Source: Corynebacterium appendicis CIP 107643 (lineage in GTDB: Bacteria; Actinomycetota; Actinomycetes; Mycobacteriales; Mycobacteriaceae). Taken from it: a DNA stretch of 64,000 bases. A program made the position numbers and the translations under genes. The notes beneath the pieces were generated by a model. It was not told the origin of the DNA and did not search any database. It saw only the letters and a program-made list of their open reading frames with translations. The stretch spans positions 1,674,001-1,738,000 of the forward strand of contig NZ_CP046976.1 in the NCBI RefSeq assembly GCF_030408415.1, given 5' to 3'. This document shows, piece by piece, positions 1-64,000 of the stretch (position 1 is the first letter of the stretch; each line of letters opens with the position of its first letter).

Positions 1-2
1 AG

Positions 3-866
3 ACCTTCGAGGGCATTCTCGCTGGCGACCAGCTCAAGCACGTGGAAAGCGAGCTCAAGCAGCTCGCCGCCCTGCTCGGCACTGCCCGCGACGCCGAAGT
101 CGTCGAAGAACGCTTCATCGGCCTGCTCGACTCCGACACCACCGGCATGATCGACGGCCCCGCCTCCGAGCACGTCCGCGGCGACATGCGCCGCGAATAC
201 GAGCGCGCCCACCGCCGCATTTTGCGCACCCTCGACTCCGAGCGCTACCTGACGCTTCTCGACGACATCGACGCCCTGCTCGCCAACCCGCCCCTCGCCT
301 CCGACGCTCCGGCCGACGAGGAAGCCGGCGCGGCTGATTCCGGCTCCGCTCCCGGCGAAGCTGGCTCCGAGACTGCGTCTGCCGAGTCCGCTTCCGGAGA
401 GTCCGCTCCGGCCGAGACCCGCTCCTCCGAGGAGATCCTCTACGAGCACCTCGAGCGCGGCTACAAGAAGCTGGCGAAGCGCCACAAGTTGGCCCGCGAG
501 CACTACCCGGACACCTCGCTGCCGCTGCACGACCGCGAAGAATATGTCCACGACGTGCGCAAGGCCGCGAAGAAGCTGCGCTACTCCGCAAACGCCGCCA
601 AGGACAGCGGCCTGAAGGCCGGCAAGCTGTCCAAGGCGTGCAAGGAGCTCCAGGAGATCTTGGGCGACTACCAGGACGCGGTGACCTCGTGGGACCGCAT
701 CGAGAAGCTCGCCGCGGGCGCCCGCCAGCGCGGCGAGGATACCTTCGCCTACGGCATGCTCTACCAGCGCGAGATGTCCCGCGGCGACAAGGCGCTCGAG
801 GACTACCCGAAGGCGTTCAAGGAGGTCAAGAAGGCCTTCAAGAAGGTGGAGCCCAAAGACAACTAG
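3..866 (+). CDS. CHAD domain protein (5' end outside window)
   Basis: The frame is open from the first bases of the window, so the true start lies upstream; the GTG at 42 is only an internal codon. The visible part has the helical, His/Arg/Lys-rich pattern of CHAD domains (for example HDREEYVHDVRKAAKKLRYS), a fold thought to bind polyphosphate, often next to a CYTH domain. A long Ala/Ser/Glu-rich linker (about residues 95-140 of the visible part) splits the domain into two helical halves. The C-terminus is Lys-rich. In related bacteria such proteins often carry an N-terminal CYTH triphosphatase domain, which cannot be seen here. Family assignment is good; function is inferred. Confidence 0.8.
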   Translation, partial: TFEGILAGDQLKHVESELKQLAALLGTARDAEVVEERFIGLLDSDTTGMIDGPASEHVRGDMRREYERAHRRILRTLDSERYLTLLDDIDALLANPPLASDAPADEEAGAADSGSAPGEAGSETASAESASGESAPAETRSSEEILYEHLERGYKKLAKRHKLAREHYPDTSLPLHDREEYVHDVRKAAKKLRYSANAAKDSGLKAGKLSKACKELQEILGDYQDAVTSWDRIEKLAAGARQRGEDTFAYGMLYQREMSRGDKALEDYPKAFKEVKKAFKKVEPKDN

Positions 867-913
867 CGCCCGGCGGATGACCGCCAAGCGCTAGGACAAG
901 GAATCAAAGGGAG

Positions 914-1120
914 TTATTTCTCCCACGAGGCCGGCTGACCCCAGTTGTCGTCGGCCTCGTCCTGTGCCTCGGCAGCCTCGTTGCGCTGCTTCGCGGTCTC
1001 GAGGGCGTGCTCGGCCTCCTCGCGGGTGTCGTACGGCCCCATGCGGTCGTCCCAAGAGCCCTCCTTGCCCTGGGACACTTCGCGGGTGCTGGGGTTGAAG
1101 TAGAACTTCTCGTCGCTCAT
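914..1120 (-). CDS. Small conserved actinobacterial protein, SPOR-like
   Basis: A 68-residue soluble protein starting MSDEKFYFNPSTREVSQ and containing MGPYDTREEAEHALETAKQRN. This layout (short beta segment, then an amphipathic helix) matches small actinobacterial proteins usually labelled SPOR-domain or hypothetical. The C-terminus is acidic. It lies alone between the CHAD gene and the galactokinase-like gene, on the opposite strand to both. A GAAAGGAT stretch just upstream of the ATG could serve as the ribosome binding site. The role is unknown. Confidence 0.7.
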   Translation of the reverse strand: MSDEKFYFNPSTREVSQGKEGSWDDRMGPYDTREEAEHALETAKQRNEAAEAQDEADDNWGQPASWEK

Positions 1121-1255
1121 TGTCGAATCCTTTCGGCGGGGTGCGCACGCATACTAGTGCGCTCTGGCGACCAGGCTACCTGGGCACGGTTGGTACTGTT
1201 GTGTGGGTAAATTCGCCCGCCCGACCGCGCACCGAAAGGACAGTGCATAACACCC

Positions 1256-2533
1256 ATGGCTGTGTGGACCGCCCCTGAGACTCCCGCGTTCGACCGCATC
1301 GTCGATGCTCACCGTAGCCACACCGGGAACGCGCCCGCCCACACCGCTGACGCGCCGGGCACCTTCATCGTTGTCGGCGAGAATTCCGACCACTTCGGCG
1401 GCATCACCATCGTCGGCCTGACCGGCCTGCGCGCTGCCGCGGCAGTCAGCCCGCGCGCGGACAGCACCATCGCCGTCCACGCCGAATTCGCGGGCGTCAC
1501 GGTCGACGAGACGGCCGACTGCGCGCGCATCGCACAGCTCGCCGACCGGGACGAGCCCGGCGCGGATCCCGCCAACGCAGCCGACGCCAACAGCGACGAC
1601 TCCGGTAGCGCCGAGGCCTTCGAGCACACCCTGGCGGTGCGCTTCGGAGGGCTGGTTCACACGCTCGTCGGCAGGCAGATGCTCTCGCGGGACACGGCGG
1701 GCATGGACATCACGGTGATCGCGGACCTTCCGCTCGGCGCGGGGCTGGGCGCGCTGCATGCGGCGGACGCGGCGGTGGCGCTGGCACTGCTCGGCAGCGA
1801 CGAAGAGGTCGACACGGCTCCCCTGCGCACCCGCCTGGCCGACATCGCGTCGCAGTCGGCGCGCACGTTCTCCCACCTGCCGGTGCTGCGTGCCCGCCAC
1901 TCGGCGGCCCTGCGCGGCAAGGAGGGCACGGTGTCCGTCATCGATTACGCCGACGGTTCGCTCACCCAGGCGCCGCACCCGGCGAAGGCGGAGGTGCGGA
2001 TCGTGTCGGTGGCGCCGTCGCACGGGGAGGCGTTCGCCGATAAGTCCCGGGCCGTGCAGGAAGGCCGTGAGTTCATCGACGACGCGTGCGCTAATTTCGG
2101 TGTCGCGTCGCTGCGGCAGCTGCCGAATGCGGCGGACCGCGTCGTCGAGTGGGTCGACGCCCGCCACCAGGTCCACGGGAAAGATTCCGCGCCCACGCTC
2201 GAGACTGCCCGCGCATGGGTCGATTTCGGGGAGGCGGAAACGGAGTTGTCCGCGACTGCCGCACGCGCGCTGCGCTCCATGCGCGCCGACGAGTTCTTCG
2301 AGGTCATCGGCGCTCCCGAGCAAACGCCGGGGCTTCCCGCGCCGGACCAGATCGTCCAGCTTCTTACGCTGCGCGGCGCACGCGCGGCACGTCCCGCGGC
2401 CGCGGGCATGTCCGCCGCCGCGCTCGCCTACATCCCGAGCGCGAAGGCGGACAACGCGATCGCGGACCTCGCCGCCGACGGGCTCGCCGTCGTGGAGATC
2501 ACGCCCGGCGCGCCCGCACGCGTCACCAGCTAG
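1256..2533 (+). CDS. Galactokinase-like GHMP family protein, probably degenerate
   Basis: A 425-residue protein with the galactokinase layout: an N-terminal sugar-binding-like motif GENSDHFGG (residues 41-49, compare GEHTDYNGG) and a GHMP phosphate-loop-like segment PLGAGLGALHAA (159-170). In true GHMP kinases that loop is PxGxGLSSSAA; here the serines are gone. No other gal genes are adjacent. It is therefore galactokinase-like in fold but may not be an active galactokinase. Its stop overlaps the stop of the convergent ribonuclease gene by 3 bases (2531-2533). A GAAAGGAC stretch lies upstream of the ATG. Confidence 0.7.
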   Translation: MAVWTAPETPAFDRIVDAHRSHTGNAPAHTADAPGTFIVVGENSDHFGGITIVGLTGLRAAAAVSPRADSTIAVHAEFAGVTVDETADCARIAQLADRDEPGADPANAADANSDDSGSAEAFEHTLAVRFGGLVHTLVGRQMLSRDTAGMDITVIADLPLGAGLGALHAADAAVALALLGSDEEVDTAPLRTRLADIASQSARTFSHLPVLRARHSAALRGKEGTVSVIDYADGSLTQAPHPAKAEVRIVSVAPSHGEAFADKSRAVQEGREFIDDACANFGVASLRQLPNAADRVVEWVDARHQVHGKDSAPTLETARAWVDFGEAETELSATAARALRSMRADEFFEVIGAPEQTPGLPAPDQIVQLLTLRGARAARPAAAGMSAAALAYIPSAKADNAIADLAADGLAVVEITPGAPARVTS

Positions 2534-3936
2534 TCAGCGGGCCACGCGAAGAGCACTTCGCGCTTATCGACGTCCGCCCTCACCAGCGACATCCCCACCT
2601 CCGTCGCCTCCTCCGGGGTGCCGGCGCACTCGGCGAGCACCGGCGGGTCGGCGATGAAGACGCGGGCGGTGTCGGATTCTTCGTTTGTCTGCAGCACCAC
2701 GCCGGTGAAATTCTCCCCCACCCACGGCTGCAGCACGGTCGCCTCGGTGAGGTTGAGGCAGGCGCGATCGACGGTGTTGGCCAGCTGGGACGTCCGGCCC
2801 ATGGTCTTGAGCACCCGGGCGGTGTCGTCGTGCACCCACTGCGGGATCTCGGTGCCGGCGCACAGCGCCAGGCACACCTCGGTGGCGTACCGGTCGACTA
2901 GGCGCCGCAGCGGTGCTGTCACGTGCGAGTAGTAGCCGCCGATGCCGGCGTGGACCTCCGGCTCGTCGCCAGTAAGCGCGACGTATCCGGCACCGCGCAG
3001 CAGCTTCTGTGCCTCACGCATCACGGCCATGCCGCGCGGGGTGTCCGCATCGACGGTCTGGAGGAATTCACCGATATCTTCGCCCTGTGCCAGCTCGTAG
3101 CCCAGCGCGCGGACCTCGCCGCGGAACGCCCGCTCCGCCTTCTCCTCCGCAGGACGCAGCGTCCGCAAAAATCCCACGCCCGCGTCCTCCATCATCCGTC
3201 CCGCCGCCATGCCAGTGAGCAGAGAGATCTCCGAGTTGAAGTCCATGACGGGGTGGCGGGGCTCGATGAGGAGCTCGAAGCGGCCGTCGTCAAGCTCGAC
3301 GACGCGCACAGACGGGACGCGCAAGTTGATCGCGTGTCTGCGTAGCGACGACGCCGCCCGCAACTGCCCCACGTCCGGCAGCAGCGCGATCGACGGGTGC
3401 AACTCACTGTTGTCCATGTCCTCCTGCACGCCGTCGTAGTCGAGGCGCGCGACGGAGCGGACCATGGCGCGCTCCACGTTCGTGTCCGTGAGCTCGCCCC
3501 GCGCGTCCAGCTCGAAGGTCCACAGCACCGCCGGCTTGTCCTCGTCGGGAAGCAGCGACGCGGAGCCCTCGGAGAGCTCCTCCGGGTGCAGTCGCGCCGG
3601 CTCGTCCGGCAGGTAGATGGTTTGGCCGCGCTTCAGCGATTCCTCGTGCAGCGCGCTGCCCGGCTCCACGAACGCCGCGACATCCGCGATGGCATAAAAG
3701 ACCCGGTAGCCCTCGCCGCTTTTCTCGATCGCCACCGCCTGGTCCAAGTCCATCGACCCCGCCGGGTCAATGGTGACGAACTCGATGTCGCGCGCGTCCC
3801 GCCGCTGGTCCGCGTACCTGTCGTGCGCATTCGCCGCCTCGGCATGTAGCTTGGGCGGAAAATCCGTGGGCACGTCGAATTCGTCGGCGATCGCCCGGAA
3901 ATCAAGTGGCGCGGCATAGAGCTTCATGGGGGCCAA
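2530..3936 (-). CDS. RNB-domain exoribonuclease (RNase II/R family)
   Basis: 468 residues. The RNB catalytic region is clear: FVTIDPAGSMDLDQAVAIEK has the acidic Mg-binding signature (DPAGSxDLDQA), followed by YAIADVAAFV and DEPARLHPEEL, and later a segment like SHVTAPLRRLVDRY, which is strongly conserved in RNase II/R. There is no obvious S1 or cold-shock domain as in E. coli RNase R, so this is the shorter actinobacterial form. It should degrade RNA 3' to 5'. Start could be the ATG at 3936 or, three codons in, at 3927 (MKLYAAPLD). It converges on the galactokinase-like gene. Confidence 0.88.
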   Translation of the reverse strand: MAPMKLYAAPLDFRAIADEFDVPTDFPPKLHAEAANAHDRYADQRRDARDIEFVTIDPAGSMDLDQAVAIEKSGEGYRVFYAIADVAAFVEPGSALHEESLKRGQTIYLPDEPARLHPEELSEGSASLLPDEDKPAVLWTFELDARGELTDTNVERAMVRSVARLDYDGVQEDMDNSELHPSIALLPDVGQLRAASSLRRHAINLRVPSVRVVELDDGRFELLIEPRHPVMDFNSEISLLTGMAAGRMMEDAGVGFLRTLRPAEEKAERAFRGEVRALGYELAQGEDIGEFLQTVDADTPRGMAVMREAQKLLRGAGYVALTGDEPEVHAGIGGYYSHVTAPLRRLVDRYATEVCLALCAGTEIPQWVHDDTARVLKTMGRTSQLANTVDRACLNLTEATVLQPWVGENFTGVVLQTNEESDTARVFIADPPVLAECAGTPEEATEVGMSLVRADVDKREVLFAWPAD

Positions 3937-3954
3937 TTGTGGCAGAAACTGGGC

Positions 3955-4363
3955 GAGTGAGTCGGCCTATGAGCCGGATTCTGTGCCCCACCCCGTGCGG
4001 GGAGGAGCGGCGATCATCCATCTAGGGCGCCGGTTGCCCGGCGCCTCGAGCAGCTACCTTCGAACTGGGCGGGCAGCCTCGTAACGTCCGACGATCCCTG
4101 CGTTCGCGGCAGGGATTCTTGCCTTGCTCCCGGTGGGGTTTACCTGGCCGGTTGTGTCGCCACATCCGCCGGTGCGCTCTTACCGCACCCTTTCACCCTC
4201 ACCCGGTTTCCCGGGCGGTCTACTTTCTGTTGCACTTTCCCGCGGGTCGCCCCGGGTTGCCGTTAACAACCACCGTGCCCTGTGGAGTCCGGACTTTCCT
4301 CGACCCCTGCCAGCCCACATGCGTGGCGGTACAGGGCGCCGCGATCACCCGGCCGACTCACTC
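3955..4363 (-). ncRNA. rnpB: RNase P RNA
   Basis: Read on the minus strand, the ends pair perfectly: CGAGTGAGTCGGCC at the 5' end with GGCCGACTCACTCG at the 3' end. In between are the hallmarks of bacterial type A RNase P RNA, such as GAGGAAAGTCCGGACTCC near the 5' end, an internal ACAGAA-type element, and GCACAGAATCCGGCTCAT close to the 3' end. About 409 nt fits actinobacteria. It lies just downstream of the RNase H/phosphatase gene on the same strand. End positions are good to a few bases. Confidence 0.93.
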
Positions 4364-4394
4364 GCAGCGCATAACTGTACTCTGTACCCGCCTG

Positions 4395-5531
4395 TCAGCG
4401 GAAGTGGGCGACGTCGTTGAAGCAGCGGACCACGCCGAGCTCACCGTAAAACTCCACCACGCTGATCGATGCCAGGTCCAAAAACATGTGCTTGAACGTC
4501 TCCGGCCCCGACGCCAGCGCCTGCCGCATCACCGACTTGATCGGCGTCATGTGTGTGACCACCAGCACGGTCTGCCCCTCGTGCGCTTCCTGCAGCTTCA
4601 GGCGCGCGCGGGTCACCCGTCGGTGCGCGGCGCTCACGCTCTCACCTTCCGGAGGAGCTTTGCTTGCCGACGCCTCCCACGCCCCGAATTCCTCCCCGTA
4701 CTTCCCTTTCGCCTCGTCCCGGGTAAGCCCCTCGAAGACCCCGAAGTCCATCTCCCGGAACCCGTCGACCGTCTCGATCTCGGATGCGTCCATCCCCAGC
4801 GCCTCCGCGCAGGCTTCTGCGGTCTGCTGCGTCCGCTTGACCGGTGACGCCACGATCGCGTCGATCTGCCCGAACCGCGCCACCGCCTGCGCCACCGCAG
4901 CTGCCTGCTTCTCGCCCAACTCTGTTAGCGCTGGGTCCGACGAACCGCTGTACCGCTTCTCCGCCGAGTGCTCCGTCTGGCCGTGCCGGACTAGCACGAA
5001 CCGGGTGCGCGGTTGTTCGTTGCCGTGCCAGTGCGCCGGGCTGGCGGTCTCGTGGCTCTTCGACGGTTTTTGGAGAGAGGCGGGCGTCGATAAGCTCTCG
5101 TGCTCGACGATGCCCGGCCTCGCGCCTTTCGCCGCTGCGTCCATCGCGACGTTGGACAGCTCGTCGGCCTTCTTGTTCTTCGCGCGCGGCACCCACGAGT
5201 ACGTCACCGCGCTGAAGCCGGCGGCGATATTGCGCGCGTCGAGCGCCAGCTTCTTCATGTCCGGGTGCTTGATTTTCCAGCGGCCCGACATCTGCTCGAC
5301 GACGAGCTTGGAGTCCATGTAGACGTCCACCTCGGTCGCACCGAGGTCGCGCGCCGCCTCGAGCCCGCGCAGCAGGCCGTGGTACTCGGCGACGTTGTTC
5401 GACGACTTCTGGCCCACGACGTACGCGATCTCCGCGAGCGTCGTGCCGTCATCGTCGTAGACGACGCTTCCCGACCCCGCGACCCCCGGGTTCCCCCGCG
5501 AACCGCCGTCGGTGTAGACCGTGACCTTCAC
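4395..5531 (-). CDS. Bifunctional RNase HI / acid phosphatase
   Basis: 378 residues with two domains. Residues 1-130 are RNase HI-like: YTDGGSRGNPG carries the first catalytic Asp, then the NNVAEYHGLLRGLE and MDSKLVVEQMSGRWKIKHPD segments. Residues about 175-378 are a histidine phosphatase (phosphoglycerate mutase/CobC-like) domain with FVLVRHGQTEHS (phospho-acceptor His) and THMTPIKS. This fusion is typical of actinobacteria (Rv2228c-type). It removes RNA from RNA-DNA hybrids; the phosphatase substrate is not certain. It is in a leftward cluster with the zinc-ribbon and Nif3-like genes, the same order as in mycobacteria. Confidence 0.92.
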   Translation of the reverse strand: MKVTVYTDGGSRGNPGVAGSGSVVYDDDGTTLAEIAYVVGQKSSNNVAEYHGLLRGLEAARDLGATEVDVYMDSKLVVEQMSGRWKIKHPDMKKLALDARNIAAGFSAVTYSWVPRAKNKKADELSNVAMDAAAKGARPGIVEHESLSTPASLQKPSKSHETASPAHWHGNEQPRTRFVLVRHGQTEHSAEKRYSGSSDPALTELGEKQAAAVAQAVARFGQIDAIVASPVKRTQQTAEACAEALGMDASEIETVDGFREMDFGVFEGLTRDEAKGKYGEEFGAWEASASKAPPEGESVSAAHRRVTRARLKLQEAHEGQTVLVVTHMTPIKSVMRQALASGPETFKHMFLDLASISVVEFYGELGVVRCFNDVAHFR

Positions 5532-5541
5532 TTACACCCCT

Positions 5542-6219
5542 TTAATCCGTGACGCGGACGAGCAGCGTGCCGCAATTCGGGCAGGTCGGCAGCTCGTTCT
5601 CGGGGACCGCCATGACCTCCGCGCGCTCGGCCGGCGGCAGCTGGAGGAAGCAGCTGTTGCAGGTGCGGCCGTTGAAACGCGCGGCGCCGACCGTCGCGTA
5701 GACGCCGAGCACGTCCGACGGCAGCTCCGCGCGCAGGGCGTCGGTGTCGACTTCTTCTTTCGCCGGGACCGCCTCAGCCGCGCGGCGCGCCGCCTCGATC
5801 TTGCGGTCGAGATCGTCGAGCTTCGCGCCGTGCACGTCGCGGTTGTTGCGCAGCGCCTTGACCTCGCCGTGCGCCTCCTTGAGCTCGTAGAGCAGGTCCG
5901 CGATGCGCGACTTCGCCGCGTAGCGGTCGTGCTCCAGATCCTTGCGGCGCTCCGGGTCCGTCTCAGCAGTGAGCTGGCGCTTGTCGTCGAGCTCGCGCTT
6001 CTTCAGCTTGCGCTCGTCCTCCTGGATGCGCAGGATCTCCGCCTCCAAGTCGTCGACCGCGAGCTGCGCGGCCGCCGCCGCATTCGCCAGACCGGGGCGC
6101 TGCGCCTCGAGCTTCTCCAGCTCCTCCTGCTCCGGCGACGCCGCCGCGTCGTGAGCCTGGCTGCGCTCCGCCTCCGCGAGCGCCAGCAGCGTGCGTTGCT
6201 TATCTAGTTCCAGTTCCAC
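5542..6219 (-). CDS. Coiled-coil zinc-ribbon protein
   Basis: 225 residues. The first 170 or so are charged and heptad-like, predicted as a long coiled coil (ELDDKRQLTAETDPERRKDLE and similar). The C-terminus has a C4 zinc ribbon: CNSCFLQLPP then CPNCGTLLV. This matches the actinobacterial family related to Rv2229c, often called a putative nucleic-acid-binding zinc-ribbon protein. It sits 10 bases upstream of the RNase H/phosphatase gene and is probably cotranscribed with it and with the Nif3-like gene. The exact role is unknown. Confidence 0.85.
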   Translation of the reverse strand: MELELDKQRTLLALAEAERSQAHDAAASPEQEELEKLEAQRPGLANAAAAAQLAVDDLEAEILRIQEDERKLKKRELDDKRQLTAETDPERRKDLEHDRYAAKSRIADLLYELKEAHGEVKALRNNRDVHGAKLDDLDRKIEAARRAAEAVPAKEEVDTDALRAELPSDVLGVYATVGAARFNGRTCNSCFLQLPPAERAEVMAVPENELPTCPNCGTLLVRVTD

Positions 6220-6240
6220 GTCAGCCTTCTTTCTTATGTC

Positions 6241-7398
6241 CTAATCAGTGCGGTTCGCGTTCGTCTGCGGGTGCGCCGAGATCGTCCACGGGTCGGTGCG
6301 CAGCGTGATGATCCCAGTCGCCACCTCGGGGCACGCCGCCGCGACGATCTCGCTCGCCTGCTGCGTCCACGGGAATTCGCTCGCCCAGTGCGCGGTGTCG
6401 ATCACGGCGGGGCCACCGGCGCGCAGGTGCTCGTCGACGGGGTGGTGGCGCAGGTCGGAGGTGACGTACACGTCGACACCCAGACCGCTAACGGCGTCGA
6501 GGAAGCTGTCGCCGGAGCCGGAGGAGACGGCGACCTTCTGCACCATCTGGTCGGGGTCTCCAGCGGCGCGGACACCCCAGGCAGTCTCGGGCAGGGCATC
6601 GGCGACCTGCTGCGTGAACTCGCGCAAGGTCATCGGCTCGGGCAGCTCGCCCACGCGGCCCAGGCCGGTCGCGCGAGACAAATCCCCAGTTGGAGCGAGC
6701 TGCACCACGTCGAACGCGGGTTCTTCGTAGGGGTGCACCTCGCGCAGCACCTCGGTCAGACGGCCACGCAGGCGCGACGGCGCGACGAACTGCACGCGGG
6801 TCTCCGGCGCGGAGTAGTGGGAGCCGACTTCGCCATCGGCGGGGTCGGCTCCCGGCTGCGGGGTGAAGCCGCCGCGGCCGTCCCACTGGAAGGAGCAGTG
6901 GGAGTAGTTGCCGATTGCGCCGGCGCCGGCGCTGAAAAGCGCGTCCATGACGGCAGTGATGTCTGCGGGCGGGATGTGCACGCCCCACAGGTCCTGGGCG
7001 TCAGGGTCGACGACCTTGATGGGGCGGCCGGGCGTGATGCCGACGAGCTCGGCGAGCATGTCGGACACGCCGGGGCGCGCGGAGTCGGCGTTGGTGTGCG
7101 CCGCGAACAGCGCGCAGCCGCCGCGCACGAGGGTGTGCACGACCTTGCCCTTCGGGGTGTCCGCGGCGACGGAGGTGACACCGCGCATGAGCAGCGGGTG
7201 GTGCACGACCAGCATGTCTGCGCCGAGCTCGACGGCTTGTTCGGCGACGGCCTGGGTGCAGTCGAGGGCGAACGCGACCCGCGCGACCTGCGCGGACGGG
7301 TCGCCGCAGATCAGCCCGACGGCATCCCAGCTTTCGGCGAGGCGCGGCGGGTACGCGGTCTCCAGCGCCGCGACGACATCAGCAACAGTCGTAGTCAT
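6241..7398 (-). CDS. Nif3-like dinuclear metal centre protein
   Basis: 385 residues. Conserved metal-binding pieces of the NIF3/YbgI family are visible: ESWDAVGLICGD near the N-terminus, MLVVHHPLLMRG, and AAHTNADSARPG, with a C-terminal YVTSDLRHHPVDEHL and IDTAHWASE that supply His and Glu ligands. The middle insertion with HPYEEPAFDV is the PII-like domain seen in longer family members. It is thought to form a hexamer, and its substrate is debated. Synteny with the zinc-ribbon and RNase H genes matches mycobacteria. Confidence 0.9.
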   Translation of the reverse strand: MTTTVADVVAALETAYPPRLAESWDAVGLICGDPSAQVARVAFALDCTQAVAEQAVELGADMLVVHHPLLMRGVTSVAADTPKGKVVHTLVRGGCALFAAHTNADSARPGVSDMLAELVGITPGRPIKVVDPDAQDLWGVHIPPADITAVMDALFSAGAGAIGNYSHCSFQWDGRGGFTPQPGADPADGEVGSHYSAPETRVQFVAPSRLRGRLTEVLREVHPYEEPAFDVVQLAPTGDLSRATGLGRVGELPEPMTLREFTQQVADALPETAWGVRAAGDPDQMVQKVAVSSGSGDSFLDAVSGLGVDVYVTSDLRHHPVDEHLRAGGPAVIDTAHWASEFPWTQQASEIVAAACPEVATGIITLRTDPWTISAHPQTNANRTD

Positions 7399-7454
7399 AT
7401 TGTCCCAGTCTAGGTCGATTGCCGCCGCGGATACGCACTGCCATGCTGGGGTGC

Positions 7455-8096
7455 GTGATTACTCTGCTTCTCGACGTCGACGGCACCCTCATCGACTCCT
7501 TCCCCGGCATCCGCGCCGGCTTCCTGCACGCGCTCGACGCGGTCGGCTGGGAGCGCCCGTCCGAGGAGTTCACCGCGCGCATCCCGGGCCCGCCGATAGA
7601 GGAAACGCTCGCGAGCCTCGGCATGGACGACACCACGCGCGAGAGGGCTTTCGCCGCCTACATGGATTTCACGCGCGCGGGCGGGTGGCAGCGCGCGGAG
7701 GCATTCCCCGGGATGCGCGACCTCCTCGAAAGCTGGAAGGACGAGGGGCTCCAGGTGGTCACGGCGACGTCGAAAGGCGAGAGTTTCGCGCGCGCCATCT
7801 TGGAGCGCGAGGGCATGCTCGAATTCATCGATTTCCTTGGCGCGGCGCAGGAGGACGGTCCGCGGCGCCGCAAGGCCGACGTCATCGCGCACGTGCTGGA
7901 TAATGTGGACGTGGGCCGCGGGCTCATGATCGGCGACCGCCTCCACGACATCGAGGGCGCCGCCCAATTCGGCTTCTCGACGGTTGCCGTCACCTGGGGT
8001 TACGGCACCCCGGAAGAATGGGACCAAGCGTGGGCGACAGCGCGCACGCCGGCCGAGCTCGCCGACATCGTCGCCGCATTCAAGGAGGAACAGTGA
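7455..8096 (+). CDS. HAD family hydrolase, phosphoglycolate-phosphatase-like
   Basis: HAD motif I is LLLDVDGTLIDS right at the N-terminus, motif II lies in VVTATSKGESFA, a conserved Lys in RRRKADVIAHVL and motif IV acidic residues in GLMIGDRLHDIEGA. This is the Gph/PpaX-like group of small-molecule phosphatases. I chose the GTG at 7455 because motif I normally starts within a few residues of the N-terminus; ATG codons at 7443 and 7419 are in frame alternatives. Its stop overlaps the GTG start of the tyrosine phosphatase gene, so the two are translationally coupled. Confidence 0.85.
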   Translation: MITLLLDVDGTLIDSFPGIRAGFLHALDAVGWERPSEEFTARIPGPPIEETLASLGMDDTTRERAFAAYMDFTRAGGWQRAEAFPGMRDLLESWKDEGLQVVTATSKGESFARAILEREGMLEFIDFLGAAQEDGPRRRKADVIAHVLDNVDVGRGLMIGDRLHDIEGAAQFGFSTVAVTWGYGTPEEWDQAWATARTPAELADIVAAFKEEQ

Positions 8097-8560
8097 TCCA
8101 CATCGACTTCGTCTGCACCGGCAATATCTGCCGCTCGCCGATGGCGGAAGTCATCGTGCGCCAGAAGCTTATCGACGCCGGGTTGGACCCCTTTGTCCGC
8201 GTCACCTCCTCCGGCATCGGCGGCTGGCACGTGGGCCATCCCGCCGACGAGCGCGCCCTGGCCGAGCTGTCCGCCCACGGCTACGACGGCTCTGCCCACC
8301 GCGCCCAGCAATTCGGCGGCGAGCAGATGGACGCCGACCTGATCGTGGCGCTTGCCACCCGACACGTCTCCGAGCTCGTCGCCCAAGGCGTGGACGAGAA
8401 AAAGGTGCGCCTGCTGCGCTCCTTCGACCCTGCCGCACCCGAGCAGGCCAGCGTCGAGGACCCCTACTACGGCGGGCCCGAAGGCTTCACCGTCACCCGC
8501 GAACAGATCGAAGCAGCCGCCGACGGCATTCTGGATTGGGTGCGCTCCCGGGTAGACTAG
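8093..8560 (+). CDS. Low-molecular-weight protein-tyrosine phosphatase
   Basis: About 155 residues. The N-terminal phosphate loop FVCTGNICRSPMAE has the CX5R active site, and the C-terminal DPYYGG supplies the general-acid Asp. The GTG start at 8093 has a strong AAGGAGG ribosome binding site and overlaps the upstream HAD gene stop. A longer in-frame start at 8018 would place 25 unrelated residues ahead of the phosphate loop and is unlikely. In corynebacteria and mycobacteria such enzymes (PtpA-like) dephosphorylate proteins; a target cannot be read here. Confidence 0.92.
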   Translation: MIHIDFVCTGNICRSPMAEVIVRQKLIDAGLDPFVRVTSSGIGGWHVGHPADERALAELSAHGYDGSAHRAQQFGGEQMDADLIVALATRHVSELVAQGVDEKKVRLLRSFDPAAPEQASVEDPYYGGPEGFTVTREQIEAAADGILDWVRSRVD

Positions 8561-8565
8561 CCCGC

Positions 8566-9465
8566 GTGACCGAGCCAAAGAACACACCGATCTGGAGGAC
8601 ATTCCTCACTCCCGGATGGGTACTGGCGCTCGTCTTCGCCGTCGCGTTCTCCTGGTTCGCCATCACGTGGCTCTCCCCCTGGCAGCTGGGGAAAGACCAC
8701 GACATCCAGGAACGCAACGAACGGATCGAGAAGGCGTTCGAGGGGGAGGCGGTGGACGTCGATAAGCTTCTCGACGCTTCCGCCGACGACGAATGGACGC
8801 GCGTCACCATGTCCGGGCACTACCTCCCCGACCAGGAGCTCATCTTGCGTTTGCGCCCCGTCGAGGGTGCGCCCGCGTTCCAATCGCTCGTGCCGTTTCA
8901 GCTCGACAGCGGCGAGGTGATCCTGGTCAACCGCGGCTGGGTGCCCGCCGACGACGGCGGCACCGCCGTCCCGGAGATCTCCGCCGCTCCTTCCGAGCCC
9001 GTCACGTTGACCGGCATGATCCGGCTCAGCGACACCTCCGCGATGGACCCCCTCGAGGAGCAGGGCTACACCATGGTGCAGACCATCAACACGCAGCAGG
9101 CCTCCTCCCTGACCGGCGTCGACATGGCCGCCCCCTACGCCCAACTGCTTGCCGACCAACCCGGTGTCCTCAACTCCATCCCCCTCCCCGTCCTCGACCG
9201 CGGCAACCACCTCTCCTACGGCCTCCAGTGGATCGCATTCGGCATCATGGCGCCCGCCGGACTCGCCTACTTCATCTACTCCGAAGTGCGCGAACGCCGC
9301 CGGTATGCAGCCGAGCAGCAGGAAATGGCTGCGCTGGCCTCCTCCGAAGCTGCCTCCGCTCCCTCCGGCGAGCCTTCCCCTGCTTCCGCTGCCCCCGCTC
9401 GCGCCCGCTACGGGCGCACCCGCAGCAACCCCTGGGCCGCGAAGTCCGACGAGGAGCGCTTCTAG
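8566..9465 (+). CDS. SURF1 family cytochrome oxidase assembly protein
   Basis: About 299 residues starting at GTG 8566. It has a membrane segment close to the N-terminus (TPGWVLALVFAVAFSWFAITWL), then WQLGKDHDIQERNERIEKAF, the RPVEGAPAFQSLVPF and LVNRGWVP segments typical of SURF1, and a second membrane segment near residues 225-245 (GLQWIAFGIMAPAGLAYFI). The last 60 residues are an Ala/Pro/Ser-rich cytoplasmic tail. SURF1 helps assemble haem-copper oxidase. It begins 5 bases after the phosphatase gene, so the three genes form one operon. Confidence 0.88.
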   Translation: MTEPKNTPIWRTFLTPGWVLALVFAVAFSWFAITWLSPWQLGKDHDIQERNERIEKAFEGEAVDVDKLLDASADDEWTRVTMSGHYLPDQELILRLRPVEGAPAFQSLVPFQLDSGEVILVNRGWVPADDGGTAVPEISAAPSEPVTLTGMIRLSDTSAMDPLEEQGYTMVQTINTQQASSLTGVDMAAPYAQLLADQPGVLNSIPLPVLDRGNHLSYGLQWIAFGIMAPAGLAYFIYSEVRERRRYAAEQQEMAALASSEAASAPSGEPSPASAAPARARYGRTRSNPWAAKSDEERF

Positions 9466-9481
9466 CTTTTTCTGCAGCCTT

Positions 9482-9511
9482 TTGTTGCCTTCTGCGAGGC
9501 CGTGCTACTGT
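9482..9511 (+). promoter_or_regulatory. Possible promoter for tRNA-Val
   Basis: TTGTTG at 9482-9487 and TACTGT at 9506-9511 are separated by 18 bases, ending about 11 bases before the tRNA. The match to sigma-A boxes is only moderate. Confidence 0.3.
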
Positions 9512-9522
9512 TTCTCCCACGC

Positions 9523-9598
9523 GCGCCGTTAGCTCAGCTGGAAGAGCAACTGGTTTACACCCAGTAGGTCGGCGGTTCGAGCCCGTCATGGCGCACCA
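9523..9598 (+). tRNA. tRNA-Val (TAC anticodon)
   Basis: Cloverleaf reads cleanly: acceptor GCGCCGT pairs with ATGGCGC (one G-T), D-arm GCTCAGCTGGAAGAGC, anticodon stem ACTGG/CCAGT around loop TTTACAC (anticodon TAC), and T-arm GGTTCGAGCC-like. CCA is encoded at 9596-9598. An accessory segment starts right after it. Confidence 0.93.
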
Positions 9599-9928
9599 GT
9601 TTGCCACAACAGCTCCACAAATGTACGAGCGAAAACGCTTTATCCGGCCGTTGCGTCAAGCCATTGTGGCTACCACCAGCGAGCTCCACGTGAGAATCCT
9701 GCGCCATCGTCGTCGACACGACCCTTACTCGGGGCTTCACCCCCCGCCACATCGACCTCTGGGCAGTCTTCGACCGTGCCTTAACAGGCAGCCAGCGGTA
9801 ATCAGCATGTTTCGTCGCTCAACAATTTTTGTGTGCCGCACGCATAGCTGGATTAGAGCATATTGCGCTAAGTAGGTCGCCGTACGGGTTGAGTCTAACC
9901 GCTCCCGCGGATCGCACGATTTACTCGG
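9599..9928. other. Gene-free stretch after tRNA-Val
   Basis: About 330 bases with no convincing gene. Short open frames here cross the tRNA antisense or have no family resemblance. I saw no clear terminator and no second copy of the tRNA 3' end that would mark an attachment site. Confidence 0.5.
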
Positions 9929-10336
9929 TTATTCTACGATTCCTGCACTTAACGCATCTTCGTAAGTGAAGTCGTCGTATCCGTCCATGTGGTTTGGCCG
10001 TTTTTGATTTCGTTCCCAAAGCCAGCCGGTACACATGTTCTGAAAGTCGGCGCTACTTTCGTACTGCATTACGTCGCCGATCGTGTCCGCTCTCGACAGC
10101 CGGTCTGCCCACCACTCCGCCTCGGCCTTCTCCGAGGGCGGGACACGGTTTTCATTCAGTTCGCGTCTAACTCCCGCCCCCTCGATTGGTGCGCTGGCCT
10201 GGGTGTACTCGTTGCACCTTTTCCCTTCCCACACCATGCGCTTAGCTTCCTCGTCTTTAAACCCGTCCACGCCAGTCGAACACGCAGCGGCTGGAATAAC
10301 GGTGATCGCTGCAACTAGGAGTAGAAGTCGTTTCAT
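9929..10336 (-). CDS. Small lipoprotein of unknown function
   Basis: 135 residues with a lipoprotein signal: MKRLLLLVAAITVIPAAAC, where AAAC fits a lipobox with Cys19. The mature part is hydrophilic with Trp-rich patches (AEWWADRLS, CTGWLWERNQ) and two further Cys residues. I do not recognise the family. It lies between tRNA-Val and the outer IS; the IS end at 10373 is only 37 bases upstream of the start, so the IS may have separated the gene from its promoter. AAAGGAAAT precedes the ATG. Confidence 0.7.
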   Translation of the reverse strand: MKRLLLLVAAITVIPAAACSTGVDGFKDEEAKRMVWEGKRCNEYTQASAPIEGAGVRRELNENRVPPSEKAEAEWWADRLSRADTIGDVMQYESSADFQNMCTGWLWERNQKRPNHMDGYDDFTYEDALSAGIVE

Positions 10337-10942
10337 GCTGGGTATTTCCTTTCCTCTGGGTTGGTCACACGATGAAGCGTCCTGGGTTTCGTTCCGCTTA
10401 TTTTGCGACCACGGTTGGTGTGGCTGTGTGTTGATAGTAGAGAGTTTCTTTCTCCTGTGGCGTGATGTAGCCGAGGGATTCGTGAAGACGCTGGTTGTTC
10501 CACCAGTACACCCACCGCAATGTGGCGAGTTCGACCTCAGCGACTGAGGTCCAGGGCCGGTGCGGGTAAATCAACTCCGTCTTGTACAACCCGTTGATTG
10601 TCTCAGCCAACGCGTTGTCGTAGGAGTCGCCGACACTTCCCACGGACGGATCAACCCCTGCCTCGGCGAGGGCTTCACCATAGCGAATGGAGACGTATTG
10701 CGACCCGCGGTCACTGTGATGGATTAGACCCTCAGCCCGCAGATCGCCGGCGCTGTGCAACGCGTGCTCGAACGCCTCCAACGGCAGCTCATCAGTGCGC
10801 ATGCTGGCCCGCGTTGCCACTCCGACGATCTTGCGGGTGTAGACATCGGTGATAAACGCCGTGTACGCAAACTCGGACGGGCCCGGCCCCCGGAAAGTAG
10901 ACACCGTGGGGGTGAAATTATTGGCTTTACTCTAGCGCATTG

Positions 10943-11827
10943 TTAGGAAGCGTGAGATTCGTACTCAATGGGTGTGAGGTACTTGCACCAGGAATGCCTT
11001 CGGGTGGTGTTGTAGCGCGCACACCATGCGAAGACGTCGCGCCGGCAGACTAGCTGATTGGAAAAGACTTTCTGGTCTTTGAGCACTTCTCGTTTCAACG
11101 CCGCGTTAAACGACTCCGCGAGTGAATTATCAGCGCTGCTGCCAACTGCTCCCATCGACTGGGTGACGTTGAGTCTTCGGCAGACAGCCTGAAACTGCGA
11201 TGAGGTATACACGCTGCCATGATCTGAGTGGAAGATCGCCCCGGAGAGACTGCCACGGGTACGGCGAGCATGCTCGAGCGCTTCTTCGACGAGGTCGGTG
11301 CGCATGTGGTCTGCGATCGCGAAGCCGACGAGCATCCGCGAGTAGCAGTCAATCACAGAAGCCAGATACATATTCGACCCGTCTGCGATCGGCAGATAGG
11401 TAATATCGCCGACGAGGATCCTATTGGCAGCTGGCGCAGTGAAGTTACGCTTGACCAGGTCAGCGAATATAAAGCGATGACTCCCGCGCTGCGTTGTCGT
11501 GACCTTACGTTTTTTCGTGTAGCCGCGCAGCTGAAGCTTCCTCATAATCCGGGCGATGCGCTTATGGTTGACCGGTCCGGTGCTACTGTACGCATCGTTG
11601 AAAGTCAGCTCGGCGGCAATGCGTTTTGCGCCGTAGAGCTGCTTCTTGTCGTCGAAGATGGCCTTCACCTTGGCTCCGAGTATGGCATCATCAACCAGTC
11701 TGCGGTGCCGCTGGGTGCTGCTAGCTTTCCATTTGTAGTAGGAGCTGCGGTTTAACCCGAGTACGGTGCACATCCGCTTGACCGAGTAATCGGTGCGGTG
11801 GTCATCAACGAACCGGAAGCGGATCAC
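10943..11827 (-). CDS. Inner IS3-family transposase OrfB (integrase core)
   Basis: 294 residues. The N-terminus has a helix-turn-helix-like segment (YSVKRMCTVLGLNRSSYYKWK). The rve DDE core follows: LVGDITYLPIADG (first Asp), IFHSDHGSVYTSSQF (second Asp), and DNSLAESFNAALKREVL (Glu). The C-terminal RYNTTRRHSWCKYLTPIEYE is typical of IS3. All three catalytic residues are present. Start is a GTG overlapping the orfA stop in GTGA, so it may be coupled or made by frameshift. Probably intact. Confidence 0.9.
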   Translation of the reverse strand: MIRFRFVDDHRTDYSVKRMCTVLGLNRSSYYKWKASSTQRHRRLVDDAILGAKVKAIFDDKKQLYGAKRIAAELTFNDAYSSTGPVNHKRIARIMRKLQLRGYTKKRKVTTTQRGSHRFIFADLVKRNFTAPAANRILVGDITYLPIADGSNMYLASVIDCYSRMLVGFAIADHMRTDLVEEALEHARRTRGSLSGAIFHSDHGSVYTSSQFQAVCRRLNVTQSMGAVGSSADNSLAESFNAALKREVLKDQKVFSNQLVCRRDVFAWCARYNTTRRHSWCKYLTPIEYESHAS

Positions 11828-12135
11828 CAGTTCGTCTCTTCCATGAAATATTTGGCTGCCTTACGCAAAATATCGCGTTCTTCTTTCAGGCGGGCGTTTT
11901 CCTGTTGCAGCTGACGTAGCTTCTCAGCATCGGTCAGTTGCCTCGCACGATCAGCACGTAAGCCCGCTGAAAACTGGGGTTTCGTGCCAGTTCCGTACTT
12001 ATCAACCCATACGCGAAGCGTGGAGCGGTTGATCCCTAAATCAGCGGCCGCCGCGTTCAACGACACCTGTGGATCGTTCTCGTACATCGCGACCGCGTCG
12101 CGCTTGAACTGATCCGAATAAACCTTCCTAGGCAT
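11824..12135 (-). CDS. Inner IS3-family transposase OrfA
   Basis: 103 residues of the IS3/IS911 OrfA type: MPRKVYSDQFKRDAVAMY, then a helix-turn-helix (SLNAAAADLGINRSTLRVWVDKY) and a leucine-zipper-like region (LRQLQQENARLKEERDILRKAAKYF). It binds the IS ends. It overlaps OrfB by four bases. Confidence 0.9.
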   Translation of the reverse strand: MPRKVYSDQFKRDAVAMYENDPQVSLNAAAADLGINRSTLRVWVDKYGTGTKPQFSAGLRADRARQLTDAEKLRQLQQENARLKEERDILRKAAKYFMEETNW

Positions 12136-12642
12136 GGAGGTAGATTACCTTTCCCCGACTCAACACAGCCGGAATCAGAGGTGTCTACCAAACAGGGGTC
12201 AGGTCCGACATCGTGCGCACGTAGGTGATGTCAGCGACCCACAATCGGTGCGGCGCTAACGCGGTGAAGTCACGATTGACCAAATCAGGGCGGTTGTCCG
12301 GTGCTTTCGCCGGAACCGTCGTCACAGGGTTTCTCCCACGGCGTGTGCCCCGAATCCCGGCGAGCTTCATCAACCTGGCTGTTTGATCCCGGCCGATGTC
12401 CCACCCAGCCCTGCGCATCGCCTTCCACATTTTGCGGACGCCGTAGACACTGAAGTTGTCCTCGAAGATGCGAACCAACTCCGGGATCAGCATGCTGTCG
12501 GACAATGTTCGCGCTTATGGTACCCGTGTTTTCGCCGCACGGTAGCCACGCGAGGAAATGAACCAACAATCTGTCGCACCCAATGTGCGGCAGATGGCCT
12601 CGACCCCGAAGCGATCGCGATAGGTATCGATGTAATCGATCA

Positions 12643-12957
12643 TCATCTGGTGGGACGGTCGAGCTCCGCTACCAAAAAAGCCGACGCTGTCTTCAAGATC
12701 TCGTTGGCCCTGCGCAGCTCCTTGTTCTCTCGGCGCAAGCGCTTGAGTTCGTCCTCAACGGATTCACTTTGGCCCGCCTCGTCCTTCTTGCGCGCAGGAT
12801 CGCGTTTGATCCAACCATGAAGCGTGTGCGCAGGAATATCGAGCTTCTGACCGACTTCCGACGCCGCTGCCCACATTGAGCAACCCTCAAGCTCGATATG
12901 TTCCTCAGCAAGACGAACCGCCTTCGCCTTGAACTCAGTGCTGCAAACCCTTGGCAT
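12643..12957 (-). CDS. Outer IS3-family transposase OrfA
   Basis: 104 residues: MPRVCSTEFKAKAVRLAEEH, a helix-turn-helix (AASEVGQKLDIPAHTLHGWIKRD) and a coiled-coil tail (ELKRLRRENKELRRANEILKTASAFL). It is from a different IS3 subgroup than the inner OrfA. The frame is intact, but its partner orfB is broken. Its stop overlaps the orfB start at 12643-12646. Confidence 0.9.
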   Translation of the reverse strand: MPRVCSTEFKAKAVRLAEEHIELEGCSMWAAASEVGQKLDIPAHTLHGWIKRDPARKKDEAGQSESVEDELKRLRRENKELRRANEILKTASAFLVAELDRPTR

Positions 12958-13031
12958 GAAACCAATCCTTCCCTAGAAAAGATCGGAACCAGACCCAGGA
13001 CGCTTCATTTCTTGGTTCCCTTGGCAATCCG

Positions 13032-14066
13032 ATGGATGTCCTGGCTGGTTTCGACCGTCAGGCTGCTTGTGCTGCCGGCGTCAAGCCCGCCACGTATGTC
13101 GAGTGGGAGAAGGCCCACGAGGTTTACTTCGGAAAGACCCGCTCCACCCGTAAGCAGGCGCAGGCGGTGCGTATTGCGCGCCAGACGGGCAAGTCGTTGG
13201 ATCAGATTCTGTTTATCGAGCAGCAGGTCAAAGCCGTCGGCTCCGAGAAAGACAAGTGGAAGCTGCGCCTGGCGTTGTTGTCCGTGCGCGGTAATTATGA
13301 GACGTTGAAGCGCCGCGCGAAAGACATCGTTCCCGACCCGGATGCTGATAAGCCTGCCCCGGAGTCCAGCGTCCGGTTCGGCCGGTCACGCAAAGGCAAA
13401 CGCACATTTAGCGCCACCGGTGACGACCGCGATATCGCCGCCCTTGAACACGCCCTACGCCAAAACCTCGACGCGGATCGCCCTGAAGGCCCGCAGATGT
13501 ACGAGGCGTTTCACGACCTGCTCCACAACGAGGGGGCTGTTGCCGCCGCTGTGCCGCGCCCGTTGGTGCAGATCCCGCTTCCGGACTATGTGACAATCCT
13601 CGCCGGCCACGGCGACGAGACCATCCTAGGCCTGTCGGATGGCACCACCATGACGGGTGCGGAGTACTTGACCCACCACCACTCGAAGGATCTCGAGGTG
13701 GCGTTGTTTCACCCGCAGGCCGGTGCGGTGAACCTGTACAACACCAAACGTTTCGCCAACGCCAAGCAGCGGGATTTGGCGCGTGCGACGCTGACAACGT
13801 GTCCGGTGCCGGATTGCCGGCACGCCGCCGATAATTGCGAAGTCCACCACATCACCCCATGGGTCCGTGGCGGGCCAACCAACATGGACAACCTGGCGGT
13901 GTTGTGCAGGTACCATAACCGCACCAACGACGACGACCCCCACCGCGACCACAGGGGACGAATACAGATGCGCGGCGGGACCCCAGTGTGGGTTTCACCG
14001 CGCGGAACACCAGTGCCGAACACCACACACCAATACGGTGCCATGCACCTTCTGTTCGGGACATAG
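13032..14066 (+). CDS. HNH endonuclease domain protein, possibly 5'-truncated
   Basis: 344 residues. The C-terminus has a clear HNH nuclease motif: CPVPDCRHAADNCEVHHITP, then NMDNLAVLCRYHNR. The N-terminal region (AGVKPATYVEWEKAHEVYFGKTRSTRKQ) matches the corynebacterial repeat family of HNH proteins with a DUF222-like front part. The outer IS ends at 13007, 25 bases upstream, and the frame stays open through that junction (residues FLGSLGNP precede the ATG), so the IS may have removed the original 5' end. No clear ribosome binding site is seen for the ATG at 13032. Such genes are often multicopy and mobile. Confidence 0.8.
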   Translation: MDVLAGFDRQAACAAGVKPATYVEWEKAHEVYFGKTRSTRKQAQAVRIARQTGKSLDQILFIEQQVKAVGSEKDKWKLRLALLSVRGNYETLKRRAKDIVPDPDADKPAPESSVRFGRSRKGKRTFSATGDDRDIAALEHALRQNLDADRPEGPQMYEAFHDLLHNEGAVAAAVPRPLVQIPLPDYVTILAGHGDETILGLSDGTTMTGAEYLTHHHSKDLEVALFHPQAGAVNLYNTKRFANAKQRDLARATLTTCPVPDCRHAADNCEVHHITPWVRGGPTNMDNLAVLCRYHNRTNDDDPHRDHRGRIQMRGGTPVWVSPRGTPVPNTTHQYGAMHLLFGT

Positions 14067-14454
14067 CCGGGGGACCACCACACCCCGCGGCCACTTCCGC
14101 GCGCCAACACCACGCCGACATTGCGATCACGCACGCCCTGCGGCCGCGTTGGCATGCGCAAAAGGTGTTCACGGGCCCTGCTGGCGGAAATCCCTGTTGG
14201 TGCGTGGCCGCTCTACTGGCCGCTCGCGGGGCGAGCTGGCGGCTGAACCGACGCAGCGCGCGCAAGCGTGTTCGCGCGCAACCGTGTTTCCGTGTTTCAA
14301 GCGGACTCGGTTCGAGCCGAATCAGAAACGAACCCGGGCCGTGGCGCCGCGAAAATCGGGCAAAACGGGGGTAGCGAAAGCGGTTTTGAGCGGGTTGGTG
14401 GTGAATCTCACAGGGGTGAGGGGATCGTCGAGAAGCGAAATGCTCTGAGCAGCG
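14067..14454. other. Gene-free stretch after HNH gene
   Basis: About 390 bases rich in short CG-rich words. I find no supported gene or RNA. It is the right edge of the accessory segment before the conserved DUF3052-aceE locus. Confidence 0.5.
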
Positions 14455-14865
14455 CTATTTCTTCGCTCCGGCGCTGCGCAGGCACGACCCCTGCCATTGG
14501 CCGAGACGGTCCGCTTTCGTCTGAACAAGGCCCGCGAGCTGGGCAGACTCGGAAATATCGCCCGGGTGGACCTCACCGGGCTGATTCGCACCCGGAGTCA
14601 GGAGCCAAATGCGGCCGGAGTCGGAGAGATTGCGGGTGGCATCGACCAGCGAATCGACGAGATCGTCGTCGTCAGCGCGGTGCCAAAGGAGGACGACGTC
14701 GCAAAGCTCATCCGTATCGTCGTCAAGCAGGGCCTCCCCGATCGCATCCTCGATGGACTCCGAAATCGACGCGTCGCAATCGTCGTCCCAACCGAGCTCC
14801 TGGACAATCTCGCCCTTAGTAATACCGAGCTTGTCCACGTAGTTTGCGGCACCAGCGGCGCTCAC
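14455..14865 (-). CDS. DUF3052 family protein
   Basis: 136 residues from GTG 14865, which has AAGGAGG seven or so bases upstream; longer starts (up to 15048) would add unrelated sequence. YVDKLGITKGEIVQELGWDDDCD, then VVLLWHRADDDDLVDSLVDA and IWLLTPGANQPGEV are diagnostic of the actinobacterial DUF3052 family, which lies beside aceE in mycobacteria (Rv2239c region) too. Function unknown; the protein is acidic and soluble. It is divergent from aceE and shares a 200-base upstream region with it. Confidence 0.88.
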   Translation of the reverse strand: MSAAGAANYVDKLGITKGEIVQELGWDDDCDASISESIEDAIGEALLDDDTDELCDVVLLWHRADDDDLVDSLVDATRNLSDSGRIWLLTPGANQPGEVHPGDISESAQLAGLVQTKADRLGQWQGSCLRSAGAKK

Positions 14866-15065
14866 TATTTCCACTTCCTCCTTGAATGGCGAATACGAAT
14901 ACAGCCAGGATACAGCCCGACTTACCCCCGCGGGCGACGGTTGCGAAAAGAACGTATCCTGGAAGCTTGTAGGCACCGGCGAGTTCGTGCCGGACGTGCA
15001 TGTGTCGAAACGTCCTGACGTGCGAAAAGCTGGTGGAAAACACACCACGAAATCGGAGGATGGTC

Positions 15066-17825
15066 TTGTCTGACCCTCAAAACCTGAACGATTCGAACGT
15101 CCCCCTCATCCGCGACGGCGTTGCATCGTACCTGCACGACGCTGATCCGGAAGAAACCAAGGAGTGGATGGATTCGCTGGACGGTCTCCTGGAGACCTCC
15201 GACCCGGACCGCGCACGCTACCTCATGCTGCGCCTCCTCGAGCGCGCATCCGCACGGCGGGTGCCGATGCCGTCAATGACGTCCACTGACCTGGTCAACA
15301 CCATCCCGACCAAGCTCGAGCCGGACTTCCCCGGGGACGAGGCAATGGAGAAGCGCTACCGCCGCTGGATCCGCTGGAACGCCGCCATCATGGTGCACCG
15401 CGCCCAGCGCCCCGGCATCAAGGTTGGCGGGCACATCTCCACGTACGCGTCTGCCGCGGCACTGTACGAGGTCGGTTTCAACCACTTCTTCCACGGCAAG
15501 GACGCCCCGCAGGGCGGCGACCAGGTCTTCATGCAGGGCCACGCCTCCCCGGGCATGTACGCCCGCGCCTTCCTTGAAGGTCGCCTGACCGAAGACCAGA
15601 TGGACGCCTTCCGCCAGCAGCACTCCCGCCCGAATGAGGGCATGCCGTCCTACCCACACCCGCACGACATGCCTGAGTTTTGGGAGTTCCCGACTGTGTC
15701 CATGGGCCTTGGCCCGATGAACGCGATCTACCAGGCACGGTTCAACAAGTACCTGCAGGACCGCGGTATCAAGGACACCGACCAGCAGCACGTCTGGGCA
15801 TTCCTCGGCGACGGCGAGATGGACGAGCCGGAGTCCCGTGGCCTGCTCCAGATCGCACGCATGTACGAGCTGGACAACCTGACCTTCGTGGTGAACTGCA
15901 ACCTGCAGCGTCTCGACGGCCCGGTTCGCGGCAACGGCCAGATCATCCAGGAGCTCGAGTCCTTCTTCAAGGGTGCAGGCTGGAACGTCATCAAGATCGC
16001 CTGGGGCCGGGAATGGGACGAGTTGTTCGAAAAGGATGAGGACGGCGCACTGGTCAATCTCATCAACAACACCACGGACGGCGACTTCCAGACCTTCAAG
16101 GCCAACGACGGCGCCTACGTCCGCGAGAACTTCTTCGCCCGCGACGAGCGCACCGCCAAGCTCGTTGAAGACTGGTCCGACGAGGAGATCTGGAATCTGC
16201 GCCGCGGCGGCCACGACTACCGCAAGGTCTACGCCGCGTACAAGAAGGCGCTCGAGACCAAGAACGGCAAGCCGACGGCCATCCTCGCGCTCACTGTCAA
16301 GGGTTACGGCCTCGGCCACAGCTTCGAGGGTCGAAACGCAACCCACCAGATAAAGAACCTAACGCCGGACGACCTGAAGCTGTTCCGCGACATGCAGGAA
16401 ATCCCGATCTCCGACGAAGAGCTGGAGAAGGACCCCTACCTGCCGCCGTACTACAATCCGGGCCCGGACTCCGACGAAATCAAGTACATGCTCGAGCGCC
16501 GCAAGGAGCTCGGCGGCTACCTGCCCGAGCGCCGCGAGAACTACACGCCGCTCGAGGTGCCGGACCTGGAGAAGACCTACAAGGCCCTGTTCAAGGACTC
16601 CGGCAAGCAGAAGGTCGCCTCCACCATGGCGCTCGTCCGCGCCTTCAAGGCGCTCATGCGCGACAAGGAGATCGGCAAGCGCGTCGTCCCGATCATCCCG
16701 GACGAGGCCCGCACCTTCGGCCTCGACTCCTGGTTCCCGACCCTGAAGATCTACAACCCGAAGGGCCAGAACTACGTCCCGGTCGACCACGAGCTTCAGC
16801 TCTCCTACCGCGAGGCCCCGGAGGGCCAGATCTTGCACGAGGGCATCACCGAGGACGGCTCGTCGGCAAGCTTCATCGCCGCCGCAACAAGCTATGCGAC
16901 GCACGGTGAGCCGATGATCCCGATGTACATCTTCTACTCGATGTTCGGCTTCCAGCGAACCGGCGACAACTTCTGGGCTGCCGCCGACCAGATGGGCCGC
17001 GGCTTCATCATCGGCGCAACCGCCGGCCGCACCACCCTGACCGGCGAGGGCCTCCAGCACATGGACGGCCACTCCCACGTCCTCGCGTCCACGAACCCGG
17101 CAATCGTCGCGTACGACCCAGCGTTCGCATACGAGATTCCGTACCTGATCAACCGCGGTATCGACCGCATGTACGGCCCGGACGGCGGCGAGAACGTCAT
17201 GTACTACCTCACCGTCTACAACGAGCCGATGCACCAGCCGGCACGCCCGGAGAACCTAGACGTCGAGGGCCTGCACAAGGGCATCTACCTCTACGACCGC
17301 GGCGAGGAGAAGGAGAACAACGTCTCCCTCCTGGCTTCCGGTGTCGGCATGCCGTGGGCACTTCGCGCTCAGGAGATCCTTCAGAACGAGTACGGTGTCG
17401 GCGCAGCCGTCTACTCCGTCACGTCCTGGACCGAGCTCGCACGCGACGGCGCCGCCCGCAACAAGGCACGCATCCAGAACCCGGCCGAGGATCCGGGCGA
17501 AGCATTCGCGACCACGCAGCTCAAGCAGACCGAAGGCCCGTACATCGCGACGAGCGACTTCACCACCGAGCTGCAGGAGATGATCCGTCCGTACGTTCCG
17601 GGCCGCTACACCGTGCTCGGCGCCGACGGCATGGGCTTCTCCGACACCCGCGAGGCCGCGCGCCGCTACTTCAACATCGACGCCGAGTCCATGGTTGTCG
17701 CAGCGCTGACCTCGCTTGCCGACGAGGGCAAGATCGACATCTCCGTCGCCGCCCAGGCCGCCAAGGACTTCAAGCTCGACGACCCGACCGCTGCGGTTCC
17801 GGCTTCCCCGAGCAACGACGACTAA
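15066..17825 (+). CDS. aceE: Pyruvate dehydrogenase E1 component (homodimeric type)
   Basis: About 919 residues, matching the usual length. It decarboxylates pyruvate with thiamine diphosphate and passes the acetyl group to E2. The ThDP motif [12 protein letters not shown] and the following [14 protein letters not shown] are clear, as are [12 protein letters not shown] and the C-terminal [25 protein letters not shown] at 15055-15059 lies 6 bases before TTG 15066 and directly against ATG 15060, so TTG is the better start. In corynebacteria E1 works in a hybrid complex with the 2-oxoglutarate dehydrogenase proteins. Transcribed alone, away from the DUF3052 gene. Confidence 0.96.
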
Positions 17826-17874
17826 GTCGATTGATGTCTCGCGAGGAGTTCTATCCCCGCGTTAGCGCCCGATG

Positions 17875-17907
17875 AGCTCTCCGCCCCACCGTGGGTGGGG
17901 AGCTTTT
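17875..17907 (+). terminator. Rho-independent terminator after aceE
   Basis: CCCCACC (17884-17890) pairs with GGTGGGG (17894-17900) across a GTG loop, and an outer AGCT/AGCT pair flanks it, followed by TTTT. It ends transcription of aceE before the acyl carrier protein gene. Confidence 0.8.
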
Positions 17908-17953
17908 CGCGTGGTTGGGCATCGGCCGGCTTTCAGCTCATAGAATGGGGCGC

Positions 17954-18304
17954 ATGGAACTTTCGCAACGCCTCGACTTGGCCAAGCTCGGACTGGATCC
18001 GGATCTCGTCCCAGAGGACACGGACAACGACGACAAGGCCGTCGCAGCCGAGGGCAGCACCATGGCTCAGCTGGCCAGCCTTTTCGCCAAGGTCGGCGCC
18101 GTTGAGGACGCTGAGGCGGTCAGCGCGGAGGACACGTTCGACAGCCTGGGCGTCGATTCCCTGACGCGTATCGAGCTCGCGGTTCGCGCGGAGGAGCACT
18201 TCGGGGTGCGCGTCGACGCGGACACGCTCGATCCCGCGTCCACCGTGGGCGAAATGGCCGCGTTCTTCAGCGACAACACAGCCAACACGGACAGCACGCG
18301 CTAA
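17954..18304 (+). CDS. Acyl carrier protein
   Basis: 116 residues. The phosphopantetheine site is DTFDSLGVDSLTRIELAVRAEE, with the Ser of VDSL. The N-terminal 30-40 residues are a polar extension not found in short ACPs. Mycobacteria also have an ACP gene near aceE (acpM), so a role in fatty-acid or mycolate synthesis is likely but not proved. ATG 17945, three codons earlier, is an alternative start. Its stop overlaps the stop of the convergent gene by two bases. Confidence 0.87.
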   Translation: MELSQRLDLAKLGLDPDLVPEDTDNDDKAVAAEGSTMAQLASLFAKVGAVEDAEAVSAEDTFDSLGVDSLTRIELAVRAEEHFGVRVDADTLDPASTVGEMAAFFSDNTANTDSTR

Positions 18305-18711
18305 TCGACGCTCACCCCAAACCCGAACGTCTCCCCCACCTCCGTCAGCGCGGCGCGGAGTGTCGCCAACTCTTCCTCCGGCGCTTCGATGACTTCACGG
18401 CAGCTGACGGTCCCGGCGCGCGACGGTTCCCTGCGCCACCGCGTGAACCAGGGCACGTCCCACACACTCACCAACGACGGTGCGACCTCGGACTCACTCA
18501 GATGCTCATGCATGAGTCCCTCGACACGGAGACGCAGGTGGCTCGGCATGCAGGAGATCCGCAGAACACAGCGGTGCGTTACGCGGGCTGCCTTCTCCCC
18601 GCCTGCTGACTCATGAGCACACGCGGATCCAGCGCTCATCGCGGCGTCGCTGCTGGCCATCTCGCAGGCATCGACGCGGACATGAGGGGATGCGGCCAGG
18701 GTGGTAGTCAT
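18301..18711 (-). CDS. Uncharacterised Cys-containing protein
   Basis: 136 residues starting MTTTLAASPHVRVDACEMAS, with GAAAGGATC upstream. Six Cys are spread over the chain, including CVLRISC. The C-terminal half has a TRWRREPSRAGTVSCREVIE segment and an amphipathic helix. I do not recognise the family. No signal peptide is visible. It converges on the acyl carrier protein gene. Confidence 0.6.
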   Translation of the reverse strand: MTTTLAASPHVRVDACEMASSDAAMSAGSACAHESAGGEKAARVTHRCVLRISCMPSHLRLRVEGLMHEHLSESEVAPSLVSVWDVPWFTRWRREPSRAGTVSCREVIEAPEEELATLRAALTEVGETFGFGVSVD

Positions 18712-18888
18712 GGCGGGGAGAGATCCTTTCGTTAATGGAACGCACCCCGGCAATTCGGCCGGGCAATTCGCGCAGTGCGCACAGTGCGCGCAGCGGGCGG
18801 ATCGCGGTGGTGCGCCAGACGAGGTTCGTCTTCCCCAACGCCCTCATGTGACTCTTGGCAATTGTTGCTTCGCTCGAGTCACACGGGC

Positions 18889-18941
18889 AACCCTCAATAA
18901 CCGCTTGACACCCCCATTCACTCGAGCTGCGGTTGAGGGTT
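18889..18941. repeat. Imperfect inverted repeat
   Basis: AACCCTCAATAACCGC (18889-18904) and GCGGTTGAGGGTT (18929-18941) pair except for three extra bases in the left arm. A second short repeat, GTGACTC ... GAGTCAC, lies at 18848-18882. They lie between the TRIC gene end and the start of the Cys-containing gene. There is no T-run, so a terminator is doubtful; operator or RNA hairpin is possible. Confidence 0.5.
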
Positions 18942-18981
18942 TGCGGTGTTCGCCGGGGAGAGCGGCGAACATATAAGACTG

Positions 18982-20034
18982 CTACTTGGTGGCAGGCAGC
19001 ACAGCCCAGCCGCCCTCTGAATCGCGCCCCTCGGAGTCGACATAAACGCGGTAGAGAGCGCTCAAGAATTCGTCGCGGCTAGCAGGCTTGTGGTGCGGAA
19101 TCGGCGCCGCACCCTGACGGGAGGAGCGGCCGGAGGCGCGGCCCGGGGAACGGCCGGACTTGACGCGGGCGTCCGCGTCAGCACCGGACGCGCGGGCGGC
19201 CGAGCCCCGGCCGTGGAGCGGCTCGGCGGCGCCGCGGAGTGCTTCGCGGACTTCGCCCTTGGTGGGCATCATGCCGTCATCGGCGAGCGGGTCGTCGGAG
19301 GGGTGGGAGGAGGTGGTGTGGCGCCAGCGTCGTAAAGCTTTTGGCTCGAGTTTGCGCATGGGGGTGAGCATGACCCGCGCCCACGTGTTCATGGGGGCGT
19401 TGTCCATGGTGACGGGGACGTACCAGCCGGCCCAGTATGCGGCGGTGCCGAGAATGAAGGCGACGAGCGGCGCGGCGGCGATCGCGGCGGTGGCATGTCC
19501 GGCGTTGTAGAGGACCATGGCGGTGATCGACCCGGCGATGGCGGGCACGACGTACATCTGCTGGTCATTGAAGATGCGCGGGATGCGCCCGATGAGCACT
19601 TCCCGGATGACCATGCCGCCGGTGGCGGTGAGGATGCCCATGAGGATGCAACCCGGCCACGCGACGCCGGCGCCGATGGCTGTGACGGTGCCTGTGGTGC
19701 ACCAGACGCCGAGGATGACCATGTCACCGTGGAAGCGCGCAAGTTCCCAGATGTAGCCCCGGAGGTTGGCGTAGAAGGACACGGCGGCGCCGAGGACGGC
19801 GATGGAGATGTACCAGGGGTCGGCAAGCGCGGCGACGGGGGTGTTGCCGATCAGGGCGTCGCGCATCATGCCGCCGGCCATACCGGAGATGATGGCGATG
19901 AGGATGAACCCGACTGCGTCGAATTTCATGCGCCGTGCGACGGTCCCGCCGATGATGGCGTTGAGGAAGACGCCGATCAGGTCGAGAATCGCGATCGCTT
20001 GGCCTACTGCATTGTCAATACCACCGAAATACAC
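18982..20034 (-). CDS. TRIC-type cation channel family membrane protein
   Basis: 350 residues. The first 230 or so form about seven membrane helices with the family's paired glycine-rich motifs: ISGMAGGMMRDALIG and ATGGMVIREVLIGRIP. This is the UPF0126/TRIC fold, thought to conduct K+ or Na+ as trimers. The last 110 residues are a polar cytoplasmic extension rich in Arg/Ser/Ala, longer than in most bacterial homologues. Start is GTG 20034, 14 bases from the end of the serine hydrolase gene, suggesting cotranscription. Confidence 0.88.
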   Translation of the reverse strand: MYFGGIDNAVGQAIAILDLIGVFLNAIIGGTVARRMKFDAVGFILIAIISGMAGGMMRDALIGNTPVAALADPWYISIAVLGAAVSFYANLRGYIWELARFHGDMVILGVWCTTGTVTAIGAGVAWPGCILMGILTATGGMVIREVLIGRIPRIFNDQQMYVVPAIAGSITAMVLYNAGHATAAIAAAPLVAFILGTAAYWAGWYVPVTMDNAPMNTWARVMLTPMRKLEPKALRRWRHTTSSHPSDDPLADDGMMPTKGEVREALRGAAEPLHGRGSAARASGADADARVKSGRSPGRASGRSSRQGAAPIPHHKPASRDEFLSALYRVYVDSEGRDSEGGWAVLPATK

Positions 20035-20047
20035 GCATGTATCGTAG

Positions 20048-20881
20048 CTAAACTAGCTCGGCGAAAATGCTGGTACTGGTTTCTTGCCACAGGGGTTTGG
20101 CCCAGTCGCCGAATTCGCGGTCGGTAAGGGCGACCATCGCGGCGCCGGCGGCGGGCGAGTCGGACCAGCTGGGCACGACCCAGAGGTAGGTGCCGGCCAT
20201 GCCGAAGTGGCCGACGGTGTCTTCGGGCATGTTGTCGCCGGTCCAGTGGGGGTCTTTGTGGTCCTTGATTTCGAAGCCGAGGCCCCACGGACACGGCTTC
20301 TGCATGCCGTAGCCGGGCACGATGCCGCGCAGGTCGCCGAATTGGTTCGTGAACGCGTCGCGAACGGTCGTTTCCGCGAGCAACGTCGGTGCGAGAAGTT
20401 CGCGTACAAACAAGAGCAAATTATCGACGCTCGACCTTCCCCCATGCCCCGCTGACCCGTAGATCTCGGTCGAACTCATGCCGAGGGGCTCGAACACCCC
20501 CTGCGCGGCGTAGTCGGTGAAGGTCATGCCGGTCTCGTCTGCGAGGCGCTCGGCGAGAATCTCGTAACCCGCCGAGGAGTAGATGCGGCGCTCCCCTACC
20601 GGCTTCAGTGGCTCGCGGCTGTCGAAACCGACTCCCGACGCATGCGCCAGGAGATGCCGCACCGTGGATCCTTCCGGCCCGCACGGGGTGTCCAGCTCGA
20701 AGACCCCCTCCTCCACGGCCATGAGGAAGGCGTAGGCGGACAGCAGTTTGGTCACGCTGGCGAGCTCGAAGACGTGCTTCTGATCTCCGAAGGTGCTGGG
20801 CTCATCGGCTGCGCCGGGGGCGATCAGCGCGGCGGCGACGGTGTCGGCGGGCCAGTTTTCAAGGTGCGGGGCGAGTTGCAT
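20048..20881 (-). CDS. Serine hydrolase, beta-lactamase family
   Basis: 277 residues. ELASVTKLLSAYAFL has the SxxK active-site motif, followed by HLLAHASGV and YSSAGYEILAERLADE (the Tyr region of class C-type enzymes), and VVPSW with GHFGMAGTYLWV near the C-terminus. No signal peptide is seen, so it is probably cytoplasmic (esterase or peptidase-like rather than a penicillinase). An in-frame extension upstream to 21412 has no resemblance and crosses the divergent AbgT gene, so ATG 20881 is preferred. Confidence 0.85.
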   Translation of the reverse strand: MQLAPHLENWPADTVAAALIAPGAADEPSTFGDQKHVFELASVTKLLSAYAFLMAVEEGVFELDTPCGPEGSTVRHLLAHASGVGFDSREPLKPVGERRIYSSAGYEILAERLADETGMTFTDYAAQGVFEPLGMSSTEIYGSAGHGGRSSVDNLLLFVRELLAPTLLAETTVRDAFTNQFGDLRGIVPGYGMQKPCPWGLGFEIKDHKDPHWTGDNMPEDTVGHFGMAGTYLWVVPSWSDSPAAGAAMVALTDREFGDWAKPLWQETSTSIFAELV

Positions 20882-21014
20882 GCCCGCCAGCCTAGCGCGG
20901 CAGCGACTAAAGCTGAGGGAGGTGCTACAGCAACGGAAACCGAAAACGGGAAGGTCAGGGCTGGGTGTGGGAAAGGGAGGAAATCGGGGGCGATGAGCCT
21001 GTAAGCTGCCGTCC

Positions 21015-22694
21015 ATGAGCGCCACAACCGAAACAAAGCGCAAGGAAAGTACGAACGAGTCGGCGGGATTCCTCGGCTGGATCGAGAAGATCGGCAACAA
21101 GCTGCCGGATCCGTTCTGGCTGTTCGTGATCCTCTCGGGAGTCGTGGCGGTGTCGTCGTGGCTGGCGAGCCGGGCGGGACTGAGCGCGGTCGACCCGTCG
21201 TCGGGCGAGGAAATCCACGTCGAGAACCTCCTGACGGGCGAAAATCTGTCGCGGATGGTCTCCGACGCGGTGGAGAATTTCATCACGTTCCCGCCGCTCG
21301 GCGTGATTCTCGCGGTGATGCTCGGCGTCGCCATCGCGGAGAAGACCGGCCTGCTGTCTGCGCTCGTGCGCCGCATGGTGGTGCGCGTCAGCCCGAAGAT
21401 GCTCACCTTCATGGTGGCGCTCGCGGGCGTGACCGGGTCTGTCGCGTCCGACGCGATCTACGTGATTATCATTCCGCTCGGCGCGATGGCGTTCTACGCG
21501 GTCGGCCGCTCCCCGATCGTCGGCGCGATGGTCGCGTTCGCGGCATCGTCCGCAGGCTTCAACTCGTCGCTGATCCTCAATATCACCGACCTCCTGCTCG
21601 CCGGCATCTCCACATCTGCGGCACAGCTTGTCGACGAAACCTACGTCGTCTCCCCCCTCGCCAATATCTTCTTCGTCATCCCGTCTGCCGTGGTTCTGTC
21701 ACTGATCATCACGGCAGTCACCGAGTTCTACGTGGACAGGAAAGCCAAGCAGCTTATCGACGACGACCACATCGACACCTCCGAACTCGCCTTCGACGAC
21801 GAGGCGAAGCCGGACGACGCTGACGATGCTTCTGCCGATGCTTCCGAGGGTGAGACTGGGGCTTCTTCCGCTTCCGCCTCTGACTCTCCGGACGATTCCG
21901 AGGGCGCCACGCAGGAGGACCTCTCCTTGTCTCCCCTGGAGAAGAAGGGCCTGTTGTGGTCCGGCATCGCGCTGATCGCGTTCCTCGCCGTCTACTTCGC
22001 CCTGCTGTTCGTGCCCGGCTCGCCCTTCGCGCGCCCGGACGAGGGCTTCATGCAGTCCCCGCTCATCCAGGCCATCGCCGTGCCGATCGCTCTGGCGTTC
22101 TTCCTCAGCGGTCTTGTCTACGGCCTGATCGTCGGCACCGTGAAGTCCGCCGCTGACATCCCGGCGTTCATGGCCAAGGGCCTGGAATCCCTGCTGCCGA
22201 TGATGGTGCTCTTCTTCGCCGTCGCCCAGTTCCTCGCCTGGTTCCAGTGGTCCAACCTCGGCTCCTGGACCGCGATCCGCGGTGCCGAGCTCCTGCAGAG
22301 CTGGGACCTGCCGAACGTCCTGCTCTTCGCCGCATTCGTGCTGATGGTTGCCCTGCTCAACCTCTTCATCACCTCTGGCTCCGCCCAATGGGCACTCATG
22401 GCCCCTGTGGTCGTCCCGATGATGATGTACGTCGGCATCGCCCCCGAAGTCACCCAGATGCTGTTCCGCATCGGCGACTCCCCGTCGAACATCATCACCC
22501 CGATGTCCCCCTACTTCGCCGTCGCCCTGACGTTCCTACAGAAGTACTACAAGAAGGCCGGTGTGGGTACCCTCATGTCGCTGGCGCTGCCCTACTCCAT
22601 CGCCATGTGCGTCGGCTGGTTCCTGTTCTTCCTCATCTGGTACTTCCTCGGCATCCCGCTCGGCCCCGAAGCGCCGATGACCTACGACGTGTAG
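21015..22694 (+). CDS. AbgT family transporter
   Basis: 559 residues with about 12 membrane helices. The N-terminal GFLGWIEKIGNKLPDPFWLFV and TFPPLGVILAVMLGVAIAEKTGL match AbgT (p-aminobenzoyl-glutamate) transporters, as does the C-terminal PSNIITPMSPYFAVALTFLQKY. A long acidic cytoplasmic loop (about residues 250-305, DDADDASADASEGETG and so on) separates the two halves and is unusually Asp/Ser-rich. Family members import p-aminobenzoyl-glutamate or export sulfonamides. No terminator is obvious after it. Confidence 0.93.
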   Translation: MSATTETKRKESTNESAGFLGWIEKIGNKLPDPFWLFVILSGVVAVSSWLASRAGLSAVDPSSGEEIHVENLLTGENLSRMVSDAVENFITFPPLGVILAVMLGVAIAEKTGLLSALVRRMVVRVSPKMLTFMVALAGVTGSVASDAIYVIIIPLGAMAFYAVGRSPIVGAMVAFAASSAGFNSSLILNITDLLLAGISTSAAQLVDETYVVSPLANIFFVIPSAVVLSLIITAVTEFYVDRKAKQLIDDDHIDTSELAFDDEAKPDDADDASADASEGETGASSASASDSPDDSEGATQEDLSLSPLEKKGLLWSGIALIAFLAVYFALLFVPGSPFARPDEGFMQSPLIQAIAVPIALAFFLSGLVYGLIVGTVKSAADIPAFMAKGLESLLPMMVLFFAVAQFLAWFQWSNLGSWTAIRGAELLQSWDLPNVLLFAAFVLMVALLNLFITSGSAQWALMAPVVVPMMMYVGIAPEVTQMLFRIGDSPSNIITPMSPYFAVALTFLQKYYKKAGVGTLMSLALPYSIAMCVGWFLFFLIWYFLGIPLGPEAPMTYDV

Positions 22695-22790
22695 CGAGCA
22701 GCTCAAAAACGGTGTTGCCTGAAAATGCCACCAAGAAATGTGAAATCGTGTTAGCAAGAACAGCTAAAAACAGCGTCTGAGCACCTGATT

Positions 22791-22818
22791 TTGGCTTTCT
22801 TTGGTAACGCGCTAAGGT
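22791..22818 (+). promoter_or_regulatory. Possible promoter for tRNA-Asn
   Basis: TTGGCT (22791-22796) and TAAGGT (22813-22818) with 16 bases between, about 40 bases before the tRNA. Confidence 0.4.
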
Positions 22819-22859
22819 TACATTTCGTTGCACCGAGCACGGAAGCAACACCAAAATAT

Positions 22860-22932
22860 TCCTCCATAGCTCAGTTGGCAGAGCATTCGACTGTTAATCG
22901 AAGGGTCACTGGTTCGAGCCCAGTTGGAGGAG
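22860..22932 (+). tRNA. tRNA-Asn (GTT anticodon)
   Basis: Acceptor TCCTCCA pairs perfectly with TGGAGGA; anticodon stem TTCGA/TCGAA holds loop CTGTTAA (GTT). D-arm GCTCAGTTGGCAGAGC and T-arm CTGGTTCGAGCCCAG are normal. CCA is not encoded. Confidence 0.95.
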
Positions 22933-22942
22933 CGCTTATATT

Positions 22943-22985
22943 CACCCCGCCACTAGCTTTCGAGCTGGTCGCGGGGTGTTTTTAT
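22943..22985 (+). terminator. Terminator after tRNA-Asn
   Basis: CACCCCGC (22943-22950) pairs with GCGGGGTG (22971-22978), enclosing a second small AGCT-based stem, then GTTTTTATT. Strong rho-independent terminator. Confidence 0.88.
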
Positions 22986-23138
22986 TGTGCAGCGGAGGCG
23001 GATGGAATAAGGGTGGCCCCGCGTGTCGTTACGTGAAGCGTTGTCCGGGTGCCGCGGATGGATCTGGACGCGAAAAGCTCCCCGACGAGTAGCGAGCCTA
23101 CGGTCGGGCTACGACGACAAAAACTAAGGAGCACAGCT

Positions 23139-24137
23139 TTGACCACGAGCAAACAATGGGTCCTCGCCTCCCGCCCAGAAGGCGCGCCGACTAACGAGAA
23201 TTTTCGGCTCGAGACAGCAGAGCTTCCGCAGCTTTCCGACGGTCAGGTCCTCGTCGAGAACACCTACGCCAGCGTCGACCCCTATATGCGCGGGCGAATG
23301 AACGACGTGAAATCTTATATCCCGCCGTTCCAGATCGACGAGCCACTAACGGGCACAGCCATCGGCACTGTCACGGAGTCGCGCTCGGAGAGGTTCAAGG
23401 TGGGCGACACTGTGCGGCACTTCGCAGGATGGCGCACGCACGCCGTCCTCAACGAGGATGAGGTTGAACCCATCAATACCAGCATCGCCCCTGCTGAGTC
23501 CTATCTGGGCATCCTCGGCGTGACCGGCCTGACCGCCTATGTCGGGCTGACCGCCGTCGGAGAAATGAAGGAAGGCGATGTCGTGTTCATCTCGGGCGCG
23601 GCGGGCGCTGTCGGCTCGGCGGCCGGGCAGATCGCGAAGCATCTCGGTGCGTCGAAGGTGATCGGGTCTGCAGGTTCTGCGGAGAAGATCGACTACATCA
23701 AGGGGCTCGGTTTCGACGAGGCATTCAATTACAAGGACGGCGATGTGAGTGGCCAGCTCGCCAAGGCCGCGCCGGAGGGCATCGATGTCTACTTCGACAA
23801 CGTCGGTGGGGACCACCTCGAGGCGGCGATCGCGAACGCGAATACGTTCGGCCGCATCGCGATGTGCGGGGCGATCGCGCAGTACAACGACACCGAGCCC
23901 GCACCGGGGCCGCGCAATCTGGGCTTGTCCATCGGCAAGTGCCTCACGCTGCGTGGGTTCGTGGTGGGACAGTATTCCCACCTGGCCGAGGAATTCCAGG
24001 AGAAGATCGCGCCGCTCGTCGTCGACGGCTCCATCAGTTACGAAACGACGGTGCGCGACAGCATCGAGAACATGCCGGATGCGTTCCTGGAGCTTTTCAG
24101 CGGCGGCAACACCGGCAAGATGATCGTCAAGTTTTAG
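23139..24137 (+). CDS. NADP-dependent MDR oxidoreductase (leukotriene B4 reductase type)
   Basis: 332 residues. YASVDPYMRGRMND near the N-terminus, the Rossmann motif VFISGAAGAVGSAAGQIAKHLGA and DVYFDNVGGDHLEAAI are typical of zinc-independent medium-chain reductases such as CurA or prostaglandin reductase, which reduce alkenal or alkenone double bonds with NADPH. TTG 23139 has AAGGAG eight bases upstream and the protein then begins MTTSKQWVLASRP, the usual family N-terminus. It ends 9 bases before the DJ-1-like gene, forming a two-gene operon that may handle reactive carbonyls. Confidence 0.93.
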   Translation: MTTSKQWVLASRPEGAPTNENFRLETAELPQLSDGQVLVENTYASVDPYMRGRMNDVKSYIPPFQIDEPLTGTAIGTVTESRSERFKVGDTVRHFAGWRTHAVLNEDEVEPINTSIAPAESYLGILGVTGLTAYVGLTAVGEMKEGDVVFISGAAGAVGSAAGQIAKHLGASKVIGSAGSAEKIDYIKGLGFDEAFNYKDGDVSGQLAKAAPEGIDVYFDNVGGDHLEAAIANANTFGRIAMCGAIAQYNDTEPAPGPRNLGLSIGKCLTLRGFVVGQYSHLAEEFQEKIAPLVVDGSISYETTVRDSIENMPDAFLELFSGGNTGKMIVKF

Positions 24138-24146
24138 GAGGACAAC

Positions 24147-24845
24147 ATGACCAAGGTACTCATGATCGTTTCGGCGGCCGAGCAGTGGACGCTTAACGAC
24201 GGCACGCCCCACCCCACCGGCTTCTGGGCCGAGGAGTTGGTGACGCCGTATTCGGTTTTCACCGACGCAGGCTGGGATGTGGATGTGGCAACCCCGGGCG
24301 GCAAAGCTCCGACCGTCGATCAGGTAAGCCTGAATGAGAATGCGGGCGACGCTGAGACACTCGCAGCGGTGAAAACGAAGCTGGAAGAGCTGGAACCTGT
24401 TCTGGCGCAGCCGCTCAGCCTTGATGATGTCGAGGCCGGAAATTACGACCTCGTCTTCTACCCCGGCGGGCATGGGCCGATGGAAGACCTCGCCGTCAAC
24501 GAGACGTCGGGACGCATCCTTGGCCAGCGCATGGCTGATAACGCGCCTACGGCCCTCCTCTGCCACGCCCCGGCCGCTGTGCTGGCGACCGAGAATGCGC
24601 CCGGCGGCTCGCCATTCGCCGGGCGTGCGATGACCGGCTTTTCCAACGACGAGGAGCGCGCCGGCGGCCTCGCCGACAAGGCGCCGTGGCTGCTGGAGGA
24701 CAAGCTCGTGGAGCTCGGAGCGAAGTACGAAAAGGCTCCCGAACCGTTCGCCTCCTACGTCGTTGTTGACGGCAACCTGTACACCGGGCAGAACCCGTCC
24801 TCGTCGCAGGAGCTCGCGGAGCGCCTCGTAAAGGACCTTTCCTGA
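24147..24845 (+). CDS. DJ-1/PfpI family protein (Hsp31-like)
   Basis: 232 residues. FYPGGHGPMEDL and the nucleophile elbow TALLCHAPAAVL (Cys in a CHAP-type motif) identify the class I glutamine-amidotransferase-like DJ-1 superfamily. The length and the HPTGFWAEELVTPYSVF segment match Hsp31-like members, which act as glyoxalase III or holdases. GGAGGACAAC precedes the ATG. Pairing with a carbonyl-reducing MDR enzyme hints at methylglyoxal or aldehyde detoxification; this is inference. Confidence 0.9.
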   Translation: MTKVLMIVSAAEQWTLNDGTPHPTGFWAEELVTPYSVFTDAGWDVDVATPGGKAPTVDQVSLNENAGDAETLAAVKTKLEELEPVLAQPLSLDDVEAGNYDLVFYPGGHGPMEDLAVNETSGRILGQRMADNAPTALLCHAPAAVLATENAPGGSPFAGRAMTGFSNDEERAGGLADKAPWLLEDKLVELGAKYEKAPEPFASYVVVDGNLYTGQNPSSSQELAERLVKDLS

Positions 24846-24867
24846 TCACGGTGACGCGTCGAGATAG

Positions 24868-24941
24868 TGGGGCCAGCGGGGCTCGAACCCGCGACCAACG
24901 GATTATGAGTCCGCGGCTCTAACCGACTGAGCTATAGCCCC
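24868..24941 (-). tRNA. tRNA with CAT anticodon (Ile2 or elongator Met)
   Basis: On the minus strand: acceptor GGGGCTA with TGGCCCC, D-arm GCTCAGTCGGTTAGAGC, anticodon stem GCGGA/TCCGT around CTCATAA, T-arm GCGGGTTCGAGCCCCGC. CAT can be Met or, after lysidine change, Ile2 reading ATA. The acceptor and D-arm (GGGGCTATAGCTCAG) look like bacterial tRNA-Ile, which favours Ile2 slightly. It is not the initiator, which has three G-C pairs in the anticodon stem. Confidence 0.88.
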
Positions 24942-24954
24942 TCGCTGCGCCGGA

Positions 24955-24978
24955 CGTGCCCACGGATCCGTGGGCACG
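24955..24978. repeat. Perfect 24-bp palindrome
   Basis: CGTGCCCACGGA followed by its exact reverse complement, lying 14 bases from the 5' end of the minus-strand CAT tRNA. With no central loop it is more like a protein-binding site than a terminator hairpin, but it could also stop transcription coming from upstream on the minus strand. Confidence 0.6.
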
Positions 24979-25112
24979 GTGGTTCAGGCGCGTCGTCAAA
25001 GTATAACTGTGGACTGCGGGCGGCTAGCAATCTCCCTAAGTCACTTTGGCGGGGCGGGTTCGCTACAGTGAAAAGGTACTGGCACGGAGCTCGACAAGGA
25101 GGCTGAAACACC

Positions 25113-25382
25113 ATGGGACGTTTGACCCAGCTGGCGATTGGAGCCGCTGCCGGGTATGTCATGGGCTCGAAGGCCGGGCGCAAGCGCTACCACCAGATCG
25201 TGGACACCACGCAGAAGGTGGTCAACTCGCCGCTGACGCGGCAGGTGGTGCGCTCGGCACGCAAGACGGTCGCGAACCAGCTCGACCCGGATCCGCGCAT
25301 GCGCGAGGTCAAGGACCTGCGCCGGGGCCGCGGCAAAAAGGGCAGCGAGATCGACACGATCTACGAGCCCGACGAGGACTAA
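25113..25382 (+). CDS. Small basic protein, YtxH-like
   Basis: 89 residues. LAIGAAAGYVMGSKAGRKRYHQI is a glycine-rich hydrophobic N-terminus followed by a basic stretch, a pattern common to short actinobacterial proteins related to YtxH. The rest is Arg/Lys-rich with an acidic tail. It may associate with the membrane; function unknown. A GACAAGGAGG ribosome binding site sits upstream. It converges on ppx. Confidence 0.75.
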   Translation: MGRLTQLAIGAAAGYVMGSKAGRKRYHQIVDTTQKVVNSPLTRQVVRSARKTVANQLDPDPRMREVKDLRRGRGKKGSEIDTIYEPDED

Positions 25383-25403
25383 CCCCGGGAAGGGAAAAAG
25401 GGG

Positions 25404-26330
25404 CTAGAGCAGACCGGCGACGATGCCGTCGAGAATATCCTTCTCGCTGATCACGAAGGATGTCACGGCGCCGCCGGTCTCTTTCTCGATGGCGGTCATC
25501 AACTGCTCGACGACGGTAGCACCGGAGCCGATCACATCGGCACGCCCGGCATGCATGACGGGGTTCTCCAAACGCTGGGCGGCGGTTTGCGCACGCAGCT
25601 TCGCGGTGACAGCACGCATGTCGTCGAAGGTGATCTCCGAGCAGTGAATAGCCTCGGGATCATACGCGTCGAGGTCCTGGGCGATAGCGCTCAAAGTGGT
25701 GAAGGTGCCGGCGCAGCCGACGAAGGTCGCGGCGTGGCTGAGGGGGACGGTGGCACGGGCGTCGTCGATAAGCGAATCGATGTACTCGCGCGCGGCGGCT
25801 GTCTCCTGGTCGGTCGGCGGATCGGTGCGCATGAAGCGTTCGGTGATGCGGACGCAGCCCATCTGCGTGGAATAAGCGCCTTCGCCGCCGACGATGAATT
25901 CGGTGGACCCGCCGCCCAAGTCGATGACGCAGAAGGGGGCGCGCGCATCATCGAGGTCGGTGGTTGCGCCGCGGAAGGACAGCGCGGCTTCTTCCTCGCC
26001 GGAGATGACTTCGGCGACGGCGCCGGGTTGGATCCGGCCAAGCAGCTCGCGGGTCATGTCGAAGAACTCGTCGCGGTTCGCGGCATCGCGGGTCGCAGAA
26101 GTCGCGACCATGCGGACGGCCTCAACACCTTCGGCCACCATGCGCTCAACGTATGTTTCCAGCGCCTCGCGGGTACGCGCGATGGCGTCGGGGCTGAACT
26201 GCCCGGTAGCGTCGACGCCTTCGCCGAGGCGCACGATGGTCATCTCGCGGCAGATCTCGCCGGCCTCAGAATCATGGATGAGCAAGCGGATGGAGTTGGT
26301 GCCGCAGTCGACGGCAGCGACGCGGGTCAT
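25404..26330 (-). CDS. Ppx/GppA family phosphatase
   Basis: 308 residues: AAVDCGTNSIRLLIHD (phosphate-1 motif of the actin-like ATPase fold), FCVIDLGGGSTEFIVG (phosphate-2), and ATFVGCAGTFTTLSAI. This is the short actinobacterial exopolyphosphatase / pppGpp phosphatase form without a C-terminal HD domain. Its ATG overlaps the DUF501 stop (26327-26330), so they are coupled. Order eno-ftsB-DUF501-ppx is the same as Rv1023-Rv1026. Confidence 0.93.
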   Translation of the reverse strand: MTRVAAVDCGTNSIRLLIHDSEAGEICREMTIVRLGEGVDATGQFSPDAIARTREALETYVERMVAEGVEAVRMVATSATRDAANRDEFFDMTRELLGRIQPGAVAEVISGEEEAALSFRGATTDLDDARAPFCVIDLGGGSTEFIVGGEGAYSTQMGCVRITERFMRTDPPTDQETAAAREYIDSLIDDARATVPLSHAATFVGCAGTFTTLSAIAQDLDAYDPEAIHCSEITFDDMRAVTAKLRAQTAAQRLENPVMHAGRADVIGSGATVVEQLMTAIEKETGGAVTSFVISEKDILDGIVAGLL

Positions 26331-26875
26331 GCCAGCCCCTCCCCTGCTTCCTCGAGGGTGATGCCGAGAGCGTCAAGCATCGGCCAGTCAGCGGGAATAG
26401 CGGTGCCGCGCAGATCGCCGTGCTCGGCGGCCAGCGCCACGGCCTCAGTACCCAACCGGACACGGTCAGGGCCCTCGGCAAGGGCATACGCGATCAGAAC
26501 GTGCAGGCACTTCACGCGGTCAGGCATTCCCCCGCCGGAGAAATCAGTGCCCAGATCCTCGATGGAGTTGCGCTTGTCCAGGTAGTGGCGGTGCGCGGCC
26601 TCGTAATCGGCCTTCAGCTCCGCGTCCGTGCCCAACCGGGCCTCCATCCACTTCATCACCTGCGCGACCTCGAGGCGGGACGCTTCCGCGGTGAGGCGGG
26701 GGTCGGTGAGGTAATAGAGGGTGGGGAACGGGGTGCCGTCGTCAAGCTTGGGCGCAGTCGTGACAACCGCGGGTTGCCCGTCTGGCGTCGTGTACGCGAT
26801 CTCGAGCACGCCGCGCGGCGTACGGCCGAGTTGCTTTTCGACGACCGCCAGCTGCTCCTCCGTTGGTGTTTCCAT
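26327..26875 (-). CDS. DUF501 family protein
   Basis: 182 residues from ATG 26875. LGRTPRGVLEIAYTTPDGQPAVV, TPFPTLYYLTDPRLTAEASRLE and GGGMPDRVKCLHVLIAYALAEG are characteristic of DUF501, found in most actinobacteria beside ftsB and ppx. The MPDRVKCLH segment with Cys and His could bind a metal, but this is not established. Function unknown; cytoplasmic. Confidence 0.9.
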   Translation of the reverse strand: METPTEEQLAVVEKQLGRTPRGVLEIAYTTPDGQPAVVTTAPKLDDGTPFPTLYYLTDPRLTAEASRLEVAQVMKWMEARLGTDAELKADYEAAHRHYLDKRNSIEDLGTDFSGGGMPDRVKCLHVLIAYALAEGPDRVRLGTEAVALAAEHGDLRGTAIPADWPMLDALGITLEEAGEGLA

Positions 26876-26900
26876 GGCCCTCATTGTCGCACATGCGGGG

Positions 26901-27545
26901 CTACGGCTGTTCCGGTGTCTCCTCGGGAGCATCAGCGGGCGGCTCGGCGGGTGCGGGCGCGGGCTGCTCGGCGGACTCCGCCGGTGCGGCCTCTTCCTCC
27001 TCGTCCTCCTTGGGCACCTCGCGCAGGGAGTTCCAGAGGACCTCGTTCCACGGCGCGTCCGCGTCGGGGTCCTCGGCGTGCTCGCTGGTGATCGTGGTGC
27101 CCTCCATGCGGGGGTCGATGATGCGCCACGCGGTCTCGCCCGGCTCTGTCATGCCGAGGCGGCGGCGTGCCTCCTGCTTGGCGTACTCGGGGTCGCTGTA
27201 GCGCTCCAAGTCTTCCTCGAGCTGCGCCTTTTCTTCCTCTTTGGCGGCGATGGACTCGTTGAGGCGGGCGATCTCAGCCTTGCCGGCGTAGTAATTGCGC
27301 AGCGGGACGGCGATCGCGATGAGTACGACGAGGACGACGGTGATGAGCACCGCGACGCCCACGATGTCGCCTTTGAGCATGTCCGTGCGCGGACGCTTCC
27401 GTTTCTTCGCGGCGCGCTCGGCGTCGCGGCTGGCCACGGGGACTGTCGTCGGGCGACGACGAGAGCCCCCAGCACGTCCGGACATGCCGGTGCGCTGGGG
27501 GCTGTTGTCGCTGGTGCGCGCGCCGCGTGCGGAAGATGTGGCCAT
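26901..27545 (-). CDS. FtsB/DivIC-like septum formation protein
   Basis: 214 residues. A basic cytoplasmic N-terminus of about 60 residues, one membrane helix (IVGVAVLITVVLVVLIAIAV), a short coiled coil (AEIARLNESIAAKEEEKAQLEEDLERY) and the family segment DPEYAKQEARRRLGMTEPGE. The C-terminal 40 residues are Pro/Ala/Glu-rich. It probably links FtsQ and FtsL in the divisome. It follows eno on the same strand. Confidence 0.92.
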   Translation of the reverse strand: MATSSARGARTSDNSPQRTGMSGRAGGSRRRPTTVPVASRDAERAAKKRKRPRTDMLKGDIVGVAVLITVVLVVLIAIAVPLRNYYAGKAEIARLNESIAAKEEEKAQLEEDLERYSDPEYAKQEARRRLGMTEPGETAWRIIDPRMEGTTITSEHAEDPDADAPWNEVLWNSLREVPKEDEEEEAAPAESAEQPAPAPAEPPADAPEETPEQP

Positions 27546-27614
27546 AGTGACTGTGTAGTCTACGTGGCCCCACGACCCACGTGCGGAAGGCGCGCTACTT
27601 CGCGCCGCTATCGA

Positions 27615-28904
<1,290 letters not shown>

Positions 28905-29123
28905 TTAATCGAAGTTGGCTTGTACCTCTCCAATTGTTCCAGAAAATCCCCGCGCCGGTCAGGAGGCCTAGGCAGCTCACCGGCATGAACCAAACATGAC
29001 CCATCAAACGCACGAGCTCCACCAACCCCGCCCCCCTTACACTCTCCTCCCTCTCACAGTGGGAAGAGCCCTGTTCGCAAAACGCCCCGCACAAAGAGAG
29101 AAGATTCCGCCCTCAATAAAGCC

Positions 29124-29942
29124 TTACCGGTGCGCCGGCTGCCCAACGGCATAATTCGCGGCGGCATCGCGCACGCGGATGACGTAGTCGTTGGAGTGGT
29201 TGTACCCGAGGATCGCGTCCTGCCAATCCTCCGGCGTGGACAGGTCCCGCCCGCCCGCGCAGAGCAGGTTCGCCGCACCGAGCGCCGCGTCGTCGATCTG
29301 CTGCGGGTCGGCGTACCCGTCGCCGTTGGCGTCTCGCCCGTAGCGCGCCCAGGACTCAGGAATGAACTGCATCGGCCCCACGGCGCGGTCGAACTCTGTG
29401 TCGTTGTCATGCTCGCCGCCGTCCGTGTCCGGCACATGTGCGAAGCCGTCGCCGTTCAGCGCCGGCCCGATGATCGGCGGGAAAGCCCGGCCGTTCTCAT
29501 CCAGCCGCGCACCGGCCGCGATCTTGCCGCTGTAGGTGCCGTGGCGCGTTTCCACCCAGCCCACGCCGGCGAGCGTGTTCCAGTGCAAGTTGCATTCCGG
29601 CCACGCCTCGCGCGCGATCAGCTCCGCGTTGCCGTAGGCGCGCACCGCCTGCGGGTCAATCTCGATGCCGTCAGCGATCGGCGCCGCCCACTCCCCCAGC
29701 AGGTCGGACGTCCGCCCGGGCCCGTGGACGTCGATATCCGGTGGGCTCTCGGCGGCAGCCGGCGGCACATCCTCCGGCACCGGCACGCGCTTCTTCGTAC
29801 TCAGGGGCGCGTCGAAAATACTGAACAGCCACATCAGCAGCGAGATAATCAGCACGATCGCCATCACGACAGCAAGTGCCGCCCCGCACCCACAGCCCAG
29901 GGCATTGCGCGGGCGCCCGGGGGTTCTACGAGACGAATTCAC
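29124..29942 (-). CDS. Membrane-anchored lytic transglycosylase
   Basis: 272 residues. One N-terminal membrane segment (ALAVVMAIVLIISLLMWLFSIF), a Pro-rich linker and a lytic transglycosylase domain: WNTLAGVGWVETRHGTYSG with the catalytic Glu, then DRAVGPMQFIPESWARYGRDANGDG and DAILGYNHSNDYVIRV. It cuts peptidoglycan outside the membrane. Mycobacteria have a similar gene (lpqU) just upstream of eno, but here the anchor is a helix rather than a lipobox. Confidence 0.9.
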   Translation of the reverse strand: MNSSRRTPGRPRNALGCGCGAALAVVMAIVLIISLLMWLFSIFDAPLSTKKRVPVPEDVPPAAAESPPDIDVHGPGRTSDLLGEWAAPIADGIEIDPQAVRAYGNAELIAREAWPECNLHWNTLAGVGWVETRHGTYSGKIAAGARLDENGRAFPPIIGPALNGDGFAHVPDTDGGEHDNDTEFDRAVGPMQFIPESWARYGRDANGDGYADPQQIDDAALGAANLLCAGGRDLSTPEDWQDAILGYNHSNDYVIRVRDAAANYAVGQPAHR

Positions 29943-30102
29943 GATCGCTCACTCTACCGCCCGCACCCTCGCACCCATTTATCCGCACGGCATTTCACAT
30001 CCAAGTCACAATTTTCACTTCAGTCACTGTAGTGTCAACATTCGGATGGAAAACCAGATTCCAACTCCCCGACCACATTCAGCCCGAAAGGACTTCCCCA
30101 CC

Positions 30103-30543
30103 ATGCGTTTCCGCACCGCCGCCATCGCCACCACAATCGCCGCCGTCGCCACCACCGGCGCCGTCAACGCGAACCAAGCCGAGGCTCAGAACAACACCCT
30201 TGAACTCGTCCGCGCCCTCAACGGCGGCATCTCCACCATAGACTGCAACTCCGTGGGCACCTTGCTCCGCGGCGCCAAGCTTGTCGACGACACCACCACC
30301 CGCTCCCAGCTCACCTCCAAGCTGAACAAGCAGTTCGGCGCCGACGCCTCCCTCACCCTGATCGCCGCCCCCACTATCAACACCATCGGCGACCGCGCCC
30401 AGGCCTGCGGCGTCGTCAAAGCCGACCCCGCCACCCCGCAGAACAAGGCCATCGAATTCGCCTCGCAGCTCTCCTCCCAAGCCGGCCTGCCCGAGCTCCG
30501 CAACATCCTGCCCGCCGTCGCCCCCAACGGCAGCAGCTTCTAA
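30103..30543 (+). CDS. Small secreted protein of unknown function
   Basis: 146 residues with a Sec signal peptide: MRFRTAAIATTIAAVATTGAV, cleavage probably near NANQAEA. The mature part (about 115 residues) has just two Cys (CNSVG and ACGVV), which could form one disulfide, and Ala/Thr-rich helices. I do not recognise the family; small corynebacterial secreted proteins of this type are common. Codon use is strongly C-ending, like a well-expressed gene. Confidence 0.72.
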   Translation: MRFRTAAIATTIAAVATTGAVNANQAEAQNNTLELVRALNGGISTIDCNSVGTLLRGAKLVDDTTTRSQLTSKLNKQFGADASLTLIAAPTINTIGDRAQACGVVKADPATPQNKAIEFASQLSSQAGLPELRNILPAVAPNGSSF

Positions 30544-30878
30544 CGCAGAGTCCCTGGTGCTGAGATCGAGTTCCAGGAGCTCAACTTATACAGCGCTCAT
30601 TTTCCTCGGAGAGCCAGCATCAATCGATTGTGATACTTTGATTTCGCGTCACTGGGGCATACTTTCGCGCACAGTCGAGTCAAACTGTTGAAAGCCCAGC
30701 GGCGCCCCGTCGCTTCAGTGGCCGCACCCCAAAAAAGAGGTGCTGCAGTCCTTGGCCGTTGCTGACCTAAAAACTGCGAGTTGGATGTGGAGCTAGAACC
30801 GTGGGCTGGCTGTTCAACCGGTAGGACTTTTTCACCAAGTCCCGCAAAAAACGTTAGCTACTGTTCGGCCGGACAATT
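30544..30878. other. Gene-free, AT-richer stretch before mazG end
   Basis: About 335 bases between two genes that converge. I see no gene, RNA or strong hairpin. Base composition is lower in GC than the flanking genes. Confidence 0.5.
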
Positions 30879-31511
30879 TCAAAAAGTGTCGTCCCTTGAG
30901 CTCCCCTTCTTCTCCCGCTTTTTCCCCTCCGCCCACAGGCGGTCCTGCTCGTCGACGGGAACAGTGCCGGTGGAGCCGTCGAAGAAATAGGGTGCGCGGT
31001 TCTTCATCTTGTCCACGAAGGCTTGGGCGACGTCGGGGAAAGTGAAGGCGCCGCGGCGGGACGCGATCTCGGCGTGGAAAAGGATCTGGAGGAGGAGGTC
31101 GGAGAGCTCCTTCTTGAGGGCGTCGTCGGGGTGGTGGTTGCGGATGGCGTCGATAAGCTCGTCTGTTTCTTGCTCGAGGTACTCGATGAGCGATTCGTGT
31201 GTCTGTGCCATCTCCCACTCGCCGCGGGTGCGGGCGGTGCGCATGACGGACTGGGCTTGGAAGAGCGGGTCCGCAAGCGAGGGCGCCTCAATGATGCTCT
31301 CCCCCGCCACGATGCGCTTCTGCACCTCCGGGTCGGTGACGTCGGTGGTGACCAGTGTGCCCTGCGCAGATTCAGTGGTGGAGATGTCGCCCAGGTTCCA
31401 GCGGACGGAGACAGGCACCTCGTCGGTGTACGCGATCGGGCCAGCGAGGCTGGTGGCGGCGGCCAACGGGATCATGTCGGGCCAGCGGGGGTCCAGGACG
31501 AGGATGGTCAT
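30879..31511 (-). CDS. mazG: MazG family nucleotide pyrophosphohydrolase
   Basis: 210 residues from ATG 31511 (MTILVLDPRWPDMIPL). The MazG core is near the C-terminus: HESLIEYLEQETDELIDAI (E-x-x-E), then KKELSDLLLQILFHAEIA (E-x-x-D) as Mg ligands. The first 90 residues are a corynebacterial/mycobacterial N-terminal extension. It hydrolyses NTPs, cleaning the nucleotide pool. It is part of the mazG-transglycosylase-eno neighbourhood known from mycobacteria. Confidence 0.9.
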   Translation of the reverse strand: MTILVLDPRWPDMIPLAAATSLAGPIAYTDEVPVSVRWNLGDISTTESAQGTLVTTDVTDPEVQKRIVAGESIIEAPSLADPLFQAQSVMRTARTRGEWEMAQTHESLIEYLEQETDELIDAIRNHHPDDALKKELSDLLLQILFHAEIASRRGAFTFPDVAQAFVDKMKNRAPYFFDGSTGTVPVDEQDRLWAEGKKREKKGSSRDDTF

Positions 31512-31549
31512 GGGGTCAATGGTACGACGCGGATCAAAAGGCGCAGGCG

Positions 31550-32119
31550 CTATCGATCGGTATGATCGGAGCGTGTTTCCGGGAGACGTTCCTGAGTCCA
31601 AGAGAACTGGGTAGACGGCACTTGCGAATTGGCAATCACTACACGGGCGATTTTCATTTTCCGGCATTCAGCCTCAACTAAGTCATTCAAATCAGCGAGC
31701 GCCTTGTAGAGCGTTGCCTTGTTCCCTCGTACTTCCACTGCAAGTGCGACTTTGATCTGGTCGACACGAAGAGCCCGCTTACAAAACTCCTGTTTATGAT
31801 GAGTACCGAAGTAGGCATTGGCGACCAGGCGAGCCATCGTGTGGAAGACTTTCAGGGCGAAATCGCGCGGCAAATCTGGGTTTATTTTCTTACCCGGATA
31901 GGTGTAATCCTTCACCTCGATCAACCAGAGACGATTTCCTTCCAAGGCCAGCAAGTCGCAGTCTTTCGCGTTGAACGGCTCGTCGGTAAGCGGTTTCGCT
32001 CCACGGCTCTGCCCGTACCAGGAGTCATAGTCTTCAACTTCCCAATCCTTCGGAAAGGTAAAGAGCATGTCCTCCACGACGACAGTGTTCGCTGCTTCGT
32101 CAGCGGCTAATTTACCCAT
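31550..32119 (-). CDS. PD-(D/E)XK nuclease-like protein, partner of ATPase
   Basis: 189 residues, soluble. DCDLLALEGNRLWLIEVKDY fits a PD-(D/E)XK active site, with D55 and E68-x-K70 as candidate catalytic residues on a beta hairpin. I do not recognise a named family. It overlaps the upstream ATPase gene by 8 bases (its ATG lies in ATGGGTAA with the ATPase stop), so the two are made together. Base composition is more AT-rich than neighbours. The pair is inserted between mazG and dnaG. Likely a nuclease effector of a defence module; unproved. Confidence 0.7.
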   Translation of the reverse strand: MGKLAADEAANTVVVEDMLFTFPKDWEVEDYDSWYGQSRGAKPLTDEPFNAKDCDLLALEGNRLWLIEVKDYTYPGKKINPDLPRDFALKVFHTMARLVANAYFGTHHKQEFCKRALRVDQIKVALAVEVRGNKATLYKALADLNDLVEAECRKMKIARVVIANSQVPSTQFSWTQERLPETRSDHTDR

Positions 32120-33194
32120 CGAAATCTTGCTCCAAGTAGCGGAGAGACTGTGCAGCTTCTTCCTCTAAAGCAGTCAAAGTAGGCAACTCCGCCTGTTCCC
32201 TCACCGCCATGCCGCTGACACCTACCAAGGCATCATTTCTGCTGCTTTCATCTACACGTTCTAGGCCGACATAGACGGTATCAATCGGATCCTTGTCAAT
32301 GAGCAGGCGCAATTCACGAAGGATGAAGACACTATGAGTGGCGACAAAAACTTGGGTACCGTGCTTTGCAAGCAAATGGATGGTCTTTGCAACGGCCCGC
32401 TGTGTCCGCGGATTAAGATTCGCCTCGGGCTCATCCCAAAACAGGTAGCCACCCTCAAGCAACACGCCCGACTGGACGAGGCGCACAAGCATAGCCAACT
32501 TGCGGTACCCCTCGCTAACTAGGTGAGCCTCAATATTTCCAGTGGCCCCGGCTGCCGTTTTCAGTTTCACATAGAACTGCCCCTTATCTTCAACCACTGA
32601 CCCCTCCAGAATCTCCAAGAGCGGCGCTAGCATCTCGTTAGCCTGCTGCCCCCGCTTACCGAGAAGGGCCGTTCTCCCCAAAAGAGCTGCGGTATCGCGC
32701 CACGTTTCATCGAAGGAAGTTTCGCGAGACTCGTAAAGGGCAATCAAGCCCGGGTAGATCGACAGTAGCTCGCGTGAGGGTAAAAATACTGCGGTATCAG
32801 GAAGAGTCTGGCTTGGCAGCGAAGAGACTTTCACCTTGTTCGCCGCTTTAGACGAGAAGTTGAATTCGAAGGCTGAGCCCAGCCCGCGATATTTGAGTCT
32901 TACTTCTGCTCGACTATTACCTCGAACGCGACTAGCTAAGCGACCCAAGCTATCCGGTTTGAATACACCCACCAGCTTCTTCGCGAGAGCACCCTCCATT
33001 CCGGTTTTGGACGGGCCCTCAATCCATCCGTTCTCCATTGTCTTCGTAGACGTATAGAGGAGCTTGAGCAGCTGGGTCTTGCCCGTTCCGTTGTCACCGG
33101 TCACAACATTGAGTTGCGGGCTGAAACGCAAGTCTAGACCGCCGAAGGGGCCGAAACTGCTGGCAGACAAATGCTCAATAGGATGAGTGGGCAT
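32112..33194 (-). CDS. AAA/ABC-type ATPase of a putative defence pair
   Basis: About 360 residues from ATG 33194 (TTG 33212 is a possible longer start). Walker A GDNGTGKT at 33-40, ABC-like signature SEGYRKLA at 227-234, Walker B YLFWDEPEANL at 250-260, and the switch His in VFVATHS (H287). The middle (about 90-220) is an insertion as in AAA_15/AAA_21 proteins of the OLD, PARIS and Rad50-like group. No TOPRIM domain is fused. It sits 33 bases past the dnaG stop and is coupled to the nuclease-like gene. Cytoplasmic sensor or motor role is inferred. Confidence 0.85.
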   Translation of the reverse strand: MPTHPIEHLSASSFGPFGGLDLRFSPQLNVVTGDNGTGKTQLLKLLYTSTKTMENGWIEGPSKTGMEGALAKKLVGVFKPDSLGRLASRVRGNSRAEVRLKYRGLGSAFEFNFSSKAANKVKVSSLPSQTLPDTAVFLPSRELLSIYPGLIALYESRETSFDETWRDTAALLGRTALLGKRGQQANEMLAPLLEILEGSVVEDKGQFYVKLKTAAGATGNIEAHLVSEGYRKLAMLVRLVQSGVLLEGGYLFWDEPEANLNPRTQRAVAKTIHLLAKHGTQVFVATHSVFILRELRLLIDKDPIDTVYVGLERVDESSRNDALVGVSGMAVREQAELPTLTALEEEAAQSLRYLEQDFDG

Positions 33195-33227
33195 GCTTAA
33201 ATCGTAGGCCAAACTTACCGATTCGTC

Positions 33228-35120
33228 CTACGACCCCCTAAACGCCCGATCATTCAGCTCCCGCCGCGCCTGCTCGAGGGCGACGAGGTCGGAGAAGAGG
33301 GCGTTGTAGGCCATCTCGTCGTCGCTGGGGCGCATGCGCTGCAGCTGGGACTTGAGCTGGGCGATCTGGTTGCCCACGCGGACCTCCTGCAGGCGTGACA
33401 GGACGGAGTCGGCGTAGGAGGCGGGGTCCTCGGCAAGGATGTCCTCGACGGCGAGCTCGGAGACGAAATTGCGGCCGGCGGCGTCGATCATCTCGTCGGA
33501 GACGTGCGCGATCCAGCTGGAGCCGGCATTGGCGGCGCCGCCGACTCGGCCCATGGCGTCGCGGACTGCGCGGTAGGCGGGGTGGGTGAACGCGTCGGGG
33601 TTGATGCCGTCGAAGTAGCTGCCGGCGGCCTCCGGGTACTGCAGGGCCACTTTGAGGGCTTCGCGCTGGGCCCACAAAAGCGGGTCCTGCGGGTCGGGCA
33701 GCTCGAATGCGGGTTGGTTGGGCGCGGGCTGGTTCTGCTGGGCCGGGGTGGCCATGTCCCAGGCGGAGCGCTTCTGCTGCTTCGGTTTCTTGGCCTCCTC
33801 GCGGACCTGGCGGATCACCTCGTTCGGGTCCGGCCAACCCACCCAGCCGGCGAGCTGGCGGGCATATTCGGTCTGCAGCGGGGTGTCGCGGATCTGGGCG
33901 ACGACGGGGACCGTGCGGCGCAGGGCCTGCAGCCGGCCTTCGGCGGTGTCGAGGGAGAAGTCCTGCAAAAGGGACTCGATGACGAACTCGAACATCGGAA
34001 TGCGACTGGCCACGAGGTCGCGGACGGCCGAATCGCCCTTGGCCATGCGCAGATCGCACGGGTCCATGCCGTCGGGGGCAACGGAGACGAACGACTGGCC
34101 GGTGAACTGCTGGTCCCCCTCGAAAGCGCGCATGGCGGCCTTCTGGCCGGCCTCGTCGCCGTCGAAGGTGTAGATCAGCTCGCCGCGGAAGTAGTTGTCG
34201 TCGAGCATGAGACGGCGGATGATGCTCATGTGGTCCTTGCCGAAGGCAGTGCCGCACGCAGCCACCGCCGTTTTCACACCGGCGGCGTGCATGGCCATGA
34301 CGTCGGTGTAGCCCTCCACCACCACGCACTGGTGGCCGTCCGCGATATTCTTCTTCGCCAGGTCGAGGCCGAAGAGCACCTTGGACTTGTGGTACAGCAT
34401 CGTGTCCTGGGTGTTCATGTACTTGCCCATCGGGTCGTCGTCGAAGAGCTTCCGGGCGCCAAAGCCGATCACGTTGCCGGCCACGTCCTTGATCGGCCAC
34501 AGCAGGCGGCGGCGGAACTTGTCGATGGGACCGCGCCGCCCCATTGTCGACAGACCCGCATCGACGAGTTCCTGGACCTCGAAGCCCTTGCGCAGCAGGT
34601 GCTTCGTCAAAGTGTCCCACCCGTCGGGGGCGTAGCCGCACTCGAAGTGGTGGATGATGTCGCGGTCGAAGCCGCGGTCGAGCAGAAAGCGGCGGCCCAC
34701 TTCCGCTTCAGGCTGCTCGAGCTTGTCGCGGTAGAACTCGTGCGCGGCTTTATTCGCCGCGATGAGGCGGGCGCGGGTGCCGGGCTTGACGTCGCGGGCG
34801 CCGGTGGATCCGCCCTGGTAGTTGATGTGGTAGCCGATCTCCTCCGCGACGGCCTCGACCGCCTCGGGGAAGCTCAGCTGCTCCATCTCCATCATGAAGG
34901 AGAAGACATCGCCGCCTTTGCCCGTGGAGAAGCAGTGGTAGTACCCGCGGACCGGGCGCACGTGGAATGACGGCGTCTTCTCGTCCTTGAACGGGCTCAG
35001 CCCCTTCAACGAGTCGTGCCCGGCGGGCTTGAGCTGAACGTACTCGCCCACGATGTCGGCGATATTGGCGCGCTCGCGGATAGCCTCGATGTCACTATCC
35101 GGAATTCTGCCCCTAGCCAT
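33228..35120 (-). CDS. dnaG: DNA primase
   Basis: 630 residues from ATG 35120. Makes RNA primers at the replication fork. The N-terminal CHC2-like region (LSPFKDEKTPSFHVRPVRGYY, HCFSTGKGGDVF) is degenerate: positions normally Cys, His, Cys, Cys are S42, K45, C63 and T66. The TOPRIM core is normal: VVVEGYTDVMAMHAAG, YTFDGDEAGQKAAMRAF. A C-terminal helicase-binding region follows. dgt lies nearby as in mycobacteria. In-frame codons up to 35192 are possible but MARGRIPDSDIEAIRE is the usual N-terminus. Confidence 0.96.
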   Translation of the reverse strand: MARGRIPDSDIEAIRERANIADIVGEYVQLKPAGHDSLKGLSPFKDEKTPSFHVRPVRGYYHCFSTGKGGDVFSFMMEMEQLSFPEAVEAVAEEIGYHINYQGGSTGARDVKPGTRARLIAANKAAHEFYRDKLEQPEAEVGRRFLLDRGFDRDIIHHFECGYAPDGWDTLTKHLLRKGFEVQELVDAGLSTMGRRGPIDKFRRRLLWPIKDVAGNVIGFGARKLFDDDPMGKYMNTQDTMLYHKSKVLFGLDLAKKNIADGHQCVVVEGYTDVMAMHAAGVKTAVAACGTAFGKDHMSIIRRLMLDDNYFRGELIYTFDGDEAGQKAAMRAFEGDQQFTGQSFVSVAPDGMDPCDLRMAKGDSAVRDLVASRIPMFEFVIESLLQDFSLDTAEGRLQALRRTVPVVAQIRDTPLQTEYARQLAGWVGWPDPNEVIRQVREEAKKPKQQKRSAWDMATPAQQNQPAPNQPAFELPDPQDPLLWAQREALKVALQYPEAAGSYFDGINPDAFTHPAYRAVRDAMGRVGGAANAGSSWIAHVSDEMIDAAGRNFVSELAVEDILAEDPASYADSVLSRLQEVRVGNQIAQLKSQLQRMRPSDDEMAYNALFSDLVALEQARRELNDRAFRGS

Positions 35121-35162
35121 GGCGCACATCCTACCGCGCGGGGGTTCGTTTAAAATGAATGC

Positions 35163-35606
35163 ATGTCTACTGACGGCGACAGTTCGAGCCATTCAGTGGC
35201 TCTGCCTTTGATCCTCATCATCGGCCTCATCACGCTCGTGGCCGTCGTGTACTCGATCGTGCACGACCCAGACAGCCCGGAGCGCACAGGCACCCCGCAA
35301 AGCAACGAGAGCGGGATCAGCGAGTGCGCGTCGATTCCGCCAGAAGCAACAGAGCTTATCGACGACATCCACTCCGGCGGCCCCTTCGACCACCCCTCCA
35401 ACGACGGCAGCCACTTCGGCAATTACGAACAGATCCTGCCGCGTGAAGACTCGGACTACTACCGCGAATACACCGTGGAGACCCCCGGTGTGGATCACCG
35501 CGGGGAACGCCGCATTGTCACCGGCGGAGGCACCGAGACCGATCCAGACGTGTACTACTACACCGACGACCACTACGAATCCTTCTGCGAGGTGACCGTC
35601 GAATGA
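35163..35606 (+). CDS. RNase Sa-like guanyl-specific ribonuclease
   Basis: 147 residues with an N-terminal membrane or signal helix (LPLILIIGLITLVAVVYSIV, 14-33). The catalytic part aligns with Streptomyces RNase Sa: YYREYTVETPG, RGERRIVTG and YYYTDDHYESF. The Sa catalytic set E54, R65, R69, H85 corresponds to E102, R113, R117 and H137, all present. It should cut RNA after G, outside the cell or on its surface. Its last codon overlaps the barstar-like gene in ATGA. Divergent from dnaG. Confidence 0.85.
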   Translation: MSTDGDSSSHSVALPLILIIGLITLVAVVYSIVHDPDSPERTGTPQSNESGISECASIPPEATELIDDIHSGGPFDHPSNDGSHFGNYEQILPREDSDYYREYTVETPGVDHRGERRIVTGGGTETDPDVYYYTDDHYESFCEVTVE

Positions 35607-35962
35607 CGCTCGATCCGGCAACTCCGCACGACTCCGACAACACCTCCGCAGACTCGACCACTTTCGCGAAGACTGTCGTCATTTCACGCCCGGTCCACTC
35701 GATTGCGGATCTCGGCGTCGGCATCATCGACGCCATCTACTCCCCCGACGAGCCCGCCGCCACCTCCGCCAGTCCCAGCGCGGAACCTGACCCCGACCCC
35801 GGCGCCCGCCCAGTCCCCCGCAACCTCGACGCTCTAGCGGACCTGCTGCGCGAGACCCAGACAGACCGCCTCGTCGTGACGGACTGGCGCGCATCGGAAG
35901 AGCTGACCGGAAAGCTGCTCAACGTCTTCTCCCACGAAGGCGTCACACTCGTGCGGGGATAG
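35603..35962 (+). CDS. Barstar-like ribonuclease inhibitor
   Basis: 119 residues, no signal peptide, acidic. The C-terminal RNLDALADLLRETQTDRLVV, then TDWRASEELTGKLLNVFSHEG, matches barstar (helix with Asp/Leu, the LVxxW turn and a final helix). The N-terminal half has an acidic Asp/Ser/Pro-rich linker. Coupled to the RNase gene by ATGA, it is the expected cytoplasmic immunity protein. Acidic residues that plug the RNase active site are plausible in the first helix (NLDAL). Confidence 0.82.
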   Translation: MTLDPATPHDSDNTSADSTTFAKTVVISRPVHSIADLGVGIIDAIYSPDEPAATSASPSAEPDPDPGARPVPRNLDALADLLRETQTDRLVVTDWRASEELTGKLLNVFSHEGVTLVRG

Positions 35963-36040
35963 TGCATCCCTCGCACAAAACCTGAGTCCGCGCGCTCTAA
36001 TCACCGCCGGATTGCACATTTCAGTGCGCAAATGGGCGTT

Positions 36041-36071
36041 GAATTCAGGTTTCGAGGAGACACCTGAATTC
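36041..36071. promoter_or_regulatory. Palindromic candidate operator
   Basis: GAATTCAGGT (36041-36050) and its exact reverse complement ACCTGAATTC (36062-36071) are separated by 11 bases, 20 bases before the next gene start. A further copy of GAATTCAGGTTTCG lies inside that gene at about 36169. The spacing suits a dimeric DNA-binding protein acting as autorepressor. Confidence 0.55.
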
Positions 36072-36091
36072 GTCCGAGGTAAACAGGACGC

Positions 36092-37042
36092 ATGGGGGAA
36101 ATTCGGGAATGGGTACAACTCGCTGAACAGGACGTACGGGAGCTCCGGCAGCGATATTTGGAAGAGCGAATTCAGGTTTCGCGTCAGGATCGTGGGATGC
36201 CCCCGCCAGGCCTTAGTCTCGTGTCGCCGACCAGTGGAATTGCGTCCGAGTGGTTTCGAAGCCTCCGGATGAAGCAGCGATTCGTCGTGCGCGGTGCGGC
36301 TGCCGCGAAAGAGACGCGAAAGGCTGTGCTCATGGGTGCCTGGGCGGCCGCGCAATGGGGAATGTGGTTCATGCTGCCGAAAGATCCGGCGGTGGAATTC
36401 GCGTTGCCGTCCGGGCATCAACCGTCGAAAAGCATGCTTCCGCCTGGAGTGCGATTCAGGTCCTTGAAGCTCCGGGAGGGCGATGTCGTGCAACTAGACG
36501 GTGTGCGCGTGACGCATCCTCTTCGTACGTACCTGGATCTGTGCCGCATGCAGGACCGCACGAATGCGTGGCTCGCGGCGGGGTGGCTGCTCGAGCGCGG
36601 TATCAGTGCCCAGGAGATCGCGGAGTACGCGGAGAGCTTCGATGGTCCGATGCATCCGAACCGGAGGCGTCTGGCTGTGTCGCTTCCTCACCGAGCACGG
36701 GAGGTGGGCTGGTTCCCGTATCTGCTCGCGTATGCGCTTCTCGAGCACTCCCCTGTTTCCGTCCGTACCCACTGCGAACTGGATGAGATGGGGCACGCGG
36801 TTCTGCTCGCTGGGAACGACCTCGTCATCGCCGTCGACGAGGATCCGCTGTGTCGCGAACTGGAAAGCGAAGGTGACGGCGATGGGTTAGCGCGCAACCG
36901 CCGCAGGCGCGAGAGGTGGATTGCCGCGCGCGGATTCCGCAAGCTCTACTTCACGGCCGAAGAAATCGAGGCGGACCCGGATGGCTTCGTCAGTGAGGTG
37001 CTCGGAGCAACGCGCTTGCGGAACCGGCGGCTGACGTATTGA
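36092..37042 (+). CDS. AbiEi-like / DUF559-type protein
   Basis: 316 residues, uncharacterised. The middle (about 95-160: FALPSGHQPSKSMLPPGVRF, VTHPLRTYLDLCRMQD) resembles AbiEi C-terminal antitoxin regions, and the C-terminus (VIAVDEDPLCRE ... RNRRRRERWIAARGFRKLYFTAEEI) resembles the Vsr/DUF559 endonuclease fold, though catalytic residues look altered. Such two-part proteins are common single genes in actinobacteria with unproved functions. A palindrome lies just upstream. No nucleotidyltransferase partner (AbiEii) is adjacent. Confidence 0.55.
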   Translation: MGEIREWVQLAEQDVRELRQRYLEERIQVSRQDRGMPPPGLSLVSPTSGIASEWFRSLRMKQRFVVRGAAAAKETRKAVLMGAWAAAQWGMWFMLPKDPAVEFALPSGHQPSKSMLPPGVRFRSLKLREGDVVQLDGVRVTHPLRTYLDLCRMQDRTNAWLAAGWLLERGISAQEIAEYAESFDGPMHPNRRRLAVSLPHRAREVGWFPYLLAYALLEHSPVSVRTHCELDEMGHAVLLAGNDLVIAVDEDPLCRELESEGDGDGLARNRRRRERWIAARGFRKLYFTAEEIEADPDGFVSEVLGATRLRNRRLTY

Positions 37043-37063
37043 GTGTGGCAGGCTTTCGCGCTT

Positions 37064-38329
37064 CTAGAGGTAGCCCTCGAAAGATGCGGTCTTCTTCGCG
37101 GTGCGCTCGAGTCGGGACTCGGTCATCGACGCGATCTGGTCGATGATCACGCGCTCGCGCTCGGCGTCCGTACTGGCCTCGTGCCACCACGCGGCGAACA
37201 TGGTGTCCAGCGACCCCGGCGCGCCGGCGGACAGGTAATCGTAGACGCGCACGATGCGGTTGCGCTGCCTGTCCTGGCGGGCGATGTGGGCGGGCATGTC
37301 CATCACGTAGAGGACGGCAACGGTCTTGAGGAGGCGAACCTCGGCTTCAGCCTCGGGCGGGATGACGAGTGAGCCGTGCATGCGGCCGATGGGGCCGTCG
37401 TTGGCGGCCTCCGTCGCGGTGATCACGGCGCCGACATAGCGGCCGACCAGCTCAGAGGTCATCTTCTTCAGGGTGACGTAGCCGGAAAGCGAGAAGTCGA
37501 AGTCGGCGGCGGCGGAGACGATGGGGAGAGAACGGAGGCGGGCGGCGGCGTCGATAAGCTCGTCTGCTGTGCCGCCGAAAGCTTTCGCGCCTTTGGCCGC
37601 GAGCGCGGCGAGCTCGACGAGGTCCCACAGCACATTCAGATCGACGCGGCCGGAGACAATGCCGTCCTCGACGTCGTGGACGCTGTAGGCGATGTCATCG
37701 GAGCAGTCCATCACCTGCGCCTCCATGGGCGGGTTGTTGTCGGTGTGGCCTTCGCGCAGCCAGGTGAGAATGTGCGCGTCCTCGTCGTACGCACCGTATT
37801 TGCGGTTGATGGTCCCGTCCGATGCCGTGCGCGTGCGCGGGTACTTGCACGCGGCGTCGAGCGCGGCGCGTGTGAGGTTGAGGCCGAATGATGCTCCGCC
37901 GTGAAGAATCTTCGGCTCCAGGCGGGTGAGGATCCGCAGTGTTTGCGCGTTGCCCTCGAAGCCACCGCATTCCTTGGCCAGCTCGTTGAGGGCGACCTCG
38001 CCGTTGTGGCCGTAGGGCGGGTGGCCGATGTCGTGGGTCAGGCCGGCCATCTCGCACAGGTCGGGGTTGAGACCGATGCCCTGGCCGATGCTGCGAGAGA
38101 TCTGCGCGACCTCCAGCGAGTGCGTCAGGCGGGTGCGCGGGGTGTCGCCGTCGCGCGGGCCGACCACCTGGGTCTTGTCCGCGAGGCGCCGCAGCGCCGC
38201 CGAATGCAGCACGCGGGCGCGGTCGCGTGCAAACGCGTCGCGGTGCTCCTCCATGTTGGCGAGCTGCGAGCCCTTCTCCCCCTCCGCCGCGCGACGGGCA
38301 AGGTCCGCGGAATCATACTGGTACGTCAT
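37064..38329 (-). CDS. dgt: Deoxyguanosinetriphosphate triphosphohydrolase
   Basis: 421 residues. HD-domain motifs: LTHSLEVAQISRSIGQG, MAGLTHDIGHPPYGHNGEVALNE (HD pair), VMDCSDDIAYSVHDVED. These are the dGTPase-type metal-binding residues; the enzyme splits dGTP to deoxyguanosine and triphosphate. It is the neighbour of dnaG in mycobacteria; here three extra genes lie between them. Confidence 0.95.
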   Translation of the reverse strand: MTYQYDSADLARRAAEGEKGSQLANMEEHRDAFARDRARVLHSAALRRLADKTQVVGPRDGDTPRTRLTHSLEVAQISRSIGQGIGLNPDLCEMAGLTHDIGHPPYGHNGEVALNELAKECGGFEGNAQTLRILTRLEPKILHGGASFGLNLTRAALDAACKYPRTRTASDGTINRKYGAYDEDAHILTWLREGHTDNNPPMEAQVMDCSDDIAYSVHDVEDGIVSGRVDLNVLWDLVELAALAAKGAKAFGGTADELIDAAARLRSLPIVSAAADFDFSLSGYVTLKKMTSELVGRYVGAVITATEAANDGPIGRMHGSLVIPPEAEAEVRLLKTVAVLYVMDMPAHIARQDRQRNRIVRVYDYLSAGAPGSLDTMFAAWWHEASTDAERERVIIDQIASMTESRLERTAKKTASFEGYL

Positions 38330-38398
38330 AGCGCCATTGAGCCTAGACGTGTTTTATTCCTGTCCCCGGTCACCACGCGCGCGGGTACCCTAGTGGGC

Positions 38399-40417
38399 AT
38401 GACTTCGCGCTATGCCCGTATTGCTCTGGCCGCCCCGATGATCGCTGGCGCCATCGCATTTTCCGCTGCTCCCCTGGCGTTCGCCGCCGTCGACCACGTC
38501 GAGGCGCAGGCAACTGCAACAAAAGGAGCCTCGCTGGCTCCGACGGACGTGAAGGATAAGGTCACCGACGACGCCGGTGTTCTCTCCGGCGGTGAAAAGG
38601 CGGAGATCGAGGACGCGATCACGCAGCTGCAGCAGTCGAAGCAGCTCAACGCCTACGTGGTGTACCTGAGCACCTTCGGCGGCGAGGACCCGGCGGAGTG
38701 GGTGCGCGCCGCGATCACGGACAAGGGCCCAAATACTGCGGTGATCGCGATTTCGCCGGATGACGGCAAGTACAACGTCAACGCCGGCTCCCAGTGGTCG
38801 AGCAGCGATGTGGACGCGATGTCGAATGCTGCTTTCGACCAGCTGACCACGAAGAGTTACGGCGCGGCGGGCTTGGACGCGATCAATGCCGTCAACAGTT
38901 CGTCTGACGGCGAGGGTGCCGGCCTCGTCGCGGGCGGGCTCGGGGCCGCGGCTCTCGCCGGCGGCGGCTTCTGGCTCTACGGCCGCAACCGGAATAAGAA
39001 GCGGGACAAGGAACAGTTGGCCTCGGCGCGCGAGATCAACCCGGGCGATTCCGATTCGCTGGGACGCCTGCCCACGCCGACCCTGGAACAGCTCGCCCAG
39101 GACACGCTCGTCCACACCGACGAGTCCATCCGGGAGGGCAAAGACCAGCTGGCGGTGGCCACCTCTGAATTCGGGGCCGAGCGCGTCCGCCCGTTCACGT
39201 CCGCGATGAACGAGGCGACATCAGCTCTGCAGCGCGCGTTCAATATTCACCACCGCCTGTACGACGCCATCCCGGAGACCGAGCCGGAAAAGCGCGCGAT
39301 GCTCATCGACATCATCACCTCCTGCGGCACAGCGAACCAGGCGCTGGCCGATAAGAGCCAGGAGTACGAGGACATGCGCAATGTCCTCATGAACGCCGAC
39401 CGCGAGATCGACTCGATCTTCCAGCGCACGGTCGATCTGCGCGCACGCGTCGAGCCCGCCCGTTCGACGCTGAGCGGACTCCGGTCGCGCTACTCGGAGC
39501 AGATCCTGAGCTCGATCAGCAGCAATGTCGACATCGCCTCCGAGTCCATCGACGAAGCGGAAAAGCAGCTGGAGGAAGCGCGGAAGCTCGCCTCGCAGCC
39601 AGCCGGCAAGCAGGGTGCTCTCGTGGACATTCTCCGCGGCGCGCAGCACACCGTCGACGTGGCCGACAAGAACCTCGGCGCCATCGAGCACGCCGACACC
39701 AATATCCAGACAGCGAAGTCGAACCTGCCCGCGCTCATCCAGGAGATCGAGGACGAGCTGCGCGAGATCGAACAGCTCAAGGCGGAGCGCGACCGCGGCG
39801 CGCGCGTCGATGTCTCCTCCCTCGACTCGATTGCTACCCGCGCCCGCGAGGAGCTGAATGCTCTCGGCGACCGCGGCGATACCGATCCGCTGGCCGTCTT
39901 CACCGAGCTGACGGACCTGGACGCGGATATCGATGCGGAGATCGACAAGGCCCGCGGCGCGGCCACCGACCAGCGGCGAAAGCTGCAGCTGCTCGACCAG
40001 CAGCTGCAGTCCGCCGGCGCGCAGCTGCAGAGCGCCCAGGACCTCATCCAGTCCCGCGGCCGCATCATCGGCTCCAATGCCCGCGCTCTTCTGGCGGAAG
40101 CATCCCGCCACTACGCGGAGGCCCAGCACAACCGGATCAAGAACACGTCCAGCGCGATCGACTCGGCCCGCAAGGCCTCCGAGACGGCCCGCCGCGCAGC
40201 GCAGGCGGCCGAGAACGACATCGACAACTACCGCCGCCGGCAGAGTGCCCAGACTGCTAACTCCATGGCCAGCGCGATCATCTGGGGTTCGCTGCTCTCC
40301 GGCGGAGGCGGCTTTGGTGGCGGTTATGGCGGCGGCTTCGGTGGAGGTGGCGGCTTCAGCGGTGGCGGCGGAGGCGGCTTCGCCGGCGGAATGGGCGGCC
40401 GCGGAGGAAGCTTCTAA
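38399..40417 (+). CDS. TPM-domain membrane protein with long coiled coil
   Basis: 672 residues. Signal peptide (LAAPMIAGAIAFSAAPLAFA), then a TPM domain (about 45-165: VTDDAGVLSGGEKAEIEDAI, NAYVVYLSTF), one membrane helix near 180-200 (GLVAGGLGAAALAGGGFWLYG), a long cytoplasmic coiled coil (about 215-620) and a Gly-rich tail (GGGFGGGYGGGFGGGGG). The order with dgt matches Rv2344c-Rv2345. Biochemical role unknown; the TPM part is extracytoplasmic. Translation starts at ATG 38399. Confidence 0.88.
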   Translation: MTSRYARIALAAPMIAGAIAFSAAPLAFAAVDHVEAQATATKGASLAPTDVKDKVTDDAGVLSGGEKAEIEDAITQLQQSKQLNAYVVYLSTFGGEDPAEWVRAAITDKGPNTAVIAISPDDGKYNVNAGSQWSSSDVDAMSNAAFDQLTTKSYGAAGLDAINAVNSSSDGEGAGLVAGGLGAAALAGGGFWLYGRNRNKKRDKEQLASAREINPGDSDSLGRLPTPTLEQLAQDTLVHTDESIREGKDQLAVATSEFGAERVRPFTSAMNEATSALQRAFNIHHRLYDAIPETEPEKRAMLIDIITSCGTANQALADKSQEYEDMRNVLMNADREIDSIFQRTVDLRARVEPARSTLSGLRSRYSEQILSSISSNVDIASESIDEAEKQLEEARKLASQPAGKQGALVDILRGAQHTVDVADKNLGAIEHADTNIQTAKSNLPALIQEIEDELREIEQLKAERDRGARVDVSSLDSIATRAREELNALGDRGDTDPLAVFTELTDLDADIDAEIDKARGAATDQRRKLQLLDQQLQSAGAQLQSAQDLIQSRGRIIGSNARALLAEASRHYAEAQHNRIKNTSSAIDSARKASETARRAAQAAENDIDNYRRRQSAQTANSMASAIIWGSLLSGGGGFGGGYGGGFGGGGGFSGGGGGGFAGGMGGRGGSF

Positions 40418-40432
40418 GTCTGCTAGTCGCCG

Positions 40433-40861
40433 CTAGATCTTCGTGGTGCGCCCGGGGGTGTCCATGAAGGTCAGCGCCCAGGTGATGAAGGCGAGGTCGG
40501 CGAGCGGGGCGGCGTCGTAAAGCTCGGCGTGCAATTCCGTTCCTCTGCGCGGACGGGTGCGGGCGACGACGACGCCTTCTTTGTCGACAATGGTGCGCGA
40601 GGTGGCGAATGCGCTCTCGCGCTGCGCGCGGTAACTGCGCGGGCCGCAATGCGCGACGAGGTTGTTCGTGCCCAGGCCGCGCATGCGAATCTTGTATTCC
40701 TCGTGGGGGGTTGCGCCGGTGACTTGCCAGCGGAGGGCGCCGGCGGTGTGGGACACGTCGATGCGGGTGCCGTCCACGGTCAACTCGTTGTCCGCGGTGA
40801 CGGCGGCGATCACTGTGCCGTCCGCGACCAGCGTCGCGCCGTCCCACACTGCGTTGATCAT
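40433..40861 (-). CDS. Uncharacterised soluble protein
   Basis: 142 residues, beta-rich in appearance (TLVADGTVIAAVTADNELTVDGTRIDV). No motif I can name. The gene start is 21 bases downstream of the next gene on the same strand (40883-41404), and both sit between glyS and the TPM gene, so they may form an operon with glyS. Both small proteins share a repeating short-strand look, so they may be distantly related. Confidence 0.6.
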   Translation of the reverse strand: MINAVWDGATLVADGTVIAAVTADNELTVDGTRIDVSHTAGALRWQVTGATPHEEYKIRMRGLGTNNLVAHCGPRSYRAQRESAFATSRTIVDKEGVVVARTRPRRGTELHAELYDAAPLADLAFITWALTFMDTPGRTTKI

Positions 40862-40882
40862 GGTGTGTGCTCTCCCCCGGGG

Positions 40883-41404
40883 TTACCTCGGACCGATGAA
40901 CCACACGGCGACGATGAACACGCTCAGCAGCACCAAGAATGCGATGAGTGCTGTGGAGTTGATCATCTTCCGTGCTTCGAGCACGAGCCGGCTGACCCAT
41001 GCAAGAGCCACGATATCGACTCGGTCGAGGTCTGTCTCCCCCTCGAATTCGAGGATGGAGCGGCGCACGCCGTTGTGGTCGGAGGTGAACTGGGCGACCT
41101 TCTGGCCCTGCTCGTCGTCGATGATCCAGTTCTTGGAGGATTCCGCCACCAGAACGTAGCGGCGGTCACCCACCGTGACCGGGATCTGCTTGTCCCGGCG
41201 CAGGGAGCCGTCGGCGCGGACGACGTCGCGGCCGTCGTCGGCACGCGCGACAGCGCCGCCCTCCGGGGTGGTGACGAGTTGCCACACCTCGCCCGAGGTG
41301 AGCTCCGCGCGCTCGTGGGTGAATTTCGCGAGCGCGTTCGGGCCGTCCTCTACGACCAGCACGGGCGCCTCACGGTCCGCGCGGTCCCAGCTGACGTAGT
41401 GCAT
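40883..41404 (-). CDS. Uncharacterised tail-anchored membrane protein
   Basis: 173 residues from ATG 41404. A beta-rich cytoplasmic part (VLVVEDGPNALAKFTHERAE, RRYVLVAESSKNWIIDDEQG) and one membrane helix at the very C-terminus (STALIAFLVLLSVFIVAVWFIG), with only PR after it. No recognised family. It starts 8 bases after the glyS stop, on the same strand. A longer in-frame reading up to 42760 would run antisense-frame through glyS and is rejected. Confidence 0.65.
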   Translation of the reverse strand: MHYVSWDRADREAPVLVVEDGPNALAKFTHERAELTSGEVWQLVTTPEGGAVARADDGRDVVRADGSLRRDKQIPVTVGDRRYVLVAESSKNWIIDDEQGQKVAQFTSDHNGVRRSILEFEGETDLDRVDIVALAWVSRLVLEARKMINSTALIAFLVLLSVFIVAVWFIGPR

Positions 41405-41412
41405 GTGTGCTC

Positions 41413-42795
41413 CTAGCAGCCGATCAGGCGGGCGGCGAGGTAGGACTCGAGCTCGTCGAGCTTGACGCGCTCCTGCTCCATCGTGTCGCGCTCGCGTACG
41501 GTCACGGCATTGTCCTCGAGGGAGTCGAAGTCGTAGGTGACGCAGAACGGGGTGCCGATCTCGTCCTGGCGGCGGTAGCGGCGACCGATCGCGCCGGAGG
41601 TGTCGAAGTCGACGTTCCAGTGCTGGCGCAGAGTGTCCGCCAGCTCCTGTGCCGGGCCGGACAACTCCGGCTTCTTCGACAGCGGAAGAACCGCGACCTT
41701 GACCGGCGCGAGGCGGCGGTCGAGCTTGAGCACGACGCGCTTGTCCACGCCGCCCTTCGCGTTCGGCGCCTCGTCCTCGTGGTAGGCGTCGATAAGGAAG
41801 GCCATCATCGCGCGGCCCAGGCCGGCGGCCGGCTCGATGCAGTACGGGATCCAGCGCTCGTTGGTGTCCTGCTCGAAGAAGCTCAGGTCCTCGCCGGAGG
41901 CCTCCGCGTGGGTCTTCAGGTCGTAGTCGGTGCGGTTGGCCACGCCCTCCAGCTCGCCCCACTTGGAGCCCTGGAAGCCGTAGGCGTACTCGATGTCCAC
42001 CGTGCGCTTGGAGTAGTGCGACAGCTTCTCCTGCGGGTGCTCGTAGAGGCGCAGGTTGTCCGGGTTGATGCCCAGGTCGATGTACCACTGGTGGCGGTTG
42101 TCGATCCAGTACTGGTGCCACTTCTCGTCCTCGCCCGGCTTGACGAAGAATTCCATCTCCATCTGCTCGAACTCGCGGGTGCGGAAGATGAAGTTGCCCG
42201 GGGTGATCTCGTTGCGGAAGGACTTGCCGGTGTTCGCGATGCCGAACGGCGGCTTCAGGCGCGCCGAGGTCATCACGTTCTTGAAGTTCACGAAGATGCC
42301 CTGCGCCGTCTCCGGGCGCATGTAGTGCAGGCCCTCCTTGTCGTCGACCGGGCCCAGGTAGGTCTTCATCAGACCGGAGAACTCGCGCGGCTCGGTCCAG
42401 TTGCCCGGCTGGCCGGTCTCCGGGTCGTTGATGTCGGCCAGGCCGTTTGTCGGCGGGTGGCCGTGCTTTTCCTCGTACGCCTCGAGCAGGTGGTCGGCGC
42501 GGTAGCGCTTGTTGGTGTGCAGGGACTCCACCAGCGGGTCGGTGAAGACTTCGACGTGGCCGGAGGCGACCCACACCTGCGGGGGCAGAATGATGGAGGT
42601 GTCCACGCCCACGACGTCGTTGCGCGTTTGCACCATGTGCTTCCACCACTGGCGCTTCAGGTTCTCCTTGAGCTCCACGCCCAGCGGGCCGTAATCCCAT
42701 GCGGACCGGGTTCCGCCGTAAATCTCGCCGGCCGGGTAGACCAGGCCGCGGCGCTTGCACAGGTTCACAACGGTATCGATCACGGTCGAAGCCAT
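41413..42795 (-). CDS. glyS: Glycine--tRNA ligase (homodimeric type)
   Basis: 460 residues. [28 protein letters not shown] (motif 1 region), [16 protein letters not shown] and [22 protein letters not shown] (motif 2), and [18 protein letters not shown] (motif 3) identify the class II alpha2 glycyl-tRNA synthetase. The C-terminal anticodon-binding domain ([19 protein letters not shown]) is complete. Divergent from znr-zur. Symbol usage for this form varies (glyS or glyQS). Confidence 0.97.
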
Positions 42796-43089
42796 GGGTA
42801 GTTCAACTCTCCTGAAAACGGTTTCTTTACGTCAACGGGAACAAGTGTAGCGCCTACCCAGAAGCGCAGATACGGCGGTCGGCACAATCGAATTGCTAAC
42901 GAAAGCCCTCCGTGTATCGATCTATTGAGTACGAAGCTCAGCAAACAATTTGGCGCAGCCCGCTCGGCTCAACCGGAGGAAATTTCCCCGTGGATTCGCT
43001 TTATCCGGGCCATGGGTGAAAATTAGGACACCTTCTTATTAAACTGAAGCGGCAAGTATTTATTCGAAGGCCTGGAGTGAACACGGACT

Positions 43090-43554
43090 ATGAGTGATCC
43101 AACGACGTGGCCCGCGGAAAAGCTCGACCGCACCGCCGACATCATTGGCGCTCTCGACTCTCCGTCGCGCATCCAGATTCTTCTGCTTCTGCACAACCGC
43201 GACCACGTCGTGCACGAACTCGTCCGTGTCCTGGGAAAGTCGCAGCCCCTGGTCAGCCAGCACTTGCGCGTGCTCAAAGATGCCGGCCTCGTCGGAGCGA
43301 CCCGCTCGGGCCGCGAGGTGGTCTACAGCCTCGCCGTGCCCGGCGTGATTGCCACCCTCGAATCCCTCTCCCTGCTCGCGGAGCGAACACAAGAAGAGCC
43401 AAAGGACGAGCTGGCCGAACGCCGCAAGCGCACGCCCGACTTCATCGACGCGTCGAAGAGCAGTGGTGCGGCAGCCGCTTTCGGCCCGCTTCACGAAGTC
43501 ACTCCGGACAAGGATCCGGGCCTGAAGCCGGACACCCCGGCCCCGCCGAGCTGA
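43090..43554 (+). CDS. znr: ArsR/SmtB family metal-responsive repressor
   Basis: 154 residues with a winged helix: DRTADIIGALDSPSRIQILLLL, then HELVRVLGKSQPLVSQHLRVLKDAGLVGATRSGREVVYSL. This is ArsR type. In Corynebacterium glutamicum such a gene (znr) precedes zur in one operon and controls zinc export; the same arrangement is seen here. The C-terminal 50 residues are Pro/Lys-rich and poorly ordered. Name assignment rests on synteny. ATG 43090 is used; a weak GGAG lies about 12 bases upstream. Confidence 0.82.
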   Translation: MSDPTTWPAEKLDRTADIIGALDSPSRIQILLLLHNRDHVVHELVRVLGKSQPLVSQHLRVLKDAGLVGATRSGREVVYSLAVPGVIATLESLSLLAERTQEEPKDELAERRKRTPDFIDASKSSGAAAAFGPLHEVTPDKDPGLKPDTPAPPS

Positions 43555-43574
43555 GAACCAATATGGTGTAAGGC

Positions 43575-43991
43575 ATGACTACCCGGAACGACACACCGAA
43601 AATCGGCGCGCGGAACACCCGCCAGCGCGCAGCCGTGGTCGATATTCTCCAAGACATCGACCGCTTCGCCTCCGCCCAGTCGATCCACCGGGAACTCACC
43701 GACCGCGGGCAGAAAGTCGGCCTGACCACCGTCTACCGCACGCTCCAGACCCTCACCGAGGTGGGCGCGGTCGATGCACTCAATTCAGAAACCGGAGAGA
43801 CCCTCTACCGCCACTGCCTCACCGACCGGCACCACCACCACTTGGTGTGCACCAATTGCGGCCGCAGCGAGGAGATCGACGGCGGCCCCGTTGAGGAGTG
43901 GGCGAAAGACACCGCGAAGAAATACGGCTTCCAGCTCAGCGGCCACGACGCAGAAATCTTCGGGATCTGCCGGACCTGCCAGAAGCTCTAG
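43575..43991 (+). CDS. zur: Zinc uptake regulator, Fur family
   Basis: 138 residues. Helix-turn-helix N-terminus (RQRAAVVDILQDIDRFASAQ, GLTTVYRTLQTLTEVG), a metal site HHHHLVCTNCG and a C-terminal CRTCQ giving the two CxxC pairs for structural zinc. It represses zinc importer genes when zinc is plentiful. It is 20 bases after znr. Its last bases overlap the stop of the convergent VIT1-type gene. FurB is the mycobacterial name. Confidence 0.92.
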   Translation: MTTRNDTPKIGARNTRQRAAVVDILQDIDRFASAQSIHRELTDRGQKVGLTTVYRTLQTLTEVGAVDALNSETGETLYRHCLTDRHHHHLVCTNCGRSEEIDGGPVEEWAKDTAKKYGFQLSGHDAEIFGICRTCQKL

Positions 43992-45076
43992 GCGCCCACC
44001 AGCGCGCCGAAGACCACGCCGAGCACGTATGTCACGAGCGCTGCTCCCAGCCCGATCGCGAGCTGCCTGAACGCCCGCAGCGCCGGCTTCTTGCCCGAGA
44101 GCAATCCTGTGATGCCGCCGGTGATCAACAGCGCACCCGACACCAAGATCAGCGCCACGATCGCGCCGACCGTCGGCGTCGCGCCGAACAGGAACGGCAC
44201 GATCGGAATGAACGCGCCGGTGGCGAAGAAGATGAACGAAGCGATCGCCGCCGACCAGGCGCCGCTCGAATCAGAATCCTCCGGTTCCAGCCCGTCCTCG
44301 ACGTGGTGGTGCTGGCGGCCGGTCATCATGGACCAGAACACATTCTTCGCCTGCGCGTCGGCCTCCTCCGCGCTCATGCCGCGGGCGCGATAAACAAGCG
44401 CGAGCTCGTTCTGGTTCACATCCAGTTTCGGGAGCAGGTCGCGGGCTTCGGGGTCGGGGGTCGAGGCGTCGAGAAGCTCTGCCTGCGATTTCACAGAGAC
44501 GTACTCGCCCGCCGCCATCGACAGCGCACCGGCGAGCAGGCCGGAAATGCCGGTGAGAAGAATGAAATTCGACGACACGCCCGAGCCCATCACGCCCAGG
44601 ACGAGCGCCACATTGGACACCAGCCCGTCGTTCGCGCCGAACACGGCCGCACGGAAAGAGCCGGAGAGCTTCTCGCGGCCCTGCGTGGCCAAAGCTCTCA
44701 CGACCTCCGCGTGCATCGCCTCGTCCGCCGCGATCTCGTCCGGCGCGTCCTCGTCCTCCAGGTATGGCGAGCGCTGCTCCGCGGTCTGCATCAGCGCCAG
44801 CGCGAACACGGGCGAGACAGTCCGCGCGAGGAACGACATGAAGCGCGTGTGCAGGTCCGGCTTGATGGGCATGCCCACCTCGGGCCCGAGCTTGTCGCGC
44901 CAGTACTTCTCGTGGCGCGATTCGGCGTCGGCGATCTCCTCGAGAATCTCGCGCTCGTCCCCCTCGCGCTTCTTCGCCAGCTCGCGGTAGGTCGCGGCCT
45001 CCGCGCGTTCGTTGGCGAGGTACTGCCGCCACTTGCGGATCTGGCTGCGTGTCGGCTGTGTCGGAGTCTCCGTCAT
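43988..45076 (-). CDS. VIT1/CCC1 family transporter with ferritin-like domain
   Basis: 362 residues. The N-terminal 120 or so are ferritin/rubrerythrin-like helices with metal-binding-type residues ([47 protein letters not shown]). The C-terminal part has about five membrane helices with the VIT1 signature ([33 protein letters not shown]). Family members move Fe2+ or Mn2+. It overlaps uppS by four bases at its start, and converges on zur. Confidence 0.9.
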
Positions 45077-45807
45077 TTCTTCACTCCTCCGAAGCGGCGG
45101 TCGCGCTGCGCGTACTCGAGCACGGCATCGTACAGGTCGTCCACGGTGAAATCTGGCCAGAGAATATCGCGGTAGACCATCTCAGCGTACGCCGACTGCC
45201 ACAGCAGGAAATTCGACGTGCGCTGCTCGCCCGACGGCCGCAGGAACAGGTCGACGTCCGGCATGTCGGGGCGGTAGAGATATTCGTTTATTCGCGCCTC
45301 GTTGATCTGGCTCGGCTTCAACTCCCCCTTCTGCACTGCCTGGGCCATGCGCTTCATACCGTCGGCGAGCTCCGCGCGCCCGCCGTAATTGATGCACATA
45401 GCCAACGTGAGGCCGGTGTTGTTCTTGGTCATCTCCTCGGCCGCTTCCAGCTCGCGGATGACGGAACGCCACAAGCGCGGGCGGCGGCCCGCCCACACGA
45501 TGCGGACATTCTTCGCGTGCAGCTGGTCGCGTTCCGCCCGCATGATGTCGCGGGAAAACCCCATGAGGAAGCGGACCTCGTCCGCGCTGCGGCGCCAGTT
45601 CTCCGTGGAGAAGGTGTAGGCGGACAACCATTCAACGCCGCCGAGCTCGATGGCCGCGTCCACCATGTTCATCAGCACTTTCTCGCCGACGCGGTGACCT
45701 TCGGTGCGCGGCAGGCCGCGCTCTTGCGCCCAGCGGCCGTTCCCGTCCATGACGAGCGCGATGTGGCGCGGGATGAATTCGCGGGGGATCTCGGGGATGG
45801 TGCTCAC
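45073..45807 (-). CDS. uppS: Isoprenyl (undecaprenyl) diphosphate synthase
   Basis: 244 residues from GTG 45807. [25 protein letters not shown] (catalytic Asp and phosphate-binding Arg), [11 protein letters not shown] and [25 protein letters not shown] are the cis-prenyltransferase signatures. It makes the long-chain lipid carrier for cell-wall synthesis; corynebacteria have two such enzymes, so it may be the Z-decaprenyl or the Z,E-farnesyl one. ATG overlap with the VIT1 gene at 45073-45076; recO lies 8 bases upstream. Confidence 0.95.
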
Positions 45808-45815
45808 CCCGCCTA

Positions 45816-46553
45816 TTATGCCTGCTCCATGATCTTCAACGACGCAACGGCCGCTTCGACATTGAACTGCAGGTGAGCGATGGACAGCCGGTGCACCTGC
45901 GCCGCCGTCGTCTCTGTCAGCTTGTCCTGCGCGGCGTCGAAATAGCCTTCGGTGAGCAGCCACATGATGTGCAGCGTGTCCTCCTCCACATCGAAAGAGC
46001 CCGGCGGCCGGCAGTGCACGCACGCCGCCCCGCCCACTGCCGGGTGGAACGCGTGGTGCGGTCCCCTCCTGCCGCACTGCGCGCAGTTGAACAGGCTCAG
46101 CCCCCAGCCGGCATGCGCCGTGGCACGGAGGATGAACGCGTCGAGCACCAGTGTCGAAGAATCTGTGTCCTGCAGAGCCTTGAATGCAGAGCCAACCTCA
46201 TTGAACAGGAACTCGTCCGCCTCGTCGGCGTAGCTGAGCTTCTCCGCCGCCTCCATTACGGCGCATGCAGAGGCGTACCTGTCGAAATCGTCGATGATCC
46301 CCCGCCCGTAGTACGCGACGGTGTCCACCTGCGTGATCGTGGCCAGATTCCGCCCCGGGTACAGCTGCACGTCGATGTCCACGAAGGGCTGCACGCGGGA
46401 GCCGAACCGGCTCTTCGTCTTGCGCACGCCTTTCGCGACAGCCCTGACGAGACCGTGGTCTCGGGTCAGCAGCACCACGACGCGGTCGGCCTCACCGAAG
46501 TCGTAGGTGCGCACCACGAAAGCGCGGTCGCGGAAGCTGGGTTTAGAAGCCAA
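45816..46553 (-). CDS. recO: DNA repair protein RecO
   Basis: 245 residues. N-terminal OB fold ([39 protein letters not shown]), then a helical domain and a C4-type zinc finger (CAQCGRRG ... CVHCRPP). It loads RecA in the RecFOR pathway. Its ATG overlaps the era stop region by 11 bases. Order era-recO-uppS is conserved in actinobacteria. Confidence 0.95.
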
Positions 46554-47493
46554 GGCGCCCCAAATGCTTCGGGTCGGACTGCCAGTTCTTCAGCACCTTG
46601 ATGCGCAGATCGAGGTACACGTTCTGCCCCACCAGCTCCATGATCTGCTTCCGCGAGCGCTGGACAATCCCGGACAGTCTCCGCCCGTCCCTTCCCTCGA
46701 TGATGGTCTTCTGTCCCGGGCGCTCCAGGTACAGCACCGCGTAGATCTTGGTCCGTGTGTTACCCCGGCCGTCGGTTTCGGGGAGCATCTCGTCGATCTG
46801 CACGGCCACCGAGTGGGGCAGCTCGTCGCGGAGCCCGCGCAACGCCTCCTCGCGGATCAGCTCCGCGATGCGTGTCTCCATGTCCTCGTCCGTGACGTGG
46901 CCTTCCGGATAGAACCGTGGACCTTCTGGAAGGAGAGAAGCGATCACGTCCAACAGGACATCCAGCTGAACATTCTCCGTCGCCGAGACCGGAACCACAT
47001 CGACATTCTCGTTTCCTGTGGCTTCCACCAGCATCTCGTGCAGGCTCATGAGTTGTTCGCCCACCTGGTCTTTGCCGGCCCGGTCGAGCTTGGTCACGAT
47101 GCCCACGATGGGCGTGTTCGGCTTCGTCTTCCGCACCGCATCGAGGATCCAGCGGTCGCCGGGGCCGATCTTCTCGTTCGCCGGGATGGTCAGGCCGATC
47201 ACGTCCACGTCGGCGAAGGTGTCTTTGACCACCTCATTGAGGCGCTCGCCCAACAGGGTGCGCGGACGGTGCAGGCCGGGGGTGTCCACAACGACGATCT
47301 GCGCGTCGTCCCGGTTCACGATGCCGCGGATCGGGTGGCGGGTCGTCTCCGGCTGGTCCGCCATGATGGCGATCTTCTCGCCCACCAGCGCATTCGTCAG
47401 CGTCGACTTACCGGTGTTCGGGCGGCCGACGAAGCTGACAAATCCGGAGCGAAAGCCCTCCGGGGTATCGGTGAACTGGGAAAGGTAGTCCAT
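46543..47493 (-). CDS. era: GTPase Era (module, possible internal start)
   Basis: 316 residues if started at ATG 47493. It binds the 3' end of 16S rRNA through the C-terminal KH domain ([23 protein letters not shown]) and helps assemble the 30S subunit. GTPase motifs are intact: GRPNTGKST, DTPGLH, TKLD, VSATE. In other corynebacteria Era starts with nearly the same residues (FTDTPEGFRSGFVSFVG), so this module is full length. It may be translated only as the C-terminal part of the kinase fusion, listed separately. recO follows. Confidence 0.9.
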   Translation of the reverse strand: MDYLSQFTDTPEGFRSGFVSFVGRPNTGKSTLTNALVGEKIAIMADQPETTRHPIRGIVNRDDAQIVVVDTPGLHRPRTLLGERLNEVVKDTFADVDVIGLTIPANEKIGPGDRWILDAVRKTKPNTPIVGIVTKLDRAGKDQVGEQLMSLHEMLVEATGNENVDVVPVSATENVQLDVLLDVIASLLPEGPRFYPEGHVTDEDMETRIAELIREEALRGLRDELPHSVAVQIDEMLPETDGRGNTRTKIYAVLYLERPGQKTIIEGRDGRRLSGIVQRSRKQIMELVGQNVYLDLRIKVLKNWQSDPKHLGRLGF

Positions 47494-48330
47494 GCCTGCA
47501 TATGGTACTGCCACGAAACTGGCGTCCGGCTCCACAATGAGGTCTTGTCGCTCTACCGAGGGAAGGCCGGCAAAACTGTTGTCCAGCCGCGTGGTCTCCT
47601 GCGCCGCCACGACCATGCCGTAGAGGGTTCCGGCGATGTGCTCGAGGCGATCCTTGGGGGCGTCGTCGATAAGCGCTGTGTACATCGCTGCCGCGAGATC
47701 CCCCGCGCCGACGACATTGCCGCCGACGCGCGGCGTTTCCACGTACCAGGCAACATCCTCATCGATGTCCAGCATGCCGATCGTCGCCGGATCGCCCGTG
47801 TCCACGCTGGTGATGAGTGCACGGCTTGTCAGGGACCGCGCGGCGTCGATCGTCTCCGCGATGGTGCTCAGCTCGCGGCCGGTGAGAAGCGCCAGCTCCC
47901 ACTGGTTGGGGCAGATCGCGTCGGCGAGCGGAATGATCTCGTCTTTGAAGATGCCCGGGATGTCCTCGTCGACGAACGACCCGACCTTCGCGTTGCCGAT
48001 CACCGGGTCGCACACCCACTCCGCCTCCGGGTTGGCCTGCTTGACCTTCTCCACTGCGTCCACAATGACGGATGCGAGAGACGACGAGCCCAAATACCCC
48101 GTCACCACCACGTCGGCCTCGGGGTAGGCGAAGCTCATCCCGTCCAGCACGTCCGCGACGTCTTCGGGCGCGATCTTCGGCCCGCGCCACGACGGGTACT
48201 CCGTGTGGTTGGAGAAGTTGACGGTGTACACCGGCCAGACCTCGTGGCCAAGCCGCTGCATCGGGAAAACGGCCCCGGAATTGCCCACGTGGCCGAAGGA
48301 CACCGCCGACTGGACCGAGAGAATCTTCAC
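46543..48330 (-). CDS. PdxY-like kinase fused in frame to GTPase Era
   Basis: One continuous frame of 595 codons. Residues 1-279 are a pyridoxal-kinase-like PfkB/ribokinase-fold protein (SVQSAVSFGHVGNSGAVFPMQRLG, DPVIGNAKVG, catalytic GAGD in VVGAGDLAAAM). Residues 280-595 are a complete Era GTPase (G1 GRPNTGKST, G3 DTPG, G4 TKLD, KH domain at the end). There is no stop between them: ASFVAVPYAG runs straight into MDYLSQFTDT. GTG 48330 overlaps the stop of the upstream kinase paralogue. Separate Era could still be made from ATG 47493, but no good ribosome binding site is there. Confidence 0.75.
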   Translation of the reverse strand: MKILSVQSAVSFGHVGNSGAVFPMQRLGHEVWPVYTVNFSNHTEYPSWRGPKIAPEDVADVLDGMSFAYPEADVVVTGYLGSSSLASVIVDAVEKVKQANPEAEWVCDPVIGNAKVGSFVDEDIPGIFKDEIIPLADAICPNQWELALLTGRELSTIAETIDAARSLTSRALITSVDTGDPATIGMLDIDEDVAWYVETPRVGGNVVGAGDLAAAMYTALIDDAPKDRLEHIAGTLYGMVVAAQETTRLDNSFAGLPSVERQDLIVEPDASFVAVPYAGMDYLSQFTDTPEGFRSGFVSFVGRPNTGKSTLTNALVGEKIAIMADQPETTRHPIRGIVNRDDAQIVVVDTPGLHRPRTLLGERLNEVVKDTFADVDVIGLTIPANEKIGPGDRWILDAVRKTKPNTPIVGIVTKLDRAGKDQVGEQLMSLHEMLVEATGNENVDVVPVSATENVQLDVLLDVIASLLPEGPRFYPEGHVTDEDMETRIAELIREEALRGLRDELPHSVAVQIDEMLPETDGRGNTRTKIYAVLYLERPGQKTIIEGRDGRRLSGIVQRSRKQIMELVGQNVYLDLRIKVLKNWQSDPKHLGRLGF

Positions 48331-49178
48331 AGCTCACGTACCTCGAACTGCATCTGGGGATGCGCAAAGGAGTCTTGCGATTCCACCAACAGCAGTTCCG
48401 GCGAATCCGCCTCGTACGTCGCCTCCAGCAGGTCATAGACACTGGAGGCTGTCTTCGCGAGGGAATCTGCCGCGTTGACCGATTCCACGTAGTGCCCGGT
48501 GAATAGTGCGCATGCCACATCCCCGGAGCCATTGCGTTTGAAAGGAAGCCTCGGTGTTTCCACGATCCACGTTCCCGTGTCATCCGACGCGATCATTTCG
48601 AGAACACCGTCCGGCTGGTCCGGCCGCTCGACGGACGTCACGAGCACCGTCGACGGCCCCATCTCTTTCGCGGCCTCAATCCCTTTCAGCGTCGAATCAA
48701 GGTCGAAACAATCAATCCCCGTCAGGTACCCCAGCTCGAACTGGTTCGGGCAGATGATGTCGGCGACCGGCACCACCTTCTCGCGCAGCAGCGGCGGAAT
48801 ATTGTCCGAGACGTGGCAGCCCGATTTCGCATTGCCCATCACCGGGTCACAGGAATACACGGCGTCCGGATTCAGCTCTTTGACCTGCGCCACCGCGTCC
48901 ACGACCACGTCCGCGATATCGTCGCCGCCCAGATATCCGGACAGCACCACGTCGACGTCTTTGAGCGCCCCGCGGTCGCCGATGCCTGCGATCACTTCGC
49001 GGACATCCTCCGCCGGAATCATCGGGCCCTTCCACGAGCCGTAGCCGGTGTGGTTGGAGAAATTCACGGTGTACACCGGCCACACCTCGTGTCCGATCCG
49101 CTGCAGCGGAAAGACCGCCGCCGAATTGCCCACATGGCCGAAAGACACTGCTGACTGGATGGAGAGGATGTTCTTCAT
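48327..49178 (-). CDS. Pyridoxal kinase, PdxY-like
   Basis: 283 residues from ATG 49178 (MKNILSIQSAVSFGHVGNSA). PfkB-type kinase features: NFSNHTGYGSWKG, DPVMGNAKSGCHVSDNI, NQFELGYLTG and GSGDVACALFTGHY with the catalytic Asp. Its sequence is close to the kinase part of the next gene, so they are a tandem duplication. It likely phosphorylates pyridoxal. Its stop overlaps the GTG start of the fused kinase-Era gene. Confidence 0.88.
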   Translation of the reverse strand: MKNILSIQSAVSFGHVGNSAAVFPLQRIGHEVWPVYTVNFSNHTGYGSWKGPMIPAEDVREVIAGIGDRGALKDVDVVLSGYLGGDDIADVVVDAVAQVKELNPDAVYSCDPVMGNAKSGCHVSDNIPPLLREKVVPVADIICPNQFELGYLTGIDCFDLDSTLKGIEAAKEMGPSTVLVTSVERPDQPDGVLEMIASDDTGTWIVETPRLPFKRNGSGDVACALFTGHYVESVNAADSLAKTASSVYDLLEATYEADSPELLLVESQDSFAHPQMQFEVREL

Positions 49179-49182
49179 GCAC

Positions 49183-50520
49183 CTATTGTGCACTGCCGTC
49201 GGGTGAATTCAGGTCTCGGGGCTGCTCGGGGACGTCGATAAGCACTGTGCGCACTTTCACGCGGCCGCGGCGGTCGTGGCCGCCTTCCGCGGTAAACCGC
49301 AGGCCCTCGACCTCGACGTACGAGCCCGGCAGCGGCACGCGCCCCAGCTCATAGGACAAAATGCCCGCGACTGTCTCGACGTTGTCCGTGATCTCCTCGT
49401 CGAATTCGAGCTCGTAGTTGATCTCGTCGTCGAGGAAATCAACGAGGTCGTCGAGCGGCAACCGCGCCTGAGCGCGGTACGTGCGGCCCACAACGAGTTC
49501 GATCGGCGCTTCCTCGTCCGCGTCGTACTCGTCGGCGATCTCGCCCACGATTTCCTCGAGAATGTCCTCCATCGTCATCAGGCCCGCGATGCCGCCGTAC
49601 TCGTCCACGAGCACCGCGATGTGCGTCTGGTCCCTCTGCATCTCCGCGAGCAGATCGTCCAGGGGCTTCGAGTCGGGCACGAATTTCGGCTCGCGCATCA
49701 GCTCGGAGACCGCGACCCCGCTGCCGCTGTCCGTGCGGTTGTAGGTGCGCTCGACGATGTCCTTCAGGTAGATCACGCCCACGATGTCGTCGACGCTCTC
49801 CCCGATCACCGGCACGCGTGAGTGCCCAGAACGGATCATGAGGTTCGCCGCCTGGCCGGAGGTCTTTTCCGCCTCGATCCACACCATCTCCGGGCGCGGC
49901 ACCATCACCTGGCGCGCGTGCGTGTCGGTCAGGTCGAAAATGTTCTGGATCATGCGGTGCTCGACGGTCTCCACCACGCCCTGCTCCTGCGCTATGTCGA
50001 CGGCCTCGCGCAGCTCGACGTCGGTGGCGTACGGGTTCTCGAGAGATTCCTCTCCCGGCGTTACCAGGTTGCCGATCCAGATCAGCAGCTTCGACACAGG
50101 CCCCAGCACGACGTACACGACTGTCAAGACCTGCGCCGCGCGCAAGGAGATCGAGTACGGGTTCAGCTTGCCGGCCCGCCGCGCGATCACGCCGATCACG
50201 CCGAAGCGCAACAGCGTCACCGCCACGATCGCCGCCGTGATCGCCCACCCCCGCGACGGAATCGCGTCCAAGGCCGTCAGCAGCGCGAAGACCGCCGCCA
50301 GCGTGTCCAGCACCGTCTGGATCAGCGCGAGCAGACCCAAGTGGTTCGACCGCGCATCCACGACGCGAAGCAAAGAGGTAGCTCCCCCCACGCCGTCCTT
50401 TGCCATCGACTCCACGCGCGCACGCGAAATGGGAACGAGCGCAGACTCGAGCATCTTGATCACGCCCGCCCCCAGCAGGGAGACCAGGGAGATCAGCAGG
50501 TAGGTCACCCAGAGGTCCAC
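49183..50520 (-). CDS. CorC/HlyC family membrane protein (CNNM type)
   Basis: 445 residues. A DUF21 membrane domain with about four helices (1-180: LLISLVSLLGAGVIKMLESAL), two CBS domains (about 190-330: TDTHARQVMVPRPEMVWIEA, HIAVLVDEYGGIAGLMTMEDILEEIVG) and a C-terminal CorC_HlyC domain. Related proteins take part in Mg2+/Co2+ efflux, though this is not proved here. Its GTG overlaps the ybeY stop by one base. Confidence 0.93.
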   Translation of the reverse strand: MDLWVTYLLISLVSLLGAGVIKMLESALVPISRARVESMAKDGVGGATSLLRVVDARSNHLGLLALIQTVLDTLAAVFALLTALDAIPSRGWAITAAIVAVTLLRFGVIGVIARRAGKLNPYSISLRAAQVLTVVYVVLGPVSKLLIWIGNLVTPGEESLENPYATDVELREAVDIAQEQGVVETVEHRMIQNIFDLTDTHARQVMVPRPEMVWIEAEKTSGQAANLMIRSGHSRVPVIGESVDDIVGVIYLKDIVERTYNRTDSGSGVAVSELMREPKFVPDSKPLDDLLAEMQRDQTHIAVLVDEYGGIAGLMTMEDILEEIVGEIADEYDADEEAPIELVVGRTYRAQARLPLDDLVDFLDDEINYELEFDEEITDNVETVAGILSYELGRVPLPGSYVEVEGLRFTAEGGHDRRGRVKVRTVLIDVPEQPRDLNSPDGSAQ

Positions 50521-51089
50521 TACTCGCCCCGCTTTTCGACGAGCCCGTCCAGTTCCTCCCGGTCCGCCGCCGACGGGAATGCGTGCTTCCCGTCCGGCTT
50601 CGGCTGGAATTCAATGCCGCGGGCCGACAGATCGTCGTACCAGTCCGCCAGGATCTCGTTCTGCAGCGCGAACATCTCGCGCTCCTCCGCCGGGGTGGCG
50701 TGGTCATAGCCCAACAGATGCAAACACCCGTGCACCGTCAACAGCGCCATCTCGTGGCCGAGGGAATGCCCCGCCGCATCCGCCTGCTTCCGGTCGTAGG
50801 CAGGACACAGGATGATGTCGCCCAGCATCGACGGCCCAACCGGGGTGGCATCTGGCCGCCCCGAACCGGGAGTGAGCTCGTCCATCGGGAAGCTCATCAC
50901 GTCGGTGGGGCCCGGCAGGTCCATCCAGCGCACGTGCATGTCCGCCATCGTGTCGGTGTCCACGCAGGTGATGGTGACCTCGGTGTCCGGGTGGACGTCC
51001 ATGGCTGTCAGGGCGAACGACGCGACGTCGACAAGCATCTCCTCGTTGACGTCTGCTTCCCCGGACTCGTTGAGGACTTCGATGCTCAC
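50520..51089 (-). CDS. ybeY: rRNA maturation RNase YbeY
   Basis: 189 residues. The zinc site [20 protein letters not shown] has the H-x3-H-x5-H motif. It processes the 3' end of 16S rRNA. The C-terminus (after about 150) is an actinobacterial extension. ATG overlaps the phoH stop (51086-51089), so it is coupled. Order phoH-ybeY-corC-era is the common bacterial one. Confidence 0.95.
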
Positions 51090-52069
51090 TGTGTGTCTCC
51101 CTCTTTTTCTGCCCTGTGTGCGTCGTAGCTGTCGTAGGCGGCGACGATCCGGCTGACCAGCCTGTGCCTCACGACGTCCTTCGCGCTGAATTCCTGGAAA
51201 TGAATGTCTTCCACATCCTGCAAAATTCGCCGCGCCACCCTCAGCCCCGACACGACTCCACGCGGCAGGTCCACCTGCGAAATATCGCCCGTGACCACCA
51301 TCTTGGAGCCAAAACCTAAGCGCGTCAGAAACATCTTCATCTGCGCCGGGGTCGTGTTCTGCGCCTCATCGAGGATCACGAACGCGTCGTTCAGCGTGCG
51401 TCCGCGCATGTACGCCAGCGGCGCGACTTCAATGATGCCCGCCTCCATCAGCTTCGGGATCATCTCCGGATCGAGCATGTCACGCAGCGCGTCGTACAGC
51501 GGGCGCAGGTACGGATCGATCTTGTCGTTCAGCGTGCCCGGCAAGAAGCCGAGCTTCTCCCCCGCCTCCACGGCCGGGCGCGTCAGAATGATCCGCTTGA
51601 CCTCTTTGGCCTGCAAAGCCTGCACTGCCTTAGCCACCGCCAGGTACGTCTTTCCCGAGCCCGCCGGGCCGATGCCGAACACGATCGTGTTCTCGTCGAT
51701 CGCGTCGACGTACTCGCGCTGCCCCGCTGTCTTCGGGCGAATGATCTTTCCGCGCCGCGCGACGATCTCCTGCCCGAGGATCTCCGCGACGGATTCCGGC
51801 ATGTCGGTGGCCATGATGTCCACCGCGTGCGTCACCGCATCCGCCGTGATCACGATGCCGCGGCGCGCCATCGCCTCCAGCTCGGAAAGCACGCGCGAAG
51901 CGTGCGCCACCTTATCCACCGGGCCGCGCAGCATCACCGAGCCGCCGCGCGCGAAGAGGTCCACGCCCAGCATGTCGTTCAGGGTGCGCAGATTCCCGTC
52001 CGTGACGCCGAGAACACTTTGCGCCAGTTCAGGGTCGAGCTCGTAGGAGCTTGAGACCAGTTCTGCCAT
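51086..52069 (-). CDS. PhoH family ATPase
   Basis: 327 residues from ATG 52069. Walker [17 protein letters not shown], Walker [24 protein letters not shown], and the family segment [19 protein letters not shown]. The first 100 residues include a KH-like part ([23 protein letters not shown]). Probably an RNA helicase/ATPase working with YbeY on RNA; this is inferred from the shared operon. Also a part of the hrcA-dnaJ-rsmE run on the same strand. Confidence 0.93.
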
Positions 52070-52079
52070 GCGGTTCACC

Positions 52080-52784
52080 CTACCAGCGGGAAAGCACCCC
52101 GATGGCACTCAATCCGGCGAATGCCGCCGATGCCGTGCGCAGCACTTCCGGCCCCAGCTTCACTTTCACCGCACCCAGCAGCTCCAGCTCGTCCTCTCCG
52201 ATTCCGCCCTCGGGCCCAACGATGAGGAACAGCTTATCGACGTCCAAATCAACCTCGCCGATCTTCTTCTCCGCATCCTCGTGGAGAACCAGAGCCGTCT
52301 CCCCCTGGATCATTTCCGCCAGCTGGTTCGTGGTCACCGGGTCATGAACTTCCGGAATCCACGCACGCCGCGACTGCTTCGCCGCTTCTCGCGCGGTCAA
52401 CTGCCACTTCTCCACGTTCTTGGCCACCTTCGGACCCTGCCACCGCGCGATCGTCCGGTGCGAGATCCACGGAAGAATCGCGTCCGCGCCTCCCTGCGTG
52501 GCCAGATCCACCGCGAGCTCCGCCCGCTCCGATTTCGGAATCGCTTGAACCACGATCACTTCCGGCCGCGGCTGCGAAACGTTCTTCAGCTCCACGACTG
52601 TTCCGAAAAGTCGATCCTTTCCCGACGTCCCCGTCACCTCGACCTCTGCCACAGTTCCACGGCCGTCGATTAGCGCAATGCGCTCTCCCGCAGTGATCCT
52701 CTTCACCGTGACGGCATGGCGGCCTTCCGCTCCGTCGAGTCTTCCCGACGCCGGGTCGTCCGCGATGAAATACGGCAGGCTCAT
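52080..52784 (-). CDS. rsmE: 16S rRNA (uracil1498-N3)-methyltransferase
   Basis: 234 residues. SPOUT-type methyltransferase: N-terminal PUA-like part (GRLDGAEGRHAVTVKRITAGE), IPKSERAELAVDLATQGGADAILPW, and the knot region LFLIVGPEGGIGEDELELLGA that binds S-adenosylmethionine. Its ATG overlaps the dnaJ stop by one base (TGATG). Same order in mycobacteria and other actinobacteria. Confidence 0.94.
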   Translation of the reverse strand: MSLPYFIADDPASGRLDGAEGRHAVTVKRITAGERIALIDGRGTVAEVEVTGTSGKDRLFGTVVELKNVSQPRPEVIVVQAIPKSERAELAVDLATQGGADAILPWISHRTIARWQGPKVAKNVEKWQLTAREAAKQSRRAWIPEVHDPVTTNQLAEMIQGETALVLHEDAEKKIGEVDLDVDKLFLIVGPEGGIGEDELELLGAVKVKLGPEVLRTASAAFAGLSAIGVLSRW

Positions 52785-53917
52785 CAGAAACGGAACCGGT
52801 CGCGCAGGCGGGAGAAGAAGCCCTCGTCCTGGCCCGCCTCTTCCTCGACGGACGCCGACTCGTCATGCCCGTCGCGCAGCTCTTCCAGGCTGCGGCGCTG
52901 CTCCTTGCTCAGCTCGGTGGGGACGAGCACCTGGACATGCGCGATCATGTCGCCCGCGCCCTCCCGGCGCAGACGCGGCATGCCCTCGCCTGTGAGCACG
53001 ATTTCCTCCTCCGGCTGGGTGCCCGCAGGAACCTCGATGGTCGTGGTCTCCCCTGCCAGGTCCTCGACCTCGACCGAGGTGCCCAGCGCCGCATCGTACA
53101 TCGGCACATTGACTTTGAGGTGCAGATTGTCGCCCTCGCGGACGAACACCGGGTGGGTCTCCGTGTCCACCTCGACGTACAGGTCGCCAGCCGGGCCGCC
53201 GCCATGGCCGACCTCGCCCTGGCCCGCCATGCGGATGCGCATGCCGCCGACGATGCCCGCCGGAATCTTCACCGAGATATCCCGGCGCGAACGGACGCGT
53301 CCCTGGCCGCCGCACTTCTGGCACGGATCGGTGATGATCTCGCCGAAGCCAGAACATTTCGGGCACGACGTCGTGGTCATGATATTGCCCAAGAACGACT
53401 GCTGGACCTGCTGCACCTGCCCCTGGCCGCCGCACTCGTCGCAGGTGACCGGCTTGGACTCCGACTCGGAGCCCGTTCCGTGGCAGTGCTCGCACAGGAC
53501 CGCCGTGTCCACCGTCACGTCCTTGCGGGTACCCGAATAGGCTTCCGCCAGCGAGATCGTCGTCCGCAGCAGCGCGTCGTTGCCCGGCTGAACGCGAGAT
53601 TTCGGTCCCCGTCCCGCACCGGTTCCAGTGTCCCCGAAGAACGCCTCGAAGATATCGCCGAAGCCGAAGCCGCCCTGCGGGCCGCCAGCGGCGCGACCCT
53701 GCTCCATCGGGTCGCCGCCCCGGTCGACGATGCTGCGCTTCTGCGGGTCCAGCAGCACCTCCTGGGCCACGGATATCTCGCGGAATTTCTCCGCGGCTTC
53801 TTCCGTGTCGTTCACATCGGGGTGGTACTTGCGGGCGAGGCGTCGATAAGCCTTCTTGATCTCCGCGTCCGTGGCGCCCTGCTCCACGCCGAGAATGCCG
53901 TAGTAATCGCGTGCCAT
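52784..53917 (-). CDS. dnaJ: Chaperone DnaJ (DnaJ2)
   Basis: 377 residues. J domain with the HPD motif (YHPDVND), a Gly/Phe-rich region ([17 protein letters not shown]), four CxxCxGxG-type zinc repeats ([32 protein letters not shown]) and the C-terminal peptide-binding domain. Co-chaperone for DnaK. It lies downstream of hrcA, 59 bases away; this second dnaJ copy is normally in the hrcA operon of corynebacteria. Confidence 0.95.
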
Positions 53918-53976
53918 CTAAAATCCTTTGTTGCTAAATGTCGTTTTCTAAAAGTCGGAGTGTCGTGGGCGCTATG

Positions 53977-54999
53977 TCATCCGCCCTCTTCGCCGAGGAT
54001 GTGGCTGATGTAGTGCGCCACGGCAGCGACCTTACGCATGGTACCGGGGTAGTCCATGTACGTCGGCCCGAGAACACCGAGCCCGCCGAGCGTCTCGCCC
54101 GCAGCACCATAGCCGGAGGTCACGATGCTGGCCTTCGACAGCTCCTCGTCCTCGTTCTCCTGCCCGATCACCACCGAGACATTGCCCAGCTCCGGCAGGT
54201 TGGTCAGCAGCTTCAGCACGACCACCTGTTCCTCGAGCGCCTCCACGACGCTGAGCAAATCAGTGGTCTTGGGCATCAGATTCGACGCGCCCGCGATCAG
54301 GACCCGGTCGCTCGGGTTCTCCACCAGCGTGTCGATGAGCACCGAAATCGCGCTGTTCAGCGGGTCCGCAATGTCGCTCGGCGCCTCGTCTGCGAGGATC
54401 ACCAGCGAGGTCGACGCGTCCGCCATTGTCTTGCCCACGAGCGCCCGGTTGAGCAGATCCCGCAATTGAGCGAGCGCCTCCTCGCCGATCGGCTGAGCGA
54501 GCTCCACATTCCTCTGGTCCACCCGCCCGTTGTCGGTGATGAGCACTAGCAGCAACCGCGTCGGCGTCAGCGTCACCACTTCGCAGTGCTTGACCCGCGA
54601 GACCGCCAGCGTCGGCAGCTGCACCACCGCCGCCTGGTGGGTGAGCTGCGCCAGCAGGTACGCCGACCTGCGCATCACGTCCTCTAAGTCGACGCTCGAT
54701 TCCAAAAACTCCGAGATCGCCCTGCGCTCCGGAAGCGACAGTGGTTTGACGTCGTTGATCGCGTCGACAAACGCCCTGTAGCCCTTCTCCGTCGGCACAC
54801 GGCCGGAGCTCGCGTGCGGCTGCGCGATAAAGCCTTCCGCTTCCAGCACCGCCATGTCGTTGCGGATCGTCGCCGACGACACGTTGAGTTTGTGCCGCTC
54901 CACCAGCCGCTTCGAGCCGACCGGTTCCTGGGAAGAGATGTAGTCCGCCACGATCGCGCGCAGCACTGCCTGCCTGCGCTCGCGTGCGACACCCGCCAT
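53977..54999 (-). CDS. hrcA: Heat-shock repressor HrcA
   Basis: 340 residues. N-terminal winged helix ([43 protein letters not shown]), then a GAF-like and dimerisation region. ATG 54999 has AAGGAGA nine bases upstream; GTG 55008 lies directly against it and is less likely. A CIRCE-like operator overlaps this ribosome binding site, so it should repress its own operon. Binds CIRCE sites of groES/groEL elsewhere. Confidence 0.95.
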
Positions 55000-55001
55000 A
55001 C

Positions 55002-55028
55002 TTGGCACTCTCCTTCCTCGACTGCTAA
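55002..55028. promoter_or_regulatory. CIRCE-like HrcA operator
   Basis: TTGGCACTC (55002-55010), 9 bases, GACTGCTAA (55020-55028). The consensus TTAGCACTC-N9-GAGTGCTAA is matched except one base in each arm. It overlaps the hrcA ribosome binding site, so bound HrcA would block its own expression. Confidence 0.82.
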
Positions 55029-55049
55029 GTCACGAGTGTAGCGCCCGCA

Positions 55050-56168
55050 TCACTCCGCGGCCAAGATGTCCGTGATCACCCCGTCGATCAGCAATCTTCC
55101 GCGGTCGGTCGCGAAAATCCGCCCCGCTACGTCCGCGAGCACGCCGCCGCGCACATGCTTATCGACGACTCCTCTTGCCTTCTCTCCCACCCATTCCCTC
55201 GGAATGCCCTCTTTGAGCCGCAGCCCCAGCATGATCTTCTCGAAGTGCTCTTCGTCGTCAGAGATCGTTTCCGTGCCGTCGATCGGAAACTCATTGGCGG
55301 CGAGCATCTGCTCGTATTTCTCCGGCCGCTTCACATTCACATACCGAAAACGTTCAACGTATCCGTGCGCGCCCGGGCCTGCGCCCCACCAGTTGCCGCC
55401 CTGCCAATACAGCAGGTTGTGCCGGCACTCCCCGCCCGGCTTCGCCCAGTTGGACACCTCGTACCAGTCAAACCCAGCCGACTCCAGCCGGTCCGCGATG
55501 ATCTCGTACCGGTCGGCGTACACGTCCTCTTCCGGTGCCGGCAGCTGGCCCTTCCTGATCTTCCTCGCCATCGCCGTGCCGTCCTCCACGATCAACGAGT
55601 ACGCACTCACATGGTCCACGTCCGCACTGAGCACCGCATCGAGGCTCTTCCTGACGTCATCGTCCGTTTCCGTCGGTGTGCCGTAGATGAGATCCAGATT
55701 CACGTGCTCGAACCCGGCCCGTTTCGCTTCTTTCGCCGCCTCCACTGCCCTGCCCGGCGTGTGCTGGCGATCGAGCACCTTCAACACCGGCGTCGACGCC
55801 GACTGCATGCCCAACGACACGCGGGTGAACCCCGCCGCTTTCAGTCCCTCGAAATACTCGGGGCTTGTCGATTCCGGATTCGACTCCGTTGTCACCTCCG
55901 CATCGTTGGACAAGCTGAAGGTGTTCTTGATCCGAGTCAGGATCCGCCCTAAGCCATCTGCCCCCAGCAGAGACGGGGTCCCGCCCCCGACGAACACGGT
56001 GTCCGCCGTCCGGCCGACCTTTTCCGCTGCCAGCTCCAGTTCCTTTTCGAGCGCAACGAGATAGGCCTCATACGAGCTTTCCGTCTCGCTCGGCGTGTAG
56101 GTGTTGAAATCGCAGTAGCCGCACCGGGTCGCACAGAACGGGACGTGGACGTAGACGCCGAAACTCAT
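55050..56168 (-). CDS. hemW: Haem chaperone HemW (radical SAM)
   Basis: 372 residues. The radical SAM cluster motif CATRCGYCDF (CxxxCxxC) is right at the N-terminus, then VFVGGGTPSLL, ESNPES, LGMQSASTPVLKVLDRQH and LDLIYGTPTETDDD. It was long called a coproporphyrinogen oxidase but acts as haem chaperone. ATG 56168 overlaps the stop of the next gene (56165-56168). It precedes hrcA on the same strand. Confidence 0.94.
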   Translation of the reverse strand: MSFGVYVHVPFCATRCGYCDFNTYTPSETESSYEAYLVALEKELELAAEKVGRTADTVFVGGGTPSLLGADGLGRILTRIKNTFSLSNDAEVTTESNPESTSPEYFEGLKAAGFTRVSLGMQSASTPVLKVLDRQHTPGRAVEAAKEAKRAGFEHVNLDLIYGTPTETDDDVRKSLDAVLSADVDHVSAYSLIVEDGTAMARKIRKGQLPAPEEDVYADRYEIIADRLESAGFDWYEVSNWAKPGGECRHNLLYWQGGNWWGAGPGAHGYVERFRYVNVKRPEKYEQMLAANEFPIDGTETISDDEEHFEKIMLGLRLKEGIPREWVGEKARGVVDKHVRGGVLADVAGRIFATDRGRLLIDGVITDILAAE

Positions 56169-56848
56169 GCGCCGCGCCGCGACCGTTTCGCCGCCACCTT
56201 CGCCACGATGGCGTCCACACGGGCGCGCTCCTCCAAGAACTTCGGCGGGTTGGACCCGCGCATCGCCCGGGTGAAACCGGGGTGCTCCGCGGCGACTGCG
56301 TCGAGCCAGCCGTCCACGGCCGACTCCACCAGCTCGCCCACACGCGCGTAGAGGTGCGGCAAGGAAACCGCAGCCAAGTTCTGCGCGACCATGTCGGTCT
56401 GCTCGAGAGTGTAGTCGACCACTTCCTCGAGGTGCTGCACGATCAGGTCCGTCCTCTGCGTGCACACCTCCGTCATCGCCTTGACCGGGGAAGGAGAGCT
56501 CAGCGGGAACAGCTCGAACAAGCCCACCGCATCCAAAGGCTCTGGCTCCGGCAACCTCTCATTGGCGGGCAGCGCAGCCGAAATGGAGCCAGCCTTCACG
56601 CCGGACACGAGCGCTTGGCGCAAACCGATCAGCTCGCCGACCACGCGGCGGGCATCGGTGCGCGCGTCGTCGACAATCTCGGAGAACTCGGCCAAGCAGT
56701 CGTCGGTAAGCTCCCCGTCGTAATCTGCGATGGCTTCGGCAATGTGCTCGATGTACTCCGCGACCTCGTCGCCGATGTTGTAAACCTCTTGGGTCAACTC
56801 GCGGTGGCGCAGCGTCGCGGCGGTCCGGTGCACACTGGCCCCCTTCAA
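56165..56848 (-). CDS. Uncharacterised helical protein
   Basis: 227 residues, all-helical in appearance and acidic, no membrane segment or signal. Features: VYNIGDEVAEYIEHIAEAIADYD, LFPLSSPSPVKAMTEVCTQ, HLEEVVDYTLEQTDMVAQN. I do not recognise the family. Coupled to hemW by a 4-base overlap, so probably in one operon with it. Confidence 0.65.
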   Translation of the reverse strand: MKGASVHRTAATLRHRELTQEVYNIGDEVAEYIEHIAEAIADYDGELTDDCLAEFSEIVDDARTDARRVVGELIGLRQALVSGVKAGSISAALPANERLPEPEPLDAVGLFELFPLSSPSPVKAMTEVCTQRTDLIVQHLEEVVDYTLEQTDMVAQNLAAVSLPHLYARVGELVESAVDGWLDAVAAEHPGFTRAMRGSNPPKFLEERARVDAIVAKVAAKRSRRGA

Positions 56849-56923
56849 CTCAAGTCACATTATGGCGTTCGAGCGTTGACTCTAGGCCAGAGCTTCACAG
56901 CGTTTTGTACGGCGCGCCGAGAC

Positions 56924-57361
56924 CTACCCGTAAAGCTTCCGCATTTGGTGCGCGAAGTGGTCCAGAACCACCGGGCGCTTCACCTTCAACGTGGCGGTGA
57001 GCTCGCCGTCTTCCTCGGTGAGGTCGCGCGGGAGAATCCGGAATTTCTTGATCTGTTCAGCCTTGCTCACCGACTGGTTCACGCGGTTGATCGCATCCTG
57101 CATGATCACCGCCCACTCGTAGCGCGCCCCCGACAGCAGCGCGATTCGATCACCTTTCTCCACCCCGATGCCGATGAGTCCTTTGGCGACCTTCCGCACA
57201 TGCGCAACGAATTCCGCCGCCGTCACATCGGCCCAGTCATGCTCACCGGGGCGCGAAAATAGGACGATATCCGGATTCTTCTCAGCGGTGGCCACCAGCG
57301 CCGAGTAGCAATTCTCGTCGGGAGCGACCTCGAAGCCAGCGGGAACAGTGTAAGTGGTCAC
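56924..57361 (-). pseudogene. Internally deleted acyl-CoA ligase (fadD remnant)
   Basis: 145 codons. The first 85 or so match the N-terminus of the neighbouring long-chain acyl-CoA ligase (VTAAEFVAHVRKVAKGLIGIGVEKGDRIALLSGARYEWAV) and the last 58 match its C-terminus (NQSVSKAEQIKKFRILPRDLTEEDGEL). Everything between, including the AMP-binding motif and adenylation core (about 470 residues), is missing, with the frame kept. It cannot be a ligase. GTG 57361 has an AAGGAGG site six bases away. Left over from a tandem duplication. Confidence 0.82.
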
Positions 57362-57421
57362 AAAAAGCCTCCTTCACGGCAAATACTTTCTATCTACAAA
57401 GTAGTTGCTGTAAAGGAGGCT
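57362..57421 (-). terminator. Hairpin between fadD and its remnant
   Basis: On the minus strand AGCCTCCTT (57421-57413) pairs exactly with AAGGAGGCT (57374-57366), then TTTTT. It can act as a terminator for the intact fadD. The same right arm is the ribosome binding site of the remnant, so the hairpin would also hide it. Confidence 0.65.
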
Positions 57422-57431
57422 CGTAGCGGTT

Positions 57432-59279
57432 TTAGCGGTACATGCGCTCGATCTGCTTCTCGAAGTTCTCCATGACCACGTTGCGCTTCACCTTCAGCGT
57501 CGGAGTGATCTCGCCTTCTTCCTCGCTCAGGTCGCGGGTGAGAATGCGGAATTTCTTGATCTGCTCGGCGTGACTGACGGTCTTGTTCGCCTCGTTGACC
57601 ACGTTCTGGACGGCTGCGCGCAGCTCGGTCGTCTTCACCAGTTCCTTCAGAGGACGGCTTTCCAGGCCGTTGTCCGCTTGCCAACGGCGCAGCTCGTCTT
57701 CGTCGATGGTGACCAAGAGACTGACAAACGGCCTGCCGTCGCCCACCACGACCGCCTGGGAGATCAACGGATCGGAACGCATGATGTCTTCCATCGGCCC
57801 AGGCGAGACATTCTTGCCGCCGGCGGTGACGATCAGGTCCTTCTTGCGACCCGTGATTTTCACGTAGCCCTCATCGTCGATCTCGCCGAGGTCACCGGTC
57901 ACAAACCAGCCGTCGACAAGCGCTTCGTTCGTGGCTTCCTCGTTGTTCCAGTACCCCTTGAACACGCCGTCGCCCTTGAAGCAGATTTCCCCGTCCTCGT
58001 TGATCTTGACGGAGTAGCCGTTATTCGGCTTGCCGACGGTGCCGATCTTCGTACCGCCCGGGTAGTTCACGCAGGCGGCCGCCGCCGTCTCGGTGAGGCC
58101 ATAGCCTTCGTAGATCGGGATGCCCATTCCGCGGAAGAAGTGGAGCAAATCGGTGGAAATCGCGGATCCACCTGAGATGGCGAGCTGAGCCTTGCCGCCA
58201 ACAGCCTCGCGCAACTGCTTGTAGACGAGGCGGTCGAAGATCTTGTGGCGCACACGGGAACGCAGCGAAAGACGCGCACCGGAGTCCATCGCCTTGGAGT
58301 GCTCGATGGCGACCTTCTCCGCCTCGAGGAAGGTCTTCGCCTTGAATGCGGAACCTTCCGCCGCCTTGTTGTAGGCGCCGTCGCGCACCTTCTCGAACAC
58401 CCGCGGAACGCCGAGCAGCATCTCCGGCTCGAAACGCTGCAGCGCCAGCGTGAGGGTGCGCATGTCCGACCAGTGCGCCTGGTGCGCACCGCCGATAGCG
58501 CTCGCGAGAGCGACCGAACGCGCCAAAACATGCGCCAGCGGGAGAATCGTCATGTAGTGAGTGGCGTCTTTGTCGTTGATCAGGTAGCCGATCTTGTTGG
58601 CCAGCAGAGCGTTCGCCTGCGACGCCCACACCAGGTGGGTGAGGATGCAGCCCTTCGGGCGGCCGGTCGTGCCCGAGGTGTACACCAGCGACGCCAGATC
58701 ATCGTGCTTGATATTCGCGATGCGCTCGTCGATCACGGAGTCCTCGACCTCACGGCCGTCCGTGGTCAAAGCGCCAATCGCACCGGTGGCGAACGACAGC
58801 GAACGCGTCAGCTGGGACGGAGATCCTTCGAGGCGCGGCGTGCCGTCCTCGCGCAGAATCAGGTAGTCATACAGGTGGCGGTTCCGCTCACTATCGGTGA
58901 TCACGAGCTTCGCGCCGGAATCCTCCGCAATCCACTGCACCTGGTGCTCGGACGACGACGGGTACACCGGCACGCTCGCCGCACCCGCCGCCCAGATGGC
59001 GTAGTCCAGCAGCGCCCATTCGTAGCTGGAGTCCGCCATCAGAATGACGCGATCGCCCTGCTCCACCCCATTGGCGACAATGCCTTTAGCGACAGCGCGG
59101 ACCTGCTTGGCAAAGTCCTCGCCCGTCACCTGCACCCAGTCGCGCCCCTCCGGGCGGGAGAAGAAGGTCTGATCAGGATGCTTCTCGCATTTCTCCAGCA
59201 TCATCGTCAGACAGTTGTCTCCGGGTGCCAGCGTGAATTCAGCAGGCTTAGTGAAGACTTTGGATTCTTGTGCGGTCAC
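57432..59279 (-). CDS. Long-chain fatty-acid--CoA ligase (FadD15-like)
   Basis: 615 residues. AMP-binding motif LVYTSGTTGRPKGCILTH, then GLTETAAAACVNYPGG, GWFVTGDLGEIDDEGYVKITGRKKDLI and the C-terminal catalytic Lys region GEITPTLKVKRNVV. It activates fatty acids through acyl-adenylates; in mycobacteria FadD15 homologues lie in similar neighbourhoods. GTG 59279 (MTAQESKVF) has GGAGG upstream. The truncated copy follows. Confidence 0.94.
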   Translation of the reverse strand: MTAQESKVFTKPAEFTLAPGDNCLTMMLEKCEKHPDQTFFSRPEGRDWVQVTGEDFAKQVRAVAKGIVANGVEQGDRVILMADSSYEWALLDYAIWAAGAASVPVYPSSSEHQVQWIAEDSGAKLVITDSERNRHLYDYLILREDGTPRLEGSPSQLTRSLSFATGAIGALTTDGREVEDSVIDERIANIKHDDLASLVYTSGTTGRPKGCILTHLVWASQANALLANKIGYLINDKDATHYMTILPLAHVLARSVALASAIGGAHQAHWSDMRTLTLALQRFEPEMLLGVPRVFEKVRDGAYNKAAEGSAFKAKTFLEAEKVAIEHSKAMDSGARLSLRSRVRHKIFDRLVYKQLREAVGGKAQLAISGGSAISTDLLHFFRGMGIPIYEGYGLTETAAAACVNYPGGTKIGTVGKPNNGYSVKINEDGEICFKGDGVFKGYWNNEEATNEALVDGWFVTGDLGEIDDEGYVKITGRKKDLIVTAGGKNVSPGPMEDIMRSDPLISQAVVVGDGRPFVSLLVTIDEDELRRWQADNGLESRPLKELVKTTELRAAVQNVVNEANKTVSHAEQIKKFRILTRDLSEEEGEITPTLKVKRNVVMENFEKQIERMYR

Positions 59280-59411
59280 GGTGAAACCTCCCTCGGTGTG
59301 GGCTATCTAACACTGACCGTACTACCGCCCCATATGTCACCGCTCACCAGCACCGACACTTTTCACCAGGAAATCTGTGGGCGCGTTCATTCTTTGGCAC
59401 AATGACGTGTT

Positions 59412-61508
59412 GTGGCTGATATGGAACTGCTCGAGCAACTCGCTACCGCCTACGGTTTCAGTTTGACCTACCGGGGCCAGAACAACGAGATCGTGGCCTC
59501 GCCGCGCGGGTCGCTCGTCCACCTACTCAAAGCGCTCGACGTTCCGCTTTCTGACGACCCCGCGCCCGAGGAGCTCACCGAAGCCCTCCACGCGTGGCGC
59601 ACCCACTGGGCCACCCGCCCACTACCCCCGGTCGTCATCGCACGCGAAGGTCGCGAGACTTATTTCAACGTCCACGTCCCAGAGGGCGCCCCCGCCAACG
59701 TGACCATCACGCTGGAAGACGGAACCACATCCACTGCCTACCAGGACGAGAACTGGGCCCCGCCGACGGAAGGATGGGGAGAAGCTACCTTCCACACCCG
59801 GGGCGATCTGCCGACCGGCTGGCACACCATCCACCTCGAATCGGACGGTATCGACGAGACCTGTTCCCTTGTGGTCACCCCGCAGGTGATCCGCCGGAAT
59901 CTCGAGCTCCTCAACAACCCCGCCTACGGCGTCATGGCCCAGCTCTATTCGGTGCGCTCCGAGCATTCCTGGGGTATCGGCGACTTCTACGACCTGGGAA
60001 AGCTCGCAAAGGTATTGGCCCGCAACGGCGCAGAGTTCCTTCTGATCAACCCCGTCCACGCGGCTCAACCCCTTCCGCCGATCGAGGATTCCCCGTACCT
60101 GCCGACGTCCCGCCGCTTCATCAACCCCATCTACATCTCGGTCGAGGACGTTCCCGAATACAAGCTTCTCGACGCCGACACCCGCGAAGACATCGAAGAG
60201 TTGGCAGCCGAGTTCAAAGCCCTCAACACCTCGTCCGACTTCATCGAGCGAAACCCGATCTTCGATGCGAAACTGGCCGCCCTCAACGAACTCTTCTATG
60301 TTTTCGAAGAGTCCGGGGACCACGAGGCATTCGACGCATTCGTCGAATTCGAAGGACAAGGCCTCCTCGAATACGCCCGGTGGTGTGCAAAACAGGAACT
60401 CGGCGTCGACTCTGACGACCTTCCCCGCTTCTACATGTGGCTACAGTTCGTCGCGGACAACCAGAGGAAAGCAGCCCAGCAGGCAGCTCTCGACGCCGGC
60501 ATGTCCATCGGCATCATGACCGACCTCGCCGTTGGCGTTCACCCCGGCGGATCGGACGCCCACACTCTGCGAAAAGTCTTGGTCGAACAAGCCTCCGTCG
60601 GCGCCCCGCCCGACGCGTACAGCCAGCACGGTCAAGACTGGTCCCAGCCCCCGTGGAACCCGTTCAAACTCGCGGAGAATGGATATGTTCCCTGGCGCGA
60701 AATGCTCCAGACCGTGCTGCGCCACTCCGGCGGCATCCGCGTCGACCACATTCTGGGCCTGTTCCGTCTCTTTTGGATCCCGCGCATGGGCACCCCGGCC
60801 GAGGGCGCCTACATGAATTACGACCACGAGGCCATGCTCGGCATTCTCGCGCTGGAGGCTGACCGGGCAAATGCCGTGGTTGTGGGCGAAGACTTGGGCA
60901 CCTTCGAACCGTGGGTCCAAGAGGAGCTGCGCGACCGAGGAATCTTGGGCACCTCCGTCATCTGGTTCGAGCACTCCCCCACCGGCGAAAGGCCGATGCA
61001 GCCGCAGGAGTACCGCAACCTCGCGCTGTCGTCAGTGGGCACCCACGATCTCCCGCCGACCGCCGGCTACCTGTCCGGTGCCCACAATGAACTGCGCCAC
61101 CAGCTCGGCTTGATGGACGATTCTTTCGAGGAGATGGATGCCCAAGATATCGCCTGGCAGTCCCACGTCCTCAACACCGCCCGCGAGCACGGTTATTTTG
61201 CAAACACCCCGCTCGCCGACACCGACTTCGACGGACTCGGAAGAGAAGAACGCGGAGACGTCGACGAATTGGTGCTGGGGTTGACCCGCTTCATCGCCGA
61301 CACCGGCTCAGCTTTGACCTGCACCAACCTCGTCGACATGGTCGGCGACACCCGCATCCAGAATCAGCCGGGCACGAATGCTGAACAATACAAAAACTGG
61401 TGCGTTCCCTTGAGCGACAAGGACGGAAACGCCGTGCTCATCGAGAACTTGGAAAATATCGACCTCTTCCACAAGGTCGCCGAAGCGAGTTCTAGAACAG
61501 CCCGATAA
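59412..61508 (+). CDS. malQ: 4-alpha-glucanotransferase
   Basis: 698 residues. The GH77 signatures are present: YSVRSEHSWGIGDFYDLGKL, EDSPYLPTSRRFINPIYI, IRVDHILGLFRLFWIPR (nucleophile Asp region), VVGEDLGTFEPWVQEEL (general acid Glu) and SVGTHDLPPTAGY (third acid). It transfers maltooligosaccharide chains in glycogen and maltose metabolism. The N-terminal 150 residues include a beta-rich extension typical of actinobacterial MalQ. GTG 59412 is used; ATG at 59421 is possible. Confidence 0.94.
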   Translation: MADMELLEQLATAYGFSLTYRGQNNEIVASPRGSLVHLLKALDVPLSDDPAPEELTEALHAWRTHWATRPLPPVVIAREGRETYFNVHVPEGAPANVTITLEDGTTSTAYQDENWAPPTEGWGEATFHTRGDLPTGWHTIHLESDGIDETCSLVVTPQVIRRNLELLNNPAYGVMAQLYSVRSEHSWGIGDFYDLGKLAKVLARNGAEFLLINPVHAAQPLPPIEDSPYLPTSRRFINPIYISVEDVPEYKLLDADTREDIEELAAEFKALNTSSDFIERNPIFDAKLAALNELFYVFEESGDHEAFDAFVEFEGQGLLEYARWCAKQELGVDSDDLPRFYMWLQFVADNQRKAAQQAALDAGMSIGIMTDLAVGVHPGGSDAHTLRKVLVEQASVGAPPDAYSQHGQDWSQPPWNPFKLAENGYVPWREMLQTVLRHSGGIRVDHILGLFRLFWIPRMGTPAEGAYMNYDHEAMLGILALEADRANAVVVGEDLGTFEPWVQEELRDRGILGTSVIWFEHSPTGERPMQPQEYRNLALSSVGTHDLPPTAGYLSGAHNELRHQLGLMDDSFEEMDAQDIAWQSHVLNTAREHGYFANTPLADTDFDGLGREERGDVDELVLGLTRFIADTGSALTCTNLVDMVGDTRIQNQPGTNAEQYKNWCVPLSDKDGNAVLIENLENIDLFHKVAEASSRTAR

Positions 61509-61632
61509 TCCCCATCACCAGCACGAGTGCGATGAGCACCCACAGTGCCTGGGTGACGCGGGAGCGGGGGTACTTCCTGCGCGCCTTCGGGAGCTTCATG
61601 TCCTCTTTGCGCAGGTCCTCGGGGTTAGCCAT
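61492..61632 (-). CDS. Tiny membrane protein
   Basis: 46 residues: a basic N-terminal half (MANPEDLRKEDMKLPKARRK) and one membrane helix at the C-terminus (LWVLIALVLVMGIIGLF). Too short for normal gene lists, but the hydrophobicity, the start codon and the family-like look of small corynebacterial proteins support it. It overlaps the malQ 3' end by 17 bases in the opposite direction. Confidence 0.55.
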   Translation of the reverse strand: MANPEDLRKEDMKLPKARRKYPRSRVTQALWVLIALVLVMGIIGLF

Positions 61633-61638
61633 GGGTTC

Positions 61639-61782
61639 CTACTCTACGTCACCACTCAGGACGGCAGCCAGCCAGTCCACCAGCCTGAGCATTCCGACAG
61701 CCGCACACACAGCGACCGGCAGCGCCAACACCAAGACAATGGGCAGTTGGAGCCACGGACTTGCCTGCGTCAGTTCGATCAT
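61639..61782 (-). CDS. Tiny membrane protein
   Basis: 47 residues, MIELTQASPWLQLPIVLVLA onward, with one long hydrophobic helix and an acidic end (LSGDVE). It ends 6 bases before the start of the next tiny gene, so both may form a small operon, upstream and divergent of the carboxylesterase. Function unknown. Confidence 0.5.
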   Translation of the reverse strand: MIELTQASPWLQLPIVLVLALPVAVCAAVGMLRLVDWLAAVLSGDVE

Positions 61783-61802
61783 GTCGCTTAAGCTTAGGCC
61801 TC

Positions 61803-62831
61803 ATGAGCTCTCCCGTTGAAGTGACGTGCCCCGCCGGGACTGTAATCGGAACATCCGACGGGAGCATCTCCACCTTCCACTCCATTCCTTTCGCCCACTT
61901 CCCCGCCCGCTTCGACGATGCAGAAATGGCGCCGAAAGGAGAATTGATCGACGCCCAAAAAGCAAACCCGAACACAGTCGCCCTCACCATCGTCGCGCCG
62001 AAACGCGCTAAGGACGCCCCCGTCATCGTCCACATTCACGGCGGCCGCTTCGAGATGGGCAGCCACGAAGACGAGGCATCGCCGGGAAAAAGACTCGCCG
62101 AAAACGGCGTCATTCTCGTGCGCATCGGCTACAGGAAAAAGCTTGAGGGCCTCGTTCCTTTCCCGGACGACCAGCCACACCATTTCCGCGCGGTCGACGA
62201 GGTCAATCTCGGTCTCGAGTGGGTCCAGCAGAATATCGAGTCTTTCGGCGGCGATCCCACCAATGTCACGCTCACCGGCCAGTCCGCCGGCGCCGCGATC
62301 GTGCTGTGGCTCATGCGCAAAGACCATTACCGCGGCGCGTTCAGACGGGCAATCGCGATGTCCCCCGCCTTTCCCCACAAGAATTTCCGTCAGAGAAAAT
62401 CCTCGCTCCGGATCCCCACCACACGCACATGGCTCAACAGGGCAAACCAAAAAACGCTCGAGCGCGCCTACCAAAGGGTGCGCCGCCGCTACCCCACCGA
62501 CATGGCTCTTGGTCCCACTCCCCTCCAGCCAGAAGAGATGGCTGACATTCCCCTCGTCATTTCCTCCCACGACAAAGAATTCCAGCACCCGATCATTGGA
62601 AAGAGATTGACCAACAAGATCGTGCTGCGCTGGGTCAAGAAGGTCGTCGACAACGCCCCAGGAAAAGTCTGGCACGTCAAGTTCACGAAGAACTCACGGC
62701 ATTGCGACGAGCTTTTTCCGCTTTTCGACGGCCCCCTCACCCCCTGGCTCGTCGACTATGCGAAAACAGGCGACCCCAACCTCACTCCGGAAACTGCTCT
62801 AGCTCTTCCACCAGCCACGGCGAAAAGATGA
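61803..62831 (+). CDS. Carboxylesterase family protein
   Basis: 342 residues. VIVHIHGGRFEMGSHED (oxyanion region), FGGDPTNVTLTGQSAGAAIVLWLM (nucleophile GQSAG) and a C-terminal NSRHCDELFPLFDGP with the likely catalytic His, ending with AKTGDPN, as in type B carboxylesterases. Shorter than the usual 500-residue forms, with middle regions missing, so it is a compact member. No signal peptide. It overlaps the convergent idi gene by 50 bases. Confidence 0.85.
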   Translation: MSSPVEVTCPAGTVIGTSDGSISTFHSIPFAHFPARFDDAEMAPKGELIDAQKANPNTVALTIVAPKRAKDAPVIVHIHGGRFEMGSHEDEASPGKRLAENGVILVRIGYRKKLEGLVPFPDDQPHHFRAVDEVNLGLEWVQQNIESFGGDPTNVTLTGQSAGAAIVLWLMRKDHYRGAFRRAIAMSPAFPHKNFRQRKSSLRIPTTRTWLNRANQKTLERAYQRVRRRYPTDMALGPTPLQPEEMADIPLVISSHDKEFQHPIIGKRLTNKIVLRWVKKVVDNAPGKVWHVKFTKNSRHCDELFPLFDGPLTPWLVDYAKTGDPNLTPETALALPPATAKR

Positions 62832-63294
62832 AGGGAACCCTCTCAACTGCTTCCTTCAGGTTTTCCATCGAGACCCACTCGAACTCACAGACCTCGTCCG
62901 GATTCGGATTCAGCTCTCCGTCCACTTCCGCGAAGAACACCGGACAGATCTCGTTCTCCACGATTCCCGACGCATCCACCGCGCGGTAGCGAAAACTGGG
63001 AAGCACCGACTCAATCTTCTTAACGGTCGTGCCCAACTCTTCAGAAGCCCTTCTGACCAGCGCATCCTCGAAAGTCTCGTCTGGGCCCGGATGCCCGCAG
63101 AAACTGTTGGTCCACACTCCCGGCCACGTCAGCTTATTCAATGCCCGACGCGTCAGGAGCACGTTTCCGCAATCGTCGAAAAGCCATGCTGAAAATGCAA
63201 AATGAAGAGGAGTACTAGCTGTATGCACCTCCGCTTTAGGCGCAGTCCCCGCCTTGTGTCCGTCTTCGGTGCACAGCACCACGAGCTCGTCCAC
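62782..63294 (-). CDS. idi: Isopentenyl-diphosphate delta-isomerase type 1
   Basis: 170 residues. WTNSFCGHPGPDETFEDALVRRASEELG is the Nudix-type active site with the catalytic Cys (NSFCGHP) and metal-binding Glu/His; the later EFEWVSMENL is also conserved. Interconverts IPP and DMAPP for isoprenoid synthesis. Its ATG touches the stop of the lipoprotein gene. The 3' end overlaps the esterase gene. Confidence 0.94.
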   Translation of the reverse strand: MDELVVLCTEDGHKAGTAPKAEVHTASTPLHFAFSAWLFDDCGNVLLTRRALNKLTWPGVWTNSFCGHPGPDETFEDALVRRASEELGTTVKKIESVLPSFRYRAVDASGIVENEICPVFFAEVDGELNPNPDEVCEFEWVSMENLKEAVERVPFIFSPWLVEELEQFPE

Positions 63295-63827
63295 TAGTTG
63301 TTCAGATTCCCTTCAAAGACGACGTTTCCAATCTTGAACGTGGCGTCGGAAAGATTGCCCGAACTCACGTCGAATGCATACTGCACATTCATGGTCGCGC
63401 CCTTGCCCAGCGGAAGATCCAGTCCTTCCATCTCGATCCCCGCGTCCTCAGCGCTGAGGCGGCTGGCACTCTCTTCACCGCCGCGGTACTTCAGTTCCGG
63501 TTCACCGAGCGCTTCCGGCGGCATGATGTTGTCCGAGTGGTTCGTCACGGCGACGGTGACCACGGTGCCGCCGTTCGGCGCATAGTTGGTTCCCTGCCAC
63601 TTGTAGGAGACGTCCATGCCAGGATCCTCGACGCTCTCGCCGCTGATCTCGTCGGTGGTCTTCGGCTCGGCGCTGTGCGTCTCGAATTCCTCCGGCTCCT
63701 CCGTCGGCGTCGCCACACCCGTGGTCGGGGTGAGCGAGCTTTCCTGGTCGACGACCCCGTCGTCCCCGCACCCGGCGAGCAAAAGCGTTGAAGATACTGC
63801 CGCGATGGTGCAAAGCGCCTTGCGCAT
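63294..63827 (-). CDS. Lipoprotein, beta-sandwich (DUF4352-like)
   Basis: 177 residues. Lipobox SSTLLLAGC (Cys20) after MRKALCTIAAV, then an acidic Thr/Pro/Glu linker and a C-terminal domain with NYAPNGGTVVTVAVTNHSDN and the alternating strands of small extracellular lipoproteins. Function unknown. It starts upstream of idi on the same strand and shares an end/start base with it. Confidence 0.8.
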   Translation of the reverse strand: MRKALCTIAAVSSTLLLAGCGDDGVVDQESSLTPTTGVATPTEEPEEFETHSAEPKTTDEISGESVEDPGMDVSYKWQGTNYAPNGGTVVTVAVTNHSDNIMPPEALGEPELKYRGGEESASRLSAEDAGIEMEGLDLPLGKGATMNVQYAFDVSSGNLSDATFKIGNVVFEGNLNN

Positions 63828-63876
63828 GATGTGCCTCCCTGTCGACGAAACTTCAACTCACTTTACAGTGGAGTCC

Positions 63877-64000
63877 GTGCAGCCACTATTCCGAGTCATC
63901 CGTAGCGCGTCCGCTCTTTGGCCTTATTACGTCGGCATTATCGTCGTTTCTTCGGTCACCGCGGCGCTCAACCTTGTGTCCCCGTTCATCATCCGCGAGG
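63877..64000 (+). CDS. ABC transporter permease/ATPase, N-terminal part only
   Basis: Cut by the window end. The first 41 residues (VQPLFRVIRSASALWPYYVG, IIVVSSVTAALNLVSPFIIR) look like the first membrane helix of an ABC exporter. GTG 63868 is an alternative start in the same frame. It is divergent from the lipoprotein gene. Confidence 0.7.
   Translation, partial: MQPLFRVIRSASALWPYYVGIIVVSSVTAALNLVSPFIIRE

Follow-up and report, generated by a model that had tools for sequence, protein, structure and literature searches.

A free-standing HEC-02 ATPase and nuclease gene pair between dnaG and mazG of Corynebacterium appendicis, a probable anti-phage module

What are two overlapping genes doing between dnaG and mazG in Corynebacterium appendicis CIP 107643, and do they belong to a known kind of system? 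An earlier note, made from the sequence, had read them as an overlapping ATPase and PD-(D/E)XK-like nuclease pair and as a candidate for an undescribed defence module. In this study, we analysed both proteins, their relatives and their surroundings in a window of 64,000 nucleotides, by which we mean the whole stretch of DNA analysed.

The locus and its two proteins

The four genes lie on the minus strand in the order dnaG, ATPase, nuclease and mazG. The features of the pair, in window coordinates, are listed below.

31512..33227, no strand assigned: accessory stretch from the dnaG stop to the mazG start, 1716 bases (20 and 29 bases in the close relatives G035 and G055)
32112..33194, minus: HEC-02 ATPase, ABC-type with an SMC/Rad50/PtuA-like head, 360 aa (PADLOC, Pfam, AF2, Foldseek)
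33075..33098, minus: Walker A GDNGTGKT, ATPase residues 33-40 (sequence)
32691..32708, minus: ATPase family motif ETWRDT, residues 163-168, invariant in 45/45 rows, an invariance on which it bears that the motif lies within one of the two scan patterns used for locus finding
32409..32447, minus: Walker B and D-loop YLFWDEPEANLNP, ATPase residues 250-262 (sequence)
32334..32336, minus: switch (H-loop) histidine H287 of the ATPase, invariant in 22/22 and 45/45 rows
32112..32119, minus: 8-base overlap of the ATPase stop and the nuclease start (sequence)
31550..32119, minus: HEC-02 nuclease, small and PD-(D/E)XK-like, 189 aa (PADLOC, AF2, VIA matches)
31955..31957, minus: putative catalytic D55 of the nuclease, present in 71/71 aligned partners
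31910..31918, minus: putative catalytic E68-x-K70 of the nuclease, E68 in 71/71 and K70 in 70/71
31850..31852, minus: K90 of the nuclease, in the helix after the ExK strand, present in 71/71 aligned partners

The dnaG stop codon (33228-33230) lies upstream of the ATPase gene, and the likely start of mazG is the ATG at 31509-31511; a longer mazG ORF, reaching 31667, would overlap the nuclease gene. The overlap of the two genes suggests that their translation may be coupled. The GC content of the pair is 53.2%, against 64.0% for the window, and one of 624 sliding windows of the same size is equally low. The 8-base overlap, the position between mazG and dnaG and the higher AT content, all put forward in the earlier note, are thus confirmed. 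Because of its low GC content, a foreign origin of the pair is suggested. Among the ORFs inspected between dnaG and mazG in the window, there is no integrase gene.

The ATPase matches Pfam AAA_21 (E 2.1e-15), and its AF2 model (pLDDT 85.5) has Septu PtuA as its top Foldseek match (1.4e-14); by structure comparison, the fold is nearest to the heads of PtuA, SMC and Rad50. G33, N35, G38 and K39 of Walker A are unchanged in all 22 alignment rows, and so are F252, W253, D254, E255 and P256 of the Walker B region, part of which is overlapped by the second scan pattern used to find loci. The Walker A, Walker B and switch histidine claimed earlier for this protein are therefore borne out by the sequence and by their invariance.

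The partner was harder to place by homology. Its AF2 model is good (pLDDT 90.7, pTM 0.87), and VIA structure matches to known nucleases are modest and interspersed with unrelated proteins. Foldseek against the PDB gave no confident match, the sequence gave nothing among solved structures up to E 10 and no PHROGs match at E <= 0.01, and in Pfam NERD was sub-threshold (E 0.2). A PD-(D/E)XK fold is supported, at a weaker level than the fold of the ATPase. The proposed D55...E68-x-K70 site fared well, its residues being nearly invariant among the 71 aligned partners, 70 of which also keep D71. K90 is carried by helix 83-103 of the AF2 model, and from its position it is possibly an accessory active-site residue. 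Taken with the Pfam, PADLOC, AF2 and structure matches and the loci described below, the reading as a tightly linked ATPase and PD-(D/E)XK-like nuclease is supported.

Two further ORFs of the window were recorded, both on the plus strand. The first, near dnaG (35163-35606, 147 aa), strongly matches Pfam Ribonuclease (PF00545, 2.2e-22) and has a hydrophobic N-terminus. The second (36092-37042, 316 aa) matches AbiEi-like models of PADLOC weakly (best E 2.4e-4) and nothing in Pfam at E <= 0.01; it is possibly a lone AbiEi-type protein.

Membership in HEC-02 and occurrence in other genomes

Both proteins were run against the 5027 models of PADLOC-DB 2.0.0, and models of HEC-02 were the best matches of both. 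The ATPase matches PDLC04146 at near full length (E 4.8e-98, residues 9-356 of 360), and the nuclease matches PDLC04145 (E 1.2e-16, residues 14-149), a diverged match compared with 1.7e-65 for the nuclease of locus L021. The layout here is that of adjacent genes, the ATPase first, with the 8-base overlap. As PADLOC gave HEC-02 for both genes, we dropped the term undescribed; the earlier statement that no named type fits also falls, as HEC-02 fits and WonAB, discussed below, shows the same layout. Owing to its HEC-02 membership, the pair largely falls within a known named system: it is of a known kind with a tested representative, and is already catalogued as a candidate. PADLOC-DB labels the HEC-02 ATPase model PDLC04146 as B and PDLC04213/04214 as A, and the nuclease models PDLC04145 and PDLC04228 as A and B, respectively. 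Since these labels are inconsistent between models, we name the parts by protein.

The HEC candidates were reportedly defined by Payne et al. 2024 (preprint). In our literature search, which did not cover that preprint, HEC-02 turned up only in an unrelated chemistry paper, with no assay. The abbreviation is given as Hma-embedded candidate (PMC12988326), and the name is explained by the position of relatives of the pair between HmaB and HmaC. This arrangement was mapped by tblastn with the proteins of locus L048, which match PADLOC HmaB and HmaC at E 0, and it was found in five of 80 loci, themselves the best 80 of 157 (L023, L046, L048, L052 and L074). For L023, L046 and L052, either HmaB or HmaC is matched in part, close to a contig end, and about 1.2 kb separate HmaB from the ATPase in L046. 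In L048, Septu PtuAB adjoins the embedded pair. In contrast, the copy in C. appendicis is free-standing, outside Hma.

The 80 loci were taken as the best of 157 confirmed in an ATPase profile search of the genome collection, and by their record titles they span Actinobacteria, Proteobacteria, Cyanobacteria, Planctomycetes, Verrucomicrobia, Spirochaetes and others. In 78 of these best 80, the ATPase is immediately followed by a nuclease profile match, which is split or partial in at least five (L009, L033, L049, L064 and L066). Of the two exceptions, L072 is cut by its contig end 26 bases past the ATPase, and L045 has no nuclease match behind the ATPase. As the profile had been built from 70 of the partners found and the window's own nuclease, a two-fold cross-validation was carried out; each half of the 71 was left out once, and every protein was recovered (worst E 2.6e-25). 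The distance matrices of ATPase and nuclease correlate with r 0.80 over 69 pairs, a value that includes shared species ancestry and was reached in none of 2000 permutations, as expected for partners that travel together.

Mobile carriers are not the usual context of the ATPase in the collections searched, because at E <= 1e-20 it occurs in two of 50,697 phage records and in five of 72,556 plasmid records; the two phage records are short contigs from faeces and carry no annotation. The nuclease alignment found one weak partial locus (residues 47-73) among viral contigs. Across the phylum, at least two of 396 genomes, the window's own included, match the model of the HEC-02 ATPase at E <= 1e-60, in a scan that scored five candidates per genome and may undercount; none of 14 control genomes does.

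Within the genus the ATPase is sporadic, occurring at E <= 1e-40 in eight of 201 genomes, its own included. Seven of the eight have nuclease matches, that of G181 being split. In the eighth, G149 (L121), the ATPase frame is intact and no nuclease profile match follows it; by eye, the stretch behind it looks decayed and resembles an N-terminal remnant. The pair occupies the same site between dnaG and mazG in G178 (C. glaucum, L126) and lies behind dnaG in G038 (L120), whereas the other five copies (L121-L125) have no dnaG or mazG match in the fetched 17 kb. The distance from dnaG to mazG varies among the relatives examined, and in the close relative G071 (L091 1276-1497) a different sequence of 222 bases takes the place of the pair. 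In G038, the nuclease is followed by a second, diverged dnaG 3' end (L120 892-1152; 80% identity to the genome's own dnaG over 265 bases), an arrangement that might result from entry of the cassette at the 3' end of dnaG. The pair is thus an accessory module that was probably acquired horizontally.

We also scanned 104 flanking ORFs out of 249; they come from 20 of the 32 loci whose flanks are complete. At E <= 1e-15 these matched 66 PADLOC models, a count taken without a control set; among the 25 models listed, none occurs in more than four of the 104 ORFs, and the 25 Pfam matches listed are mainly metabolic or regulatory families. The flanks of the sampled free-standing copies are therefore not obvious defence islands. 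Of the two checks named in the earlier note, recurrence of the pair in other genomes and location in such islands, the first is borne out by co-occurrence in the 78 loci given above, and the second showed no obvious island around the sampled free-standing copies.

Proposed function and alternative readings

The closest tested layout is that of WonAB, a two-gene operon of the Vibrio cholerae WASA-1 prophage, described as encoding an OLD-type ABC ATPase and a small PD-(D/E)xK nuclease (PMC12137116). As reported there, WonAB is an abortive-infection system by experiment; both genes are needed, and protection is lost in ATPase mutants and in the nuclease mutant K71A (PMC12137116). The overproduced nuclease is toxic only together with active WonA, translation stops while genomic DNA stays whole, and a possible target named by the authors is rRNA or tRNA (PMC12137116). 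They place WonAB, whose homologues are described as mainly Gram-negative, in a larger, uncharacterised family of ABC-ATPase sensors with nuclease effectors (PMC12137116). The pair studied here shares the operon layout, but its nuclease fold match is modest. By published numbering and description alone, K34 and E300 of WonA are 266 residues apart, compared with 216 for K39 and E255 of our ATPase, and WonB is a 16.1-kDa protein, compared with the 189 aa of our nuclease. Because of this difference in spacing, we call the pair WonAB-like rather than WonAB.

Modules of an OLD-ABC ATPase with a PD-(D/E)XK REase were reportedly treated by Krishnan et al. 2020. OLD-type ABC ATPases in which HNH, PD-(D/E)XK or PIN nucleases replace TOPRIM are described, with the three pairings counted together, from 594 taxa that carry BREX or related systems; the ATPases are proposed to sense phage and the nucleases to serve as backup or suicidal effectors (PMC12839542). 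Judged by that description, the PD-(D/E)XK REase modules have the same protein pairing as ours (PMC12839542).

Other named systems fit less well. The ATPase has a PtuA-type head by fold, but its match to the PtuA sequence model is weak (1.7e-11). The Septu effector PtuB is an HNH nuclease, with which an HNH_I-A model match is consistent, whereas our partner is PD-(D/E)XK-like with a conserved D...ExK; no PtuB appears for the nuclease among the matches listed at E <= 10, where filters drop most above 0.1. PD-T4-4 is said to be organised much like WonAB (PMC12137116). However, our ATPase matches PD-T4-4_A only over residues 183-299 (3.5e-16), far more weakly than HEC-02, and PD-T4-4_B is absent from the matches listed at E <= 10 under the same filters. 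PARIS (AriA and AriB) and Gabija, as described, resemble the pair in their OLD/ABC-type ATPase sensors but have TOPRIM effectors, a nuclease domain that was looked for as a mark of OLD too; no TOPRIM Pfam match is listed at E <= 1 for either of our proteins. Membership in PARIS, Gabija, Septu and PD-T4-4 was rejected.

We consider it probable, from the analysis as a whole, that the pair is a free-standing, horizontally acquired HEC-02 anti-phage module whose ATPase detects infection and in response licenses the nuclease, much as in WonAB. A dimer of the ABC-type ATPase, with its PtuA/Rad50/SMC-head fold, would recognise some sign of infection, and ATP binding or hydrolysis would license the small nuclease bound to it. 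The nuclease would then cut nucleic acid and halt the infection. As with WonAB, this would most likely be abortive infection, in which the infected cell itself is shut down. By analogy with WonAB, we infer the dimer, the complex and the defence activity itself. The suspicion of a defence module voiced from the sequence is supported by the HEC-02 match, the pairing, the catalytic residues and the Hma embedding of relatives.

It is possible, if rather doubtful, that the pair instead acts like a restriction or anti-plasmid system, with an ATPase that would recognise foreign DNA by its ends, structure or missing marks and a nuclease that would destroy this DNA while the cell survives. Such action has already been proposed for SMC-like complexes, and PtuA, SMC and Rad50 heads are nearest in fold to the ATPase. 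Many structure matches of the nuclease, among them BspD6I, BsmI, FokI and Hjc, are DNases. Moreover, the Hma clusters hosting relatives include a DNA methylase. However, the stretch from dnaG to mazG in the window contains no modification gene, and the WonAB operon is reported to spare genomic DNA and to block translation (PMC12137116).

Far less probable is a toxin-antitoxin pair maintained by addiction, in which the ATPase would be the antitoxin to the nuclease. The genes overlap and are tightly paired, and AAA_21 carries the Pfam label 'putative AbiEii toxin', but the toxicity of the WonAB nuclease, as reported, needs its ATPase rather than being blocked by it (PMC12137116), and membership among toxin-antitoxin systems was rejected; the ATPase that G149 keeps without a nuclease match is compatible with either role. 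Least probable of all is an accessory DNA-repair or replication pair working with dnaG, to which the Rad50/SMC-like head and the position beside dnaG in the window genome, G178 and G038 would point, but which is opposed by the 193 of 201 genus genomes lacking an ATPase match at E <= 1e-40, by the five genus copies with no dnaG or mazG match in the fetched 17 kb, by the relatives embedded in Hma and by the low GC content that suggests foreign origin.

Returning to the HEC-02 anti-phage module that we favour, a more specific version is rather unlikely but worth stating: the actinobacterial free-standing HEC-02 pairs might be a distinct branch that parallels WonAB in Gram-positive bacteria. Their PD-(D/E)XK enzyme, activated by an ABC-ATPase sensor, would have become an RNase acting on tRNA or rRNA and would abort infection, and in Corynebacterium the cassette would spread without an integrase, through recombination at the dnaG 3' end.

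Taken alone, the pair is no new kind of system. Through it, the catalogued candidate HEC-02 gains a free-standing example from a tractable Gram-positive genus, and HEC-02 is shown here to be widespread and nearly always a two-gene unit. The concrete residues, together with a near-empty-site control, would allow a test of whether pairs of an ABC ATPase and a PD-(D/E)XK nuclease share the mechanism of WonAB.
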